Shown: piece by piece, positions 1 through 64,000 of the stretch
How the letters are laid out: the number at the start of each line of letters is the position of its first letter
Position numbering within the stretch: position 1 is the first letter of the stretch
Origin: Sulfurimonas aquatica
Lineage (GTDB): Bacteria; Campylobacterota; Campylobacteria; Campylobacterales; Sulfurimonadaceae
Assembly (NCBI RefSeq): GCF_017357825.1
Contig: NZ_CP046072.1
Location: forward strand, 1,550,001-1,614,000
DNA length: 64,000 nucleotides
Reading direction: 5' to 3'
The notes under the pieces: generated by a model
Told to the model about the DNA's origin: nothing
Database searches by the model: none
Seen by the model: the letters and a program-made list of their open reading frames with translations, nothing else
Made by a program: the position numbers and the translations under genes

Positions 1-61
1 AGATCTAAATCCCATAGGTAAAACAACTATAAAAGGCAAAAATGTAGTTGAGATATTATAA
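1..61 (+). CDS. 3' end of an upstream gene, unidentified (possibly selD)
   Basis: An open frame enters from the left edge and ends with TAA at 59-61, immediately before the mnmH ATG at 62. Only 19 residues are visible and they end in KGKNVVEIL. Genes for MnmH often follow selD (selenophosphate synthase), and a C-terminal Pro-Ile-Gly followed by a short basic stretch would fit SelD. The visible part is too short to prove it. The zero-base spacing indicates co-transcription with mnmH. Confidence 0.4.
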   Translation, partial: DLNPIGKTTIKGKNVVEIL

Positions 62-1165
62 ATGCAAGAGCTTCCTCAAAGTGATGATTTTAAATCCATA
101 GTTTTAAATAATACACCGCTTATAGATGTGAGAGCACCTATTGAGTTTAATAAAGGTGCATTTAAAAACTGTGTTAATTTACCACTTATGAATGATGAAG
201 AACGCCATCTTGTAGGTATAAAGTATAAAGAACACGGAAATGTTGAAGCTATAAAACTAGGTCACAAGCTAGTAAAAGATGAAATAAAAGAGAGTCGTGT
301 AAAAGCCTGGTGTGATTATAAAATGCAACATCCTAATGCTCTACTTTACTGTTTTAGAGGTGGTCAGCGTTCTAAAATATCACAAGAGTGGATGAGAGAG
401 TCTAAAATAGATATCACTCGATTAAGAGGTGGTTACAAAGCATTTAGAAGCTACTTGATGAGAGAGATAGAAGAGTCTCCAAAACATTTTAAACCTATCA
501 TTATAGGTGGTCGTACGGGCTCTGGAAAAACTATACTCTTAAAAGATATAAAAAACTCTATAGATTTAGAGGGTTTAGCAAACCATAGAGGTTCCTCTTT
601 TGGTAGAAAAATCACGCCCCAACCAACACAGATTAATTTTGAAAACGCTCTTGCATATGATTTAATTCAAAAGCTTGATTATGGTTTTAAAGAACTCTAT
701 TTTGAAGATGAGGGAAAATACGTCGGTGGTGTTTGTATTCCCAAAGAGTTTGCCGAGTACCTCTCATCAGCTCCTCTCATCATACTTGAAACACCAGAGA
801 GTCAACGCATAGAGATCACCTTTGATGAGTATGTCGTTCAAGCACAAACGAGCTATAAGTCACACTTTGAAAAAAACGCTTTACAAGAGTGGGCTAAAGA
901 TATTGGGGAGGCTATGAAACGCATAAATAGAAGACTCGGACTTGAGAGATATAAGGTAGTTTGTGAACTGTTTGAAGATGCCCTCAATGAACAGATGAAA
1001 AACAACTCTCTAAATCTATATAAAACATGGGTTAAGTACCTTCTCAACGAATATTACGACCCAATGTACGATTATCAGATAGAAAAAAATGCTTCTAGAA
1101 TAGTTTTTCGAGGAAATAGTGAAGAGATTCTTTCTTATGTGAAAGAGAAAAGTAGTGGTATATAA
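62..1165 (+). CDS. mnmH: tRNA 2-selenouridine synthase MnmH (SelU/YbbB)
   Basis: MnmH replaces the sulfur of 2-thiouridine at the wobble position of Lys, Glu and Gln tRNAs with selenium from selenophosphate, through a geranylated intermediate. The 367-aa protein has the family layout. An N-terminal rhodanese domain has the catalytic cysteine at residue 97 in YCFRGGQRS, and a P-loop domain has the Walker A motif GRTGSGKT at residues 150-157. Length is normal for the family. The gene abuts the stop codon of the preceding gene, so it is probably the last gene of an operon. A perfect hairpin follows its stop. Its presence implies that the cell makes selenophosphate. Both hydrogenase large subunits in this window use cysteine, not selenocysteine, so the selenium use seen here is in tRNA. 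Confidence 0.93.
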
Positions 1166-1182
1166 AATTATGTTCTTCAAAC

Positions 1183-1205
1183 AATCCTAAGCAAAGCTTA
1201 GGATT
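1183..1205. terminator. hairpin between convergent mnmH and flp-like gene
   Basis: A perfect 10-bp stem, AATCCTAAGC and GCTTAGGATT, closes on a 3-base loop. It sits 17 bases after mnmH and 17 bases after the convergent pilin gene. The T-tracts on both sides are weak, so a bidirectional terminator is likely but not a textbook one. Confidence 0.6.
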
Positions 1206-1221
1206 ATAAGGGACTAAGGAG

Positions 1222-1401
1222 TTAAGGTGCGATAGCAGCGTCAATTTTAGTTTTAGCAGCACCTTCGATAGCAGTCTTTTGAGTACCCATCCATGTGTCA
1301 ACGCCAGCAACTAAACCAACACCAACAACAACCAATAATAATGCTATAAGAACACCACTCATACCCTTTGTAGATTTAACGCGTTTAAGAAAATTTTTCA
1401 A
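1222..1401 (-). CDS. Flp-like type IVb pilin, small, TTG start
   Basis: A 59-aa reading frame starts with TTG at 1401, six bases after a good ribosome binding site (GGGAG), and ends with TAA at 1222. The protein is basic at the N-terminus (MKNFLKRVKSTKG), then has one long hydrophobic helix (GVLIALLLVVVGVGLVAGV) and a short polar tail rich in Ala and Lys. That is the layout of Flp pilins, the main fibre subunits of Tad pili. It follows the secretin gene and ends the Tad operon, which supports the role. The usual Glu-Tyr pair five and six residues after the processing glycine is absent; cleavage after Gly13 would place Leu-Ile there. It could be a minor or divergent pilin. An alternative major pilin could lie elsewhere in the genome. 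Confidence 0.75.
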   Translation of the reverse strand: MKNFLKRVKSTKGMSGVLIALLLVVVGVGLVAGVDTWMGTQKTAIEGAAKTKIDAAIAP

Positions 1402-1429
1402 TTCTTCTCCCTTTATAAATATTTGATTT

Positions 1430-1435
1430 ATTATA
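1430..1435 (-). promoter_or_regulatory. -10 box of the flp-like gene
   Basis: On the - strand TATAAT (preceded by GG) lies 28 bases before the TTG start, within a 90-base gap after the secretin gene that is AT-rich and carries T-tracts upstream, as is usual for the housekeeping promoters of this phylum. The pilin gene may therefore be transcribed at a higher level than the rest of the operon. Confidence 0.5.
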
Positions 1436-1491
1436 CCTTTTTATATACATCAAATCAAATAAGATTTACTATGTACAATTATATAAAAAAC

Positions 1492-3369
1492 TTATAACTC
1501 TTCCGTATACTTTTTAGAGATCCACAACTCTTCTTTAGCATCTCTACAGCCATCTTTACAATCTTGTTTAACCTTAACCCAAGTAAGACCATCTTGAGTC
1601 ACTTCTTGCTCTACAGTAAAGGGATGTCCCTGAGCCCAAACCTCTGCTGTATAGCCATCTGTAGGCTTTGATCGAACATAGATATTTTGGGCTGTGACCT
1701 TATACTGTTTGTCTATCTTTGGAGTAGTTTTCTTCTGAGTATTTACTTCTTCATTGATGATTAACTCTTCTTCATTAGATATAAATTCAGGAGCTAAAGC
1801 GGTCTCTATTTTTTCAACTTTTTTTGCTCTCTCAACAGTTGGAAATATAGTTTTTTTAGCTTCAACTTCTGCTGTGTTTAACACTAACTCTTCTTCTAAG
1901 TTTTCTTCTTCAACGAGAGTGCTTATTGCTTGTGGCGTTATATTTTGAGTAAGAGGTTTTTCTTGAACTTTCTTTTGTACTATTTTTTCTTTAGGACTAG
2001 GTGTATCTTCTACTTCAGCTAACTCTTTTTTGATAAGAACAAGTGAGTCTGCTCTACCCTCATTTGAACTATTCATATCCATAAGTATATTATTAAATGT
2101 TTCACTTTCAAGTTTTAGGTCACGATAGTAGTTACTATCATTTATATCTTCATTCGCGTCTATAATCTCAGGCACTATAAAAAAGAGTAAATCATTGTTT
2201 TTATTACTTGTAACAGTATGTTTAAACAGCTCACCAATCAAAGGGATATCGCCTAAAAATGGAATCTTCTCTTCTGCTTCAACCTCTTCAGAGTGAAGAC
2301 GACCACCAAGAGCGATAACATTCTTAGATTTTGCCACTACATCTGTGCTTATCTCTTTACTCACAAAAGAGGGAATAACAATGGGTTCAGAACCAAATCC
2401 ACCGGTACCTAGTTGAATATTATGCTCTTCATTTGGATCAAACTGACTGTCCACTATATGCACATCTACATGCATAAAATTTTCTTTTTCTAAAAAGTCA
2501 GTATTTAAAGTTAAACGCAGACCATACTCTTTTTCTTCGAGCTGTATAGTTGGAAAACCACCACCAGTTTGTGTAACGCCAACTGGTATGTAAACCTTGC
2601 CACCAACGTGAAAACTTGCGTTTCTATCTTCTGTTGTTATTAAAACCGTGTCATCAAGAATCTTTGCAATCCCTTTTGATTCTAAAAAATTCAGTGAGCC
2701 AACAAGGCTACTTTTTCCAGAGCTAAAAAAAGCACCAGTATTGTCAAGTAACCATCCACTAAATGTAGCACTATTCATTGCACTTGGATTAAGTGACACA
2801 TTAGTGTATTCATCAAAATATCCAAGACCAGTAACGCCACCAAGGTCCTTTGCCTTATTGTTATTTATTTCAACAAGATAAAGTTTTGTACGAATCATTT
2901 TATTTATTTTATCTGTCTGCGTTATATCCATAAGTGTAGTAAGGTCGATTCCTGCACTCTCTAAGAGTTCATATATGCGCTTTTTCTCATGAGGATCTTT
3001 AAACTTACCAGAGATTACCGTTGAACCATCCCCTACTTTACTTAGTTGAAGCTCAGGTTCAATAGTATTAATCATTTTTTGAATAAAACCGAGATTTTGA
3101 TTTACATATACATGATAGTTTTCAATACTATTATCACTATAGGTAATCAATATAGAAGTGTTACCACTCTTTTTACCAAATAGTTTTAGGTTAGTTCCAA
3201 ATCTAGAAGCCGAACCTAAAATCGATATATTCATAATCATCTTATTTCCAACAACTAGGCTTTTCACTTTTTTCTCTAGTTGAAGTACTTTATACTCATT
3301 TTCAAAGACTACAATGTCTTCTCCAAATAAAGCGATACAAAAAGCCAGTAGCAGTATTATTTTTTTCAT
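1492..3369 (-). CDS. Tad pilus outer-membrane secretin (RcpA/CpaC type) with C-terminal SH3-like domain
   Basis: This 625-aa protein forms the outer-membrane channel for the Tad pilus. It starts with a signal peptide (MKKIILLLAFCIALFG). Next come a pilus-secretin N-terminal domain, a BON-like segment near residues 110-140, and the secretin core up to about residue 410. The core is recognisable from VGGKVYIPVG, VIALGGRLHSEE and the closing IPFLGDIPLIGELFK, followed by a beta strand ending in FFIVPEI. After an acidic, Lys/Glu-rich linker the last 70 residues look like a bacterial SH3 domain (VTAQNIYVRSKPTDG), suggesting peptidoglycan or protein binding. That tail is unusual for RcpA. The gene follows the TadE-like gene by 9 bases in the same operon. 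Confidence 0.88.
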   Translation of the reverse strand: MKKIILLLAFCIALFGEDIVVFENEYKVLQLEKKVKSLVVGNKMIMNISILGSASRFGTNLKLFGKKSGNTSILITYSDNSIENYHVYVNQNLGFIQKMINTIEPELQLSKVGDGSTVISGKFKDPHEKKRIYELLESAGIDLTTLMDITQTDKINKMIRTKLYLVEINNNKAKDLGGVTGLGYFDEYTNVSLNPSAMNSATFSGWLLDNTGAFFSSGKSSLVGSLNFLESKGIAKILDDTVLITTEDRNASFHVGGKVYIPVGVTQTGGGFPTIQLEEKEYGLRLTLNTDFLEKENFMHVDVHIVDSQFDPNEEHNIQLGTGGFGSEPIVIPSFVSKEISTDVVAKSKNVIALGGRLHSEEVEAEEKIPFLGDIPLIGELFKHTVTSNKNNDLLFFIVPEIIDANEDINDSNYYRDLKLESETFNNILMDMNSSNEGRADSLVLIKKELAEVEDTPSPKEKIVQKKVQEKPLTQNITPQAISTLVEEENLEEELVLNTAEVEAKKTIFPTVERAKKVEKIETALAPEFISNEEELIINEEVNTQKKTTPKIDKQYKVTAQNIYVRSKPTDGYTAEVWAQGHPFTVEQEVTQDGLTWVKVKQDCKDGCRDAKEELWISKKYTEEL

Positions 3370-3378
3370 TCTTATTCC

Positions 3379-3816
3379 TTAGTTATCAGGGCAAACAATC
3401 GTAATTGTTGCGTTTTGTTCATGATATGAGTATGTTGTCATTTGAGAACTCAGTTTTTTATTACTCAGATAGCTTCCATCATAAGTATATTTGGCTATTA
3501 CTTCTATCTGTCCGCTTGCGGGACCATCAACTCTTGAGTATGTTGGAATTGATCCCTGCGGACAATATGAAGCAAGTTTTGTTTTAAGCTCGCTCACACC
3601 ATCTGCACTATCAATCACACTCCATACAGAGAGGTCGGTAACGCCGTTTAACTTGCTAGTTGCTAAATGTGTCATCAATTTTAAATTATTATCAATTCGC
3701 ATTACTGCCCAATACTCCATTAAAAACATCATGATAAACGCCATTGTAGGAAGGAGTAAAAGCAAAAATGCCATAATCTCCGCAATGGCTAAACCACTAC
3801 GCATTCTAGTCTTCAT
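3379..3816 (-). CDS. TadE-like pseudopilin
   Basis: A 145-aa protein with a short basic N-terminus, then one hydrophobic helix. The sequence RSGLAIAEIMAFLLLLLP carries a prepilin-peptidase motif: glycine followed five residues later by glutamate (G-LAIAE). This matches TadE/TadF pseudopilins, which are processed by TadV and needed to assemble the Flp fibre. The rest is a small extracytoplasmic domain with two cysteines, at SYCPQGS and TIVCPDN, that could form a disulfide. The start overlaps the end of the CpaB gene by 11 bases, indicating translational coupling. No second TadE/F gene with a clear motif was found in the locus. Confidence 0.75.
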   Translation of the reverse strand: MKTRMRSGLAIAEIMAFLLLLLPTMAFIMMFLMEYWAVMRIDNNLKLMTHLATSKLNGVTDLSVWSVIDSADGVSELKTKLASYCPQGSIPTYSRVDGPASGQIEVIAKYTYDGSYLSNKKLSSQMTTYSYHEQNATITIVCPDN

Positions 3817-4702
3817 AAGAGATGCTTACCTTATCAAGATTTTTAACACGTTTAAGGGTTCGTTTGTGTTTAACTTTTGGAGCAGCAGTGTTTAGTAACA
3901 TCTTAGACTTCTCTTTTTGAACTATCTCATTAATCTCAGTTGCTGCTTTTACCATCCATAAGTGACCACGATTCTCTTTTGAGCCATATACGCGTTTAGA
4001 GTTCAAATCTTGCGTTTTATAGTACATAGGTAAAAGGTTTTTAATATTATTTGGAGTTATTTTTAAGACTACGCTATCGGCTATAGATATTTTATTTTGA
4101 TCTTCATACTTTATATCGCTTAGAGCGTCAAGAACTACTGACTTGTGGATAAAAGAGTCTATGGGTACATGTAAAGCTATATATTTTGTACTAAATTTAT
4201 ACTCTTGATTTTTACTTTTGCTAGGGTAAACTGAGACAATATCAATAAAGTCGCCTTTTTTCAAAGAGTTATCAACATTTTGAAAAATACTTAAAGGAAT
4301 TGTTATCGTATCACTCTGTAAATCTTGAGTTACTTCTTCAACAACTTCTAGAGTTTCTACAACAATACTCTCATCATCTTCAGGCTTTAGCAGACTTAAT
4401 TTTTCAGGACGAAGAGGTTCACTTGCTAAGATTTTAACCTTTGCATAACGCCCAACAATCTCAGCTTTTGTGAGCGGAGTATAGTTTATATAACTCTTAG
4501 GTAAACGACTCATTTGAATGTCAGCAGCTGTTATCACATCACCCTTTTCAAGTCCTCTACTTGCGATAACAACTTCAATGTGAGCTTCAATATATCTGTT
4601 TAACTCACTATGCTTAGAATACATAAGTAGTGCAATCGAGGATGCAAATATTACCAGAGCGAGTAGTGCTCCAACTAATATTTTTGTCTTTTTTTCTCTC
4701 AT
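3806..4702 (-). CDS. Tad pilus assembly protein CpaB/RcpC
   Basis: A 298-aa periplasmic protein anchored by one N-terminal membrane helix after a basic start (MREKKTKILVG). An SAF domain follows at about residues 40-105, with VVIASRGLEKGDVITAADI and a second part containing GRYAKVKI. This is the signature of CpaB/RcpC, which works with the secretin in Tad export and may bind peptidoglycan or modified pilins. The C-terminal part is a beta-rich domain with FIDIVSVYP and a basic tail. It lies between the inner-membrane TadC gene and the TadE-like gene in one operon. Confidence 0.88.
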   Translation of the reverse strand: MREKKTKILVGALLALVIFASSIALLMYSKHSELNRYIEAHIEVVIASRGLEKGDVITAADIQMSRLPKSYINYTPLTKAEIVGRYAKVKILASEPLRPEKLSLLKPEDDESIVVETLEVVEEVTQDLQSDTITIPLSIFQNVDNSLKKGDFIDIVSVYPSKSKNQEYKFSTKYIALHVPIDSFIHKSVVLDALSDIKYEDQNKISIADSVVLKITPNNIKNLLPMYYKTQDLNSKRVYGSKENRGHLWMVKAATEINEIVQKEKSKMLLNTAAPKVKHKRTLKRVKNLDKVSISYED

Positions 4703-4731
4703 TTATATCCTTTTTTAAGTTTTGTTTTTTA

Positions 4732-5565
4732 TTAGAATTTAGGCATTAAAGCATCAGCTGCCATTGGAAAAGCAATCATTGCAATAACAGCAGGCAAGAT
4801 AAAGATAAACATCGTAAACGTGAGACTTATATTCATAGTAGCTGCACGTTTTTCGACATTTAACATATCCATATCTTTAATCTCTTGTGCTTGGTTTTCA
4901 AAAATACTTTTAACACCAATTCCGGTCTCTTCAGACAACTTCATAAAGCCCACTATTGTTTTCACAGCGGGAGAGCCTGTTCTTTGAGAAAGGTTTTCAT
5001 ATGCTATTTCACTCGAGTATGTAATAAACTCATACTTAAAACGTTCTGACTCCGCTAATAGATCATTTCCAATTACGGACTTACCCTCAACTGTAACAAC
5101 ATCGATGGCGTTATTAAGACCACCCCCACCTTCTAAGATGATAATTAAAAGGTCAAGAAATATTGCTAAGTCATTTTCTATTCGTTTAATACGAGCCTTG
5201 CGTTGTTCATCTAAATATAAAAAAGGAGTTAAAGTAGCTATAGCCAAACTAATAAAAATAATCATAAAATTTATCATAGGTTTTAAGTCTAATATCAGAG
5301 TTAAAGAAGCTAATGCAAAACCTGCTACTACACCTGCTAATACTACTTCATTAAAATTACTGCGTTTTAATCCAGCTTGTAGTAACTTTAATTTGAATTC
5401 TGCTTTTTTTGTACTTTCAGATTGTTCAAGTAGGGCTGCGTCATTCATATAAAAGACTTTATTTAGCCAACTTTTATGCTTATAGCCTATAAAAAAATAC
5501 CACCCTAATAGTCCAGACATTACTAAAAAAGAGAGAATCATAAGTAGTGTTGCAAAAGTTATCAT
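4732..5565 (-). CDS. tadC: Tad inner-membrane platform protein TadC
   Basis: A 277-aa integral membrane protein with a type II secretion F domain: conserved ERFKYEFITYSSEIAYE followed by SGSPAV-like sequence (RTGSPAVKTIVGFMKLSEETG) and transmembrane helices at both ends. TadC pairs with TadB to form the inner-membrane base on which the ATPase TadA acts. Its start codon shares a base with the TadB stop, which implies coupled translation. Length is close to the usual 280-310 aa for the family. Confidence 0.88.
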   Translation of the reverse strand: MITFATLLMILSFLVMSGLLGWYFFIGYKHKSWLNKVFYMNDAALLEQSESTKKAEFKLKLLQAGLKRSNFNEVVLAGVVAGFALASLTLILDLKPMINFMIIFISLAIATLTPFLYLDEQRKARIKRIENDLAIFLDLLIIILEGGGGLNNAIDVVTVEGKSVIGNDLLAESERFKYEFITYSSEIAYENLSQRTGSPAVKTIVGFMKLSEETGIGVKSIFENQAQEIKDMDMLNVEKRAATMNISLTFTMFIFILPAVIAMIAFPMAADALMPKF

Positions 5566-6518
5566 TATCTATGTATCTTTGTAATCATTTTATTAACCAT
5601 TAGTCCTAGTACAACCCATAGCGCAATACCTAAAATCTGAAAACGGCCATACTCGGATGTCATAAAGTATTCATGCAATCTACCATCGAAGTTACTATTT
5701 AGGGAAAAATACAAAAACACAGCGATACCAGCAACTACATAAGAACCTATCGAGCCCTCTCTTGTTACTACGTCTACTTTCTCTTGCATCTTTTTTCTAT
5801 AACGCACAGTTGATTCAATCTTCTCTAGAGTCGCTGAAAAACGCCCTCCACTTGCACGTCCAATTTTAACAGCAAGAGCAAAGATACGAAGCTCTTTTGA
5901 ATCAACATACTGATTAAGATTAGCAAAGGCTTCCTCTTCGCCAATAGTATTTTTCTCCTGGAAAAAATTTGCAAATATTTTTTTAAACATCTTTGATCCA
6001 GAGACATTGATTGACTTACTCATTGCTTGCTCAAAACCAATACCATTTTGCATCATTTTCACCAAAACAGCGATAGCAATAGCTAAGGCAGTGTTAAACT
6101 CGTTCTTACGTTTTTCAATTATTGCTTTAAGTATAGTGTGGAATATGAAGGCTCCTAGTGGTAAGCCAATAACAAATCCACTCCAGTGTTGTAAAAACCA
6201 TGTAAACAAAACTCCAATACTCGCAGAAAAAGTCAAAAATAGCATTAAAAAAAGATAGCTAGAAAACTCAAAACCTGCCAAAAGCATACCTACGCTTACT
6301 CTTGACAAGAAAGATTGTGATTGTAACTTTCTTTTGGCTTCTACTAACGCAATTGAACTCTCTTCATTATGAGAAATCATTTTTTTAATATATTTTAAAT
6401 GCTTTGAACGTTTATACTCCATATAAAGCATATAAAATAGTATGGTTACACTCACACTAAGTAGTAGTAATAATAGTATCTGTATCTGTAAATCTGTCAT
6501 TATTGTAAGTTTGGCCAT
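5565..6518 (-). CDS. tadB: Tad inner-membrane platform protein TadB
   Basis: A 317-aa inner-membrane protein with the type II secretion F domain (VLVKMMQNGIGFEQAMSKS, then LRIFALAVKIGRASGGRFSATLE) and membrane helices at the N-terminus, centre and C-terminus. It forms the pilus assembly platform together with TadC. Two starts are possible. The one used here overlaps tadA by 19 bases. The alternative ATG at 6500 would give 311 aa and share one base with the tadA stop (TAATG), a common reinitiation arrangement. Neither has a strong ribosome binding site. Confidence 0.88.
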   Translation of the reverse strand: MAKLTIMTDLQIQILLLLLLSVSVTILFYMLYMEYKRSKHLKYIKKMISHNEESSIALVEAKRKLQSQSFLSRVSVGMLLAGFEFSSYLFLMLFLTFSASIGVLFTWFLQHWSGFVIGLPLGAFIFHTILKAIIEKRKNEFNTALAIAIAVLVKMMQNGIGFEQAMSKSINVSGSKMFKKIFANFFQEKNTIGEEEAFANLNQYVDSKELRIFALAVKIGRASGGRFSATLEKIESTVRYRKKMQEKVDVVTREGSIGSYVVAGIAVFLYFSLNSNFDGRLHEYFMTSEYGRFQILGIALWVVLGLMVNKMITKIHR

Positions 6519-8059
6519 CGCTCTACGATATTTTTTCCATCTGAATATGAAGACTGAATAATCTCAGTCATATAATGCTCTTGCCATCCACACATACGAC
6601 TTGGATGGAAGTTTCTCAACTCCTCCATTAACATATCTCGCGTTACAACAAACTCATCATCAAAAATGCGTTTATCCATCTTAATACCATTTTGCATCAT
6701 CTTCGCAGTAGCACGAGAAGACGCTGAAATAGCACGGAAAGTTCCACTTGAATCCATTGGATTATCAACATCTTGTGATCGTTTAAATTCAAAGAGATCA
6801 AGCATGGAGACAACTCCACCCTCTTCGACACGTTTTTCTGGCTCAGACATCTTTACCAATCGACGGCTACCATCTGGAAAACGTACTAACTGTACTATTA
6901 AGTCAACTGCAGAGATAATTTGAGAACGTACAAAGGTCATATTTGCAGTTGGACGTGCTTCTAAAAACATGTTCTCAATACGCACTATTGCTTCTTTGGT
7001 ATCATCAGCATGTATTGTAGTCATTGAGCCTGGATGCCCTGTATTCATAGCATTAAGCATTGTAACTATCTCAGGACCACGACACTCACCTACTATGATT
7101 CGTCTTGGACTTGAACGCAGAGCAGTTCGAAGTAGACTCTCTATAGTAATCTCACCTGCACCCTCTTCATTTGGTGGACGTGCTTCAAATGAGCGTATAC
7201 TATGACATGGAAGTTGTGGCTTCATCTCTTTAGTATCTTCAATAGTAAGGAGTTGATCCCCCTCATCAATAAAACGAGTTATAGAGTTTAAAAAGGTTGT
7301 TTTTCCACTAGACGTACCGCCTGAAACAACGATATTCAGCTTTCCTCTAATGGCACAGACTAAAAAGTACGCCATTTTCATGTCAATCATTTGAGAGTCA
7401 ACTAAAGACTCAAAAAGTAGAGGGATTTCTCTAAACTTACGAATCGTGATGTATGAACCTGGTTTGCCATCTCTATCAAGGTTTGCTGCGATTGGCGGGA
7501 TCTGTACTTCAACACGAGAGCCATCACGAAGTTTTGAAGATGCTATAGGCTTTGACTCATCCACTTTTCTATTTGATTCTGCAAGCATTCTGTTGATAAT
7601 TCTACGTAACTCCTCTTCACTTCTAAAGCGAAATGGCGTTGCTACAGTCTGTCCTGCATAGATAACATCAATATAATCTTTTGTATTGATGAGCACATCA
7701 TTTAAATCAATCCCTGCTAAACGCATAAGCGTTGAAATAGGTCCAAAATAAAGAAGATTATCTATAATAAAATCAGTTATTTCAATTTTTAGTTGATTTT
7801 TTGGAAGTGAGTACTCTGAGATATGTTTTGTAACAACATCACGAACCATGCGCTCTGTGAGTTCACTTTTAATATTCAATTTTTCAACAAAATCATCATA
7901 AATTTTATATGCAAGATTAAAGTACTCATTGCTACGGTACAAGATTGGAAAACATAGTTCACTACATGAACCCTCTTGTGTATTTAACTCTTTAGTTTCG
8001 ACTTTAGAGACTTCTTCTGGGGCTCTTTGTGAGCCTTTCATTTTATCTTTTAAAGCCAT
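6500..8059 (-). CDS. tadA: Tad pilus assembly ATPase TadA (CpaF)
   Basis: TadA is the secretion ATPase that powers Flp pilus assembly at the cytoplasmic face of the TadBC platform. The 519-aa protein has the Walker A motif GGTSSGKT at residues 247-254, the Walker B region RRIIVGECRGPE and the His-box TTIHADD, all typical of CpaF/VirB11-like ATPases. An N-terminal extension of about 60 residues is Glu/Lys-rich. The C-terminal extension after about residue 440 ends in a hydrophilic segment and is longer than in most CpaF proteins. It overlaps the tadZ stop by 10 bases. Confidence 0.93.
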   Translation of the reverse strand: MALKDKMKGSQRAPEEVSKVETKELNTQEGSCSELCFPILYRSNEYFNLAYKIYDDFVEKLNIKSELTERMVRDVVTKHISEYSLPKNQLKIEITDFIIDNLLYFGPISTLMRLAGIDLNDVLINTKDYIDVIYAGQTVATPFRFRSEEELRRIINRMLAESNRKVDESKPIASSKLRDGSRVEVQIPPIAANLDRDGKPGSYITIRKFREIPLLFESLVDSQMIDMKMAYFLVCAIRGKLNIVVSGGTSSGKTTFLNSITRFIDEGDQLLTIEDTKEMKPQLPCHSIRSFEARPPNEEGAGEITIESLLRTALRSSPRRIIVGECRGPEIVTMLNAMNTGHPGSMTTIHADDTKEAIVRIENMFLEARPTANMTFVRSQIISAVDLIVQLVRFPDGSRRLVKMSEPEKRVEEGGVVSMLDLFEFKRSQDVDNPMDSSGTFRAISASSRATAKMMQNGIKMDKRIFDDEFVVTRDMLMEELRNFHPSRMCGWQEHYMTEIIQSSYSDGKNIVERWPNLQ

Positions 8060-9252
8060 TTTTTGATTTTTTCCATAATAGAGTTTGATTTAGTAATCTT
8101 ATGTATGTTATTAACATGGAGCGCACTATCGTGAATGAAAAATTTTGTTATCATATCTTCAATTCCCAACATAAATGGCGAAGTAGGATAGACGTCATGA
8201 ACAAGTTTTGCTTCATTCCAACACTCTCTTAGATGCATGGCATCATTTGGTAGGGAGTAGTGCACTTCAAACTGGTGCTTAAGCCCTTTTGAGAGAATCT
8301 TTTTAGCTTCTTCTTCTGTTACCGTTCCAAAGGAGTCTGAACGATTTGCAATGATATGCGTCTTAGAGTACCAACCACTTTTATCTATGATGTCAATGTA
8401 TGTTTTAAGAATAGACATTGATGGGATACTAAACTCTGTAACCACATAGATACTATCAGCTAACTCTTGAATATCAATCTCAAGTTCAACATCTTCAAAC
8501 ATTCCTACATCTATAAGAATAAAGTCAAATTTATCTTTTATAAAGTTAATAAAATTTAAAAATCTTTGAATATTTTCTGGTTTTTCCAAATCTTCTCTAT
8601 CCGTATGCTTTTGAATACCCGGAACAAAGTAGAAGTTATTGCTATAACGCTCTAGTCCATTATCGAAAAGGTCTTCCATCTCAAGGTTTTGAAGCATAGC
8701 GATATCTATGATTGTTTTATTTGGCTGAACATGTTCAAAGAAGAGATTTGAAACTGATTTTGTGTATGCAAAATCTAAAAAGAGAACATTTTTATCTGGG
8801 TAATTCTCTGCTATGTTTTTTGCTATATTCATCGTGATGGTAGTCGTACCAACGCCACCGCTTATACCTGTAAATACAGAAATATTACTCTTACCACGGC
8901 GCTTTTTGATGATAGACTGTGACTTAAAGATAAGCTCTTTTACACTGTTTGGATTTGATTGCTCTTCATTTAGGTATGCGTCAACTCCTATCTTGCCAGC
9001 TAGTAGAGAGTACTCTATATCATCCTTACCAACTACTATCATATAGATATTATTAGAAAAATGAAGATCAGCTAACTGCTCTATATCTGAGAGTTGTTCA
9101 ACTCGGTATATTAAAACAATATCACGGTTTTTACTTCGTGCGTAAAAGTTTATAAAATCATCAATTGAGTTTAAACTATGGACTGCCTCAAATTCGTCTT
9201 TCAACTCAGTATAACACTCTTGATCTCTGTTTGAAACATATGCTATTATCAT
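8050..9252 (-). CDS. tadZ: Tad localisation protein TadZ (CpaE), MinD/ParA family
   Basis: A 400-aa protein with an N-terminal receiver-like domain (about residues 1-115) that lacks a clear phosphoacceptor context, and a C-terminal ParA/MinD-type ATPase domain. TadZ places the Tad machine at the cell pole or another site. The P-loop reads SGGVGTTT, where typical deviant Walker A motifs are KGGxGKT. Both the signature lysine and the catalytic lysine are replaced, so ATP hydrolysis is doubtful. FLDFAYTKS and DFILIDVG occupy the switch/Walker B positions. It lies between the unknown exported protein and tadA. Confidence 0.85.
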   Translation of the reverse strand: MIIAYVSNRDQECYTELKDEFEAVHSLNSIDDFINFYARSKNRDIVLIYRVEQLSDIEQLADLHFSNNIYMIVVGKDDIEYSLLAGKIGVDAYLNEEQSNPNSVKELIFKSQSIIKKRRGKSNISVFTGISGGVGTTTITMNIAKNIAENYPDKNVLFLDFAYTKSVSNLFFEHVQPNKTIIDIAMLQNLEMEDLFDNGLERYSNNFYFVPGIQKHTDREDLEKPENIQRFLNFINFIKDKFDFILIDVGMFEDVELEIDIQELADSIYVVTEFSIPSMSILKTYIDIIDKSGWYSKTHIIANRSDSFGTVTEEEAKKILSKGLKHQFEVHYSLPNDAMHLRECWNEAKLVHDVYPTSPFMLGIEDMITKFFIHDSALHVNNIHKITKSNSIMEKIKKWL

Positions 9253-9265
9253 CTATTTAATCCCT

Positions 9266-10981
9266 TTAATCATTCGTTGTACTCATGAGTTTGTAACGTT
9301 TTTTCACTGCTTTATCATGTGGAGTAAGTTGAATGCGTTTTAAGTCCAATATTAGACCGCGTCCTGAAGCGTTTGTATAACTTAATATTTCGTAGCCATC
9401 CTCTTTTATATCAACGGGAACTTCCTTACATGCTCTAAATGGCCAAATTCCTGTGCATGACGTCGTTACATCGTCTTTATATTTATCAACCATATAATCA
9501 CACCATGTTAACCACTCATCAGATGTCAACTTATCGTCATCATCGCTGTCTATTCCTAGATTGCTCTGCACCGTCTCTGACATCTTTTTTGCCGTTTCAG
9601 TAACGAGAACGGTTGTTGTCGTCGTAGTTGTTTCGCCAAAGCACATTCCAAATACTAAAGTACCATCACAAGTAGTAGTTGTGACCTCTCCTGTTTCATT
9701 TCCTACAAAGGTATGAGGGTCACTACTCCAATGATCAGAAATAGTTTTTTCTTCAACCTGACACATATGATCATTTCCAGACAATGAGTGAATACCTCTG
9801 AGACTAAAAGTCTCAAAACCATCAATCGCGCTCCCATCATTTGTTACAGCCATAGTTAAATTTACAGCCGTATTATCATCATAAGCATAGTAACTATCCA
9901 TTGGCTCTTTGACGTCATTTACCTTAGCACATCCAAAAAACATACATTTCATCATCTTCATCATGCCTCTGATTAAACCTGTAGAGTTTGTCTGTTTTTC
10001 ATACACAATGCCATCTTGATAATCAGTAATATCTTTTTTGCTATAAGCACTTGCAAATGTAATCAAGGAGTTTTCAGTATCTGCTTGGATTGTATCTACA
10101 GTATAGTTACTCGCAGGTCTTGTACTACTAAACATAGAGATAAAAGGCATTCCTCCCATAAAGTTACAAAAAGTACTATTTTCTGGGAACTTAAAAAAGA
10201 ACAGGTTACAAGATCCAGAAGAGGAGATATTTTCTGTATAGTCAATCAAAGAGACTGGATTATTTAACTCATCTGTTTTTAATGATGAAGAAGTTTTCAT
10301 CATATGGTCTTGATCAACACCTGAAACAATATTTGCAATATAACGCTCACGTATATCTTCAACAGGATTATCATCTTTATCTACTACGTTATGAGTAAAA
10401 AAACTACTAAAAAATCCACCATCTCCAAAAAATGTATTAAACATTGTTGTAAAAAAACCAAAAAAAGACTTTGAATTATCTACTTGACTTTTATAATACT
10501 TTTGAGCTCTATTGATATCTAAAGGGTAAAAAACTGTAGGATTTGTATTATCATAAAGAATAGTTGAGTTGGAGTAGTTATAATCTTTTTGAAAAAGCAA
10601 GGTAATTGTATCGCCAACTCCAGTTCCACTAAGCGCTTCATTATTGATCAAAAATGGTTTTTGTCCTGAACATCCAGCTTCATCTAGTTCTGAATAAAGA
10701 GTGCAGATAGAAGTTGACTCTACACTAATTTTAACTTTACCAGTTTTAGAAACATTAGTGTATGAGCTACTATCTTGAGATTCTCCCTTATTGGAAAAAT
10801 TTCCCCAAAAGCTATCTACCTTAAAGTTCTTTGTCTCTATTTTTACTTCTCTTTGATATACAGCATTACCAAATTCATCATTGGGCATAAGCACTTCTGG
10901 AGTGAAGGTAGTATCCGTTGTTGTTGTAGAAGCAAATAACACTGCACCCAATATTGTAAATAATAGTAGTTGTTTAATCAT
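9266..10981 (-). CDS. Exported protein of unknown function in the Tad operon, with an EF-hand-like loop
   Basis: This 571-aa protein was not recognised. It starts with a signal peptide (MIKQLLLFTILGAVLFAS) and is rich in Ser, Thr, Asp and Asn. It contains many scattered cysteines, several in pairs suited to disulfides, and an unusual Phe-rich hydrophobic stretch around residues 173-195. Residues 478-489 (DSDDDDKLTSDE) fit an EF-hand calcium loop, with acidic residues at positions 1, 3, 5 and 12. Another feature is a run of Thr flanking CDGTLVFGMCFGE. Its place between the 94-aa membrane protein and tadZ suggests a surface or periplasmic pilus component, adhesin or tip protein. That is inference from context only. 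Confidence 0.6.
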   Translation of the reverse strand: MIKQLLLFTILGAVLFASTTTTDTTFTPEVLMPNDEFGNAVYQREVKIETKNFKVDSFWGNFSNKGESQDSSSYTNVSKTGKVKISVESTSICTLYSELDEAGCSGQKPFLINNEALSGTGVGDTITLLFQKDYNYSNSTILYDNTNPTVFYPLDINRAQKYYKSQVDNSKSFFGFFTTMFNTFFGDGGFFSSFFTHNVVDKDDNPVEDIRERYIANIVSGVDQDHMMKTSSSLKTDELNNPVSLIDYTENISSSGSCNLFFFKFPENSTFCNFMGGMPFISMFSSTRPASNYTVDTIQADTENSLITFASAYSKKDITDYQDGIVYEKQTNSTGLIRGMMKMMKCMFFGCAKVNDVKEPMDSYYAYDDNTAVNLTMAVTNDGSAIDGFETFSLRGIHSLSGNDHMCQVEEKTISDHWSSDPHTFVGNETGEVTTTTCDGTLVFGMCFGETTTTTTTVLVTETAKKMSETVQSNLGIDSDDDDKLTSDEWLTWCDYMVDKYKDDVTTSCTGIWPFRACKEVPVDIKEDGYEILSYTNASGRGLILDLKRIQLTPHDKAVKKRYKLMSTTND

Positions 10982-10994
10982 TCCAAATTCTCTC

Positions 10995-11279
10995 TTATTC
11001 TTGTATTTTGTTTAAAACCATCACCTGGTCTATGTAGTCATCAACTAGTCTATCAAGCTCTGCATCTGTTAAACTTGGATCAGCCTCAGCTAATGCATAG
11101 CGGCGTTTGACTGCAGCAACTAAAAGATTCTCTTGCAAGTGTTGTAAATTTTCATGCTCACTAATACTTTGAAGCTGTTCACTCTCTCCACCTAAAAACC
11201 AGATGAACCAGAACATAACTAGTATTGATAACATTATTGGAACAATTGCAATAGAACCTTTACGCATAACTTTTTTCAT
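10995..11279 (-). CDS. Small membrane-anchored protein of the Tad operon
   Basis: The 94-aa frame starts at ATG 11279, which overlaps the tadV stop as ATGA. A much longer in-frame start upstream would lie inside tadV and is rejected. The protein has a basic N-terminus (MKKVMRKG), one hydrophobic helix (SIAIVPIMLSILVMFWFIWF) and a hydrophilic helical tail. The Arg-Lys-Gly just before the helix resembles the leader of class III pilins and pseudopilins, but no glutamate follows at position 5. It may be a minor pseudopilin or an assembly factor. No family was recognised. Confidence 0.65.
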   Translation of the reverse strand: MKKVMRKGSIAIVPIMLSILVMFWFIWFLGGESEQLQSISEHENLQHLQENLLVAAVKRRYALAEADPSLTDAELDRLVDDYIDQVMVLNKIQE

Positions 11280-11758
11280 ATATTTCCTATAAGGTAAGCA
11301 CCAAGTGCGGCTAGACTCATCGCCGGTGCAAAACCAAAGCTCTTTTTCTTTAGTAGCGTTAAAAGTAGTAGATGCAAAGCACCAGCTAACATTACAAACC
11401 ACCCTATCTGTTCTAGTCCTACAAAAAGTGCACAAAAGGCACCAAATCTAAGGTCACCACCACCAAATGCCATATTTAGGGCAATAGGAACTAAAAAAAT
11501 AATCAGAATTATTATTATTGCAATAAATTCATTCCATCCTAAGCTATTTTCAAACTGCTTCATTATTAAAAGTAGAACTATTGCCGGGAGCATAATTCGA
11601 TCTGGAATAATCTCTGTTTTCCAATCTATTACTGAGATAACAACTGCAATAGTTATAAAAAAAACTAATATAATGATTATGATTACCTTATAAGAAATTC
11701 TGATAGAACTATCGTATTTGAATATCTCTTGTTTATAACTAAAAAGTATATTATTCAC
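11276..11758 (-). CDS. tadV: Prepilin peptidase TadV (CpaA), A24 aspartic protease
   Basis: A 160-aa polytopic membrane protease that removes the leader of Flp and the TadE-like pseudopilins. Two catalytic aspartates are seen in SVIDWKTEIIPDRI and in FGGGDLRFGAF, the latter being the conserved GxGD motif. About four to five membrane helices are predicted from the hydrophobic segments. The start is GTG at 11758 with only a weak ribosome binding site. It is the first gene of the Tad operon, whereas flp usually comes first. It is divergent from hydA. Confidence 0.88.
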   Translation of the reverse strand: MNNILFSYKQEIFKYDSSIRISYKVIIIIILVFFITIAVVISVIDWKTEIIPDRIMLPAIVLLLIMKQFENSLGWNEFIAIIIILIIFLVPIALNMAFGGGDLRFGAFCALFVGLEQIGWFVMLAGALHLLLLTLLKKKSFGFAPAMSLAALGAYLIGNI

Positions 11759-11776
11759 AATTTCTTCACATTGGAG

Positions 11777-11793
11777 TGTGTAAATAATACACA
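11777..11793. promoter_or_regulatory. palindrome upstream of tadV
   Basis: TGTGTA and TACACA are perfect inverted arms around AATAA, 18 bases upstream of the tadV start in the 261-base tadV-hydA intergenic region. Position and symmetry fit an operator for the Tad operon; no regulator is identified. Confidence 0.35.
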
Positions 11794-11926
11794 GTCTGAG
11801 TAAAATAGATTTAGATCCACTTATAACAAAATATAATTATTTAATCTCACATACTTTTGCTAATGTAAAATTATTAATTTAATTACTAATATATATTTAA
11901 AATAAAGTTACTTTAAGTGATTTAGG

Positions 11927-11948
11927 GATAGCATTGGTAATAGCTATC
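11927..11948. promoter_or_regulatory. inverted repeat upstream of hydA
   Basis: GATAGC and GCTATC, spaced by 10 bases, lie about 72 bases before the hydA start. They may be an operator half-site pair or a leader hairpin. The remaining tadV-hydA gap is AT-rich with no small gene seen. Confidence 0.3.
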
Positions 11949-11955
11949 ATATTGA

Positions 11956-11983
11956 TATCACAAATTGTAATCTTTCGGTGATA
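11956..11983. promoter_or_regulatory. inverted repeat TATCAC-N16-GTGATA upstream of hydA
   Basis: Six-base arms TATCAC and GTGATA are separated by 16 bases and end 36 bases before hydA. The 6-16-6 geometry is the same as that of the Escherichia coli NikR site, though the sequence differs. A nickel-dependent repressor is one possibility for a [NiFe] hydrogenase promoter; this is inference. Confidence 0.35.
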
Positions 11984-12019
11984 CTTTTATGGTAAATAAT
12001 CAAGATTAGGAGAGTCGTT

Positions 12020-13168
12020 ATGGATGGTTTTAATGCAATGTTTGAAAAGGCTAAAGAGCGTATCGAGATTCTATCTTCTTTAGAGTCAACTAAAGAAGAG
12101 TCAATTGAGAGTATGCTTGATAAAAAAGGTTACGATAGACGTGACTTTATGAAATGGGCAGCCAGCATAACGGCTATGCTATCTCTTCCCTCACAATTTA
12201 CTCCACTTTTTGCCGAAGCTGCAAAACTAGCCGATAGGCTACCTCTAATATGGCTTCATATGGCAGAATGTACAGGATGTAGTGAAGCATTTATACGCTC
12301 AGATGCACCTACTGTTGACTCTCTTATTTTTGATCATATATCACTTGAATATCATGAAACGCTTATGGCAGCTTCAGGATGGCAGGCTGAAGAAAACCTA
12401 GAGCATGCTATGAAAAAGTATGAGGGTAAATATATTCTTTTAGTTGAAGGTGGCGTTCCAACTGCAATGAATGGAATGTACCTTACTTTAGGAGCCCAAG
12501 CAAAAACGGGACTAAGTCTTGTTCAAGAAGCAGCAGATAAAGCAGCTGCTATATTCTCTATAGGTACATGTGCTAGTTTTGGAGGAATCCAGGCTGCTGC
12601 ACCGAATCCTACGGGAGCAAAAGGTGTTGACAAAGTTGTTAATAAGCCTGTTATAAATGTACCTGGTTGTCCTCCAAGCGCGGCAAATATAGTGGGAACA
12701 TTGATGCACTTTTTGCTTTTTGGAACACTTCCGGCACTTGATAGATACAGTCGTCCAAAATGGGCATATGGAAATCGTATTCACGACCTTTGTGAACGCC
12801 GAGGACATTTTGATGCGGGAGAGTTTGTTGAGAGTTTTGGTGATGATGGAGCAAAAGATGGTTGGTGTTTATATAAACAAGGCTGTAAAGGTCCATATAC
12901 GTTTAACAACTGCTCGACTGAGCGTTTTAATCAACATGTAAACTGGCCAATTGGAGCAGGACATGGATGTATGGGATGTAGTGAACCAAACTTTTGGGAT
13001 ACTATGGGTCCGCTTGAGAAGCCTTTAGAGTCTCACTTAGTCGGTGGCCTAAATAAAACTGTTGACAACATAGGAACAACACTACTTAGTGCTACGGTTC
13101 TTGGTATTGGTGCACATGCAGTTGCAAGTATGTTTGTAAAAAACAGTGATGAGCAGGAGGGAGAATAA
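12020..13168 (+). CDS. hydA: [NiFe] hydrogenase small subunit, Tat-exported (group 1)
   Basis: HydA carries the three Fe-S clusters that move electrons from the Ni-Fe site of HydB to cytochrome HydC. The 382-aa precursor has a twin-arginine signal at residues 39-45 (DRRDFMKW) and a hydrophobic stretch behind it. Proximal-cluster cysteines are at 84 and 87 (ECTGCSEAF), with further ligands in GTCASFGG and PGCPP. The distal His/Cys set is HDLCERRGH and CKGPYTFNNC, and the medial set is GHGCMGC. A C-terminal membrane helix anchors it on the periplasmic side. A good ribosome binding site (TTAGGAGAG) precedes the ATG. hydB follows directly. Confidence 0.95.
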   Translation: MDGFNAMFEKAKERIEILSSLESTKEESIESMLDKKGYDRRDFMKWAASITAMLSLPSQFTPLFAEAAKLADRLPLIWLHMAECTGCSEAFIRSDAPTVDSLIFDHISLEYHETLMAASGWQAEENLEHAMKKYEGKYILLVEGGVPTAMNGMYLTLGAQAKTGLSLVQEAADKAAAIFSIGTCASFGGIQAAAPNPTGAKGVDKVVNKPVINVPGCPPSAANIVGTLMHFLLFGTLPALDRYSRPKWAYGNRIHDLCERRGHFDAGEFVESFGDDGAKDGWCLYKQGCKGPYTFNNCSTERFNQHVNWPIGAGHGCMGCSEPNFWDTMGPLEKPLESHLVGGLNKTVDNIGTTLLSATVLGIGAHAVASMFVKNSDEQEGE

Positions 13169-13169
13169 G

Positions 13170-14888
13170 ATGGCAAATAAAAGAGTAGTAATAGATCCTA
13201 TAACAAGAATAGAAGGTCACCTACGTATAGAAGTAGAAGTAGATGAAAACAATGTAGTTCAAAAGGCATACTCATCATCAACTCTCTGGAGAGGAATAGA
13301 GTTAATCTTAAAAAACAGAGACCCTAGAGATGCTGGTCTAATGGCACAGCGTATTTGTGGCGTTTGTACGTACTCTCACTATAAAGCGGGCGTTGAGTCT
13401 GTTGAGAATGCCTTAGGAGTTGTTCCTCCATACAATGCACAGCTAGTGCGTAGTATCTTAAATGAATCACTATATATGCATGATCACGTAGTTCACTTCT
13501 ATCATTTACATGGTCTTGACTGGGTTGATGTAGTATCAGCACTAAGTGCAGATCCAAAAAAAGCTTCAGAGTTGGCGTTTAAATACTCTGACTCTCCTAT
13601 TGCAACGGGAACGGATGAGCTTACTGCAGTTCAAAAAAAAGTAGCAGGCTTTGTAGAAAAAGGTCAACTTGGGCCCTTTGCCAATGCATACTGGGGAAAT
13701 AAGAGTTATAAACTATCTCCAGAACAGAACCTCATAGCACTTTCTCACTACTTAAAAGCGCTTGAAGTACAACGTACTGCAGCTCAAATGTTTGCAATCT
13801 TTGGGGCAAAGCAACCTCATGGACAGACTCTAGTAGTTGGTGGCGTTACAAGCGTAAGAGACATATTAAGTCCTGCAAGACTTGCAGAGTGGAAATCTAA
13901 GTATGAGATAGTTAAAGATTTTATTGACCGTGCTTACTATGCAGATGTTGTTATGGCTGCGGAAGCCTACTCAACTGAGCCAAGTGTTCTAGGTGGACTT
14001 GGCGTTAAAAACTTTATGGCAGCCGATGGCATGATGTTAAACCGTACTGAGAACCTTTTTGAGAGTGGTTTTATAAAAGATGGCGACCTTAGTAAGGTTT
14101 ATGACATTGATGAGATGAAGATAAAAGAGGATGTTACCCATGCTTGGTATGAGGGAGACGAACCTCTACAGCCTTATGATGGAGAGACGCTTCAGAAGTA
14201 TACAGGCTTCATAGATGGTGATACAGTAAATGGTGCTGCAAAAGTTATTGATCCAAATGACAAATACAGTTGGGTAAAAGCGCCTAGATATGATGGCCAA
14301 GCCGTCGAGGTAGGTCCCCTTTCTTGTTTACTAGTAAATTATGCTCGTGGCAATGAAAAAGTTAAAAAAGAAGTTGGTGATTTTCTTGCCAAAACCGGTC
14401 TGCCAGTAGGAGCACTTTTTACAACGCTAGGTCGAACTGCGGCTAGAATGCTTCAAACAAAGCTAATTTCAGATAATGCGATCACTACGTTTAACTCTCT
14501 TATAGAGAACCTTAAAACTGATGACAGCACATATACAAAATTTGAGATTGATCCAACTAAAGAGTACATGGGTCGCTTCATTGGCGAAGTGCCTCGTGGA
14601 GTGCTTAGTCACTGGGTTAGAATCAAAAATGGTCTCATAGATAACTATCAAGCGGTAGTTCCAACGACGTGGAACGCAGGCCCAATGGATAAAAATGGTC
14701 AAATAGGACCCTATGAAGCATCTTTAGTAGGCTTGAAACTCGAAGATCCTAAAAAACCACTTGAAGTGATTAGAGTTATTCACTCCTTTGATCCATGTAT
14801 GGCATGTTCTGTACATGTTATGGATATTAAAGGACAAGAGCTCAGTCAATATAAAGTTAATCCGCTTGGTAGCGGAGCAGCTTGTTAG
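13170..14888 (+). CDS. hydB: [NiFe] hydrogenase large subunit (group 1)
   Basis: The catalytic subunit binds the Ni-Fe(CN)2CO centre and oxidises H2 in the periplasm. It has no signal of its own and is co-exported with HydA. Nickel ligands are in RICGVC near the N-terminus and DPCMACSVH near the C-terminus. After that His a tail of about 23 residues ending GSGAAC would be removed by HydD. The start at 13170 (MANKRVVIDPITRIEGH, 572 aa) was chosen because AGGAGGGAG lies just upstream; an earlier ATG at 13146 would overlap hydA by 23 bases. Confidence 0.95.
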   Translation: MANKRVVIDPITRIEGHLRIEVEVDENNVVQKAYSSSTLWRGIELILKNRDPRDAGLMAQRICGVCTYSHYKAGVESVENALGVVPPYNAQLVRSILNESLYMHDHVVHFYHLHGLDWVDVVSALSADPKKASELAFKYSDSPIATGTDELTAVQKKVAGFVEKGQLGPFANAYWGNKSYKLSPEQNLIALSHYLKALEVQRTAAQMFAIFGAKQPHGQTLVVGGVTSVRDILSPARLAEWKSKYEIVKDFIDRAYYADVVMAAEAYSTEPSVLGGLGVKNFMAADGMMLNRTENLFESGFIKDGDLSKVYDIDEMKIKEDVTHAWYEGDEPLQPYDGETLQKYTGFIDGDTVNGAAKVIDPNDKYSWVKAPRYDGQAVEVGPLSCLLVNYARGNEKVKKEVGDFLAKTGLPVGALFTTLGRTAARMLQTKLISDNAITTFNSLIENLKTDDSTYTKFEIDPTKEYMGRFIGEVPRGVLSHWVRIKNGLIDNYQAVVPTTWNAGPMDKNGQIGPYEASLVGLKLEDPKKPLEVIRVIHSFDPCMACSVHVMDIKGQELSQYKVNPLGSGAAC

Positions 14889-14900
14889 AGAGGAGAAAAA

Positions 14901-15602
14901 ATGAATAATGAAGAAATAGAAGCAGTCGAACATGTCTCCTTTGTATATACAAGTCTAAATAGGTTACTTCACTGGATAAGGGCATCAGTTATTACAGGCT
15001 TAGCAATTACCGGTTTTTACATTGCTAGTCCTTTTCTCTCTCCTGGAGAATCGAGTGATCAACTCGTATATGCTGAGTGGGTATTCTGGCATGTACTACT
15101 TGGGTTTATTTTACTCTCTTCGGGATTATTAAGAATATTTCTATTTTTCTTTGGTAAAGATTCTAAAAGTGAGTTACGTTCATTTAAAGATATCTCGAGT
15201 GTTAAATCATGGATTATTCAATTAAAATCTTACTTTTTCATTGGGGAGTTAAAGAAAAAAGGGATGTATGGTCCCCTACAATTTTTCTCGTACATGATGG
15301 TAATGCTTATGATTGTTTTAGCATCTCTTACTGGACTTATTCTTTATGTGCATGTATACCATTCAGGATTTGCTGGAATGATATATGAGCCTATGAGATT
15401 TTTTGAAGAGATGATGGGCGGACTTGCTACAGTGCGTTTAATACATCACATAACTATGTGGGGATTTTTAATTTTTATTCCTATTCATGTGTATATGGTT
15501 GTTTGGTCTGCCATTAGATTCAAGCATGGTGGAGTGGACGTAATGTTTACAGGGTATGACTATCACCTTATTAAAAACAAGAAGAAAGACGATAATAAAT
15601 GA
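14901..15602 (+). CDS. hydC: Hydrogenase cytochrome b subunit
   Basis: A 233-aa dihaem cytochrome b of the HydC/HyaC family. It has four membrane helices and histidines positioned for haem ligation (NRLLHWIRAS, FWHVLLGF, HVYHSGFAG, HHITMW and IPIHVYM). It takes electrons from the HydA distal cluster to the quinone pool, as shown for the homologous Wolinella enzyme. GAGAGGAG precedes the ATG. The stop overlaps the hydD start as ATGA. Confidence 0.93.
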   Translation: MNNEEIEAVEHVSFVYTSLNRLLHWIRASVITGLAITGFYIASPFLSPGESSDQLVYAEWVFWHVLLGFILLSSGLLRIFLFFFGKDSKSELRSFKDISSVKSWIIQLKSYFFIGELKKKGMYGPLQFFSYMMVMLMIVLASLTGLILYVHVYHSGFAGMIYEPMRFFEEMMGGLATVRLIHHITMWGFLIFIPIHVYMVVWSAIRFKHGGVDVMFTGYDYHLIKNKKKDDNK

Positions 15603-16141
15603 AAATACTTCTTCTTGGCATAGGAAATCTTCTCTTTGGAGATGAAGGCGTTGGCGTTCACTTCGTAAACTATATGAAGCAAAAATATAGTTTTCAAGGA
15701 GAGCATCAACTTGACTTTGTTGATGGGGGGACTTTAGCACAGAGACTCATCCCAATTATGGTTGAGTACGACCGCGTTATTATCATAGATACTATAAACG
15801 CTCCAGGTGTTAAAGCTGGGGAGCTCTATTTTTTTAATTTTAATGCCGTTCCAGATGCTGTAAATTGGCAAGGAAGTGCTCATGAAGTTGAAATGCTTCA
15901 AACATTGACTATGATGGATTTAGCAGGAGATCGTCCTGATACCATGATTATGGGAATTGTTCCTACAATCATAGAGATAACTGACTTTTCACTCTCTGAG
16001 TCTGTCTCTGCTAGCATCCCTTTAATGGAAGAGACTTTGTTAAAACATCTAGAGTCTTTAGGATTAACGTCAAGTAAAAAAAGTGATGTGCCAATCTCCT
16101 CTATCATTTCAACTTCATATAAATTAGAACAATGCAGATAG
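15599..16141 (+). CDS. hydD: Hydrogenase maturation endopeptidase
   Basis: A 180-aa protease of the HyaD/HybD family that trims the C-terminal tail of the hydrogenase large subunit after nickel insertion. It begins LLLGIGNLLFGDEGVG, with the nickel-sensing Glu in GDEG, followed by the metal-binding acidic and His positions in VDGGT and GSAHEVEM. It is translationally coupled to hydC. The C-terminal 25 residues are a longer, low-complexity tail than in HyaD. It is the only such protease in this window although there are two large subunits. Confidence 0.92.
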   Translation: MKILLLGIGNLLFGDEGVGVHFVNYMKQKYSFQGEHQLDFVDGGTLAQRLIPIMVEYDRVIIIDTINAPGVKAGELYFFNFNAVPDAVNWQGSAHEVEMLQTLTMMDLAGDRPDTMIMGIVPTIIEITDFSLSESVSASIPLMEETLLKHLESLGLTSSKKSDVPISSIISTSYKLEQCR

Positions 16142-17931
16142 CTTTTAAATTTAAATATATTCATAATAATGGACTATTTACTCGTCTATTAGAGTCTATC
16201 TGTAACTCATCTTCTGTTTGTCACAACCACTATGTAGATAAAGATATCTTTATTTTAGAAGCGTCAGGGAATCAACAAGAGTTAGAAGAACTTGCCGAGA
16301 AAGTATCTGCGACTATACCACAGTCGCTCTTTTTACTTAGCTCTTCTCTTGAGGAGATAAATGAGTTCTCAAGTATTTCTAAAAATGAACTAAACTCATC
16401 ATACTATGAAGTCCCCTTTTGCCTAAAGTGTCAAGAAAAAGTTCTCACAACACTCAACCCATTTGAGGAGTGCTCTGTATGTGGGTTTAGTGATACTAAA
16501 CTAAATTATGAAGAGGCAATTCCTTTAAGGTTTCAAAATGAGAGTAAGAATTTAGAAGAATCATTTATGAATATGGCTGAGGAGTTACTTGAAAATGGGG
16601 AGTTAGAACTACTCACATTCAATGGAAAAAGACATTTTTCACTTCTCTCAAGTGATGAAAAGAAAAACTCTTCAATATTAATATGCGACCCTTCTAATAT
16701 CTCTAAATATTTCTCAATTACTCAGGGCGAACTTAATGCTCTGATGTTAGTTGAAAAACCATCTGTGCGATTAAAGCCTAAGGTGATGTTTTACCATGAA
16801 AACAGCCTACAAAAACCTATGTACCCAGTTTTTTTCTCAGATGACAAGATAACCTTGGCTCTTAGCACTGCGCTTTCAAAAAAAGGAGTCTTCGCACTCT
16901 ACTGTGACAATACTTCTTCACTAAGAGTTTCATCTTCTTTAGAGGAGAACTTTATCATCTCTAGTGGACGAGATATGCTCCCTTGGCAACATGAAATTAC
17001 TAGCCAACACAAGATATGTTCTACTCTTAACAACGTAACGGCTTGTTTAGATAAAGATGGATTGATTCTTGGTAAAAACAAAGATGTTAAGAATCTAAAT
17101 TCAGTAGAGTTTACCTTAAAAAACACTCCAAATAAAAATAGTAATGCAATTACTTTTAAAGCTTCCCATGGTGTTCTACGTTCAATAGTTCTTGAAAATG
17201 ACTTAGATGAAAAATCTATATGTAACATATATCTAAGTAAAGAGCATGACTCCGATATCTGTAGTTACTCTTCTAAAATTGGCTATATCTCAATGGCAGA
17301 GTTTGTTGATGAGCATTTGAGTTCTCCAAAAGAGATGATAGAAGCGATACGAAGTATGGATGAAGAGGGAGCAAGACTAATGAAGAATTTTGAAAATGCT
17401 CATCCAGAACTTTATGCAACTCTTCTAACTATTACTCCACAAGAGAGTAACGCCAACTCCTCTATATCTAAACTTTGGGCAATGGCGGCATACTTTATCG
17501 GCCTTACAACTACTAAAGAGACAGCTATCGCATGTGAACACTTAGAAGCGGCGGCACTGGAATTTCAAGGAAAATCAGGTCCTAGAATTGATTATAAAAT
17601 TATGAAACAAAATAGTGATGGTTATAGAGTAGACCCAAGACTCGCGATTCGCTCATGTATTAGTTTTAAACTCGCTGGAGTGGATGAGTACCTACTTAGT
17701 TTTGGTTTTATCGACTCTTTAGCAGACTTTATAGCTGAACAAGCGGAATTTGCCGATGGGAATATTGCAATAGAAGGAGTTTTACTAAGTGGTTCTCTTT
17801 TTGAAAACCATCAACTTCTTATGCGAACATACAACTCTATTACTCCAAACTACAAGATTTATAGAAATAAAAGATTGAGCCTTGATGGCGATAATATTGC
17901 AGCAGGTGCGGTGACACTTGGGAGTGAATAG
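16132..17931 (+). CDS. hydE: HydE, HypF-related protein, probably degenerate
   Basis: A 599-aa protein in the hydABCDE position of Wolinella-type loci. It carries a zinc-ribbon-like CLKCQEKV...CSVCGF at about residues 99-122. Its C-terminal third resembles the Kae1-like part of HypF: LLSGSLFENHQLLMRTY corresponds to FSGGVFQNRTLFQRV in the HypF next door, and SKLWAMAAYFIGL to GRLFDIVASLTGL. It lacks the acylphosphatase motif VQGVGFRP and the metal-binding HHYAH. An accessory or regulatory role in HypF-dependent cyanide-ligand synthesis is plausible but unproven here. It overlaps hydD by 10 bases and hypF by 14 bases or fewer. Confidence 0.78.
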   Translation: MQIAFKFKYIHNNGLFTRLLESICNSSSVCHNHYVDKDIFILEASGNQQELEELAEKVSATIPQSLFLLSSSLEEINEFSSISKNELNSSYYEVPFCLKCQEKVLTTLNPFEECSVCGFSDTKLNYEEAIPLRFQNESKNLEESFMNMAEELLENGELELLTFNGKRHFSLLSSDEKKNSSILICDPSNISKYFSITQGELNALMLVEKPSVRLKPKVMFYHENSLQKPMYPVFFSDDKITLALSTALSKKGVFALYCDNTSSLRVSSSLEENFIISSGRDMLPWQHEITSQHKICSTLNNVTACLDKDGLILGKNKDVKNLNSVEFTLKNTPNKNSNAITFKASHGVLRSIVLENDLDEKSICNIYLSKEHDSDICSYSSKIGYISMAEFVDEHLSSPKEMIEAIRSMDEEGARLMKNFENAHPELYATLLTITPQESNANSSISKLWAMAAYFIGLTTTKETAIACEHLEAAALEFQGKSGPRIDYKIMKQNSDGYRVDPRLAIRSCISFKLAGVDEYLLSFGFIDSLADFIAEQAEFADGNIAIEGVLLSGSLFENHQLLMRTYNSITPNYKIYRNKRLSLDGDNIAAGAVTLGSE

Positions 17932-20200
17932 AGAACTATCCATAAAAGGTATTGTTCAAGGGGTTGGTTTTCGCCCATTTATATATACCTTAGCCTTAGA
18001 GCATGAACTTCATGGTTATGTACTAAATAATTGTAATGGCGTTTATGTTGAAGTAGAAGGCAGACCCTTAGATATAGATAACTTCACTCAAAAGATAAAA
18101 ACAAAACTTCCTATCCTAGCCCGTATTGACTCTCTTAAAATTAAAAATGGAACATTTAAAGAGTATAAAGACTTTAAGATACTTCAGAGTAACCACTCAG
18201 ATACAAAAAGAGCCATAGTCTCGCCTGACATAGCCATCTGTGACAAGTGCCTAAATGAGATGAATTCAAAAGAGAATCGGCGTTACAAATATCCTCTTAT
18301 AAACTGTACGGAGTGTGGACCGCGTTACACTATTATAAACACCCTACCCTATGATAGAAAAAACACCTCTATGTATAAGTTTATTATGTGTAAAAACTGT
18401 CAAGCTGAATATGATAATCCATTAGACAGAAGATACCATGCACAGCCTATTAGCTGTTATGATTGTGGACCATCCATTAGACTTTATGACAATAAAGAGA
18501 CTCTTCTTTGTGAAAAAAACGAGGCTATAGAAGAAATATCTAGATTTTTAAAACAAGGTAAAATTGTCGCTATCAAAGGGATTGGTGGATTTCATATAGT
18601 CTGTGACGCAACAAATGATGAAGCTGTAAAAGACTTACGAATGCGAAAAAAACGCAGTAAAAAACCTTTTGCCGTAATGTTCTCAGATCTTAATAGTGTA
18701 AAAGAGCATACTATCTGTAATGAAAAAGAGAGAGAACTTATAAACTCAAAAGAGAGACCAATAGTTATAGTTGAAAAAAATAGTTCAACTTCTCTCTCAA
18801 ATGAGATCGCACCAGATATAAAAAGATTAGGAGTCATGATTGCCTATACTCCACTGCATCACCTGTTATTTGAACATATCAACTTCCCAATAGTAGCCAC
18901 GAGCGCTAACAGAAGTAATGAGCCAATATATCGCACATTCGAGCAGATAAGAGATAATCTTGGGAGTGTAGTTGACGCTATTTTAGATTTTGATAGAGAG
19001 ATTATAAACGCAGTCGATGATTCGGTTGTTCAAGTTGTAGAAGGCGAAATGCAGACTCTGCGTTTAGGGCGTGGTTACGCTCCACTGAGTATCCCTCTAC
19101 AGAACTCCAACTCTCAAAAAATTCTCGCTGTCGGAGCGCAACAAAAAAGCGCGATTGCACTATCAAATAGCGATGCCGCAATACTTTCTCCTCATATTGG
19201 TGACTTAGAGTCAATTGAATCATTTGAATACTTTGAGAGGACTATAGAAACATTCAAACATTTTTATGATTTTGAGAGTGAAAAAATTATTTGCGATAAA
19301 CATCCCGACTATATGAGCTCTAAATGGGCTAAATCTAAAAATGTAATACATTCAGAAGTACAGCATCACTATGCGCATATCTTAGCCTGTATGATGGAGC
19401 ATGATTTAAAGGAAAAAGTCTTGGCGTTTAGTTTTGATGGAACTGGATATGGAGAGGACAAGATGAATGGCGAAGCCAAAGAGGGTGCCCTGGGGTACAA
19501 GAGTCTCTGGGGTTCAGAGATAATGATATGTGATAGAAACACTACCAAGAGAGTTGGACATATGATGCCCTTACCTCTTTTAGGTTCAAGTTTGTCCATT
19601 AAAGAGCCTCGTCGTATGGCGCTCTCTATGCTGTTTGAGTGTTATGGCTCAGATATAGAAGATAAACTAAACTTAGAACTATTTTCAGATTTTAGCTCAA
19701 ACGAGATAAAGACACTCCATAAAGTTTGGGAGAAAAGACTCAATAGCCCTTTAACTTCATCTATGGGAAGACTCTTTGACATTGTAGCTTCGCTTACTGG
19801 ACTTTTACAAATCACTGATTATGAGGGACAGAGTGGTCTCTTACTAGAATCTTTATGTTTTGATGAAAAAGCTCTGCCATTTAACTATGCCATCTCTAAT
19901 GGTCTGATTGATATCAAGCCTATGATAAAGGAAATTATCACACTCAGTTTAAATGCGACTAAACAAGATATTCCAGATCGTTTTATAAATACTTTAGTAG
20001 CTATTATTAGTGATTTCTCAGACCTTTATCCTAATCTTCCGGTTTTGTTTAGCGGTGGAGTATTTCAAAACAGGACCTTGTTCCAAAGAGTACTCAAACA
20101 ACTAAAGAAGAGATCTCGGGTTTGTTATATGCAAGAAAAGAGCCCAATTAACGATGGTGGGATTGCATTAGGACAGCTTTGTTATGCGCTTTACAACTAA
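17918..20200 (+). CDS. hypF: Carbamoyltransferase HypF
   Basis: HypF turns carbamoyl phosphate and ATP into carbamoyl-adenylate and transfers the carbamoyl group to HypE, giving the cyanide ligands of the active site. Domains in order: acylphosphatase (GIVQGVGFRPF, residues 1-90); two zinc fingers (CDKC...CTECG and CKNC...CYDCG, about 105-185); a YrdC domain (KKRSKKPFAVMF); a Kae1-like domain with HHYAH, SFDGTGYGED and LFSGGVFQNRTLF. The start is TTG at 17918 or GTG at 17924, both inside hydE. About 14 extra residues (KMNGEAKEGALGYK) interrupt the loop after GTGYGED, where other HypF proteins continue directly to the LWGGE-like sequence; they coincide with a 30-bp repeat. Confidence 0.94.
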   Translation: MGVNRELSIKGIVQGVGFRPFIYTLALEHELHGYVLNNCNGVYVEVEGRPLDIDNFTQKIKTKLPILARIDSLKIKNGTFKEYKDFKILQSNHSDTKRAIVSPDIAICDKCLNEMNSKENRRYKYPLINCTECGPRYTIINTLPYDRKNTSMYKFIMCKNCQAEYDNPLDRRYHAQPISCYDCGPSIRLYDNKETLLCEKNEAIEEISRFLKQGKIVAIKGIGGFHIVCDATNDEAVKDLRMRKKRSKKPFAVMFSDLNSVKEHTICNEKERELINSKERPIVIVEKNSSTSLSNEIAPDIKRLGVMIAYTPLHHLLFEHINFPIVATSANRSNEPIYRTFEQIRDNLGSVVDAILDFDREIINAVDDSVVQVVEGEMQTLRLGRGYAPLSIPLQNSNSQKILAVGAQQKSAIALSNSDAAILSPHIGDLESIESFEYFERTIETFKHFYDFESEKIICDKHPDYMSSKWAKSKNVIHSEVQHHYAHILACMMEHDLKEKVLAFSFDGTGYGEDKMNGEAKEGALGYKSLWGSEIMICDRNTTKRVGHMMPLPLLGSSLSIKEPRRMALSMLFECYGSDIEDKLNLELFSDFSSNEIKTLHKVWEKRLNSPLTSSMGRLFDIVASLTGLLQITDYEGQSGLLLESLCFDEKALPFNYAISNGLIDIKPMIKEIITLSLNATKQDIPDRFINTLVAIISDFSDLYPNLPVLFSGGVFQNRTLFQRVLKQLKKRSRVCYMQEKSPINDGGIALGQLCYALYN
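19466..19495 (+). repeat. 30-bp element, copy 1 (inside hypF)
   Basis: This stretch matches 21970-21999 at 27 of 30 bases: a 13-base block AATGGCGAAGCCA, AGAGG, and CCCTGGGG are identical. It is read in the same frame in both genes (NGEA-K/R-E-G/A-A/P-LG). It contains a TGGC-GAA-GCCA hairpin. In HypF it falls in an extra loop. This suggests a small dispersed sequence tolerated in coding regions. Confidence 0.6.
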
Positions 20201-20246
20201 TATTGATTAATCAGAGATTATTTAGCTTAGTTTTAAAAAAAGAATC

Positions 20247-20252
20247 TATAAT
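20247..20252 (+). promoter_or_regulatory. -10 box before the nickel permease gene
   Basis: TATAAT lies 41 bases before the ATG at 20293 in a 92-base AT-rich gap with upstream A/T tracts. It could give the nicO-hypBCDEA genes their own promoter in addition to read-through from hydA. Confidence 0.45.
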
Positions 20253-20292
20253 AGTAATAGATTAATAATTTAAGAAATCAGGAAAATATTTT

Positions 20293-20931
20293 ATGGAATT
20301 AGGTTTAATGATTATATTTTGGTACGGAGTCTTACATGCGTTTGCTCCTGATCACCTTAGTGTTATTGCCGATTTTTCTATTGGTAAAAGTATGAGAAAA
20401 ACCTTTTTAATTACTATCGCATTTGCCATAGGCCATGGATTGATGCTTTTTCTATTTGCTAAACTATTTAGCATTATAGAAATTCCCGCTCAACTTACAG
20501 AGTATGGAGACATTATCTCTTCTATGGTTATCATCAGTATTGGTTTATACCTAATCTATATGGCCCTCTCTAACCGCATTCACCTCAAAATACATGAGCA
20601 TAATGGCGAAAAACATACGCATATTTGGTTTGGATCAGAACACTCTCATGATAAAAAAGAGACCCTCTCCGTATTAAGCATTGGAGCGCTTATGGGTATT
20701 GGTGGAGTGCGTGGCATGCTTGTTACTTTAGGGATGATAGAATCAAGTAGTATCGACTTGAGCGTGATAGGGGTTTTTGTTTTAGGAGTTTCTTCTATCT
20801 TTTTACTCTTTGGAATGGTAATTTTATATGTCAATAAGAGATTTTTAACTTCAATAAAAAACGTAAGACGAGTTTTCGCCACAGCTGGTCTTATTTCACT
20901 CGCTGCTGGTAGCAGTATGATTTTAGGATAA
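20293..20931 (+). CDS. Nickel/cobalt permease-like membrane protein (NicO/NiCoT family)
   Basis: A 212-aa polytopic inner-membrane protein. The first helix has HAFAPDH at residues 15-21, the His-x4-Asp-His signature of NiCoT/RcnA/UreH-type nickel and cobalt transporters. A histidine-rich cytoplasmic loop follows around residues 97-118 (HEHNGEKHTH, SEHSHD), then further helices. Its place between hypF and hypB suggests that it supplies nickel for the two hydrogenases. It is shorter than classical NiCoT proteins (about 330 aa), so the direction and metal are not certain. AGGAAAA precedes the start. Confidence 0.75.
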   Translation: MELGLMIIFWYGVLHAFAPDHLSVIADFSIGKSMRKTFLITIAFAIGHGLMLFLFAKLFSIIEIPAQLTEYGDIISSMVIISIGLYLIYMALSNRIHLKIHEHNGEKHTHIWFGSEHSHDKKETLSVLSIGALMGIGGVRGMLVTLGMIESSSIDLSVIGVFVLGVSSIFLLFGMVILYVNKRFLTSIKNVRRVFATAGLISLAAGSSMILG

Positions 20932-20941
20932 AGGAAAAACT

Positions 20942-21706
20942 ATGTGTAAAGATTGCGGATGTAGCATAACGGAGCATACACACGCTCACGAACATAACCA
21001 CTCACACAAACACCATGAGGCTCATGAAATGCTTCATCATAACCCTCAGTTAAATGATAAAAAAACTATAGAGGTCATCACAAAGATACTAGATAAAAAT
21101 GACCATGAAGCGGGACATAATCGTGCCCACTTTGATTCACATGGAGTCCTTGCCATAAACCTGATGAGTTCACCTGGTAGTGGGAAAACGACTCTACTAG
21201 AGAAGATGCATGACATAGCAGGTTTTAAATATGGCGTTATAGAGGGTGACTTAGAGACGTCGCGAGATGCAGATAGACTAAAAGCAAAGGGGATAGACGC
21301 TTACCAGATTCAAACGGGAAGCGCATGTCATCTTGATGCGTTTATGGTTCACAAAGGCCTTCACGCGATGGACCTAGAGAAGATAGACGTATGTTTCATT
21401 GAGAACGTTGGAAACCTTGTGTGTCCCGCAAGTTATGACGTTGGGAGTCACTTAAACATAGTGCTTGTCTCAATTCCTGAGGGAGAAGACAAAATAGCAA
21501 AGTACCCGGTAATGTTTAGACAAGCGGATTTGATTCTCTTTACAAAAACGGACCTTCTTCCTCATTTTGAGTATGATATACAAAGAGAAAAAGAAGAAGC
21601 TAGAAAAATAAAACCTAACGTAGACATACTAGAGGTCAATATAAAAGACGAAGCTTCAATTAAAAAAGTTGCTGATTGGATTAAATTTAAAGTGGAGATG
21701 CGTTAA
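20942..21706 (+). CDS. hypB: Nickel-inserting GTPase HypB
   Basis: HypB delivers nickel to the large subunit in a GTP-dependent step with HypA. The 254-aa protein starts with the high-affinity site CxxCGC (MCKDCGC). A His-rich stretch follows (THAHEHNHSHKHHEAHE), which can store nickel, then the G domain with P-loop SSPGSGKTT at residues 76-84, switch residues EGDLETSRDADR, GSACHLD with the G-domain metal Cys/His, and FTKTDLLPH as the NKxD-like motif. It sits 10 bases after the permease gene with a good ribosome binding site. Confidence 0.95.
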   Translation: MCKDCGCSITEHTHAHEHNHSHKHHEAHEMLHHNPQLNDKKTIEVITKILDKNDHEAGHNRAHFDSHGVLAINLMSSPGSGKTTLLEKMHDIAGFKYGVIEGDLETSRDADRLKAKGIDAYQIQTGSACHLDAFMVHKGLHAMDLEKIDVCFIENVGNLVCPASYDVGSHLNIVLVSIPEGEDKIAKYPVMFRQADLILFTKTDLLPHFEYDIQREKEEARKIKPNVDILEVNIKDEASIKKVADWIKFKVEMR

Positions 21707-22032
21707 TGTGCTTGTCAATTCCCTCTAAAATCATTGAAATAGATGAAGACAATAACGCCACAGTCGACACTATGGGAGTTAAACGCCAAGTAAGTTTAGA
21801 CCTGATGGGTGATGATGTCGGTGTTGGAGATTACATCTTAATTCACGTAGGTTTTGCTATGAATAAGATTGATGAAAAAGACGCCCTTGATAGTCTCGAA
21901 CTCTATGCTGAGATAGTTGAAAAAATGGAAGAAGAAGAGAAGAGACAGCTTATTGAAGATGAGAAGGTAAATGGCGAAGCCAGAGAGGCTCCCCTGGGGG
22001 ATGACAACTGTTCAAATCGAGGGCAATCTTGA
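21706..22032 (+). CDS. hypC: Hydrogenase maturation chaperone HypC, with C-terminal extension
   Basis: HypC holds the Fe(CN)2CO group with HypD and passes it to the large subunit. It begins MCLSIPSKI, with the essential Cys2, followed by the OB-like core (VDTMGVKRQVSL, GDYILIHVGFAM). The 108-aa protein is longer than the usual 75-95 aa. The last 30 residues are Glu-rich and then contain NGEAREAPLG, encoded by the second copy of a 30-bp repeat. The start shares one base with the hypB stop (TAATG), and the stop overlaps the hypD start (TTGA). Confidence 0.94.
   Translation: MCLSIPSKIIEIDEDNNATVDTMGVKRQVSLDLMGDDVGVGDYILIHVGFAMNKIDEKDALDSLELYAEIVEKMEEEEKRQLIEDEKVNGEAREAPLGDDNCSNRGQS
21970..21999 (+). 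repeat. 30-bp element, copy 2 (inside hypC)
   Basis: Second copy of the element at 19466-19495 (27/30 identical), close to the 3' end of hypC and in the same reading frame as in hypF. It encodes part of a C-terminal extension beyond the HypC core, so it is unlikely to be required for HypC function. Confidence 0.6.
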
Positions 22033-23147
22033 ACCTTAAACTCAAAGACCTTTATAGTGCTTTTAGAGATCCAAAAACTATAAGAGCTTTAGCGGGTGAG
22101 ATCAATAAAGAGGCACTCAAGTTAAAAGAGCCTTTATATATCATGGAAGTTTGTGGCGGTCACACTCATACCATTATGAAGTATGGTCTTAAACAGCTTT
22201 TACCTCGTAGTATAGAGTTTATCCATGGACCGGGTTGTCCCGTTTGTATCATGCCAAAAGAGAGGATTGATCATGCCATAGCGTTGGCTAACGTAGAAAA
22301 CGCAATACTCCTTACATTGGGAGATATGATCAGAGTCCCGGGCTCAAAAACTTCTCTAGCAGAGGAGCGCTCACATGGCTGTGATATAAGAGCACTCTAC
22401 TCTCCCGTTGACGCGATTAAAGTTGCAGAGGAGAATCCTGATAAAAAAGTTATATTTTTTGCCATAGGATTTGAGACTACTACACCAATGACGGCCGCTC
22501 TACTCCAAATGGTAGAAAAGAAAAAATTAACAAACCTCTACTTTCACATAAATCACGTACTTGTTCCACCAGCTATTGAAGCGATTATGCAAGATGGTCA
22601 AGCAAAAATAAACGCATTCATAGGTCCATCTCACGTTAGCGTGATTAGTGGAGCAAAAATATACCTTCCTCTGCCAGAAAAATACAATACTCCCGTGAGC
22701 GTAAGCGGTTTTGAACCTGTTGATGTAATGCAAGCAATTTTGATGATTGTAAAACAAAAAAATGAGAATCGTGCCGAAGTAGAGATTCAATACTCTCGTG
22801 CTGTAAGCTTAGAGGGAAATACTAAAGCTCAAAAGCTCATAGAACACTATATGCAGCCAAGAGGTCACTTTAGATGGCGAGGCATTGGCGATATAGCTGA
22901 TAGCGCCTTAGAGCTAAGAGAGCAGTACTCTAAGTATGATGCAGAAAAAGTGTTTGCAGACATACTCCCAACTGAGCCTATAGACGACCATAAACTATGC
23001 ATCTGTGGAACCATTTTAAAAGGTCTTGCTAAACCTAACGACTGTAAAGTATTTGGAACCGCTTGTACGCCTAAAACACCACTTGGAAGCTGCATGGTTA
23101 GTAGTGAAGGCGCATGTAACGCTTATTATAGATTTGGAGAGATTTAA
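22029..23147 (+). CDS. hypD: Fe-S scaffold protein HypD
   Basis: HypD carries a [4Fe-4S] cluster and, with HypC, assembles the Fe(CN)2CO unit. The 372-aa protein has all family motifs: EVCGGHTHTIMKYG, FIHGPGCPVC, GFETTTPMTA, and the C-terminal cysteine set CICG...FGTACTP...GSCMVSSEGACNAYY. The start is TTG at 22029, overlapping the hypC stop by four bases. The stop is directly followed by hypE. Confidence 0.95.
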   Translation: MNLKLKDLYSAFRDPKTIRALAGEINKEALKLKEPLYIMEVCGGHTHTIMKYGLKQLLPRSIEFIHGPGCPVCIMPKERIDHAIALANVENAILLTLGDMIRVPGSKTSLAEERSHGCDIRALYSPVDAIKVAEENPDKKVIFFAIGFETTTPMTAALLQMVEKKKLTNLYFHINHVLVPPAIEAIMQDGQAKINAFIGPSHVSVISGAKIYLPLPEKYNTPVSVSGFEPVDVMQAILMIVKQKNENRAEVEIQYSRAVSLEGNTKAQKLIEHYMQPRGHFRWRGIGDIADSALELREQYSKYDAEKVFADILPTEPIDDHKLCICGTILKGLAKPNDCKVFGTACTPKTPLGSCMVSSEGACNAYYRFGEI

Positions 23148-24146
23148 ATGAAAACTATTCAACTATCTCATGGTGGCGGTGGAGAAGAGACAAATGATCT
23201 CATAAGTGACCTATTCTACAAGCACTTTAGTAATGAGATACTTCTAAAGGCTGAAGATGCGGCTATTTTACATATAAATGAGACTATCGCGTTTACAACG
23301 GATAGCTTTACGGTGAGTCCCATATTCTTTAAAGGTGGCGACATCGGTAAACTTGCAATTGCGGGAACTGTAAACGACCTCGCCATGATGGGAGCAAAAC
23401 CACTCTACCTTAGCTCTTCGTTTATTATCGAAGAGGGTTTTTCATTTAAAGAGCTTGAGAGAATCGTTATAACAATGAAAAATGAACTTGCTAAGAGTGG
23501 AGCTAAAATAGTCTGTGGTGATACAAAAGTTGTTCCAAAAGGCTCACTCGATAAAATCTTCATAAATACCGCAGGCATAGGAGCACTTAAAACAGATGGC
23601 ATCTCCGCTCACAATATACAAGAGGGAGACGCCATCATCGTCTCTAGAGATTTTGGAAGACATGGAGCTACGATATTAGCGGCACGTGAAGGAATAGAGT
23701 TAGATAGTGATTTAGAGAGTGACTGTGAGACTCTATGGCCTGCCGTTGAAGCTCTTATAAACTCTGGCATTAAAGTAAACGCTCTAAGAGACGCAACCCG
23801 CGGTGGTTTAGCAGCTGTTTTAAATGAGTGGGCTCTTAGTTCAAACGTCTGTATAGAAGTAGAGGAAGAAAAACTTCCCGTATGTGATGAAGTTCAGGGA
23901 ATATGCGAAATGCTTGGTTTTGAAGCGTATGACTTTGCAAATGAGGGAACTTTTATTTTATCTGTAAGTAAAGATGACGTAGAGAAGGTCTTAGATGTTT
24001 TAAAAGAGTTTGACTTTAGTTCAAACGCGACATATATAGGTAGCGTTACCAATGAAAAACCAAAAAAAGTCATACTCCATTCAGCATGGGGAAGTCGTCG
24101 TTACCTAGAGTTACCAAAAGGCGAACTACTCCCGAGGATTTGTTAA
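23148..24146 (+). CDS. hypE: Carbamoyl dehydratase HypE
   Basis: HypE dehydrates the carbamoyl group on its C-terminal cysteine to a thiocyanate, the source of the CN ligands. The 332-aa protein belongs to the PurM/ThiL fold. It has LSHGGGGEETNDLI at the start, the ATP-binding DSFTVSPIFFKGGDIGKLA region, DATRGGLAAVLNE, and ends with the conserved PRIC, whose cysteine is the reaction site. There is no space between hypD stop and hypE start. Confidence 0.95.
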   Translation: MKTIQLSHGGGGEETNDLISDLFYKHFSNEILLKAEDAAILHINETIAFTTDSFTVSPIFFKGGDIGKLAIAGTVNDLAMMGAKPLYLSSSFIIEEGFSFKELERIVITMKNELAKSGAKIVCGDTKVVPKGSLDKIFINTAGIGALKTDGISAHNIQEGDAIIVSRDFGRHGATILAAREGIELDSDLESDCETLWPAVEALINSGIKVNALRDATRGGLAAVLNEWALSSNVCIEVEEEKLPVCDEVQGICEMLGFEAYDFANEGTFILSVSKDDVEKVLDVLKEFDFSSNATYIGSVTNEKPKKVILHSAWGSRRYLELPKGELLPRIC

Positions 24147-24488
24147 ATGCATGAGTACTCTATAGTTCAAGCTCTCATAGAACAGTGTGAGGATCATGTT
24201 AGAGAAAATGATGCTATCAAAGTCACTAAGGTTGTCATTAAAATTGGAAAAATGAGCGGAGTTGAGCCCCATCTTTTAGAGACGGCGTTTGAGACCTTTA
24301 AAGAAAATGGCGTTTGTGATGGCGCTGCGTTTATTATGAATATACAGCCACTAACAATAGAATGTAATAAGTGCAGTCTTACAACAGAACTTACAGATAT
24401 TTACTACCGTTGTCCAGAGTGTGAGAGTCTCGATGTAAAAGTTATAGATGGCGAAGATATGTATTTAATGCAATTAGAGTTAGAATAA
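24147..24488 (+). CDS. hypA: Nickel chaperone HypA
   Basis: HypA binds nickel at its N-terminus and passes it on with HypB. It starts MHEYSIVQALI, with the nickel-binding His2 and the following Glu. A zinc domain is made by CNKC and CPEC near residues 74-94. The length, 113 aa, is standard. It starts directly after the hypE stop and closes the hyp operon. Confidence 0.95.
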   Translation: MHEYSIVQALIEQCEDHVRENDAIKVTKVVIKIGKMSGVEPHLLETAFETFKENGVCDGAAFIMNIQPLTIECNKCSLTTELTDIYYRCPECESLDVKVIDGEDMYLMQLELE

Positions 24489-24510
24489 AAAAGTAGGAGA
24501 ATACTAGCAG

Positions 24511-25710
24511 ATGGAAGTTCATGATTTTTTCTTAACACTTTTTTTAATTTTAATAGTAGCAAGATTTTTAGGTGAGTTATTTGCGAGGATTGGTATACCT
24601 TCAGTTCTTGGAGAGCTCTTTGCAGGAATACTATTAGGCTCATCAATTTTAGGCATAGTACAACCTACTGAAGTTTTAAAAATATTAGCTGAAATAGGTA
24701 TCATTCTGCTTCTCTTTGAAGTAGGTATAGAAACAGACTATACTAGGCTCAAAAATGCCGGTAAAAAATCTTTTGTTGTAGCTATTCTTGGTGTTATTCT
24801 GCCTTTTGTATTTGGATTTTTAACTTCTTATTATATTTTTGAATTATCCTTTGACATATCTTTATTTATAAGTGGTACCTTAACGGCCACTAGTATTGGA
24901 ATCACCGTTAGAGTACTCAAAGACATTAAAATGGAAAATACAAATATAGCCCATATTGTCATTGGTGCAGCAGTTATAGATGATATTATAGGAATTATAC
25001 TATTAGTATTTATTTATGATTTTTCCATCTCACATGAAACTAGCTACCAACATACCCTCTCAGTAACGTTTATGGTTCTTGCCTTTTTAGTACTAGCTCC
25101 GATTTTAGCAAGAATATTATCTTATATTATCGAAAGATTTCATGGAAAAGATTTAGTGCCAGGCTATATTCCAACTATCATCATATCTCTTATATTACTC
25201 TTTTCATACTTTTCACATTTAGTGGGAGCCCCTGCTATCTTAGGTTCATTTGCAGCTGGAATAGCGCTTTCACGTAGATTTTTCTTACCTTTTGGTGCTT
25301 TTTTAAGTACTAGCGACGGATTACTGAGCGAAGTCAAAAAAAGTATGACACCAATCATTCAAATATTTACACCTATATTTTTCGTTATGGTTGGATTGTC
25401 CGTTGATTTGAGCACCATAGATTTCACATCATCCTATTTTTGGACTATGGCTATTTCTTTCATTTTTATAGCTTTTATAAGTAAGTTCCTCGGAGCTTTT
25501 TTTATTTTTCAAAAGTCTATAAGAAATAATACTATCATTGGTATATCAATGATACCAAGAGGTGAAGTTGGCCTCATCTTTGCTGAGATGGGAAGAGTAA
25601 ATGGGATATTAGCAAATGACATTTATGCAATTCTTATTTTTGTAATTATAGTTACCACTGTAATACCTCCATTTTTATTAAAAAAATACTTCAAAGTTGA
25701 ATGTGTTTAA
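24511..25710 (+). CDS. CPA2-family cation/proton antiporter (KefB/Na+:H+ type)
   Basis: A 399-aa protein of about twelve membrane helices and almost no soluble part. The start FLGELFARIGIPSVLGELFAG, then IGIILLLFEVGIETDY, AAVIDDIIGIILL (with the central Asp-Asp) and IPRGEVGLIFAE-like sequence near the end, define the CPA2 transporter family. It exchanges protons for Na+ or K+. It has no TrkA-N domain, unlike KefB/C. AGGAGA precedes the ATG. It lies 22 bases after hypA, so it may be co-transcribed with the hydrogenase genes, and it converges on the second hydrogenase operon with only 9 bases between stops. Confidence 0.88.
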   Translation: MEVHDFFLTLFLILIVARFLGELFARIGIPSVLGELFAGILLGSSILGIVQPTEVLKILAEIGIILLLFEVGIETDYTRLKNAGKKSFVVAILGVILPFVFGFLTSYYIFELSFDISLFISGTLTATSIGITVRVLKDIKMENTNIAHIVIGAAVIDDIIGIILLVFIYDFSISHETSYQHTLSVTFMVLAFLVLAPILARILSYIIERFHGKDLVPGYIPTIIISLILLFSYFSHLVGAPAILGSFAAGIALSRRFFLPFGAFLSTSDGLLSEVKKSMTPIIQIFTPIFFVMVGLSVDLSTIDFTSSYFWTMAISFIFIAFISKFLGAFFIFQKSIRNNTIIGISMIPRGEVGLIFAEMGRVNGILANDIYAILIFVIIVTTVIPPFLLKKYFKVECV

Positions 25711-25719
25711 TAAAATTCT

Positions 25720-27393
25720 TTAGAGGGTGTTTACCCTATGAGAGCTAAGTTCTACTCCGTTTGTATCTATAACATGTACAGCACAGGCCAGACAAGGGTC
25801 AAAAGAGTGGATTACTCTTAGTACCTCTAAGGGTGCCTCTCTATCTTGGAGTTTCAAACCAACTAACGCCTCTTCATAAGCGCCTCTAACGCCATCAAAG
25901 TTCTTTGGAGTAGCATTCCACGTTGTAGGGGCGATGACAGAGAAGTTTTCTATTTTAGCCTCTTTTATATTTACAAAATGAGAGAGTATCCCACGTGGGA
26001 CTTCAAAAAAAGCTCTCCCTTTTACATTTTTTTCTAAAGTGTCAAAATCAAACTTCACCCAAGTATCAGTATCGTAATACTTAATGTTTTGTATAAGGTT
26101 TGAGACTAATTTAAAAATGTATTCGCATATATAACTACTCTCTATCGCTCTTGCCGCGTTTCTTCCTATGGCTGTCGAGAGGTCCATTAACTCCAGGTCA
26201 CTATCTTTTAAAAACTCATCCACAAAGGGTTTTATCAGTCCATTTTCTTTTTTATAACTAATGAGCACTCTTGCTAAAGGGCCGGTTTCCATAACCTTAC
26301 CATCATACCTAGGCGCTTTTATCCAGGAGTATTTATCATCATTTTTTGCAGTTTTTAAAGAGCCGTCTTCATTTAAATCCGTATAGCAAATCTCATTATC
26401 AAGTGGATTGTCTTTGTACCATGCACGGTCTATCTCTTCTGTGATTTTACTCTCGTCAAAATCTTCAATGTTTTGAAAATCGTGATTGTATATAACGCCA
26501 TCGCTAAATAGTTTTCTATCTTCAAACGCATAACCACCAACAGAGATAAAGTTACCATTGGCTCGACCAAGGCCGGCTTTTATATCATCGCGATATGCGA
26601 TAGCCAGTAACTTCATGTCTGGAAGATAAGCTCTATCTATAAACTCTTTAGCCTCTTTAATGATAAATATATAATCATTAAGCCTTTGAGGATTTAGCAT
26701 ATCCGCTACGCTTGTAACGCCACCAACTACAATGCTTTGAGGGTGTGGCGTTTTACCGCCAAAGATAGCTACGGCCTTGCTAATGTTTGTTTGGAACTTC
26801 AGAGCTTCAAGATAGTGAGAAAGGAGTATAAGATTTTGCTCAGAGCTAAGTTTATACTCGCTGTGTCCCCAGTAACCATTTGCAAACGGTCCTAACTTTC
26901 CTGATTTAACAAAGTTTGCAAGTTTTTCTAAAACAGATTCATAGTGAGAGTGGGAGTTTCTATATGGCTGTTTATGATACTTATGAGCTTCTTTAGATGT
27001 GAGTTTTGCATCAGCGTTTAACGCGCTTACAACGTCTACAAAGTCTAAAGAGTGAAGATGATAAAAATGCACTACATGATCTTGAATAAAAAGTGCCATG
27101 GCCATCAAGTCTCTTATAATCTCAGCATTTTTAGGAAGTGTTAGACTGTATGCGTCTTCAACGGACGTAACCGCTGCTCGAAAATGAGAGTTGGTACAAA
27201 CGCCACAGATTCTTCCAGCTAAAAGTCCCGCATCTCTTGGGTCTCTATCTTTAAGAATAATCTCTATTCCTCGAAAAAGCTGTCCACTTACAAAGGCGTC
27301 TTGAATTACATTATCTTCATCTACTTCTACTTCAACTCTAAGGTGCCCCTCTATTCTTGTAATGGGATCAATAACAATTTTTTTAGTGGTCAT
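25720..27393 (-). CDS. [NiFe] hydrogenase large subunit of the second, cytoplasmic enzyme
   Basis: The 557-aa catalytic subunit has RICGVC near residue 62-67 and DPCLACAVH near the C-terminus. A 17-residue tail after the His (VIDTNGVELSSHRVNTL) indicates proteolytic maturation. It is close in size and sequence to HydB of the first operon. Its partner small subunit has no export signal, so this enzyme should stay in the cytoplasm. The start overlaps the stop of the small-subunit fusion gene by one base. No dedicated protease gene is adjacent. By gene content it resembles the HupL/group 2-type enzymes proposed to feed reductant to the reductive TCA cycle. Confidence 0.92.
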   Translation of the reverse strand: MTTKKIVIDPITRIEGHLRVEVEVDEDNVIQDAFVSGQLFRGIEIILKDRDPRDAGLLAGRICGVCTNSHFRAAVTSVEDAYSLTLPKNAEIIRDLMAMALFIQDHVVHFYHLHSLDFVDVVSALNADAKLTSKEAHKYHKQPYRNSHSHYESVLEKLANFVKSGKLGPFANGYWGHSEYKLSSEQNLILLSHYLEALKFQTNISKAVAIFGGKTPHPQSIVVGGVTSVADMLNPQRLNDYIFIIKEAKEFIDRAYLPDMKLLAIAYRDDIKAGLGRANGNFISVGGYAFEDRKLFSDGVIYNHDFQNIEDFDESKITEEIDRAWYKDNPLDNEICYTDLNEDGSLKTAKNDDKYSWIKAPRYDGKVMETGPLARVLISYKKENGLIKPFVDEFLKDSDLELMDLSTAIGRNAARAIESSYICEYIFKLVSNLIQNIKYYDTDTWVKFDFDTLEKNVKGRAFFEVPRGILSHFVNIKEAKIENFSVIAPTTWNATPKNFDGVRGAYEEALVGLKLQDREAPLEVLRVIHSFDPCLACAVHVIDTNGVELSSHRVNTL

Positions 27394-29813
27394 TACTTCT
27401 TCTCCTCATCTTCATACTTGCGTTCATTTGCAAACTTATCCACAAATCCAAGTTCGGTACAGCCCATGCATCCATGTCCAGCTTGAACAGGCCAACTAGT
27501 GCCACCATTAAATTTCATAGTAGGACAATTTACGTTAGCATATGGACCCTTACAACCCATCTCAAAAAGACAGTATCCCTTTTTAGCGCCATCGTCTCCC
27601 CACTCTTGTACAAACTCTCCTAGCTCATAGTGACCACGTCTCTCACAGTTATCATGAACCCTACCCTCATAAGCCCATAAAGGACGATTAAACTTATCTA
27701 GAGCTGGTAACTCTTCAAACATGACATATGATAGAAGCGTACCAACTATATTTGTAGGATTAGTCGGACAGCCTGGAAGATTAATAATATCATCTCTATT
27801 TAGAGCTTCACTTACGCCTACCGCTCCTGTTGGATTTGGCTCAGCCGCTACTATCCCTCCATCTAAAGCACATGAACCAACCGCTATAACAAGAGCTGCG
27901 TCTTTAGCACACTTTTGAAGTAGAGCTATACCAGTTTCGCCTTTTGGACCAATGCGAAGAAACTTTCCATCCATTGCCATAGGGATAGCACCTTCAACTA
28001 TTAAAATATACTCACCCTTTTGAGTATTTATAATATCTTCTAAAATAGTCTCACTTCTATCACCACTCGCACTCATCAAGAGTTCATGGTAATCAAGTGA
28101 TATATAGTCAAATATGAGATCTTCTATAGCGGGATTTGTAGATTTTATAAAGGCTTCAGAGTTTCCACTACAGTCAGCCAACTCCAACCAAATGATAGGT
28201 ACTTTATTGAGATTACAAAGAGCGCCTTCAACGACTTGCTCAAAACTTGGATGGAGTTGCATATTTGCAGTTACCATCGATATCCAACTATTGACCTCTG
28301 ACTTAGCAATGTCTAATGAGTCCATTGCGGCATCAAGGTTTTCTACACTTAATTCATTTCTAGGATTGATGGAATTAAACTTCTCTATTCTACGACGGAC
28401 TGTTTCTATCTCTTTTTCTCTTTTTATATCGTCTGGAGTTTTTCGAACTATGCTTTTATCTATAAGGCCTTGAGAATCTTTTATGATATCTTGAACCATA
28501 ACCTTACATCTACCACACACTCTTCCCGCTTGTGAGAAGCCTGAGAGTTCACTAAATGAGCTTACACCACTCTGGGCGACTATATCAACTATATCTTGTT
28601 GGTAAGTATGTTCACAACTACAAACCAATCTACCTCTTTCGCCTATGAGTCTATTTTGATATAGATAATTTATATCTACCTCTTCTTGCGTCTCCATAAG
28701 TTTTTGTATATATCCAACGTCAACATTAGAGTTAATCCCTATAAATCGCGTTAGTTTGTCATTGTTTAAAAAGTACTCATCTATTCGATTGTCTTTCTTT
28801 GAAGCAATAACTATTTTCTCAAAACCTTGTGCAAAGTTTGGCGAGTTAACGTCAACTAAATCAAACTCTCCAACTTTCAACATGTCAATACTAACCTCTC
28901 GTTTAAACTCTTGTAGTTTACTACCCAAAATATGAGAAATGGCGCAATCAGCTTGGAGCGTACAATCTTTAACATGACCAGCTACAAAATTATTCGATTG
29001 AACTTCTGCACACTCTCCAACTGCATATACACTTTCATCATCTGTTTGCATATAGTCATTCGTTAATATCCCCTTATTACATTTAAATGTATCTTTAAAG
29101 GACTCTATATTTGGCTTTATCCCAGTCCCAAATAATAAAAAAGGATTTTTAAAACTTAGTTTTTTAGTTTTAAGTAGTGTTATTTTTTCATTCTCAATAG
29201 TCGTGTCTACTATTTCATCGTTATAAGATATCTCAATTTTTCCACCACTTGTATAACACTTTTCTATAGTTTTTATTGAATCACTTGATAGGTTTTTATC
29301 ATAAAGATGCTCACCACGGACTATAAGAGTGATCTTCTTTACATTTTCAACGCTGTTTAGAGTTTCAAGGAGCTCAAGACTAATAGGACCACTACCTATC
29401 ATTACAAAGTTGCTAGTTGAATCTGCTTGTTTGATTATTTGACAATCATCAGCACTTCTAAATACTGCTGCATTTGTAATATTGTCGATATTAAAGAGGG
29501 ATATTGGAAGGGAACCGGTCGCGATAATTAATTTATCGTAACTAAACATTGAAGTGCTTGAAAAAACTCTTTTAGCTTTTTTATCAACTCTATCAATTTT
29601 TTGATTAAGTTCAAGATTAACGGTAGGGTCAAGATAAAGAGCAATCTCATCATTTAAATTGTCATCATCAACCAAACGACATAGATGAATTCTATCATAA
29701 GGAGGGAACTTTTCATCACTCAGAATCATTACCTCTAAAGAGGAGTCTTTCTTTTTAAGAGTGTTAGCTAAATATACAGCGGCAATACCACCACCTACGA
29801 TTACTACTCTCAT
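27393..29813 (-). CDS. Fusion: FAD/NAD oxidoreductase + BFD-type [2Fe-2S] + [NiFe] hydrogenase small subunit
   Basis: An 806-aa protein with three parts. Residues 1-310 are a class III pyridine nucleotide-disulfide oxidoreductase like the N-terminus of NirB: FAD motif VVIVGGGIAAVY, NAD motif GSGPISLE at 141-148, and VYAVGECAE. Residues 398-436 hold a BFD-like [2Fe-2S] site (Cys398, Cys400, Cys433, Cys436). After a charged helical linker (about 450-530), residues 535-806 are the hydrogenase small subunit, with Cys548, Cys648, Cys682, His720/Cys723, Cys748/Cys754, Cys763, Cys782 and Cys785. The second proximal cysteine is Asn551 (CSGN). There is no Tat signal. The protein probably links H2 oxidation directly to NAD(P) or ferredoxin in the cytoplasm. 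It is a single open frame with no frameshift signs. Confidence 0.9.
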   Translation of the reverse strand: MRVVIVGGGIAAVYLANTLKKKDSSLEVMILSDEKFPPYDRIHLCRLVDDDNLNDEIALYLDPTVNLELNQKIDRVDKKAKRVFSSTSMFSYDKLIIATGSLPISLFNIDNITNAAVFRSADDCQIIKQADSTSNFVMIGSGPISLELLETLNSVENVKKITLIVRGEHLYDKNLSSDSIKTIEKCYTSGGKIEISYNDEIVDTTIENEKITLLKTKKLSFKNPFLLFGTGIKPNIESFKDTFKCNKGILTNDYMQTDDESVYAVGECAEVQSNNFVAGHVKDCTLQADCAISHILGSKLQEFKREVSIDMLKVGEFDLVDVNSPNFAQGFEKIVIASKKDNRIDEYFLNNDKLTRFIGINSNVDVGYIQKLMETQEEVDINYLYQNRLIGERGRLVCSCEHTYQQDIVDIVAQSGVSSFSELSGFSQAGRVCGRCKVMVQDIIKDSQGLIDKSIVRKTPDDIKREKEIETVRRRIEKFNSINPRNELSVENLDAAMDSLDIAKSEVNSWISMVTANMQLHPSFEQVVEGALCNLNKVPIIWLELADCSGNSEAFIKSTNPAIEDLIFDYISLDYHELLMSASGDRSETILEDIINTQKGEYILIVEGAIPMAMDGKFLRIGPKGETGIALLQKCAKDAALVIAVGSCALDGGIVAAEPNPTGAVGVSEALNRDDIINLPGCPTNPTNIVGTLLSYVMFEELPALDKFNRPLWAYEGRVHDNCERRGHYELGEFVQEWGDDGAKKGYCLFEMGCKGPYANVNCPTMKFNGGTSWPVQAGHGCMGCTELGFVDKFANERKYEDEEKK

Positions 29814-29852
29814 AAATAACCTTTTTATCTAAATATTTCTCTTGCTATATAT

Positions 29853-29858
29853 ATTATA
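29853..29858 (-). promoter_or_regulatory. -10 box of the second hydrogenase operon
   Basis: TATAAT on the - strand, 39 bases before the start of the fusion gene, inside an AT-rich 88-base gap; AAGG before the ATG is the ribosome binding site. Confidence 0.4.
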
Positions 29859-29901
29859 TAACTTTAAAATAAAAAATCAATATAATCTATACTAGAGTAA
29901 A

Positions 29902-31152
29902 CTATTTAGTATCTAATTCAGTATAACCCTTTTGTAGCTGTGCCTTTTTTGCAAGGACTTGTACGCTTTTTGTAATATCATCACCTGTTATACGATAATG
30001 CTCATGAAGTTTTGCCAATGATTCATCTATCTTACTTGAGAGAGAGTCACTTAAGTCATCTATTCTCCCCTTCATTGCTATAATCTGTTCTTCTTTAGAG
30101 ATTGCTAACTCGTGTGAGATACTTGTAAGCTGTGCTTGAGACTTAACATAGTCAGATCGGATATGTTCAACGTCTTTTACGATATCCTGAAGCATTGTAT
30201 ATACATCATGTAGCCCACTATTTTTCTTCTCTAACTCATCCATATTTTTAGATGAAAGAAGCATCTGCTTCATTATGAGTTCACTTTGCTTTCTAATGCC
30301 ATCGAGTGTATTATCAGTTTCAGAGAGTGATGTCTTTATACCTTCAGTATGAGACTTTAAAGAGGTAAGTTGACCTTCAAAGGCTTTTGTAACACCAGAT
30401 AGCTTTGATGTAGTCTGCTCAATTATTGAGCGAGAAATATCATTGGATAATCTTTTCATCTCACTTAGAGTAGCTTTAAGATCATCTATATCTTCAGAGA
30501 TATCTCCTCTACTCTTCACTGCAGTTTGTAAAAAGTTTGTCAGTTTATTGTAGTGGTCTTGTTCTGCTACTCTTAAAATATCTATATGCTTATGGACTAC
30601 ATCATCAAGCTCTGGCATCTGAACTTCTCTAAAGTGTGTAAATCCTTTGCTTACCTCTTTATGCCATGACTCCATATCATCAAAACGCTCAAAGAAGTCA
30701 GTTTGGTTGGATTGTATACTTCCTAAAACTTTAATGTCATCTTGAATTTTTGTACGAATATCTTCTTGAACGAGTAGATCTTCTTTATGTGAGTCCGACA
30801 TCCTCTCTTCAAGCTCTGCTATAAAGGTTTTGAGTAGTGATATCTCATTTACTAAAACCTTTGTAAACTCATCCTGCGTTCGTGAGTTTTCCGACTGTTG
30901 CGTTTGATGTAAAATATTCATAACGATATAGAGTAAAAGAGCTACAAGAAGAGGAAAGAGTGATTCACGAAGGAGTAAAACGACATTGCTAATATCTGGG
31001 TGGATAATGAAATGCACAACACTGCTTATTGCGCCAATACCAAGCATAATTGGAGCATAGTTTATCTTGTTTGGTTGCTTTAGTATTGAAACTTGTCTTA
31101 AAAAAAGGACTGCCATAAATGCAAAGGTTAAGAGCAAATCATTATCTAACAT
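29902..31152 (-). CDS. Membrane-anchored coiled-coil protein, unknown function
   Basis: Not recognised. The 416-aa protein has about three membrane helices in its first 90 residues (LLLTFAFMAVLFL, YAPIMLGIGAISSVVHFII, LFPLLVALLLYIVMNIL). The remaining 320 residues are hydrophilic and almost wholly helical, rich in Glu, Lys, Ser and Leu, with heptad-like patterns. The layout recalls chemotaxis-receptor or RmuC-like stalks, but no HAMP domain, receptor hairpin tip or nuclease motif is visible. It follows the phosphatase gene by 42 bases and may be the last gene of the ccsBA-hemH operon. A scaffold or cell-envelope role is possible. Confidence 0.7.
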   Translation of the reverse strand: MLDNDLLLTFAFMAVLFLRQVSILKQPNKINYAPIMLGIGAISSVVHFIIHPDISNVVLLLRESLFPLLVALLLYIVMNILHQTQQSENSRTQDEFTKVLVNEISLLKTFIAELEERMSDSHKEDLLVQEDIRTKIQDDIKVLGSIQSNQTDFFERFDDMESWHKEVSKGFTHFREVQMPELDDVVHKHIDILRVAEQDHYNKLTNFLQTAVKSRGDISEDIDDLKATLSEMKRLSNDISRSIIEQTTSKLSGVTKAFEGQLTSLKSHTEGIKTSLSETDNTLDGIRKQSELIMKQMLLSSKNMDELEKKNSGLHDVYTMLQDIVKDVEHIRSDYVKSQAQLTSISHELAISKEEQIIAMKGRIDDLSDSLSSKIDESLAKLHEHYRITGDDITKSVQVLAKKAQLQKGYTELDTK

Positions 31153-31194
31153 CTATATCTCCACTATTAATATAATTTATTTTATCATAATTAT

Positions 31195-31824
31195 TTATAA
31201 AACAATGCTCAATATCTCATGTGGTGTTTGTACAATTTTTTCATGCTCAGTCTCTGGAGAAAATCCCCATGTAGCAAAGAGTGCATCTATGTTTGCATTT
31301 TGAGCACTCTGGATATCCTTGGAGTTATCGCCAACCATCCAAGCTAAGTCTCTAGACTTATCGTATCTATAATGATTTAAAATCTCATGTATCATCTCTG
31401 GACTTGGCTTAGAAGCACTCACCTTATCTGCTCCGATGATTACATCAAAAAGATGGTCAACCTCTAAATGAGAAAGCATAGTCTGAGCAAAAATAGTAGG
31501 TGCATTTGTGGCTACAGAGAGCTTAACATCTGCTTCTTTTAACTTGTGCAAAGTCTCATGAACACCATCGTAAAGGTATGGATTTTTTGTGCATTGCTCT
31601 TTATAATGAACTTCAAAAACAGCGCGATCAGACTCTTCATAAACTTCTGTCTCATAAAAAAGCTTTGGAAGGTTTCGTACACCCTGATTGATTGCCTCCA
31701 CTACAAAAGACTCTTCAAGAGGAGGTAGATTATAATGAAGATTTCGTATATGGTTTATAGAGAGTGTTATATCTTTTTTAGAATCTATTAGGGTACCATC
31801 CATGTCAAATATAACTATTTTCAT
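31195..31824 (-). CDS. HAD-superfamily phosphatase, phosphoglycolate phosphatase-like
   Basis: A 209-aa HAD hydrolase with motif I DMDGTLIDS at residues 6-14, motif II in SVATNAPT, motif III Lys in SKPSPEMI and motif IV GDNSKDIQSA. The cap is of the Gph type. The likely substrate is 2-phosphoglycolate or another small phosphate ester; the exact substrate cannot be read from sequence. It lies 10 bases after hemH in the same operon. Confidence 0.85.
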   Translation of the reverse strand: MKIVIFDMDGTLIDSKKDITLSINHIRNLHYNLPPLEESFVVEAINQGVRNLPKLFYETEVYEESDRAVFEVHYKEQCTKNPYLYDGVHETLHKLKEADVKLSVATNAPTIFAQTMLSHLEVDHLFDVIIGADKVSASKPSPEMIHEILNHYRYDKSRDLAWMVGDNSKDIQSAQNANIDALFATWGFSPETEHEKIVQTPHEILSIVL

Positions 31825-31834
31825 TTTAATACTC

Positions 31835-32785
31835 CTATTTTATTTTATTGTAAATTTCACTAAGAGCTTCAACAAAAAGATCACTATCATTTGGACATTT
31901 ACAGACTCGGTAGTCTTCAAAGCCCAACTCTTCTGCTATCTCTCTATACTCAACTTCAAGCTCATAATCTGTCTCGGAGTTATCTATAGTAAACGCAATA
32001 GGAAAAATAACCACTCCCCTATTTCTAACGGTTTTTAGTTTTTCATCTAGTGATGGCTTAAGCCATGCTAAAGGACCTACTTTTGACTGGTATGCAAGAT
32101 GTGTATTATAAAAGTTCATATTCTCTTTTATCATCATATCTTTTAAAATTTCCACATGGCGTTTCACATGTTTTTCATATACATCTCCAGCGTCAACTAT
32201 CTTTTGTGGAAGCCCATGAGCTGAAAATATTATGTCAAAATCTCTATAGTTATCACTTCCAACACTCTCTTTAATTCGCTCTATAATCGATCTATTATAG
32301 CTCTCATTTTCAAAATAGTGTTTTATCTCTACTAAAAGAGCATTTCCATCTGTTTTATGATAGTACTCTTCAAAATCTTCTAATGAGGACTTAGTAGTGG
32401 TTGTAGAGTATTGTGGATACATAGGGATAAGGTATATTTTCTCAATATCCTCTTTATTTAGCCTGTCAATTACTTCATTTGCAAATGGAGGAGTGTAACG
32501 CATAGCAAAATCCACTATAACATTCTCACCAAGTTTCTCTTGAAGTTTAGTAACAAGGTTTTTTGTATGTCCAACTATAGGTGACTTACCACCTAACTCT
32601 CTATATATCTCTTGAGAACTTTCAGCACGATTAAAAACTATCAAGCCACCTATGAACTTTCGAAGTAAATCACTCTTCATTGTTAAAATATTTTTATCAG
32701 CAAACATATTTTTTAAAAAAACTTCTACTTCGTTTAGGTTATTTGGTCCACCCATATTGAGTAGTACTACTGCTTCTTTGCTCAC
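31835..32785 (-). CDS. hemH: Ferrochelatase
   Basis: HemH inserts Fe2+ into the porphyrin ring at the last or a late step of haem synthesis. The 316-aa protein has the family start VVLLNMGGPNNLNEVEVFL, the porphyrin-binding segment IYLIPMYPQYSTTTTKS, and the active-site sequence FSAHGLPQ with the metal-binding His, plus a conserved Glu-rich C-terminal half. It sits two bases after the DUF2461 gene and downstream of ccsBA, so haem synthesis and cytochrome c assembly are coupled in one transcription unit. Confidence 0.94.
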   Translation of the reverse strand: MSKEAVVLLNMGGPNNLNEVEVFLKNMFADKNILTMKSDLLRKFIGGLIVFNRAESSQEIYRELGGKSPIVGHTKNLVTKLQEKLGENVIVDFAMRYTPPFANEVIDRLNKEDIEKIYLIPMYPQYSTTTTKSSLEDFEEYYHKTDGNALLVEIKHYFENESYNRSIIERIKESVGSDNYRDFDIIFSAHGLPQKIVDAGDVYEKHVKRHVEILKDMMIKENMNFYNTHLAYQSKVGPLAWLKPSLDEKLKTVRNRGVVIFPIAFTIDNSETDYELEVEYREIAEELGFEDYRVCKCPNDSDLFVEALSEIYNKIK

Positions 32786-32787
32786 TT

Positions 32788-33492
32788 TTAGTCCTCTTTT
32801 ATTCTTAAACTTACTTCATACATTATCTCTTGTAGTGGAAGCATATCTTCATATATCTTATAAAGAGTATCGATTAACTTATCACCATTGGTAATTAAGT
32901 TGGGATCCAACCTCTTAAAAGTTGCCATGCCTTTATATAGACTCAAATCAGCACTTGGCATATCTGCGTTAAAACCTCTAGGATAGCGTTTATACCCTTT
33001 TTCTAGATATGTATACTCTCTATCTTTAGCAACAATACTTTTAAGTGTCTTATCAAGACGCACACGTCTATCTTCATCACTAATATATTCGCGAAAAGCG
33101 TCAAGCATAGGCTTTTCAAACCATCTTACACCTACTGCAACCATAAGTTCATCTGGAGAAAAGTGCATATAAAAAGATGAACTCTGCATACGTTTAGTAT
33201 TGCCTTGCCAAAATATAACGCCAATTCTATGCTTTATAGGCTCTTTATTTGCACCCATTCTTCTTGTGTCTCTGTAGATTCTATAGAGGGATTTGTTGAT
33301 TTTTGGCTCTGCGTTTATAGTGGGTACAAGCGCTTGAAGGTGTTCTCCCATCTCTACAACAAAGGTACGAGATGGATTTAAGATAAGTTCTTCATACTCA
33401 CTGCGGTGAGCTTCGAACCACTCTTTATTGTTATTTTTTTTGATGGAGCTTAAAAAAGCCAGTGTATTTTTGGAAAAGCCTTTAAACTCCAT
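32788..33492 (-). CDS. DUF2461 (TIGR02453) family protein
   Basis: A 234-aa cytoplasmic protein recognised by the family start FLSSIKKNNNKEWFEAHRSEYEE and by KSLYRIYRDTRRMGANKEPIKHRIG and SSFYMHFSPDELMVAVG. The family is widespread and its function is not known. It lies between ccsBA and hemH, 11 bases after the former and 2 before the latter, which is the only clue to its role. Confidence 0.85.
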   Translation of the reverse strand: MEFKGFSKNTLAFLSSIKKNNNKEWFEAHRSEYEELILNPSRTFVVEMGEHLQALVPTINAEPKINKSLYRIYRDTRRMGANKEPIKHRIGVIFWQGNTKRMQSSSFYMHFSPDELMVAVGVRWFEKPMLDAFREYISDEDRRVRLDKTLKSIVAKDREYTYLEKGYKRYPRGFNADMPSADLSLYKGMATFKRLDPNLITNGDKLIDTLYKIYEDMLPLQEIMYEVSLRIKED

Positions 33493-33503
33493 AACTCTTT
33501 TAC

Positions 33504-36500
33504 CTAAACTATCTTTCTATTTCTAAACGCCAGCGCTATAACGATAAATACTATCGCATATGTCACTGGAACGAAATCTGGAATAGGAACAGGGTCGCCT
33601 TTTGCATAAGAGTGCATTCCCGCAAGGTAGTAGTTTACTCCAAAGTAAGTCATAAGCACCGTTGTAAATGACAACAGAGACACAACTGCAAAGTTAAACT
33701 CACTATAAAGTGTTTTAATAAATCTCAAGTGAATCACAACTGCGTATACTAAAATAGTTACAAGCGCCCATGTCTCTTTTGGATCCCATCCCCAGTAGCG
33801 TCCCCATGACTCATTTGCCCAAACGCCACCTAAGAAGTTTCCAACAGTAAGAAGTACAAGACCAATGATAATACTCATCTCATTAATAGCATTTAACTCT
33901 TTTATAGAAAGACTAATCTGATTTTCATTTTTCTTTGTTTTTACTATGAAAAGAATGATTACTATAAAACCTAGAAGTGCTCCAAGCGCTAAGAAACCAT
34001 AACTCGCGGTAATCATAGAAACATGTATACTTAACCAGTATGAGTTAAGAACGGGAACAAGGTTTGTAATCTGTGGATTCATCCAGCTAAGGTGTGCTAC
34101 AAATAGAATAAGACCTGCTAAGATAGATGTTGAAGCAAGAGTTATAGGTGAATGTCTAGAGAAGATAAAACCTGCTAAAACAGTCGCCCAAGCGATATAA
34201 GTCATAGACTCAAATCCATTACTCCACGGAGCGTGACCTGAGATATACCATCTAAGAGCAAGACCCATTGTATGCGCTACAAAAAAGAGGATTAATAATC
34301 CTAGTGACGCTTTTGTTACAGTAGACATTCCCATCTTAGGATAAAGAATTTTTGTAAAACTCAAAATAAGAAGAATAAAACCCACTATAAAGTAAAGTGG
34401 CCAGAGAGCTTCAAAAACATTAGTTTTGTTGTAAAAAACTTCTGCGTTTATTTTATTTTCACTTGGGTACACAGCTGCACCAACATCTTTTTGATAAGCT
34501 ATTATCTCCTCTGCCGCTTTATCGCTTTCACTCCAGTTCCCACTGCTTAGCGCAGTGTCCACTGCGTTAAAATAAGCAACTGCGATATTTCTAACTTTCA
34601 TACCTTCTTCAGCTTGAAATGTTTGAAGTGCTTCTATAGTTGCAAACCATTTGTTGTTAGCATCATCCGTTTTTGGCCAAATCTTTAAAAGGGAACCTGT
34701 GAATACCATGTATGCAACATTGAGTTTTTCATCAACTTTTAGAGCTGCTTTATCAAGCTTGTTTCTATGTTTTGGCTCTTTTCTAGAAGCTGCTTCAACT
34801 ATCTCTGCAAGCTTATAACCTCTCATATTTTCAGCGTCCATAAAAAACTGTGAAAAAGAGACGTACTTAGCGTCTAGTTTTGCGCCAAGAGCTCTGTTTA
34901 TCTCCTCATCTTTAGTTTTAATAAGTTTCACATCTCTATAGATATCAGGACGAATCATCATTCCTAAAACTACTTGAGTAGGTATGAGTTTAACACCCGC
35001 TACTTTAAGAGATGAGCTACTATATACTTTTGCTAAAATCTCTGTAGCAAGAGTATCCATAGGCTTCATACGCCCTTTTGTATCTTGAACTATAAGTTGT
35101 CCAAACTTCTTAGAGTGTTCTTTATCAAACGCCAAGATAGTTTTGATAGATGGATCTAATTCAGCCGCCTCAGTAGGTGTTACACCTACAACTAATCCTA
35201 AAGCTAAAAGAGCTGGAACTACCTTAGATGCAGCAGCTTTTTTAGCCTTATTAGATAATTTTGAAAACCTTCCACTACCAGTAAAAAGCGTCCAAAACAT
35301 TCCAAGTGCTAAAAGTGTATAACCTATGTAAGTTGGAAGTGTTCCTGGGTCATTATTTACTGAGAGGACAGTGCCTTTTTCATCTTGATCATATGAAGCT
35401 TGAAAAAATCTAAAGTTTTGATAATCTAAAATATGATTCATATAAATTCTAAAAGGCATACGTACTCCTTCTGCAGTGTCAATAAGCTCAACTTCACTCG
35501 CATAAGATGCAGGACTCATAGAACCTGGGTAACGGTCAAGTTGAAAATCAAGTAGTTTAATTTTAAATGGTATAGGAATCTCTTTGGCACCATAAGCTAT
35601 ATGAACATCAACGCCATTCACTATAAGGTGTTGCTCTTGTCCTATAGCTTTTGCACGTCCGTAAACTAAACTCTCATCGCTCTTACCATCTACAGTAACT
35701 TTAAAACGTAGAGCGTCAACACCCATAGAGTTCATTTTAGAATCTGGATTGCTTACAATAGTTTTAGAAGCCTTGGGCATAAAATCACGAAGTACAAAAC
35801 TACCTAAATCAGTACTATACAAAACTCTTGTATGAAATGCCTCTTTTACATTTGCTACTAAATCACCCTGTGCACGGTCAGCCATTCTGAAGAATGAGAG
35901 TTTCATATCATGCTTCATAAAAAGCTCATCGCCCTCCATATACATAGAGATTACTGGCTTATCAAAACTCTCACCTGAGTTAAAGTCTAGTATAAAGTTC
36001 CCTGCATCATAGTACATACCTATGTCTAAAGCAACAGGTTTTCCTTTGCCAGAGTTCGTAATCATAAGTTTTGCTATAGGGTGACCATTTGCATCCTCTT
36101 CAAGAGACTCCATAGCATCAGGAATATACTCTAACAACTCTATATCAACATTTTTTCCATCAACTTCTAGAGATGTAGAAACATCATTTTTTCTTCTTTT
36201 TGAGAGATAAAGTGCTTCCTCGTAGTGAGCTTTTTTACCATTTACACTTGCATTTACTAAGTAGAATGTTTCTGCACTTGTAATCGTAGAAGAGGTTGAG
36301 CCCTCACGGATATGCATATTTCCCTCATAGCCTGCGTACCTTGTAATGGCAGCACCAATAAGTATCACTAAAAAAGCAAGGTGAAATATGAAAATAGGAG
36401 CTTTTTTTAGAGTGTACATTTTAAAATGTACTATATTTAGAGAAAGATTCACTGCTAGTAAACCCAAAAGTATTTCAAACCATCTTGCATTATATATTTC

Positions 36501-36626
36501 AGCTTTTGCAGTCATAGTACCAAAGTCATTTTCAACTATAGTTGCATAGCCAACAGATATTGCAAAAATTAGCATTAAAATTGCCATGGTTTTCATGGAC
36601 CTAAAGAGGGATATAAGTTGTTTCAT
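33504..36626 (-). CDS. ccsBA: Fused cytochrome c synthetase CcsBA (system II)
   Basis: A 1040-aa inner-membrane protein that exports haem and attaches it to CxxCH motifs of periplasmic cytochromes c. The N-terminal half is a ResB/CcsB domain with helices around residues 10-100 and a large periplasmic domain. The C-terminal part (from about residue 730) is CcsA with the haem-binding WWD-type sequence WGRYWGWDPKETWALVT. The single-polypeptide form is typical of this phylum, which often carries several paralogues specialised for different haem motifs. It is likely to serve SoxA, SoxX and the heptahaem cytochrome. It starts the ccsBA-DUF2461-hemH-gph operon. Confidence 0.94.
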   Translation of the reverse strand: MKQLISLFRSMKTMAILMLIFAISVGYATIVENDFGTMTAKAEIYNARWFEILLGLLAVNLSLNIVHFKMYTLKKAPIFIFHLAFLVILIGAAITRYAGYEGNMHIREGSTSSTITSAETFYLVNASVNGKKAHYEEALYLSKRRKNDVSTSLEVDGKNVDIELLEYIPDAMESLEEDANGHPIAKLMITNSGKGKPVALDIGMYYDAGNFILDFNSGESFDKPVISMYMEGDELFMKHDMKLSFFRMADRAQGDLVANVKEAFHTRVLYSTDLGSFVLRDFMPKASKTIVSNPDSKMNSMGVDALRFKVTVDGKSDESLVYGRAKAIGQEQHLIVNGVDVHIAYGAKEIPIPFKIKLLDFQLDRYPGSMSPASYASEVELIDTAEGVRMPFRIYMNHILDYQNFRFFQASYDQDEKGTVLSVNNDPGTLPTYIGYTLLALGMFWTLFTGSGRFSKLSNKAKKAAASKVVPALLALGLVVGVTPTEAAELDPSIKTILAFDKEHSKKFGQLIVQDTKGRMKPMDTLATEILAKVYSSSSLKVAGVKLIPTQVVLGMMIRPDIYRDVKLIKTKDEEINRALGAKLDAKYVSFSQFFMDAENMRGYKLAEIVEAASRKEPKHRNKLDKAALKVDEKLNVAYMVFTGSLLKIWPKTDDANNKWFATIEALQTFQAEEGMKVRNIAVAYFNAVDTALSSGNWSESDKAAEEIIAYQKDVGAAVYPSENKINAEVFYNKTNVFEALWPLYFIVGFILLILSFTKILYPKMGMSTVTKASLGLLILFFVAHTMGLALRWYISGHAPWSNGFESMTYIAWATVLAGFIFSRHSPITLASTSILAGLILFVAHLSWMNPQITNLVPVLNSYWLSIHVSMITASYGFLALGALLGFIVIILFIVKTKKNENQISLSIKELNAINEMSIIIGLVLLTVGNFLGGVWANESWGRYWGWDPKETWALVTILVYAVVIHLRFIKTLYSEFNFAVVSLLSFTTVLMTYFGVNYYLAGMHSYAKGDPVPIPDFVPVTYAIVFIVIALAFRNRKIV

Positions 36627-36702
36627 ACTATTCCTTTATATTAAAAAGTTATTGTAGTGGGATTAGGATAATGAAGAGTATATAATTACTTATTATATAC
36701 CC

Positions 36703-37377
36703 TTATTCTACCTTCTGAGGGGAAAAATCTATGCTCTTAATTAACACATTTGGCTCATCTTTTTTTGATTGAACTTTTTTCATAATATCTACAGGTCTAT
36801 CATTTTTGTAAAGTGTTGTTTTTATAACTTTTCCATTAGAATCAAACCACTTTTGTGTTCCCTCTTTATAGTTGTTTTTATAATTTACTTCACTATAGAG
36901 CTTACCATCAACTGTGTACTCTTTTTGAAGTCCAGTTTTTTTATTCTTCTCATACTTTACAACAAGTGCTAGTTGTCCATTTTCAAAAAACTCTTTTTGT
37001 AAGCCCTCTTTATTATCATCTATATACTCAACACTATGCTTTATTAATCCATTTAAAAAGTATGACTGCTCGACTCCATGGATTTTCCCATTTTTATAGT
37101 AAGTATCAGAGAGCTTATTGCCTTGCTTATCAAACCAAGTTAGTTTTCCTTCTCTTTTTCCCTTTACATACATTACACTATAAGCCATCTGACCCATTTC
37201 ATAGTAGACTTTTTCAAGACCATGTTTTATGCCCTCTTGAATATCACTGTTAGTTCCATCAAGATAATTTGTTTCAGCCTTTAACTCGCCATGTTCAAAA
37301 TATGTTTTATAGAGTTCTGCTGATGCCGGTATACTAAGCATGGATATAGTTAAAAGAGATTTTAGATAGATGTTCAT
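36703..37377 (-). CDS. Exported MORN-repeat (MORN_2) protein
   Basis: A 224-aa protein with a signal peptide (MNIYLKSLLTISMLSIPASA) and about six to seven repeats of the form YxxGxxxGxxxxYxxxGxL, for example YKNGKIHGVEQSYFLNGLI and FFENGQLALVVKYEKNKKTG. These repeats are classed as the YwqK/MORN_2 type. Such proteins are common in this phylum and in Bacteroidota; the role is not established. It lies between ccsBA and the multihaem cytochrome with gaps on both sides, so it is probably a separate transcript. Confidence 0.8.
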   Translation of the reverse strand: MNIYLKSLLTISMLSIPASAELYKTYFEHGELKAETNYLDGTNSDIQEGIKHGLEKVYYEMGQMAYSVMYVKGKREGKLTWFDKQGNKLSDTYYKNGKIHGVEQSYFLNGLIKHSVEYIDDNKEGLQKEFFENGQLALVVKYEKNKKTGLQKEYTVDGKLYSEVNYKNNYKEGTQKWFDSNGKVIKTTLYKNDRPVDIMKKVQSKKDEPNVLIKSIDFSPQKVE

Positions 37378-37454
37378 AAAAATTCCTTGGTTATTTTGTA
37401 TTGCTGAGGCTTATTTTAGTACAAATTCATCAATATGCACTTGTATTAAAATAA

Positions 37455-37474
37455 TACTCCTCAAAAGAGGAGTA
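37455..37474 (-). terminator. Rho-independent terminator after the multihaem cytochrome gene
   Basis: An 8-bp perfect stem (TACTCCTC/GAGGAGTA) with a 4-base loop, 13 bases after the cytochrome stop, followed on the - strand by a T-rich tract (TTATTTTAA). Confidence 0.75.
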
Positions 37475-37487
37475 AAAAGGAGGAAGT

Positions 37488-39872
37488 TTACTTCCAACCT
37501 TTAGTTACGATATTTGCAGATTTAGAGTATGGATACTTTTCAACTAGTCCTTTAACACCTAGTTTTTGATCTCCACCTCTCATAAAGTGTGCTAATGTTA
37601 CTGAAGCCCAGTAATCATTTTCATACTCAGTACCTTTAAGTTGTAAAGGAACACCTTTGTCATTTACAGTGTGACAAGCAGAACATGTAACTGGACCAGC
37701 ATATTCACCATCTGGAGAGTACTGAAGTGCTTGTTCATGTGATGTTACATCAACTGAACGCTCTTTACCATCATATCGTGTAGAGTATAATCCATGAGTA
37801 GACTCGTGACATGATTGACAAGCGATATCTCCGTGTGCTTTTGAGTATCTATATAAAGAGTACTTGTTTGGTAAATCTATTGGGAAGTATTTACCACCAG
37901 TTTCACTCTCAACAAATGGAGCTAAGTGACAATCCGCACAGTGAGGCTCAGCAGCAGATAACCACCAGTCATTACCACCAGATGCAGCTGCATAAGGAAC
38001 ATCTCCACCAGTTGGGTGATTCCATGGTTTAAGATCAAGTGCTCCATCTTTACCATCATTTTTAACTAAAGTAGCTGACTTGTGGTCTGCATAAAAGCTA
38101 AGTACTTCATTGTTGCCCGTTGTTTTAGGGTCAGCAATTGCTGCAAATGCTGCAGCATCTCCACCAGAAATCTCTTTAATCATCTCTTTAAGAGTTTTGT
38201 TTCTTAAAGTTTTACCCTCTTGAGTACTATCATGTTTGATATCATCAAAATTTTGCATAGCTTGAGCTACTTTAGTGTGACAGTTAGTACAATAAAGTCC
38301 TCTCATCTCACCAGCATCTTTTCCATGCTCGTCTTTCATAGAAACTTCATTAAGTTGCCATTTACCATAATCATTTAAGAAAAATGGTGGTTTAGCATCT
38401 GGGTTAGAGTGAGCATCACGTCTTACATAACATCCACCACCAGATTTTCTGATGTCCCCTTTAGTAAATCTTCCTTCACCATATCTATCTGTTACACGGA
38501 ATGGATTTGAATCATCATTCATGTTAGGATTTTGAAAGTGTGTTGGGTGACAAGATTGACAAGCTTGTGAACGTCCTGCACCATCAGGCATTGGAACCAT
38601 TGCAAGGTGAAAATTATGTATAGCTTCACTTAAAGGCTTAGACTTTACAGCTTTATAACCTGAAGCAGTAGGACGTGGAGTCTCTAAGTTTCCAGAAACA
38701 TTATCACCATGACAATCTGAACAGTTAACCATACCAGTTTTACCTAGTCTGTTTCCAGATGCATTATCTCTATAGTCACTTAAAAAAGTAGTTCCATGGT
38801 GCTTATCGTGAAGACCAAGAATGTTAATAGAAGACTCTGAAAGTCTTGCCATATACTCACTCTCATCTGGATAAGTTTTCCAGTAGTTATACTCTCTATC
38901 ACTCTCTGTGATACCCTCATCTCTTGCCATCTGTGCAGCTTTACCATTTCTAGAGTGACAAGCGTAACAGTTAGGAATATCTACTGGATTTGTACCAAAG
39001 TAAGAAACAGTATTTCCATTTTTCTCTTTTACAGCTTGACCTGTACGAGAGTGCATCTCAACTGTAGAGTATTGAAAAGGTTGAAAATCTTTTTCAGTAA
39101 CTGAACGGATTGTCCCTTTTCTAGTAGAATCATTAAATGCAGTTAATGGAAGACCAAGTGCATCCCAAAGATGTGAAGCTGTTAAAACAAGCTTAACGTT
39201 CTTAACTGGAGGAACAAGAGTATCTGTCATAACAATGTTACCACCATCTTTTCCAACATAATCAAGATATCCACCAGCCATAGGTTTACCAGAAGGACCA
39301 CTATCGATTTTTACAGGAACTTCACGACCAATACGTAGACGATCTTTATCTGTAGCCCCATTAGGTATAGTACCTTCTAAGTCAGCATAAATAAAGAGGT
39401 GATTCCATACATAGTTCGCAGCATTATCACCCGGAGAGTCAAAGTGACCATCACCATCTGTATCTTTTGGAACACCCCAGTATTTCATCTTATTACCTTC
39501 ACTATAAGCATTATCTTTAGTGTAGTAGTAAAGTTTAATATCATCATTTGGAGTTAAAAGTTTTGGAAGCTTTCCACTTTTACCACCAGAGACTGCTTGC
39601 GCTTGAATAGAGTTATATGGAGGAATTACACAACAGTAACTCATTTCAAAACCAACACAGTGCATACCAAGTTCATAATTTATGAACACATTGTAGTCTG
39701 ATTTTGGCTCGTAACCATTTGTTTTTTTACCATTAGCATCAATCTCAGTATACTTTTTGAGTTTGTTGAGCTTGAATGGTGGGTTCTTATCATAAGCCAT
39801 TGCAGTAGTAGCACTCATAGACATAAATGCGACAGATGCAGCCAGAGAAACTAAAAGATTTTTCTTTTTCAT
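37488..39872 (-). CDS. Periplasmic heptahaem cytochrome c, function unknown
   Basis: A 794-aa exported protein with signal peptide ending TTAMA. Seven CxxCH haem c sites are seen in order: CYACH, CSDCH, CQSCH, CTNCH, CADCH, CQSCH and CSACH. The first 300 residues lack haem sites and hold the sequence ELGMHCVGFEMSYCCVIPP, whose cysteines could bind metal or form disulfides. An isolated Cys-Tyr-Val in GGGCYVRRDAH lies between the third and fourth sites. It is not HAO, NrfA or MccA by the motifs visible. It probably moves electrons in the periplasm; the substrate is unknown. AAAGGGAGAAAG precedes the start. ccsBA is encoded nearby. Confidence 0.82.
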   Translation of the reverse strand: MKKKNLLVSLAASVAFMSMSATTAMAYDKNPPFKLNKLKKYTEIDANGKKTNGYEPKSDYNVFINYELGMHCVGFEMSYCCVIPPYNSIQAQAVSGGKSGKLPKLLTPNDDIKLYYYTKDNAYSEGNKMKYWGVPKDTDGDGHFDSPGDNAANYVWNHLFIYADLEGTIPNGATDKDRLRIGREVPVKIDSGPSGKPMAGGYLDYVGKDGGNIVMTDTLVPPVKNVKLVLTASHLWDALGLPLTAFNDSTRKGTIRSVTEKDFQPFQYSTVEMHSRTGQAVKEKNGNTVSYFGTNPVDIPNCYACHSRNGKAAQMARDEGITESDREYNYWKTYPDESEYMARLSESSINILGLHDKHHGTTFLSDYRDNASGNRLGKTGMVNCSDCHGDNVSGNLETPRPTASGYKAVKSKPLSEAIHNFHLAMVPMPDGAGRSQACQSCHPTHFQNPNMNDDSNPFRVTDRYGEGRFTKGDIRKSGGGCYVRRDAHSNPDAKPPFFLNDYGKWQLNEVSMKDEHGKDAGEMRGLYCTNCHTKVAQAMQNFDDIKHDSTQEGKTLRNKTLKEMIKEISGGDAAAFAAIADPKTTGNNEVLSFYADHKSATLVKNDGKDGALDLKPWNHPTGGDVPYAAASGGNDWWLSAAEPHCADCHLAPFVESETGGKYFPIDLPNKYSLYRYSKAHGDIACQSCHESTHGLYSTRYDGKERSVDVTSHEQALQYSPDGEYAGPVTCSACHTVNDKGVPLQLKGTEYENDYWASVTLAHFMRGGDQKLGVKGLVEKYPYSKSANIVTKGWK

Positions 39873-39962
39873 AGTCTCTTTCTCCCTTTATTTTAAAATT
39901 CGATTTTAGTATTACATTTAGAATTTTAATTAAAGGTTAAATGAATAGTAAACAGAGAATAG

Positions 39963-40000
39963 AATGTGATATTCTCACTCAAGTTGATAAAAATGTGATA
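39963..40000. repeat. direct repeats AATGTGATA upstream of the multihaem cytochrome gene
   Basis: Two copies of AATGTGATA lie 29 bases apart (39963-39971 and 39992-40000), 91-128 bases before the cytochrome start and partly at the stop side of the next gene. They contain TGTGA, the half-site of CRP/FNR-family boxes. Function is speculative. Confidence 0.3.
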
Positions 40001-40001
40001 A

Positions 40002-40328
40002 TTATGAGTTAGAGTAGATAAACTTTTTCTTTTTATTATTCCAAATAAAATGTGGTGAGACTTTCAAAAATGCCTTAATAATAATGCTTTCATGATCTTC
40101 GTCTGAATAGATAGTAATTGGTCTATTATGATAACTCTCATAAGATTTAAAAGGGTGTAAAAGCATCTCTAACCAGCTTAATTCCACTCTTGCTCTACAT
40201 GGCTCAAAAGGAACGATAGAGACTATGCTCTTATTTGAATGTTCACATTTAAAGTGGCATGTAACATTAAATCTATCTATATCTACATACTCTAAAAGGG
40301 AGACTACGTTTTTATGATTGACTTGCAT
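40002..40328 (-). CDS. Small hypothetical protein
   Basis: A 108-aa soluble protein, not recognised. It contains Cys residues at about 24, 28 and 44 (VTCHFKCEHSN, FEPCRARVE) and a basic C-terminus (WNNKKKKFIYSNS). It has no signal peptide or membrane helix. It lies 73 bases after flgS and 129 bases before the multihaem cytochrome gene on the same strand. The Arg-x-Arg near FEPCRARVELSW is faintly like a PilZ start but no PilZ D/NxSxxG motif is present. Confidence 0.55.
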   Translation of the reverse strand: MQVNHKNVVSLLEYVDIDRFNVTCHFKCEHSNKSIVSIVPFEPCRARVELSWLEMLLHPFKSYESYHNRPITIYSDEDHESIIIKAFLKVSPHFIWNNKKKKFIYSNS

Positions 40329-40401
40329 CTCATTAAGTCCTTAAACATATATTTAAACTAAAAATAGCAAATTACATACCAATTAAAAAAGTTTTACGAG
40401 A

Positions 40402-41385
40402 TTATTTAGATAATTTAATCTCAAAACATTTTTTATCACCATCGAGGAGTCTTACATCTCCTCCATGAGCCTCTGCTATCTGTCTTGAGAGGACAAGTCC
40501 AAGTCCATTACCCTTAACTTTTGTACTCTTAAACGCTTCAAAGAGATCTTTTTTATCTTCAATATCTACACCCGTATCGTAAACATAAAATATATGATAC
40601 TTTTTATTTTCATCATAGGTAATCTCAATTGTACCTTCATCACTCTCATCAAGTTCAATTGCGTCTATGGCGTTTACTATAAAGTTAGAAAAAAGCATAT
40701 CAAGTAGGTCTTTATCCGCGTTTAGCGTAAAGTTTTTTGATGGATATATAAACTCGATATCTTTTGAGTATGCGTAATATTCAACGGACATATCAATAGA
40801 TTCTCTGAGTTCATTCCAAGTAAACTTTTTTTTGTTCGCTTCTACACCTTTTGAAAACATAAGAGTGGCTTTAATGATACGTTCTATTCTGCATACTGAC
40901 TTTTGTATCTCATCGACTATAGGAATATTTTCAGGAATCACGCGTTTTTTAAGAGTTGAGCTAAGTAGCGCTATGGAACCTATTGGATTTCTAATTTCAT
41001 GAGAGAGATGCGCCGCCATTTGTCCCATAGTAGCAAGGTTCTCTTTGCGTTTTTGCTCTGTAATGTCTGTAGCGCTAAGCATAATTTTGTCTTTGTAAGA
41101 TGAGCTTCGAATAAGATAAGAATTAGTGTTAAACTTTATCTCATAGTTATCACTTCTAAACTCTAAAAGTTTTAAAAGTTCCCATAACTCTCTTGCTTTT
41201 GAATTTTGTAAAAAAACCGTATCATCGCTGTTAACTATCCAGACGGCATTTGGTAGAAACTCAACTACTTTTTCTACAGTGTCTTGAAGGTGCGCATAAG
41301 ATGACTTGAGCTCATTAAACTCCTTTTCAACCTTATAGGTCTGCTCTATAAGAAGGTTTAACTCTTCATGCGTAAGAGATGACAT
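40402..41385 (-). CDS. flgS: Flagellar two-component sensor kinase FlgS
   Basis: FlgS phosphorylates FlgR, the sigma-54 activator of middle flagellar genes in Campylobacter and Helicobacter. The 327-aa protein is soluble. It has the family start EQTYKVEKEFNELKSSY, a PAS-like middle, the His box AAHLSHEIRNPIGSIALL, the N box FIVNAIDAIE and the G box GNGLGLVLSRQIAEAHGG. The order and wording match Campylobacter FlgS closely. No FlgR gene is present here. The start overlaps the aminopeptidase stop by a base. Confidence 0.9.
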   Translation of the reverse strand: MSSLTHEELNLLIEQTYKVEKEFNELKSSYAHLQDTVEKVVEFLPNAVWIVNSDDTVFLQNSKARELWELLKLLEFRSDNYEIKFNTNSYLIRSSSYKDKIMLSATDITEQKRKENLATMGQMAAHLSHEIRNPIGSIALLSSTLKKRVIPENIPIVDEIQKSVCRIERIIKATLMFSKGVEANKKKFTWNELRESIDMSVEYYAYSKDIEFIYPSKNFTLNADKDLLDMLFSNFIVNAIDAIELDESDEGTIEITYDENKKYHIFYVYDTGVDIEDKKDLFEAFKSTKVKGNGLGLVLSRQIAEAHGGDVRLLDGDKKCFEIKLSK

Positions 41386-42647
41386 TAGTTTTTAAACGCC
41401 ACGAGTATCTTATAAAGTGAGTGTGCGTCATCTCTTCCACACAACTCACGAATAGAGTGCATTCCAAGTGTAGGAAGACCAACGTCTATAGTTTCTATTC
41501 CTAATCTTGTCGCAGTAATCGGTCCAATTGTAGATCCACAACCCATATCGCTTCTTGTTACAAAGTTTTGAAGTTTTTCATCTAAAAGTGATGCAGAGTT
41601 CATAAAGCGTGATATCGTTGTAGAGTTTGAAGCATATCTTTGGTTTGCGTTTATTTTAATAACGACGCCTGCGTTTATCTTTGGAGCATGTTCTTTATCA
41701 TGCTTGCTTGGATAGTTTGGATGGATTGCGTGAGCGTTATCCGCACTGATTAAAATAGATGTACGAATCATGTTCATATACTCGTCATAATCACTGAACA
41801 TGCGTTTGAGAGTGTTTTCTAAAAAGCTTCCACCTGCGCCACTGCTTGAATCGCTTCCTACTTCTTCATGATCGCTTGCTATAAAAAGCATTGGCTTATC
41901 TGCTTCTACGCTACATATACTAAGCATCCCAACATAACAACTAAGAAGATTGTCAAGTCTAGCGCTTGCTATAAAGTCATCATGTAGACCAACAAACGAA
42001 GCATCTTGCGTGTCATAAAAACTAAGTTCAGAGGCATAGAGAGCTTTTACGTCCAAGATGTCAAGCTTACTTAACTGCCATTTTATAAACTCATCAAACT
42101 CAAAGTCGTCATCAGTTGTCAATACTGGTGATATATCTGTCTGCTTATTTACCGTTCTCTCTTTATTTGCCATTTCATCAAGGTGAATAGCCAAAGAAGG
42201 AATGGTGGCTATAGATTTTTTTACGTCTATAAGAGTCTCTTGAATTTCATCATTTGCATCTAAGTAGGAAACTTTTCCAGCAAGAGAGAGATCTCTATCA
42301 AACCATGGATTTAAAAGAAGTCCGCCATAAGGCTCAACTCCAAACTTTACAACTCCATGCTCTTTAATGATTGGATTTGGCTTTAGTTTAAGATTAGGCG
42401 AATCAGTATGAGCGCCAACCATCACGTAGTTTTTCTCTTTTTTAGGATAAGTAAACGCGATAACCGAAGAGTCATTTCGAGTCACATAGTACTTTTGACC
42501 CTCTTGCAACTCCCATTTTTCTTTCTCTATCAGTCTTTTAAAACCAGCGTTTTCAAACATCATACTCATATTTTTTGTTGCGTGAAATGGCGTTGGCGAG
42601 GCATTTAAAAAGCCTATTAGTCCTTCGTTGAAATCTTCTTTATTCAT
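41385..42647 (-). CDS. apeB: M18-family aminopeptidase
   Basis: A 420-aa zinc metallopeptidase that removes acidic or neutral N-terminal residues from peptides in the cytoplasm. Metal-binding and catalytic motifs are visible: GAHTDSPNLKLKP, NPWFDRDLSLAG, SDHEEVGSDSSSGAGG and a C-terminal DVGLPTLGMHSIRELCG. The length is usual for M18. It lies two bases after dnaE and overlaps flgS, a conserved housekeeping run. Confidence 0.9.
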   Translation of the reverse strand: MNKEDFNEGLIGFLNASPTPFHATKNMSMMFENAGFKRLIEKEKWELQEGQKYYVTRNDSSVIAFTYPKKEKNYVMVGAHTDSPNLKLKPNPIIKEHGVVKFGVEPYGGLLLNPWFDRDLSLAGKVSYLDANDEIQETLIDVKKSIATIPSLAIHLDEMANKERTVNKQTDISPVLTTDDDFEFDEFIKWQLSKLDILDVKALYASELSFYDTQDASFVGLHDDFIASARLDNLLSCYVGMLSICSVEADKPMLFIASDHEEVGSDSSSGAGGSFLENTLKRMFSDYDEYMNMIRTSILISADNAHAIHPNYPSKHDKEHAPKINAGVVIKINANQRYASNSTTISRFMNSASLLDEKLQNFVTRSDMGCGSTIGPITATRLGIETIDVGLPTLGMHSIRELCGRDDAHSLYKILVAFKN

Positions 42648-42649
42648 AT

Positions 42650-45600
42650 TTACATTCCTATAATATCTACAGACTCATTTCCATCAAGCGCTGCAATAAT
42701 TTTACTATCTACTCTAATGGCAGAATCAAGCACTACGTTATGTAGTTTTGAGATAATGGTAATGCTAAGAGGTCGATTACCTGGATTTTGTCTGATAAGA
42801 GCATAGAGTTTTTCTAAAACTTCTATATCAGAGTCTAAACGCACAGAGAGACTAATTGGTTCAGGTGGTTTTTCTTGTACCTCTTTTTTAACTTTTTTTG
42901 TCTCTTTTTTCGCCTCTTTAAGCGTCATAATCTTACTCACGTTAATTCTTGGACCAAAGTCCGTATGAGTTATCCTACCTTTAAACGCGATAGGTTCCTC
43001 TTTATCCATCTGTGATAGTTTTTCTAGTTTATCTGAGAAAAGCATAATTTCCATATTTCCATGGAAGTCCATCAAGTCTATTATTCCAAACTGATGTCCT
43101 TTTTTAGAGATTTTAGTAACGACACCTTCAACTTTTCCTATAAAAATAGCTTGAGAGCCATCTTTAACGCTCTCTAACTCTGAACTCATTGTGTAGTTCA
43201 ACTCATCCATTTCTGAGCGAAAATTATCCATAGGGTGACCTGAAACGTAAAAACCTAAGGTATCTTTTTCAAATTCCAAAATCTCTTTAAGTTCATACTC
43301 ATCCGAGTTTTTAAGAACTAGTTTAACGTTTGTAATCTCTTCATCGTCTCCAAATAAAGATCCAACAGCGTTTTTTCTTGCGTCAGATGCTTTTTTAGCA
43401 GTCTCTACTATAAGGTCAATCTGATCAAGCAAGGCTTTTCTAGAGTAGCCAAATCTATCAAATCCACCTGACTTTATACTTGACTCTACGAAGCGTTTAT
43501 TTACTTTTGAAGGGTCTATTCTATTTACAAAGTTCTCTATCGATGTAAACTCACCATCCTCTTCTCGCGTTTCTATAATAGAAATAACAGCTGATTTTCC
43601 AACGCCTTTAATAGCACCCAAACCAAATAGAATGATGTCTCTATCTTCTTTAGTAGTTGCTGAGAACTCTAGGTATGAGTCGTTAACGTCAGGTGGTGAG
43701 AGCTCTATTCCCATTCTTTTAACTTCATCTATGTAACGCACGACTTTTTCGGTGTTGTCTTTATCTGACGTTAAAAGCGCCGCCATAAACTCATTTGGAT
43801 AGTAAGTCTTGAGCCATGCCGTTTGAAACGTAACCATTGCGTAAGCCGCTGAGTGAGATTTATTAAAACCATACCCTGCAAACTTTTCAATCAAGTCAAA
43901 TAATTTACTTGCCTCTTGATAAGGATGTCCCTGCTTCGCTGCACCCTCACTAAACTCCGCATTATAAGTTGCCATATCTTTTTTCTTACCCATGGCACGA
44001 CGAATAATGTCTGAGTAACCAAGAGAGAAACCGCCAACGTGCTGAACAATCTGCATAACTTGCTCTTGGTAAACGATGACTCCATAGGTATTTTCAAGGA
44101 TTGGCTTCATTACGTCAAACGTGTATTCAATAGCTTCACGACCATGCTTACGTTCGATGAAACTATCAAGCATTCCAGACTCCATCGGTCCTGGTCTATA
44201 GAGTGCCAAGACCGCAATCAAGTCCTCAAAATTATCTGGTTTAAGACGACGATTTAGATCTTGCATACCCGAGGACTCTATCTGAAACATTCCAACAGTC
44301 TCACCGGTACGTATAACCTCATAAACGCGAGGGTCGTTCTCATCTATCTCATGCCATACCACGTCTTTGTCGTAACGGCGTTTGATAAGCTTTATGGCGT
44401 TATCGATTACGTCAAGAGTCTTCAGCCCTAGGAAGTCAAACTTGATAAGATCAACATCTTCGAGATAGTTTAGGGAGTACTGCGTTACAAAAGTCGTCTC
44501 ACCCGATGGTTTATAGATTGGCGTTTTATACCATAGCTCTTCATTGGATATTACAACGCCAGCGGCATGAATACCAGAGTTGCGTTTAAGACCTTCTAGT
44601 TTTTTTGCAAACTCCCAAACCCTTTTAGCGTTTGCGTCTTCACTTATTAACTCTTGTATCTTTGGCTCTTTTTGAAAAGCTCCATCAATAAACTCACCTT
44701 TTTTCTCTTTGCCATTTAAAGTGATTCCCAGTTCATCAGGAATAAGCTTTGCCATCTTATCTGCTTGAGAGAGCGGCATGTCTAAAACGCGAGCAACATC
44801 ACGGATAACTCCCTTAGCTAGGAGTGATCCAAAGGTTATGATTTGAGCAACTTGATTACGGCCATATTTTTCAACAACATAGTCTATAACTTCCCCACGA
44901 CGAGCTTGCATAAAGTCCATATCGATATCGGGCATACTTACACGTTCAGGATTTAAAAAACGCTCAAAGAGCAGATCATACTTCATCGGGTCAATATCGG
45001 TGATATCGAGTGAAAAAGCAACAAGACTACCAGCTGCGGAGCCACGTCCCGGCCCAACAGCTATGCCCATCTCTTTTGCGACCTTAACAAAATCCCAAAC
45101 GATAAGCATATAGCCAGGGAACTTCATAGAGTTGATGATATCCATCTCAAACTCTAAACGCTCACGATACTCCTGATGGCGCTCTTGGGGAACTATTTTA
45201 AGACGGTTTTCAAGTCCGCGTTTACAGCAAAACGTAAAGTACTCCGCATCATTTTTATCTATAGCGGAAAACCATGTTTTTTTATCTTTTTCAGTTGCGT
45301 CCGCTGGCAGAGGAGCGTCATCGGCATGGTCTATTATTAAACCATCTTTTGCGGCATATTCTGGAGTAAATTTAAAGTTAGGCGGAATTGGCTCTTTTAC
45401 CGTAAGGGCAAAATCTTCTACTTTATTTACAATCTCTTGAGTATGTTCTATCGCCTCAGGAATATCAGCGAAGATTCTAGCCATCTGCTCTGGAGACTTG
45501 AGATAAAACTCATGTACGGAGTGACGCATGCGATTTGGATCGTCATAGAGTTTATTCATCCCAATACACATAAACGCCTCATGATACTGCGCGTCGTTTG

Positions 45601-46261
45601 GAAAGGTATAGTGAGTGTCATTTGTTGCGACAACTTTTATGCCAGTCTCGCGTGATATTTTCAAAATCTGATCATCTATAAAAAGTTGATCCCCTATTCC
45701 ATGACGCATCAGTTCAAGATAAAAATCATCTCCAAATATATCTTGATACTCTCGCGCCACTGCAAGCGCTCCATCATAACCCAAGGCGCCATTTTTGACG
45801 TTTCGCTCATTTTGAAGATTTAAGTGCCAGTTCACTTCCCCTTGAAGACAAGCAGAGGTACAGATAAGTCCTTCACTATGTTCTCGAAGCTCTTTTTTAT
45901 TGATACGTGGGAAGTAGTAAAATCCCTCGATAAACGCTTTAGAAGAGAGATACATAAGGTTCTCGTAGCCCTTCTTATTTTTAGCATACAAACAGATATG
46001 AAAACGCTGTTTTGTGCTCTTATCGCCTAAGGTGTCACCATTATGAATATATCCTTCCATCCCTATAATAGGCTTAATTCCAGCAGCACTCATCTGCTGA
46101 TAAAAGTCTATGGCGCCGAACATATTTCCATGGTCAGTCATAGCGACAGAAGTCATTCCAAGCTCTTTAACTCTTGTAACAAGGTTAGTTAGTTTGTTGG
46201 CTCCATCGAGGAGTGAATATTCGGTATGAAGATGTAAATGGGTGAAGGGTTGTGCACTCAA
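42650..46261 (-). CDS. dnaE: DNA polymerase III alpha subunit
   Basis: The replicative polymerase, 1203 aa. An N-terminal PHP domain (FTHLHLHTEYSLLDGA) is followed by the palm with GPGRGSAAGSLVAF and the catalytic PDIDMDF, the beta-binding and finger regions (AGYGFNKSHSAAYAMV), a helix-hairpin-helix and an OB fold near residue 1020 (AIFIGKVEGVVTKISKKG). The start is TTG at 46261 with AAGG upstream; no better ATG lies nearby. It heads the dnaE-apeB-flgS run. Confidence 0.95.
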   Translation of the reverse strand: MSAQPFTHLHLHTEYSLLDGANKLTNLVTRVKELGMTSVAMTDHGNMFGAIDFYQQMSAAGIKPIIGMEGYIHNGDTLGDKSTKQRFHICLYAKNKKGYENLMYLSSKAFIEGFYYFPRINKKELREHSEGLICTSACLQGEVNWHLNLQNERNVKNGALGYDGALAVAREYQDIFGDDFYLELMRHGIGDQLFIDDQILKISRETGIKVVATNDTHYTFPNDAQYHEAFMCIGMNKLYDDPNRMRHSVHEFYLKSPEQMARIFADIPEAIEHTQEIVNKVEDFALTVKEPIPPNFKFTPEYAAKDGLIIDHADDAPLPADATEKDKKTWFSAIDKNDAEYFTFCCKRGLENRLKIVPQERHQEYRERLEFEMDIINSMKFPGYMLIVWDFVKVAKEMGIAVGPGRGSAAGSLVAFSLDITDIDPMKYDLLFERFLNPERVSMPDIDMDFMQARRGEVIDYVVEKYGRNQVAQIITFGSLLAKGVIRDVARVLDMPLSQADKMAKLIPDELGITLNGKEKKGEFIDGAFQKEPKIQELISEDANAKRVWEFAKKLEGLKRNSGIHAAGVVISNEELWYKTPIYKPSGETTFVTQYSLNYLEDVDLIKFDFLGLKTLDVIDNAIKLIKRRYDKDVVWHEIDENDPRVYEVIRTGETVGMFQIESSGMQDLNRRLKPDNFEDLIAVLALYRPGPMESGMLDSFIERKHGREAIEYTFDVMKPILENTYGVIVYQEQVMQIVQHVGGFSLGYSDIIRRAMGKKKDMATYNAEFSEGAAKQGHPYQEASKLFDLIEKFAGYGFNKSHSAAYAMVTFQTAWLKTYYPNEFMAALLTSDKDNTEKVVRYIDEVKRMGIELSPPDVNDSYLEFSATTKEDRDIILFGLGAIKGVGKSAVISIIETREEDGEFTSIENFVNRIDPSKVNKRFVESSIKSGGFDRFGYSRKALLDQIDLIVETAKKASDARKNAVGSLFGDDEEITNVKLVLKNSDEYELKEILEFEKDTLGFYVSGHPMDNFRSEMDELNYTMSSELESVKDGSQAIFIGKVEGVVTKISKKGHQFGIIDLMDFHGNMEIMLFSDKLEKLSQMDKEEPIAFKGRITHTDFGPRINVSKIMTLKEAKKETKKVKKEVQEKPPEPISLSVRLDSDIEVLEKLYALIRQNPGNRPLSITIISKLHNVVLDSAIRVDSKIIAALDGNESVDIIGM

Positions 46262-46284
46262 AATAATGACCTTATATATATAAT

Positions 46285-46302
46285 ATTATAAAAGTGATTA
46301 TA
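46285..46302 (-). promoter_or_regulatory. two TATAAT boxes upstream of dnaE
   Basis: On the - strand TATAAT occurs at 46302-46297 and 46290-46285, 24-41 bases before the TTG start, in an AT-rich stretch. Either could be the -10 box for dnaE. Confidence 0.4.
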
Positions 46303-46365
46303 GTGGATTTGTCTTAAAAAAAAGTATACTCACTTTGGGTTTCATGAGATATTCATAAAGAGTTC

Positions 46366-46395
46366 AAAGGGAGTAACTAAAAAGTCGCTCCCTTT
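46366..46395 (-). terminator. terminator-like hairpin after efp
   Basis: Arms AAAGGGAG and CTCCCTTT enclose a 14-base loop, 38 bases after the efp stop. The following - strand sequence has only a short T run, so termination strength is uncertain. The 172-base gap up to dnaE holds no gene. Confidence 0.5.
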
Positions 46396-46433
46396 ATCAT
46401 TGTTCTATTTCTATAAAAAAATTAAAAATCTAC

Positions 46434-47000
46434 TTATTTAACTTTTCCTAAAAACTCACAATCTGCGGTATTTACTTTTATGAGATCACCCTCTAAAACA
46501 TGGTAAGGTACTTGTACAACAGCACCAGTCTCAAGCGTAGCTGGTTTTTTACTTCCACTTGAAGTATCACCTTTAAAGTTTGGTGGTGTTTCAGTAATGA
46601 TAAGTTCCATAGTCTCTGGCGGTTGTACTGAGATAGCTTGATCTCTAAAGAAGATCATCTCTACGTTTGTTCCGTCTTTTAACCATTTAGCCGCATCATC
46701 GCATGCATCATACTCAAGACCTAACTGGTCGTATGTTTCATTATCCATGAATTGGTACATTTCACCATCATCGTAAAGATACTGCATAGTTTTAAAGTCA
46801 ATTATAGGCACTTCAAACTTATCTCCAGCATGAACAGTTTTTTCAACCACTTTACCGTTTAAAAAACTCTTCATTTTCATACGTACAAATGCTGCACCTT
46901 TACCTGGTTTTACATGTTGAAATTCTACGATTTTGTATGGTACTTCGCCTACGATTAAACGTACACCTTTTTTGATATCACTCATTCCGATAGTTGCCAT
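46434..47000 (-). CDS. efp: Translation elongation factor P
   Basis: EF-P relieves ribosome stalling at polyproline. The 188-aa protein has three beta domains. The modifiable lysine lies in the loop HVKPGKGAAFVRMK, and the C-terminal signature region is ITETPPNFKGDTSSGSKKPA. Length is standard. It is transcribed divergently from tgt from a 96-base shared promoter region. Confidence 0.96.
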   Translation of the reverse strand: MATIGMSDIKKGVRLIVGEVPYKIVEFQHVKPGKGAAFVRMKMKSFLNGKVVEKTVHAGDKFEVPIIDFKTMQYLYDDGEMYQFMDNETYDQLGLEYDACDDAAKWLKDGTNVEMIFFRDQAISVQPPETMELIITETPPNFKGDTSSGSKKPATLETGAVVQVPYHVLEGDLIKVNTADCEFLGKVK

Positions 47001-47034
47001 TAGGTCACCTTGATAAAATATTTACCCCGATTTT

Positions 47035-47040
47035 ACTATA
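47035..47040 (-). promoter_or_regulatory. -10 box of efp
   Basis: TATAGT on the - strand, 35 bases before the efp ATG; AAGGTGACC is the ribosome binding site. Confidence 0.45.
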
Positions 47041-47051
47041 AAGGTACTTAG

Positions 47052-48613
<1,562 letters not shown>

Positions 48614-48669
48614 TTCATAAGTATAATTAAGTCTGCCTAAAATATAACTTCATCTTATTTCATAATTTT

Positions 48670-49872
48670 TTATATAGTTACATTAACTCTAGAGACAAGA
48701 CCACTTAACTCTTGATTGTTATAGAGTGAACCTATATCTTTTAGGACTTCACTTACTTTTGTATCAAAAAGAATTAAATCAGCTTTTTGGCCCACTTCAA
48801 TACTTCCCGCAAGAAGTTTTATGCTCTGAGCAGGATTTCTAGAAGTCATCTGAAGTAATTCACTCATACTAATTAGTCCCGATTTTACAAGTTTCGTATA
48901 ATAGAGTGGAAGAGCATAAGCTAAGCCGGTACAACCATATGCCGCATCATAAAACGCCACTTCTTTATTTACTGGAGAAGATGGTTGATGCAGTGTTGTC
49001 AAAATATCTATATCTCCATTTTTAAGAGCTTCTTGAAGTTTTAGCATATCTTCATGACAAGCAAGTGGTGGGTCAAGTTTTGCCATTGTGTTAAATCCCT
49101 CACAAGCCTCATCAGAGTTTATAATATGATGAATAGAGACTTCACAGCTTACTTTTACACCCTCTTTTTTAGCCTTTGCGATTAGCTCAACTGAACGCGG
49201 AGACGCTATAGCTTTAAAGAGTATCTTAATATCAAAATATTTAGCTATCTCTATCATACGAGAGACATGAAGTACTTCGCTAAGCTCAGGTATGCCTGCT
49301 AGCCCTAGCTTTGAGCTAACGTCTCCATCGAGCATAACTCCTGCGTTTATTAAAGAGTTGTCTTCAGCCTTACAAAAAATAGTCACATCGTACATCTTTG
49401 CATACTCCGCAATTTTAATGGCGATGTTATTTTTTGCAATGGTGCTCATAAAAGGAGCGACTACACCTTTTTTAAGAAGTATCGCGATGTTAGAGAGCGT
49501 CATATCCTCTTTTAAGGCATTTAGCATGAGGTCTATTTTCACGCCGTCTACACCACTAATACCATGTTGCGCAAACTCTAAAACTACTTCATTATCAATA
49601 GCGGGAGTTGAATCTGCGTTTAATATGATATGCCCTACTCCACCATGCTTAGCTTCCTCAGATATTGCTAGTATATTTTTGGCGTTTAATTGAGAGTCGA
49701 GAACTCTTACATTTGTATCTACAAGTGATGGAAGAAGATAAGCACCCTTAGCGTCTAAAATCTCATCCGATTCTAAATTGTGACCTATCTTTGTTATAAG
49801 ACCATTTTCTATGAGAACGTCAACTTCTTTTTCCCCGTTAACATCACATACAACTGCATTTGATATAACCAT
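48670..49872 (-). CDS. Dihydroorotase-like protein, probably non-catalytic (PyrC' / PyrX type)
   Basis: A 400-aa amidohydrolase-fold protein aligned with dihydroorotase along its full length. The metal-binding His-x-His is replaced: LLPSLVDTNVRVLD at residues 46-59 has no histidine where active enzymes have DxHVHxR. The later Asp motif (TDHAPH in active enzymes) reads TTLHQPSS. A conserved His remains in EVSIHHII. Inactive dihydroorotase paralogues are known to bind and stabilise aspartate transcarbamoylase (PyrB), which is the best guess here. A true PyrC should be elsewhere. It is divergent from lpxB. Confidence 0.85.
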   Translation of the reverse strand: MVISNAVVCDVNGEKEVDVLIENGLITKIGHNLESDEILDAKGAYLLPSLVDTNVRVLDSQLNAKNILAISEEAKHGGVGHIILNADSTPAIDNEVVLEFAQHGISGVDGVKIDLMLNALKEDMTLSNIAILLKKGVVAPFMSTIAKNNIAIKIAEYAKMYDVTIFCKAEDNSLINAGVMLDGDVSSKLGLAGIPELSEVLHVSRMIEIAKYFDIKILFKAIASPRSVELIAKAKKEGVKVSCEVSIHHIINSDEACEGFNTMAKLDPPLACHEDMLKLQEALKNGDIDILTTLHQPSSPVNKEVAFYDAAYGCTGLAYALPLYYTKLVKSGLISMSELLQMTSRNPAQSIKLLAGSIEVGQKADLILFDTKVSEVLKDIGSLYNNQELSGLVSRVNVTI

Positions 49873-49889
49873 TTTAAGACCACCTTCGA

Positions 49890-49895
49890 TATAAT
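49890..49895 (+). promoter_or_regulatory. -10 box of lpxB
   Basis: TATAAT lies 26 bases before the lpxB ATG; AGGA at 49912-49915 is the ribosome binding site. It overlaps the region used by the divergent promoter. Confidence 0.5.
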
Positions 49896-49901
49896 GTTGT
49901 A

Positions 49902-49907
49902 ATTATA
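49902..49907 (-). promoter_or_regulatory. -10 box of the pyrC-like gene
   Basis: TATAAT on the - strand, 30 bases before the start of the dihydroorotase-like gene; AAGGTGG precedes its ATG. The two outward promoters are interleaved in a 48-base gap, so they may exclude each other. Confidence 0.45.
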
Positions 49908-49920
49908 GCATAGGATTTTC

Positions 49921-50964
49921 ATGAAGATTTTAGTATCTGCACTTGAGCACTCGGCAAACGTTCACCTTAAATCTTTAAAACAAGAACTCAGTAGTGATGT
50001 CGAGTTTATCGGTATATTTGACTCTGAACTTGGCGACTCCATCATTGACTTAAGAGCTTTAGCCATAATGGGTTTTGTAGATGCAATGAAAAAGCTTCGT
50101 TTCTTTTTTAAACTCAATACTCAGATGCTAGAACTTGCAAAAGACGTAGATAAGATTTTGCTCATAGACTCATCTGGTTTCAACCTTCCACTTGCAAAAA
50201 AAATAAAAAAGAAATACCCACATAAAGAGATAATCTACTACATTCTACCTCAAGCTTGGGCATGGAAGAAAAAACGCATACCTATACTTGAGAGGACTAT
50301 AGACCATTTAGCTTCCATCTTACCTTTTGAGTCTGACTACTACTCTAAAGATGCTCATATAGAGTATGTAGGGCATCCTCTACTTGACCAAATAAAAGAG
50401 TTTAAACAATCAATCAATAAAGATGTAAAAGAAGTCGCGTTTATGCCAGGGAGTAGAAAGGGCGAGATAAAAAAACTGATGCCAATCTTTTTAGAACTTA
50501 TAGATATTCTTGACATAAACGCCACTATCATCATTCCAAAGCATTTCAGCAGCCAAGATATAAAAGAGTTATATGGAGATATTGATGGGATTAAAATCTC
50601 CAATGAGCCACATAAAACACTTCTAGAGTCTGACTTTGCTTTTATATGCAGTGGTACAGCTACTCTTGAAGCAGCGCTTATTGGAGTGCCTTTTATTTTA
50701 AGCTATGTTGCTAAACCGCTAGATTATTTTATAGCTTCGCGTTTAGTAAAGATAGAGTACATAGGCCTAAGTAACATTATGTTTAATCAGTTTAAAAACA
50801 GTACCCTTCATCCTGAGTTTATACAAGAAGATGTAACTGTAAATAATTTGATTCAATCTTTTAATGAGTATGATCGAGAAGAGTTTTTTGAAAAGTCTAA
50901 GGAGCTTAGAGCCTATCTAAAACATGGTAGTTCTAAAAGAGTAGCTCAGATTATAGAGGATTAA
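49921..50964 (+). CDS. lpxB: Lipid-A-disaccharide synthase
   Basis: LpxB joins lipid X and UDP-2,3-diacylglucosamine in lipid A synthesis at the inner face of the cytoplasmic membrane. The 347-aa GT-B (GT19) protein has family motifs IIYYILPQAWAWKKKR, EYVGHPLLDQ, VAFMPGSRKGEIKKLMP and FICSGTATLEAALIGVPFIL. It is slightly shorter than the Escherichia coli enzyme (382 aa), as is common in this phylum. It converges with the helicase-like gene by a four-base overlap. Confidence 0.94.
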   Translation: MKILVSALEHSANVHLKSLKQELSSDVEFIGIFDSELGDSIIDLRALAIMGFVDAMKKLRFFFKLNTQMLELAKDVDKILLIDSSGFNLPLAKKIKKKYPHKEIIYYILPQAWAWKKKRIPILERTIDHLASILPFESDYYSKDAHIEYVGHPLLDQIKEFKQSINKDVKEVAFMPGSRKGEIKKLMPIFLELIDILDINATIIIPKHFSSQDIKELYGDIDGIKISNEPHKTLLESDFAFICSGTATLEAALIGVPFILSYVAKPLDYFIASRLVKIEYIGLSNIMFNQFKNSTLHPEFIQEDVTVNNLIQSFNEYDREEFFEKSKELRAYLKHGSSKRVAQIIED

Positions 50965-51713
50965 GAGTCTGAAGGTTCAGAACTCTCTTCTTTTGGTTTT
51001 CTCGCTTTAATACTTATCTTTTTACCTACTTTTGTTGGAGCGGTGTATCTCTCTTTAGGTTTACCATCATAGCCATGATTTCTCTCTCCACTTTTTCCAG
51101 AAAATATCGCTTTTCCATTTTCATCTTTACCTAAAAACTTATTTGGATCTTTTTTCTTCTTCGCCCATTTATCGTCACCCTCACGTTTAGGTTTGTCAGA
51201 TTTTGGTTTTTTCTCAACAGTCGCATCTTCATGGCGTTTTTTAGCTATCTCTGTTATCTCTTCTTTAGAGAGTTTTTTAACATGTGGTCTTTCAACTTTT
51301 TCTACAACAGGATACTCATAACCCTCAACAACCTCTTGCTTAATCGCACGTCCAAGAAGCATCTCTATCTGATGGAGGTCTCTTTGCTCACTTTGGTCAA
51401 GTAAGATATTTGCTTGCTGTGTAGCCTTAGAAATACGAGCCATATAGACAATGGCTTTTATAGGTAAATCATAGCTGATAAGATACTGACAACTGAGCTC
51501 TTTATCTTTTACTAAATCCTTATCCTCCATAACTTTTATCTCTTTGTTATCTAGTTTATCGATAATATCTTGAGCATTTCCAGAGGTTACAACTAAAATG
51601 TCAAGTTTTTTATCTTGAGCAATAATGTCATTTAAAAGATCCATCTTTTTGTCATTTGGACATTGATATACACGATGGTTGTTAGGTTTGATAGCGATTT
51701 GATTTGATGACAT
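50961..51713 (-). CDS. Degenerate helicase C-terminal-domain protein with basic tail
   Basis: A 250-aa protein. The first 145 residues resemble the second RecA domain of DEAD-box helicases: YQCPNDKKMDLLNDIIAQ, LDILVVTSGNAQDI, YLISYDLPIKAIVYMARI and, after the position of motif VI, LHQIEMLLGRAIKQEVVEGYEYP, which parallels the typical IEKLIKKEIE...V.GF ending. Motif VI HRxGRxGR is lost, and there is no first RecA domain, so it cannot be an ATP-driven helicase. The tail (about residues 150-250) is Lys/Arg/Glu-rich and likely RNA-binding. It is divergent from a complete DEAD-box helicase gene. A ribosome- or degradosome-related accessory role is a guess. Confidence 0.6.
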   Translation of the reverse strand: MSSNQIAIKPNNHRVYQCPNDKKMDLLNDIIAQDKKLDILVVTSGNAQDIIDKLDNKEIKVMEDKDLVKDKELSCQYLISYDLPIKAIVYMARISKATQQANILLDQSEQRDLHQIEMLLGRAIKQEVVEGYEYPVVEKVERPHVKKLSKEEITEIAKKRHEDATVEKKPKSDKPKREGDDKWAKKKKDPNKFLGKDENGKAIFSGKSGERNHGYDGKPKERYTAPTKVGKKISIKARKPKEESSEPSDS

Positions 51714-51754
51714 TAAAGTTCCTCTAAAATATTTGTAAAATTATATCCATAATA

Positions 51755-51769
51755 AGCATAAATTATGCT
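51755..51769. promoter_or_regulatory. 15-bp palindrome between the helicase-like gene and rhlE
   Basis: AGCATAA-A-TTATGCT is a perfect palindrome in the divergent promoter region and overlaps a TATTAT -10-like box (51769-51774) for the + strand gene. It could be an operator. Confidence 0.4.
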
Positions 51770-51832
51770 ATTATGAAGACAAATATAAATCAGACTTCCA
51801 AAGAGAAGTTTATAATTAAAATTAGGAATAAT

Positions 51833-53083
51833 ATGACATTCAAAGATTTGGGGCTAAGTGCTCCTTTACTAAAAGCAATAAGTGAGCAAGGGTATGAAAC
51901 TCCTACACCTATTCAAGAACAAGCAATACCGGTAATACTCGCTAAAAAAGATATTTTAGCTGGAGCACAAACGGGAACTGGAAAAACTGCTGGTTTTACT
52001 CTTCCAATACTAGAACTACTTACAAGATCAAAGCATCAAGATAAAAAACATCAGATAAAAGTACTTATACTTACTCCAACACGCGAACTTGCAGCTCAAG
52101 TGGGAGAGAGCGTAGAACTTTACTCAAAGCATCTTCCATATAAGTCTACCATCATTTTTGGTGGTGTTAAGATAAACCCACAACTTGTAGCACTTAGAAA
52201 AGGCGTTGATATCGTTATAGCAACGCCAGGGCGTCTGCTTGATCATATCTCTCAAAAGAGTATAGACCTAAGCCATGTTGATTATCTTATCCTAGATGAA
52301 GCGGATAGAATGCTTGATATGGGTTTTATTAACGACATAAAAAAAGTTATAGCAGTTATACCTCCACAAAGACAAACGCTACTATTTTCAGCAACGTATT
52401 CTGAAGAGATCAAGAAGCTTTCTAACAAACTTTTAAAGGCTCCTACTCTTATTGAGGTAGCTCGTGCAAACACTTCAAGTGAAATAGTAAAGCAAGCTGT
52501 TTACCCAGTAGATAAAACTCGTAAACGCGAACTACTTACTCACCTTATCAATGAAGGACAGTGGAAACAAGTTCTAGTTTTCACACGTACTAAACATGGT
52601 GCAAATCGTCTAAGTGGTCAACTTGAAACAGATGGCATAACATCAGCGGCTATTCATGGAAACAAGAGTCAAAACGCAAGAACAAAAGCACTTGCTGACT
52701 TTAAAGCTGGAAAAGTAAGAGTTCTTGTTGCAACAGATATAGCTGCACGTGGAATAGACATCGATCATCTACCTCATGTTGTAAATTATGAGCTTCCAAA
52801 TGTAAGTGAGGATTATGTTCACCGTATAGGTAGAACAGGTCGTGCTGGTAATGAGGGTGAAGCTATCTCCCTTGTATGTGTTGATGAAGATGAGTTTTTA
52901 GCGGGCATTGAAAAACTTATTAAAAAAGATATACAAAAAGTGTGGCTTAAAGGTTTTAAACCAGATCCAAGTATAAAAGCGGAACCTATAAATATGGGTG
53001 GAAATCGTGGAGCGAGAAATAAGCCTCGTGGTGGAAATGGTGGAAACCGCAACGGTGGTGGTTCTCAAAGAGGTAGAAGATAA
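51833..53083 (+). CDS. rhlE: DEAD-box RNA helicase, RhlE type
   Basis: An ATP-dependent RNA helicase. Motifs are complete: Q motif with Phe upstream (FKDLGLS...[10 protein letters not shown]), [36 protein letters not shown] and [10 protein letters not shown]. The tail is Gly/Arg/Asn-rich ([20 protein letters not shown]), as in RhlE proteins. The ATG at 51833 (416 aa) was chosen because AGGA lies six bases upstream and a likely -10 box overlaps the earlier in-frame ATG at 51773, which would add 20 residues. Confidence 0.93.
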
Positions 53084-53099
53084 ACTCTTCTACTACCGA

Positions 53100-53567
53100 T
53101 TAGTAATCTCTTACTGGAAGGTAAGCAAAACCTTCATTTTGTCTTTCAATTAGAGCCATAGTAGAGTTTGGAACTATCTTCACAAAACTCATAATATTTT
53201 TTGGATCTAGTTTATGCTTTTTTACTCCAACTCCACACATATAAAACTTCACTCCGTATGTGTCAGCCATAGAAGCAATTCTCTTTTTTAACTCAGAATG
53301 AACTTTAACTAATTCAGTATCATCTTTGTACTTAGTACTTTGAAGATCATTTACAAAAAACCTATAAGAGCCACCATGAATAACCACAGCAACTTCAAAA
53401 TCTTTAAATTGACTCTCAAAATTAGCTTTATTAACTGCTACACCTTTTAAAATATGTTTTTCAAATGTTTCAACTTTTGCAGTTGTCAAATCGAAAACCA
53501 CCTTAGCAGACTCATCATCTCCAAACAAAAAACTAATCAATGCGAACAGAACTAGTAAAGCTTTCAT
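53100..53567 (-). CDS. Exported DsrE/DsrF-like protein in the sox accessory block
   Basis: A 155-aa protein with a signal peptide (MKALLVLFALISFLFG) and a DsrE-like alpha/beta fold: VVFDLTTAKVETFEKHILKG, FEVAVVIHGGSYRFFV and VKFYMCGVGVKKHKL, with the conserved cysteine in MCGVG. Cytoplasmic DsrE proteins carry sulfur on such a cysteine. An exported version beside Sox genes may handle sulfur or polysulfide in the periplasm. It follows the DUF302 gene by 3 bases and is the last gene of the block, converging on rhlE. Confidence 0.75.
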   Translation of the reverse strand: MKALLVLFALISFLFGDDESAKVVFDLTTAKVETFEKHILKGVAVNKANFESQFKDFEVAVVIHGGSYRFFVNDLQSTKYKDDTELVKVHSELKKRIASMADTYGVKFYMCGVGVKKHKLDPKNIMSFVKIVPNSTMALIERQNEGFAYLPVRDY

Positions 53568-53570
53568 ATC

Positions 53571-54491
53571 TTACTCCGTTATATCTTTTAAAATAGATTC
53601 AAAGTCTTTTTGTGCTTTCATGAGTACATCATGAGCATTTTTATCTTCGATTCTTGCACTACTTAACCAGTTGTAAACAGCTGGAAAACCTACTACTATC
53701 TTATCTTCATCTTTCTTCTTATACACCATTGTCGTACATGGTGCGAAAGCTGATGCTTCTGGTCTTGTCTTAGCAACATTATATATTACTTTTAATTTAC
53801 AAATAGAGTAAGTATCATAAAAGTCATATGGACTATCTACACTACCCTCTTGAGTAAGCTCTTCATTGTAGTCCATAAAACTCGGCATTACAAATCCAAA
53901 AGGCTCAAAACCAGCTTCAAGATTCATCTCAAACTCTTCTCTCATATCAGCCCAATCTTCACCATCTAAATCCATTTCATATTGTGTCACTAAGTTACGT
54001 GACTCTTTTAAACTATCTTTACTAATATTATGCTTTGCATTAGGTAGTAAATTATTCACTACTTTAAGTGCCGCTTTTTCTATTTTTTTAAGTATTACTG
54101 TATCACTTCCAAGTATTTTTGCCTGTGTTTCAGCAGTTAGCATGGATATGTGAAGTGTATCTTCATTTGCACCTTGATATATACCAACACCCATTGGAAT
54201 AAAAACACCTGCTTGTGGATATTTATTTACTAAATCTTTTGAGAACTCTGTATGATATACAGTTAAAAGTGTGAAGACCTTAAAGTCTGTCTGTTGAAAC
54301 TGCTTTGTAAAAGGGCCATTCATCTCAGAGTTTATCCCTAAAGAGAAACCATTTTTAGTAAACGCCTCTTCTATTATTAGGGGTGTTATCTTCCCTGACT
54401 TATTATTAACTTCAAAAAGGTGTAGATCACCTTGTGCTTGTAAAGACACTACACTCATAAGTGCAACTACAAATAAAACTATTTTTTTCAT
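53571..54491 (-). CDS. Exported DUF302-like protein in the sox accessory block
   Basis: A 306-aa protein with a signal peptide (MKKIVLFVVALMSVVSLQAQG). Two regions resemble DUF302: one near residues 25-135 (IIEEAFTKNGF, FKVFTLLTVYHTEFSKDLV, GVFIPMGVGIYQ) and one near 215-285 (YSICKLKVIYNV, FAPCTTMVYKKKDEDKIVVG, VYNWLSS). DUF302 proteins are small beta-alpha-beta proteins of unknown role that recur near sulfur-oxidation genes. It sits between the two exported DsrE-like genes, 27 and 3 bases apart, which points to one functional unit. Confidence 0.72.
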   Translation of the reverse strand: MKKIVLFVVALMSVVSLQAQGDLHLFEVNNKSGKITPLIIEEAFTKNGFSLGINSEMNGPFTKQFQQTDFKVFTLLTVYHTEFSKDLVNKYPQAGVFIPMGVGIYQGANEDTLHISMLTAETQAKILGSDTVILKKIEKAALKVVNNLLPNAKHNISKDSLKESRNLVTQYEMDLDGEDWADMREEFEMNLEAGFEPFGFVMPSFMDYNEELTQEGSVDSPYDFYDTYSICKLKVIYNVAKTRPEASAFAPCTTMVYKKKDEDKIVVGFPAVYNWLSSARIEDKNAHDVLMKAQKDFESILKDITE

Positions 54492-54518
54492 ATATTTTTC
54501 CTTATATTTTTATATTGG

Positions 54519-54956
54519 TTAAGGAATTATATTCACCCAACCATCTTGTATTCTCTCTACCATTTCAGCCACACCAGCTGTAACGATATCACTCCCATCA
54601 ATAAGCTCATCCTCTGTTATTTTTTTTGTTTTCATTGTATTGCCACAGGCAACAAACTCAACATCAAGAAGCATTAAAGCTTCTACTCTTAGAGCTATAT
54701 CTTTATATTTTTTCTCTAAAGCTTTTATGCCATGATAGTATGCGATGATTTTCATCTCTACATTTTCAGGTCCATAAAACTTCAAAACATTGTTTGCAGT
54801 ACTAAGTACATGATGAATCGCTTCATCATCTGCACTTTTGATGCTAAACATAATCTGTCTAGGATTATCTATTGCAGGCTTAGGCTCTGCAAACTCTGTT
54901 TCTGCAGATACCATAATACACAAGCTGAGTAAAATCAACGTAAACTTTTGAATCAT
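54519..54956 (-). CDS. Exported DsrE-family protein in the sox accessory block
   Basis: A 145-aa protein with signal peptide (MIQKFTLILLSLCIMVSA) and a DsrE domain: RQIMFSIKSADDEAIHHVLSTA, then VEMKIIAYYHGIKALEKK and VEFVACGNTMKTKKIT. The cysteine in ACGNTM is the conserved sulfur-carrying position. The C-terminus AGVAEMVERIQDGWVNI is typical of the family. Its start overlaps the thioredoxin-like gene as ATGA. It may accept sulfane sulfur in the periplasm. Confidence 0.82.
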   Translation of the reverse strand: MIQKFTLILLSLCIMVSAETEFAEPKPAIDNPRQIMFSIKSADDEAIHHVLSTANNVLKFYGPENVEMKIIAYYHGIKALEKKYKDIALRVEALMLLDVEFVACGNTMKTKKITEDELIDGSDIVTAGVAEMVERIQDGWVNIIP

Positions 54957-55336
54957 TTTATTCCTTTTGTTAAATCTTTAAAGTCCTCTATAGACCATGA
55001 ACCAGGAACCTTTTTTAAAACTTTTTGATTCTTATCTAAAAAGAAAAAAGTAGGTGTAAAATAGACTTTAAGTTCTAATGGTATCTCATCATGATCAAGA
55101 TTAATCTCTACAGGTATAAATCTCTGGTTTATCCACTCAAGCATCTCTTTATCTTGAAAAACATTCTTCTTCATATCTTCACAGTAGTGACAACCATCTC
55201 TAACTACATCAAGCATAATAACTTTGTTACTCTTTTTTTGTATTTCTAATGCTTCTTCATAAGTATAAAAATCTTTTGCAAAAATAGAGACACAAGCTAA
55301 TGCTAATAATATAACAACAAGTCTCAAATTCCCCAC
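54953..55336 (-). CDS. Periplasmic thioredoxin-like protein (SoxW type)
   Basis: A 127-aa exported thioredoxin-fold protein. After a signal segment (LRLVVILLALACVSIFA) comes VIMLDVVRDGCHYCEDMKK, with redox site CHYC, and the cis-Pro in VYFTPTFFFLD. SoxW-type proteins keep SoxY or cytochrome cysteines reduced in Sox systems, and that is the likely job here. It overlaps the preceding gene by 13 bases and the next by 4, so translation is coupled. Confidence 0.82.
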   Translation of the reverse strand: MGNLRLVVILLALACVSIFAKDFYTYEEALEIQKKSNKVIMLDVVRDGCHYCEDMKKNVFQDKEMLEWINQRFIPVEINLDHDEIPLELKVYFTPTFFFLDKNQKVLKKVPGSWSIEDFKDLTKGIK

Positions 55337-56226
55337 TCCAACATTCTGTATGCTGTCTCAACATTATTTCTATGCATAGAGTCATAAAGGTTAATATTTT
55401 TATACTCTTTCATCTCTAATGCATTTACTACATCAGCTATCTCTTCACCATCTTCTAACATTTGCGTAACGCCATCTCGTAAATCTTTTATATAGTTATA
55501 TGTCATCTCAATAGAGTCATTTCTAATCATCTTACCGTGGCCACCAATAATATACTTGGTATCTAAAGACTTAATCTCATCTAAAGCATCAAGCCAACCA
55601 TTCAATTCTCCATCCCTTATAGAGGGAATTCTATCATTAAAAACTAAGTCTCCTACGAAAACTATTTTCATCTGTGGAATGTAAACGTAAAGATCACTAT
55701 TAGTATGCGCTTTTTGATTTACACTTTTAATTTTTACTTCTTTTTTATTTATTCTTAAAGTTATTTGATTCTCAACAAATATAGTTGGTTTAATTTGTTT
55801 AGTCTGAGTGTATGACTCTGCCGTAACTCTTTTTTGCATTCTAGTTATATCTTCAATTGCTAACTCTTCAAACGCTAATGAACCGATAATTTTAGCACCT
55901 ACTGTTACATAATAACTATTACCAAGCCAATGGTCATCGTGAACATGTGTATTTGCAACATAAGAGATTGGAAGATTTTTTATTTTTTTGATTTCTTCAT
56001 ACGCCTGTGAGGCATATGAAAATGTAGAACCACTATCTATCACAAGATAGCTAGCTCCCATATTAACAAAGCAGGAATTAGAAATATTCCCATTGTTATG
56101 CTCGTCCATCACTTCTGAGTGTCCAAAAAAGCAGTGAGTATACTCACCAACTTTTTGGGGGTGAAGTTTGTAGTCAAAGGAGAGGAGAGAATTGACAAAT
56201 AATAAACTCAGTAATAGTGACTTCAA
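55324..56226 (-). CDS. Exported metallo-beta-lactamase-fold hydrolase (SoxH-like)
   Basis: A 300-aa protein with signal peptide (MKSLLLSLLFVNSLLS) and a metallo-beta-lactamase domain. The metal motif ANTHVHDDHWLGN (HxHxDH) and later His/Asp ligands in AHTNSDLYVY, FVGDLVFND and IGGHGKMI are present. The family includes SoxH-like proteins of Sox and quinohaemoprotein loci. The substrate may be a persulfide or thiol ester; this is inference from context. AAAGGAG precedes the start, which begins just after the terminator that closes the sox-porin unit. Confidence 0.82.
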   Translation of the reverse strand: MKSLLLSLLFVNSLLSFDYKLHPQKVGEYTHCFFGHSEVMDEHNNGNISNSCFVNMGASYLVIDSGSTFSYASQAYEEIKKIKNLPISYVANTHVHDDHWLGNSYYVTVGAKIIGSLAFEELAIEDITRMQKRVTAESYTQTKQIKPTIFVENQITLRINKKEVKIKSVNQKAHTNSDLYVYIPQMKIVFVGDLVFNDRIPSIRDGELNGWLDALDEIKSLDTKYIIGGHGKMIRNDSIEMTYNYIKDLRDGVTQMLEDGEEIADVVNALEMKEYKNINLYDSMHRNNVETAYRMLEWGI

Positions 56227-56260
56227 AGCATAACTCCTTTTGTAAATATGTAAAACTATT

Positions 56261-56286
56261 AAACTACTCTCTAGAAGAGGTAGTTT
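56261..56286 (-). terminator. terminator hairpin at the end of the porin gene
   Basis: Arms AAACTAC and GTAGTTT, extended inward with a bulge, form a hairpin that includes the porin stop codon (56273-56271). On the - strand it is followed by a T-rich stretch. It separates soxXYZAB-porin from the accessory block. Confidence 0.6.
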
Positions 56287-57755
56287 ATCTCAAAACGATA
56301 TTCGTTGTATGATTGAGTATCTACATCATTATCTCTCATACCAAGACGGAATTTTGCATACAGATCAGGTGTGAATTTTTCAATTACATCGATGTGTAAC
56401 ATATTACTATCAGACTGAAGGTTTGTTTTCACTTCATCAAAGTCTTGTATTGCGTAACGAACCATTGCACTTAAACCTGAAACTATTTTCGCTTTTCCAA
56501 AGTCATAGTGTACTTCAGCAGCAGTTGTTTTTGTGTTTGCGTACCAGTTATACTGTGCCATAGCACGAGTATAGCCACCGGTTGGGAATCCACGCCATGG
56601 AGCTACGATATCTGCTTCATCAGCAACTGTAGAGTAAGCAATCTGAGCTTTTAGAGGACCCTGTTTTAAAACTAAACGTGCCATTGTTAAAGATGAATCA
56701 AGCGAGTTGGCACTTTTATATCCGTTATTTGTATAAGTAGCTGTATTACCTGTCCAAGTAACATTTTTTCCATCTAGACTTGAACCACCAACTTCACCAC
56801 CACCATTGTCAAATTGTTGCATATGACGTACACCTGGAGTTAAAGAAAAACCACTAGGAAGAGCAATTTTGTAGTTTAATTCACCTGTAAGTGATGAAAC
56901 AACACCTGGTACTGAACCGAATGTCACATCAACTTTTAAGTTCTCAATGGATTTATTTTGTAGGTCAGCAACAATTAACTTATTCTCGGTATCTTTCCCT
57001 GCTGCTTTAAAATTCGCCCAAGTTAATCCACCATGTTTTGCAGAATCATCATTACCTGCATATTTATCCCAAGAGTCTGTGGCATTTTCACTCGTACCAA
57101 CAGTGATTACATCATGAGATGTAGTATGACTACGAAGTTTTTGTGTTGTAAAGTATGCACCACGAACTCTTGTTTGTGGGAGGTCTTTGTTCTCAACCAC
57201 TAAACCAGTAAAAGTATTTGGCATCATTTTTGTGTCATTTGATTTAGTTAAAAATGATTCAAAAATTTGATCACCAAGCTTAACTGTTGTTTTCCCTGCA
57301 CTATATTGTAAATAGGCTTGACCAAGTACAGCCATAGTCCAGTCATCTGTTGTTAGGACATTATAACGACTGAATAGATCATTTCCCATTTTAGCACTAG
57401 GAGCTTCACTTCGCTCTAAAGTTGTATATGGTACAGTTGAAAAGTATCCAGCAGCAGTTGCACTGAAACCTTTGAACGATGCAGTTTTGTAAATCATAGA
57501 ACCACCGAGACCAAGTACTTTGTGATCTAGAGCAGCCGGATTTGCAGAATCATACATAAATGAGTTCATACGTAAACGACCGTAAAAAGTACCATCTGTA
57601 AAAGCCTCAGTAATACTATTGGCTTTTCCTGGAAGTGTATTATACACCTCCATCATATTTCCTTTAAGCTCGCGTTTTGGTTTCTCATCTGCATTAACTG
57701 ATGTAGCTAGTAAACATACGGCAGCAGTAACTGCACTGATTTTTAATAATTTCAT
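56271..57755 (-). CDS. Outer-membrane porin (campylobacterial major porin/OprD-like)
   Basis: A 494-aa protein with a signal peptide ending SVNADE and alternating beta strands throughout, ending in an aromatic-terminal strand (EFRYE...INYLF; the last residue is Phe, as in beta barrels). Conserved features such as FYGRLRMNSFMYDS near the start and TPDLYAKFRLGMRD near the end match porins common in this phylum. Located after soxB, it may admit thiosulfate. A hairpin separates it from soxB, so its expression level may differ. Confidence 0.82.
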   Translation of the reverse strand: MKLLKISAVTAAVCLLATSVNADEKPKRELKGNMMEVYNTLPGKANSITEAFTDGTFYGRLRMNSFMYDSANPAALDHKVLGLGGSMIYKTASFKGFSATAAGYFSTVPYTTLERSEAPSAKMGNDLFSRYNVLTTDDWTMAVLGQAYLQYSAGKTTVKLGDQIFESFLTKSNDTKMMPNTFTGLVVENKDLPQTRVRGAYFTTQKLRSHTTSHDVITVGTSENATDSWDKYAGNDDSAKHGGLTWANFKAAGKDTENKLIVADLQNKSIENLKVDVTFGSVPGVVSSLTGELNYKIALPSGFSLTPGVRHMQQFDNGGGEVGGSSLDGKNVTWTGNTATYTNNGYKSANSLDSSLTMARLVLKQGPLKAQIAYSTVADEADIVAPWRGFPTGGYTRAMAQYNWYANTKTTAAEVHYDFGKAKIVSGLSAMVRYAIQDFDEVKTNLQSDSNMLHIDVIEKFTPDLYAKFRLGMRDNDVDTQSYNEYRFEINYLF

Positions 57756-57790
57756 ATATATTCCCTTTTTTATTTAATAAATAATGTATT

Positions 57791-57819
57791 TATATGATGG
57801 CCATAATTACCATCATATA
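57791..57819 (-). terminator. hairpin between soxB and the porin gene
   Basis: A perfect 10-bp stem (TATATGATGG/CCATCATATA) with a 9-base loop just after the soxB stop. No strong T run follows immediately, so it may be a partial terminator or an RNA-processing/stability hairpin. Confidence 0.5.
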
Positions 57820-57824
57820 TTAAA

Positions 57825-59585
57825 CTAACAACTAGTGGAGCCCTTAACTGGACAACCACAATCGTAATCTAGTAAAGTAACATTCCCTTCATTACTTACA
57901 TCAACTACTTTTTCTCTTTTAATATAATCTCTTGTTACATCATACACAGGTCTAATCTTCTCTTTTTGAAGATTAGTTCCTGCATTTTGTAAGTTTCCGC
58001 CCCAAGATGATACCACATATGTTTTTGTCAAATCAATTGGTTTACCACCAATTTTCAGATCAGAAATACGTTCTCCAGCTTTATTTGCAACGGCGATACT
58101 ATAAGTAACGCCACCAAGGCGACTCATATCTCCACCTTGTTGATAAAGTGGGTTTGCATTAAAAACATTATCTGCTATATCTTCTAAAAGAGTAGCAATC
58201 TGTTTTCCACTTAAATCAAATGTATAAACATTAGGGTAAGTGATACCACACATCTCATATACATTGTCCATTAAGATGTCTTCACCAGCTAGAACTGTTG
58301 TTCCCCATCTATATCCTGGAGTAAACGCCATATCACACTTCATCTCATCCATGATAGCATCATTTATGAGCTGATCAAAAGTCGAGAAAAATGTATCGCG
58401 TTTATAGAGTATATTTTTAGTTTTACCTAAAACCTCATTCATCTCAGCATCATAAGGAGCATATAACTCATTTACAAGTTTTACACCCTCAGGGTCTGCT
58501 GGAATAATGTTTGAAGCAATTGGCACTAGTTTATAACTATAATCTAAAACTTTTCCATCTTTAGCATCTATATCTAAACGCCCTACATATTTACCATGAC
58601 TACCTGCGATTACAATCACAGTTCCATCAATAGTAATAGGTTGAGGAGAAGGATCATGTGTATGTCCACTAAGTATAAAGTCAATACCGTGAACCTTACG
58701 AGCAACCTCTTGATCAACACTAAATCCATCATGAGAAAGAACAACCACACAATCAACTTTATGCTCATCTCTTAACTCATTTACATACTCTTGAAGAGTT
58801 TCAAGTCTAAGACCAAAACTCCAACCCTCTGTAAACTCTTTAGGGTTTGCAGTTGAAGTAAATGGAAAAGATTGACCAATAATACCGATCTTCGCTCCAC
58901 CCTTCTCTTGAATTGTATATGGTTCAAAAATAAGTTCTTCATACTCATCTGCAAATGGATCATTTCCAATTACGTTTTGAGTAACAAACTTAGCATCTAA
59001 CATCTCAATCAGTTCAAGAACTCTCTCTTTACCATAAGTGTATTCCCAGTGACCAACCATCACATCAACACCAAGATAATTTTGAGCTTTAACTATAGCT
59101 TCACCACGAGTCTTAAGAGCTACACCAGTTCCTTGCCAAGTATCACCAGAATCTAAAAATAGTACATTATCTGCACCACGTTCCATTCTTACATGATCAA
59201 GGTAAGTTTTCATATGAGCTATACCACCCATTTTTCCAAACTTCTTCGCTAACTCTTCAAAATCAATATGTGTATCAAAATAAGCATCTAATGAACTAGG
59301 TTCTAATCCATAATGCTTAGCAAATGCTTCACCACATAAAAATCCAGGTGTTCCCACAAGGTTAGGAGCAGAGATCAAAGTAGATGGCTCTCTCCAATAG
59401 AGTGGCTTTATATGCGCATGAATATCACACATATGTAAAAGTGTAAAGTTACCAGTTGCTTTAAAGTCATATATATCTTTTAGAGATATTTGAGCAGGTA
59501 CTTTTGGAGAGATACAGCCAGCTGTGGCTGCACCAAGTCCAAAGATTGCTGCGATATGCATAAAGTCACGTCTTGAAATATCCAT
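57825..59585 (-). CDS. soxB: Thiosulfohydrolase SoxB
   Basis: SoxB hydrolyses the sulfonate from SoxY-bound thiosulfate to give sulfate, using two manganese ions in the periplasm. The 586-aa precursor has a Tat signal (ISRRDFMHIAAIFGLG). The metallophosphatase-like motifs are HMCDIHAHIKP, FLDSGDTWQG, GHWEYTYG, LSHDGFSVD and SGHTHDP. The 5'-nucleotidase C-terminal domain follows, and the protein ends in a Cys-rich tail (DCGCPVKGSTSC). Length is standard. It follows soxA by 10 bases. Confidence 0.95.
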   Translation of the reverse strand: MDISRRDFMHIAAIFGLGAATAGCISPKVPAQISLKDIYDFKATGNFTLLHMCDIHAHIKPLYWREPSTLISAPNLVGTPGFLCGEAFAKHYGLEPSSLDAYFDTHIDFEELAKKFGKMGGIAHMKTYLDHVRMERGADNVLFLDSGDTWQGTGVALKTRGEAIVKAQNYLGVDVMVGHWEYTYGKERVLELIEMLDAKFVTQNVIGNDPFADEYEELIFEPYTIQEKGGAKIGIIGQSFPFTSTANPKEFTEGWSFGLRLETLQEYVNELRDEHKVDCVVVLSHDGFSVDQEVARKVHGIDFILSGHTHDPSPQPITIDGTVIVIAGSHGKYVGRLDIDAKDGKVLDYSYKLVPIASNIIPADPEGVKLVNELYAPYDAEMNEVLGKTKNILYKRDTFFSTFDQLINDAIMDEMKCDMAFTPGYRWGTTVLAGEDILMDNVYEMCGITYPNVYTFDLSGKQIATLLEDIADNVFNANPLYQQGGDMSRLGGVTYSIAVANKAGERISDLKIGGKPIDLTKTYVVSSWGGNLQNAGTNLQKEKIRPVYDVTRDYIKREKVVDVSNEGNVTLLDYDCGCPVKGSTSC

Positions 59586-59595
59586 CTAAACCACC

Positions 59596-60369
59596 CTATC
59601 TTTTAAGGCCGGGAATAGCAATTTCCGCACCCTTAGCTTGATGTGTTAAGTATACTTCTAGTGCTACCATTTCAGGTGATCCAAGAGGAATAACCGCTAA
59701 TAGTGCATTATTCATACAGCCTTGAAAACGACGAGGCAGTGTACGTAGAGATGACTTTGTCATTCTATATCCTGGCCATGTTGCAGCTACTGCAACACCT
59801 TTTGCACTTAAGTCAGGTAGTGGCTGTGTTCTTAAAACTGTTCCAATAACATCAGAAGAGTGACAAGAGTTACAAGATAGTCCACGTCCACCACGAGGTG
59901 TCATATAAGTTTTTTCACCAAGAGCATAAGCCTCTTTCATATGCTTGTTAGCATTAATGTCGATGTTACTTTTTTCACCATTTGCAAGAGTTTTTACATA
60001 TGCACTCATATCAAACATATCTGAACTTTTAAGTTTAAATGGTTTATGTCCATTTTTACTCATTAGTCCTTGAAGTACTTGATCAACTCCAACAACTTGC
60101 TTGAACTCTTTAATGTAACGAGGAAAACCTGCTATATACTTTGGTAAGTCATCTTCACTTACACCTAAAAACTTTGCAAGTCCAGCATCGCCACCACAAT
60201 ACTCACCTAAGAGTTCTTCACCATTTGCTACCATCATGTCAGCAGGGTTATTCTCTAACATCTCCGCATACATTGCACGGTCAGCATCACTCATTGCAAA
60301 CTGTTCACCACCAAAAGATAGTGATGAAAGAAGAGCAATAGAAAGAGCTATTTTAATTCCTGTTTTCAT
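59596..60369 (-). CDS. soxA: SoxA, c-type cytochrome subunit of the SoxXA complex
   Basis: SoxXA couples thiosulfate oxidatively to the SoxY cysteine. The 257-aa precursor has a signal peptide (IKIALSIALLSSLSFG) and one haem site CNSCH at residues 166-170. The catalytic haem-ligand cysteine is Cys218 in RRFQGCMNN. A lone Cys58 (EYCGGD) marks the place where dihaem SoxA proteins have their first haem region, so this is the monohaem type. It follows soxZ by 3 bases. Confidence 0.93.
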   Translation of the reverse strand: MKTGIKIALSIALLSSLSFGGEQFAMSDADRAMYAEMLENNPADMMVANGEELLGEYCGGDAGLAKFLGVSEDDLPKYIAGFPRYIKEFKQVVGVDQVLQGLMSKNGHKPFKLKSSDMFDMSAYVKTLANGEKSNIDINANKHMKEAYALGEKTYMTPRGGRGLSCNSCHSSDVIGTVLRTQPLPDLSAKGVAVAATWPGYRMTKSSLRTLPRRFQGCMNNALLAVIPLGSPEMVALEVYLTHQAKGAEIAIPGLKR

Positions 60370-60372
60370 TGA

Positions 60373-60708
60373 TTATCCTTTTGGTTTAATCTTCTTAGAT
60401 GTTTCATGTACTTCACCAGTGCTATCAGTGAAAGTAACTTTTAACTCACCTTTTCCATCAACTTTCATGTATGTAGTAAAAACTGGATTAGTTGAAAGTG
60501 ATTCCCAAACAGTCATGTTTGTAATCTCTTTACCTTTATAGTTAAACTTTACACTATTGATATATTTTGCAGGTATAAGCTCTTTAGTTTTTTTATCTTT
60601 TTGAGTACCTGTATCCATTGGGTGCATAACCATAAAACTTACTTTTACAATTTCACCATCTTTAAATTTTTTTGGTTTGATTTTTATCAGTGATTTTCTT
60701 TTAGCCAT
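60373..60708 (-). CDS. soxZ: Sulfur carrier complex subunit SoxZ
   Basis: SoxZ pairs with SoxY to form the carrier that holds the sulfur chain. The 111-aa protein is an immunoglobulin-like beta sandwich with typical segments KDGEIVKVSFMVMHPMDTG, PAKYINSVKFNYKG and TYMKVDGKGELKVTFTDS. It has no signal and is co-exported with SoxY. It lies 82 bases after soxY; that gap holds a small palindrome but no gene. Confidence 0.94.
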   Translation of the reverse strand: MAKRKSLIKIKPKKFKDGEIVKVSFMVMHPMDTGTQKDKKTKELIPAKYINSVKFNYKGKEITNMTVWESLSTNPVFTTYMKVDGKGELKVTFTDSTGEVHETSKKIKPKG

Positions 60709-60790
60709 TTTAATTTCCTATATTTTTATTTTCTATCTTAAATATCTAGCTCTTAGAGCTTTTACTCATTCTTTTCAAAAATGGTTAGAA

Positions 60791-61252
60791 TCAACCACAA
60801 CCACCGATAGTAACTTTTACATTTTGTGAAGCCATTAAGAACTCACCACTACTTAACTCTACTAAAGCGATAACATCTTGAGTTCCACCAAGTTTAATAC
60901 GAGTTGAAAACATTGCTTTACCGTTTGCAGGTGTAAGATTAACATCTATAGAGCGTGCATTGAAATTTTTTGAAGCTAAAATATGAATAGCTTTTACATA
61001 GTTGTCTGAAGTCATTGGAGAATCAACATTTACAGTTACTGGAACAACTGCACCATTTTCAGCAATCTCTGGAGTTTTAAGCTTAACTTTTGAAGAAACT
61101 TTAGCAGTTTTTCCACCTGTTATTGCATCTAGTGCTGTTTTATATGTCATTGCGTTTTTACTTTTTGCTCCACTTGCGAAACTTATCGTTGGAGTAAGTG
61201 CAGTAGCAGCTGCAACAACACCTAATTTTTTAAAAAAATCTCTTCTTTGCAT
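60791..61252 (-). CDS. soxY: Sulfur carrier subunit SoxY
   Basis: SoxY carries the growing thiosulfonate on its C-terminal cysteine. The 153-aa precursor has a Tat signal (MQRRDFFKKLGVVAAATALTP) that exports the SoxYZ pair. The protein ends VKVTIGGCG. The swinging-arm motif is usually GGCGG, so the last glycine is absent here. AAGGAAA precedes the start. It follows soxX by 14 bases. Confidence 0.94.
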   Translation of the reverse strand: MQRRDFFKKLGVVAAATALTPTISFASGAKSKNAMTYKTALDAITGGKTAKVSSKVKLKTPEIAENGAVVPVTVNVDSPMTSDNYVKAIHILASKNFNARSIDVNLTPANGKAMFSTRIKLGGTQDVIALVELSSGEFLMASQNVKVTIGGCG

Positions 61253-61266
61253 AATTTAATTTCCTT

Positions 61267-61788
61267 TTATTTTTTTGATACTATATATGATGTTAAGTCA
61301 CATATCTCTTTTTCATTAAACAACTTAGTAGCTAAGTTAACTGTCATGTGAGTATTTGGGTTTTCAACACGAGGATCGGCAATTTTTTGATAAACAAACT
61401 GATTGTCTCTAGCTCCACTTTCTATGAACATTGACTTGTATCCTGTTAAATCAGGACCAATGTTTCCAGCACCAATAGCACCCTCAATGTTATGACAAGC
61501 CACACAGTTTCCATACTGCTTGTTCTTCCCATTCTGTTTACGAGAAAGTCCTTTTGGAGGATTTTTCTTAGCTTTTTTTCCATTTAAATTATGGAACATA
61601 AAAGCACCCCTAGCTATAGAGTCTTTATCGTCCGTAACACAGTTAGCTGGCATTTTATATGTCGTTGCACCTGGAAACAGATCTTTTTCTATCATCTTAC
61701 TTGCATTTGGTTTCTCAATTACACTACTATAATCAGCAGCGAATAGTGAAGCAGTTACAAGTAGTGATATCATTACAGTTTTTTTCAC
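61267..61788 (-). CDS. soxX: SoxX, cytochrome c subunit of the SoxXA complex
   Basis: The 173-aa precursor has a signal peptide (VMISLLVTASLFAADY) and one haem site CVACH at residues 95-99 within GNCVACHNIEGAIGAGNIGPDLTGY. A later Met in NTHMTVNLATK is a candidate axial ligand. The start is GTG at 61788, six bases after the strong site GGAGGAAG. It is the first gene of the soxXYZAB operon. Confidence 0.93.
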   Translation of the reverse strand: MKKTVMISLLVTASLFAADYSSVIEKPNASKMIEKDLFPGATTYKMPANCVTDDKDSIARGAFMFHNLNGKKAKKNPPKGLSRKQNGKNKQYGNCVACHNIEGAIGAGNIGPDLTGYKSMFIESGARDNQFVYQKIADPRVENPNTHMTVNLATKLFNEKEICDLTSYIVSKK

Positions 61789-61819
61789 TTATTCTTCCTC
61801 CATTTGTTATTTCAGAGGC

Positions 61820-61825
61820 AGTATA
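61820..61825 (-). promoter_or_regulatory. -10 box of soxX
   Basis: TATACT on the - strand, 31 bases before the GTG start of soxX. No good -35 box is seen; tandem repeats occupy that position. Confidence 0.5.
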
Positions 61826-61830
61826 ACTTT

Positions 61831-61852
61831 GAAGTGTAAAATAAGTGTAAAA
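61831..61852. promoter_or_regulatory. tandem 11-bp direct repeats at the soxX promoter
   Basis: Two copies of an 11-base unit, (G/T)AAGTGTAAAA on the + strand, are repeated head to tail at 61831-61841 and 61842-61852; on the - strand they read TTTTACACTT twice. They lie across the -35 position of soxX. Direct repeats with 11-base phasing are the usual binding pattern of OmpR-family regulators, and such a regulator is encoded directly upstream. Confidence 0.55.
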
Positions 61853-61868
61853 TTAAATTTATTTGCAG

Positions 61869-63026
61869 TTATTGTGAATAAGTTGTGGGAAATATGTATA
61901 AAAATCGACTTCCATGATCTAGAGTAGAGTCAATTTTGACTTCAATCTTTTCTTGTTTTATAATAGAGTTTACGATATTTAATCCAATACCAAACCCACC
62001 CTTACTTGTATCTTCTCTGTAGTATCTATTGAAAATCTCATCTGTATTTTCAATTCCAACACCATAATCTTTAAAGCTTAGATGACATTGTGAGTCTTTC
62101 ATATAGAGTTTAATCTCTATTTTTGAGTTTTCATGAGAATATTTAATGGCGTTTGATAAATTGTTATCAATTAAACGCTGGAGTTGCTTCTCATTCATAT
62201 TTACAAAGCCACACTCATCAATAGTAGATTCAATCACTATCTCTTTCATCTGTGCAACTTCTTCAAAGTATTCTACTCTTTCTTTTAGGAATGTACCGAG
62301 ATTGATATCGATTTTTTCATGTTTTAGTCTCTCATTTTTAATCAAATAATCCATATCATTATATATATTTGAGAGTACTTTTACAGCAGCTTTCATTCTC
62401 TGCATATATTTATTCTGCTCATGCTTACGATTGTATAGATCTATATTTACACTTATAATGGACAGGGGTGTATTTATCTCATGCATAGAATCTTTAATAA
62501 AAGTATCGAGTTGATTATTTATCTTTTTAAATGGCTTAGCAAAACTTTGCAGGAAAAAAACACTCAGTATAAAAATCAGAACGACTATACTAAAAAGTAT
62601 GAGTAAAACTCTTTCATATACTGGTGCAAATGAGAGTACATTATGCACTATTAGATAACTTGAGCTAAAATATTTTTCTTTTGGTAGTTTTACAATGAGG
62701 TAAGCATCATTATCATCTAAATGATAACCATTTTTAAAATATTTTATTTTTGACTTAATCAAAGAGAAGATTGGTTTAAAACTTTCATCATATAATCCTG
62801 AATCAAATGTTTTAAATCTCGGGTATTCAAAATACTCTTCATTTTGATTGTACTCCTGCATCGCTTTTACTATAAGAAGTGATTTCTCCTTTAGTAGAAG
62901 CTCATTTTGCAAAGAGTGTATACTTTTCATATATATTAAATAATAAAAAAGTGGTGCCAAAAGTATAATAGATACTAAACTAGTATATATTAGTGCATAT
63001 TTGGCAGAGTATTGACTATCTTTCAA
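61869..63026 (-). CDS. Membrane sensor histidine kinase
   Basis: A 385-aa kinase with two membrane helices (about 12-32 and 140-160) around a periplasmic sensing loop of about 110 residues. The His box is DSMHEINTPLSIISVNI, the N box NNLSNAIKYSHENS, and the G boxes FKDYGVGIENTD and GGFGIGLNIV. It starts 11 bases inside the end of the response regulator gene and is followed 80 bases later by soxX on the same strand. It may sense a sulfur compound, but the ligand is unknown. Confidence 0.88.
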   Translation of the reverse strand: MKDSQYSAKYALIYTSLVSIILLAPLFYYLIYMKSIHSLQNELLLKEKSLLIVKAMQEYNQNEEYFEYPRFKTFDSGLYDESFKPIFSLIKSKIKYFKNGYHLDDNDAYLIVKLPKEKYFSSSYLIVHNVLSFAPVYERVLLILFSIVVLIFILSVFFLQSFAKPFKKINNQLDTFIKDSMHEINTPLSIISVNIDLYNRKHEQNKYMQRMKAAVKVLSNIYNDMDYLIKNERLKHEKIDINLGTFLKERVEYFEEVAQMKEIVIESTIDECGFVNMNEKQLQRLIDNNLSNAIKYSHENSKIEIKLYMKDSQCHLSFKDYGVGIENTDEIFNRYYREDTSKGGFGIGLNIVNSIIKQEKIEVKIDSTLDHGSRFLYIFPTTYSQ

Positions 63027-63669
63027 TTATATAACCTAATCCTCGTCTATTTTGGATTATAGACTCTGGTAGTTTTTTACGAAGATTATTAAGCTGTACT
63101 CTAATAGTTGCAGGTTCTACATACTCACCCCATACTTCATCTTGAAACATCTGCGTTGAGACTAAAGAGTTTTTATTTTTAATGAGTACCTCTAGGAGCT
63201 CTTTTTCTGTTTTACGTAGTACAATTTCATCTTCTCCCATAGTGAGTTTAGACTTCTTTAAATCATAAAATACATTATCCGCAAGTGTAACAATACTTCC
63301 ATCATTTTTAAGTGTACTTGCAAGTGCCTGATCGATTCTAAGTTCTAACTCCGCTAAATCAAAAGGCTTTCTTATATAGTCACAGCATCCGCGTTTATAC
63401 CCCTCTTTTAAATCATCTACATCTGTCATAGATGTTAAAAATATTGCAGGTGTTTTAATTCCATCTTCTCTAAGTTTTTTAAGAAGTTCAAAACCAGTTA
63501 ATGAAGGTACATTTACATCAAGCAGAAGCAGGTCATATGATTTATCATATACTCCATCGTATGCCTTAAGCCCATCAGTAAAACCATCTACATTGTAGCC
63601 TAGGTCACTCAAAAATTCTTCTATACTTATACGTAGCGAATATTCATCTTCTAAAAGTAAGATTCTCAT
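63016..63669 (-). CDS. OmpR-family response regulator
   Basis: A 217-aa transcription factor. The receiver domain has ILLLEDEYSLR, the phosphoacceptor Asp in DLLLLDVNVPSLTG and the Lys in DYIRKPFDLAE. The winged-helix domain has LRKTEKELLEVLIKNKNSLVS and ATIRVQLNNLRKKL. It is paired with the following kinase, and its likely target is the soxX promoter with its tandem repeats. The start overlaps the preceding gene as ATGA. Confidence 0.9.
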   Translation of the reverse strand: MRILLLEDEYSLRISIEEFLSDLGYNVDGFTDGLKAYDGVYDKSYDLLLLDVNVPSLTGFELLKKLREDGIKTPAIFLTSMTDVDDLKEGYKRGCCDYIRKPFDLAELELRIDQALASTLKNDGSIVTLADNVFYDLKKSKLTMGEDEIVLRKTEKELLEVLIKNKNSLVSTQMFQDEVWGEYVEPATIRVQLNNLRKKLPESIIQNRRGLGYIIER

Positions 63670-63992
63670 TTAATTTTCCCATCTATTTTTTTAACTACCT
63701 GTCTATCTAGCATCATCTGAATTAGTTCATCTTTTGTATAACTATCTAGTTTATTATACACTTCATCAAAAAACATCTCTCTATCCTCTTTATCAATTAC
63801 ATCTTGAAGATAAACAAAAGAGTTGGCATCATATGAAGTATATATATTTTCATTATATTTCTCATCTTTGACTATCTCATAAAGATCACTTCTCGTGATA
63901 TTTACTAAAAAGGATATATCATCATTAGGGTTTCTAAAGTACTCTAAATAAACTTCAGGTAGAACAAAAACAAACCCACCAATATTTTGCAT
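63666..63992 (-). CDS. Hypothetical protein upstream of the two-component system, possibly partial
   Basis: A 108-aa frame, not recognised, with no signal peptide or membrane helix and many acidic and Tyr residues (SDLYEIVKDEKYNE, DVIDKEDREMFFDEVYNKL). It is translationally coupled to the response regulator by ATGA. The ATG at 63992 has a weak GGA upstream; the frame stays open to the window edge, so the gene could start further right. It may be an accessory of the two-component system. Confidence 0.6.
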   Translation of the reverse strand: MQNIGGFVFVLPEVYLEYFRNPNDDISFLVNITRSDLYEIVKDEKYNENIYTSYDANSFVYLQDVIDKEDREMFFDEVYNKLDSYTKDELIQMMLDRQVVKKIDGKIK

Positions 63993-64000
63993 ATTTCCAT

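Follow-up and report, generated by a model that had tools for sequence, protein, structure and literature searches.

Very small mobile repeats have been on record for decades, and we know of no mechanism established for them. Among the cyanobacteria, the small dispersed repeats (SDRs) reportedly described by Elhai and co-workers in 2008 are said to measure 21–27 nt, to possess a structure evident from compensatory changes and to reside in tandem arrays of heptamers; copies that are nested or in tandem reportedly occur, and no dedicated transposase is known. The byp (translational bypassing) elements of yeast mitochondria are short hairpin inserts in coding sequence. Larger or otherwise organized repeats comprise the Rickettsia palindromic elements (RPE), which are about 150 bp long and form ten families within one genus (PMC10969869), the REP/REPIN sequences linked to RAYT Y1 transposases (PMC3116915, PMC3733652), and the PARCELs, 25-residue amphipathic tandem domains often present in membrane-targeted ORFs (PMC2996958).

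The window analysed here is a stretch of 64,000 nt of the Sulfurimonas aquatica genome (NZ_CP046072.1, positions 1,550,001 to 1,614,000), in which hypF and hypC each harbor a copy of a short repeated sequence. The best explanation overall is probably a non-autonomous mobile element of minimal size, exactly 39 nt, that would move as a folded single strand. A literature search, with most subscription journals outside its coverage, retrieved no description of the element's sequence, of its peptide or of 39-bp in-frame dispersed elements.

The insertions in hypF and hypC

The preliminary description had reported a 30-bp sequence shared by window positions 19466–19495 and 21970–21999 at 27 of 30 bases. 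This match was confirmed, and a repeat comparison stretched the similarity between hypF and hypC to 46 nt (83% identity); the 30 bp, however, represent the core of a larger unit of 39 nt. The first copy (CAAGATGAATGGCGAAGCCAAAGAGGGTGCCCTGGGGTA; 19459..19497, forward strand) is located within hypF (17918..20200, forward), the second (GAAGGTAAATGGCGAAGCCAGAGAGGCTCCCCTGGGGGA; 21963..22001, forward) within hypC (21706..22032, forward); homologues were found for both host genes. In HypF, the copy encodes 13 residues in the register K-M-N-G-E-A-K-E-G-A-L-G-Y and is positioned in the GTGYGED..LWG loop, as had been stated, with a length of exactly 13 instead of about 14 residues. The HypF proteins of all 29 relatives compared lack these 13 residues (13-aa gap), and one Sulfurimonas locus (L148) carries the same insert at the same site. 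The insert of HypC had been placed beyond the normal end of the protein; it actually consists of 13 residues inside the normal C-terminal tail, where relatives without it read ED-DNCPNR (the hyphen marking the insertion point) and four loci (L020, L026, L029, L185) are filled at the same site. The preliminary description had made its proposal dependent on further copies and on empty sites in relatives. Empty sites are indeed present for both genes, the DNA reading GATGA-TGG(A/C)AA in hypF and GATGA-TAA(T/C)TG in hypC, and the search for more copies yielded none in the same genome and many in related and distant ones.

The genome of S. aquatica itself was examined by sequence-pattern search. 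For the 13-mer AATGGCGAAGCCA, the window has exactly two occurrences (19466 and 21970), and these are also the sole ones in the whole 2.85-Mb genome; a genome-wide search with a 19-mer at up to two mismatches likewise returned two copies only. The genome thus holds two copies of an element that is abundant in other bacteria. The location of both within one gene cluster, 2.5 kb apart, might suggest that the hypC copy derived from the hypF copy by local gene conversion or duplication, as could also be understood from the preliminary description. The two copies, however, belong to different subtypes (first base/guide/last bases: C/GTG/TA in hypF versus G/CTC/GA in hypC), so that neither was simply copied from the other; moreover, each has its own site-matched relatives as listed above, which marks the window copies as common to relatives and not as a fresh local duplication. 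Local copying is therefore very improbable, and we infer that the hypF and hypC copies are old residents of this genome for which no function of their own is required.

The surroundings of the two genes show some further features. Immediately upstream of hypF, an ORF of 599 aa (window 16132–17931) resembles a HypF-related paralogue, and HypF queries also matched similar frames of 580–690 aa in relatives. The hyp genes are flanked by two inverted hydrogenase gene sets (window 12322–14296 and 25720–28119) with inverted arms of 37–115 nt that are 72–85% complementary. An Rfam search of the hyp region gave nothing relevant.

Unit length and precision of insertion

Altogether 129 distinct versions of the element were gathered from Campylobacterota, Zeta-, Gamma- and Betaproteobacteria, several Patescibacteria and Lentisphaerota; the pattern GRTRAATNNCGAAGNNARAGANNNNNNYCTGGGG, built from the copies of related genomes, matched at least 117 stretches in contigs representing one genome per species. 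Their alignment revealed a fixed unit of 39 nt, equivalent to 13 codons. The boundaries are confirmed by repeats that exist in empty and filled form: the palindromic repeat of L126 is empty between GTCATTTCGACCGA and AGTGGAGAAATCT and longer by exactly 39 nt in L147, and the empty site of L200, between GATTCCCGCCT and TCGCGGGAATGAC, is distinguished from the filled sites of L137 and L176 by the same 39 nt. In consequence, insertion entails neither target duplication nor target loss. A MITE of a DDE transposon was considered and rejected, since terminal inverted repeats and a target-site duplication are absent (the filled sites exceed the empty ones by the 39 nt of the unit and no more).

Loops of CGTC-type REP hairpins are insertion sites of the element in both orientations (L099, L126, L137, L147, L152, L176, L202); in L099 it occupies the same bond, empty in the L200 repeat, in the opposite orientation to L137 and L176. 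Insertion into such loops in either orientation suggests single-stranded targets. Head-to-tail multimers of the 39-nt unit are present in L171, L210 and L239, and two Mariprofundus genomes with similar flanks contain one copy (L209) versus two (L210). In Aestuariicella hydrocarbonica (L266–L285), most copies are surrounded by arrays of 7-nt repeats (ACTCGCT, ACTCGCC and ACTAGAA types), the heptamer phase of which runs on across the element in the cases read. Among the loci examined there were no half elements and no longer, gene-carrying versions, only degenerate or truncated copies. A divergent relative in L183 (position 5553, forward strand; AGGTGAGTCGCGAAGTGAGGGCGTATTCTTCGGGG) retains nearly all pairings with a changed core and possibly represents another subfamily.

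Fold and covariation

Mutual information was calculated for 99 copies with dissimilar flanks (numbering 1–39). The top pairs were 11:19, 1:27, 12:18, 29:38 and 28:39; pair 30:37 was much weaker, and the other signals were small, none being comparable. These six covarying pairs define a short stem closed by a C(GNA)G triloop and a pairing between an internal guide and the ends, in which guide positions 27–31 pair with positions 36–39 and with base 1. In the window, the hairpin TGGC-GAA-GCCA is situated at 19468..19478 in the hypF copy and at 21972..21982 in the hypC copy (both forward), its pairs 11:19 and 12:18 covarying among 127 distinct elements. The guide of the hypF copy (GTGCC, 19485..19489, forward) pairs with GGTA at 19494–19497 and with the first base, C at 19459; that of the hypC copy (CTCCC, 21989..21993, forward) pairs with GGGA at 21998–22001 and with G at 21963. 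The two copies thereby differ in a compensatory manner at 1:27 (C-G versus G-C) and 29:38 (G.T versus C-G). Of the folding proposed in the preliminary description the TGGC-GAA-GCCA hairpin stands; the additional AGGG/CCCT or CCAG/CTGG pairing has to be replaced by the covarying guide-end helix.

Over the ten pairs in the 127 distinct elements, 97% were paired, compared with 37–56% when the partners were slid; for the variable pairs the value was 95.5%, whereas shuffling gave 63.6% on average and 67.1% at most, relatedness being not fully corrected in these counts. At pair 1:27, C-G, G-C and T-A types recur across phyla. Almost all triloops of these elements read GAA or GCA, with GTA and GGA encountered in other genomes; the C(GNA)G motif forms the highly stable mini-hairpin in DNA that Hirao and colleagues described (cited in PMC4686876). 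The predicted folding energies of single sequences are unremarkable (z about 0 to −1 for DNA, about +1 for RNA) and were uninformative, a point against the preferred explanation. Mismatches at paired positions were G.T in 55 cases versus A.C in 13, which indicates that the written strand is probably the folding one. As pairs 1:27 and 28:39 connect a single guide with either end of the element, the two termini lie next to each other within one helix, as at a nick; in a tandem or circle this helix is a continuous hairpin.

Distribution among genomes

The highest whole-genome copy numbers were found in Aestuariicella (31), the zetaproteobacterium G258 (24) and a Chromatiales MAG (21), with no match for reversed-pattern controls in these counts. 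The element is present in 40 of 78 Zetaproteobacteria. In the family of the window's organism, 64 of 200 genomes gave a loose match and about 22 a match with at most one mismatch; many of the two-mismatch matches, e.g. AATGCCAAAGCCAAAGAGG, resemble chance or conserved coding sequence and were left out of the copies. Four viral contigs carry the element, and a BLAST search of the unit against phages, plasmids and E. coli gave no match.

Insertions in genes

The element comprises 13 codons with five of the six frames open. Among the host ORFs matched by Pfam, 27 of 33 contain it in the sense GA-N frame and six in another frame or orientation. Hosts of the GA-N type are leucyl-, methionyl- and glycyl-tRNA synthetases, HypD, AsnB, UvrD, HsdR (three), PrmC, phosphomannomutase, a NUDIX protein and others; the frame reads D/E-K-V-N-G-E-A-R-E-x-x-L-G and is free of stops. 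With a length divisible by three and a GA-N frame that lacks stops, the insert would be tolerated in surface loops; as the frame is open throughout the element, neither removal from RNA nor skipping in translation is required. A rule of exclusively sense, single-frame insertion does not hold, being broken by L114, L154 and L012 (sense, other frame) and by L178, L179 and L202 (antisense). In HsdR-like restriction subunits of several distant bacteria (L196, L201, L134, L193) the element occupies the same position (IAPD...), which reflects either a hot spot or horizontal gene transfer.

Of the 45 coding copies, 38 have G at stem position 11, versus 34 of 124 others, and the Cys-coding TG stem occurs in 4 of 45 versus 65 of 124; coding stems accordingly prefer Gly over Cys. 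From these base frequencies, partly confounded by taxon as many coding copies originate from Campylobacterota, we would attribute the bias to selection acting on the peptide as far as the structure permits.

The dominance of one peptide frame in genes could be taken as a sign of ordinary protein sequence, i.e. a short peptide that different proteins have in common through convergence or descent, no mobile DNA being involved. Against this stand the conservation of synonymous and intergenic bases, the variation of residues (NGEAR, NDEVR, NCEAR, NAEGR) with the base pairing kept, and the many copies that are intergenic or in other frames; intergenic copies together with the exact 39-nt empty sites refute such an explanation, and its residual probability is practically negligible. 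The proposal of the preliminary description that the DNA itself has spread, in frame, is thus borne out by its occurrence in unrelated genes, the exact empty and filled sites, the compensatory stem changes and the wide distribution.

Candidate machinery and mechanism of movement

Y1 (HUH) tyrosine transposases of the IS200/IS605/RAYT type cut and join folded single-stranded DNA without target duplication. That the element is a REP- or MITE-like passenger of such an enzyme is possible, though doubtful. Recognition of a single hairpin, the absent target duplication and the guide-to-end pairing fit HUH chemistry as generally known, and Y1 genes were detected in all seven element-bearing genomes first tested and in eight of ten others (seven over the cut-off). 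Among the 78 Zetaproteobacteria, however, Y1 genes were not associated with the element (32 of 40 element-bearing versus 30 of 38 element-free genomes, P=1), four genomes with 10–12 copies (G257, G274, G303, G319) gave no Y1 match, and no convincing copy was located beside the Y1 genes inspected. In addition, the guide of the element pairs with the element's own ends, whereas guide pairing in IS608 involves the left flank of the target.

Movement via RNA, in which the ends-together fold would allow a 39-nt RNA to be cut out, joined elsewhere and then reverse transcribed, appears unlikely and somewhat less probable than a Y1 passenger; a route of this kind has reportedly been proposed for the cyanobacterial SDRs. 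It would accommodate the preponderance of G.T over A.C mismatches on the written strand, the mostly sense orientation in genes and the single guide holding both ends. It is opposed by an RNA fold weaker than that of shuffles, by the occurrence of both orientations at one and the same bond of REP loops, and by the reverse transcriptase (RT) genes, which were not associated with the element in Zetaproteobacteria (8 of 40 element-bearing versus 8 of 38 element-free genomes) and which most genomes rich in the element lack, e.g. G258 (24 copies), G301 (16) and G255 (15). IS110 was not associated either (13 of 40 versus 10 of 38 Zetaproteobacteria). Three genomes with 10–12 copies (G257, G274, G319) were without Y1, RT and IS110 matches, which is suggestive only: most host genomes are MAGs, as many of the Zetaproteobacteria probably are too, and gene absence is weak evidence in such assemblies.

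For the preferred explanation, a 39-nt element acting as a folded single strand, the following sequence of events may be envisaged. The element would travel as a folded single strand bearing the sense-strand sequence; a putative trans-acting enzyme might recognize the C(GNA)G mini-hairpin together with the conserved AGGTGAAT and AGAGA arms and cut at the two juxtaposed ends, probably resulting in a 39-nt circle or multimer. The excised unit would then be joined into DNA exposed as a single strand, preferably behind a GA dinucleotide. Insertions into surface loops would be tolerated and, to judge from the frame and stem bias, subsequently retained by selection. A variant without any dedicated transposase, in which the guide-held ends allow excision of a mini-circle and its re-insertion by near-universal bacterial enzymes or by self-catalysis, has a rather low probability, below that of the RNA route; if true, the element would rank among the smallest independent mobile elements and cause recurrent 13-residue protein insertions across phyla. 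Its sharp boundaries, lack of target duplication, cross-phylum spread and end-tying guide offer a testable model for movement of units below 40 nt. The same 13 residues in tRNA synthetases, hydrogenase maturation proteins, helicases and restriction enzymes present a case of mobile DNA adapting to translation.

Comparison with known mobile repeats

The 39-nt family is no SDR by size, sequence or host, no RPE by size and no GTAG/CGTC REP by tag. To the RPEs, with which the preliminary description had compared it, the likeness extends to behavior, i.e. in-frame presence in unrelated genes, a conserved peptide and structured DNA; membership does not follow, as the unit of 39 nt falls far short of the RPE size, is distributed over many phyla and shows a tightly defined guide-end covariation. 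In common with REP/REPIN sequences, the element is short, hairpin-forming, dispersed, non-autonomous and inserted without target duplication; it differs in having no GTAG or CGTC tag but conserved arms, no Y1 association or flanking, a frequent location within genes, and insertion into CGTC-type REP hairpins themselves. PARCELs resemble it as protein-coding palindromic repeats with horizontal spread across distant taxa, whereas the element forms single hydrophilic 13-residue insertions in housekeeping enzymes. Like byp elements it is a short hairpin insert in coding sequence; in contrast to them, its 39 nt keep the frame open, bypass is unneeded, and no take-off codon with a matching landing codon was seen.

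With the SDRs the element shares its tiny size, a structure backed by compensatory changes, and the occurrence in heptamer arrays (Aestuariicella) and in 39-nt tandems (L171, L210, L239). Its length of 39 nt and its unrelated consensus nevertheless set it apart from the SDR definition, as do its hosts (proteobacteria, Campylobacterota, Patescibacteria and others), the one guide for both ends and the frequent in-frame coding insertions. Repeats on Nostoc and Anabaena plasmids (L315 at about 14704 and 15004; L316 at about 8005) contain mini-hairpins of the C(GNA)G type, one stem or more being compensated, which suggests a mechanism shared by the cyanobacterial C(GNA)G repeats and the 39-nt element. 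By analogy, the best reading is that the element would act in the manner of the cyanobacterial SDRs, as a non-autonomous unit operating on single strands.
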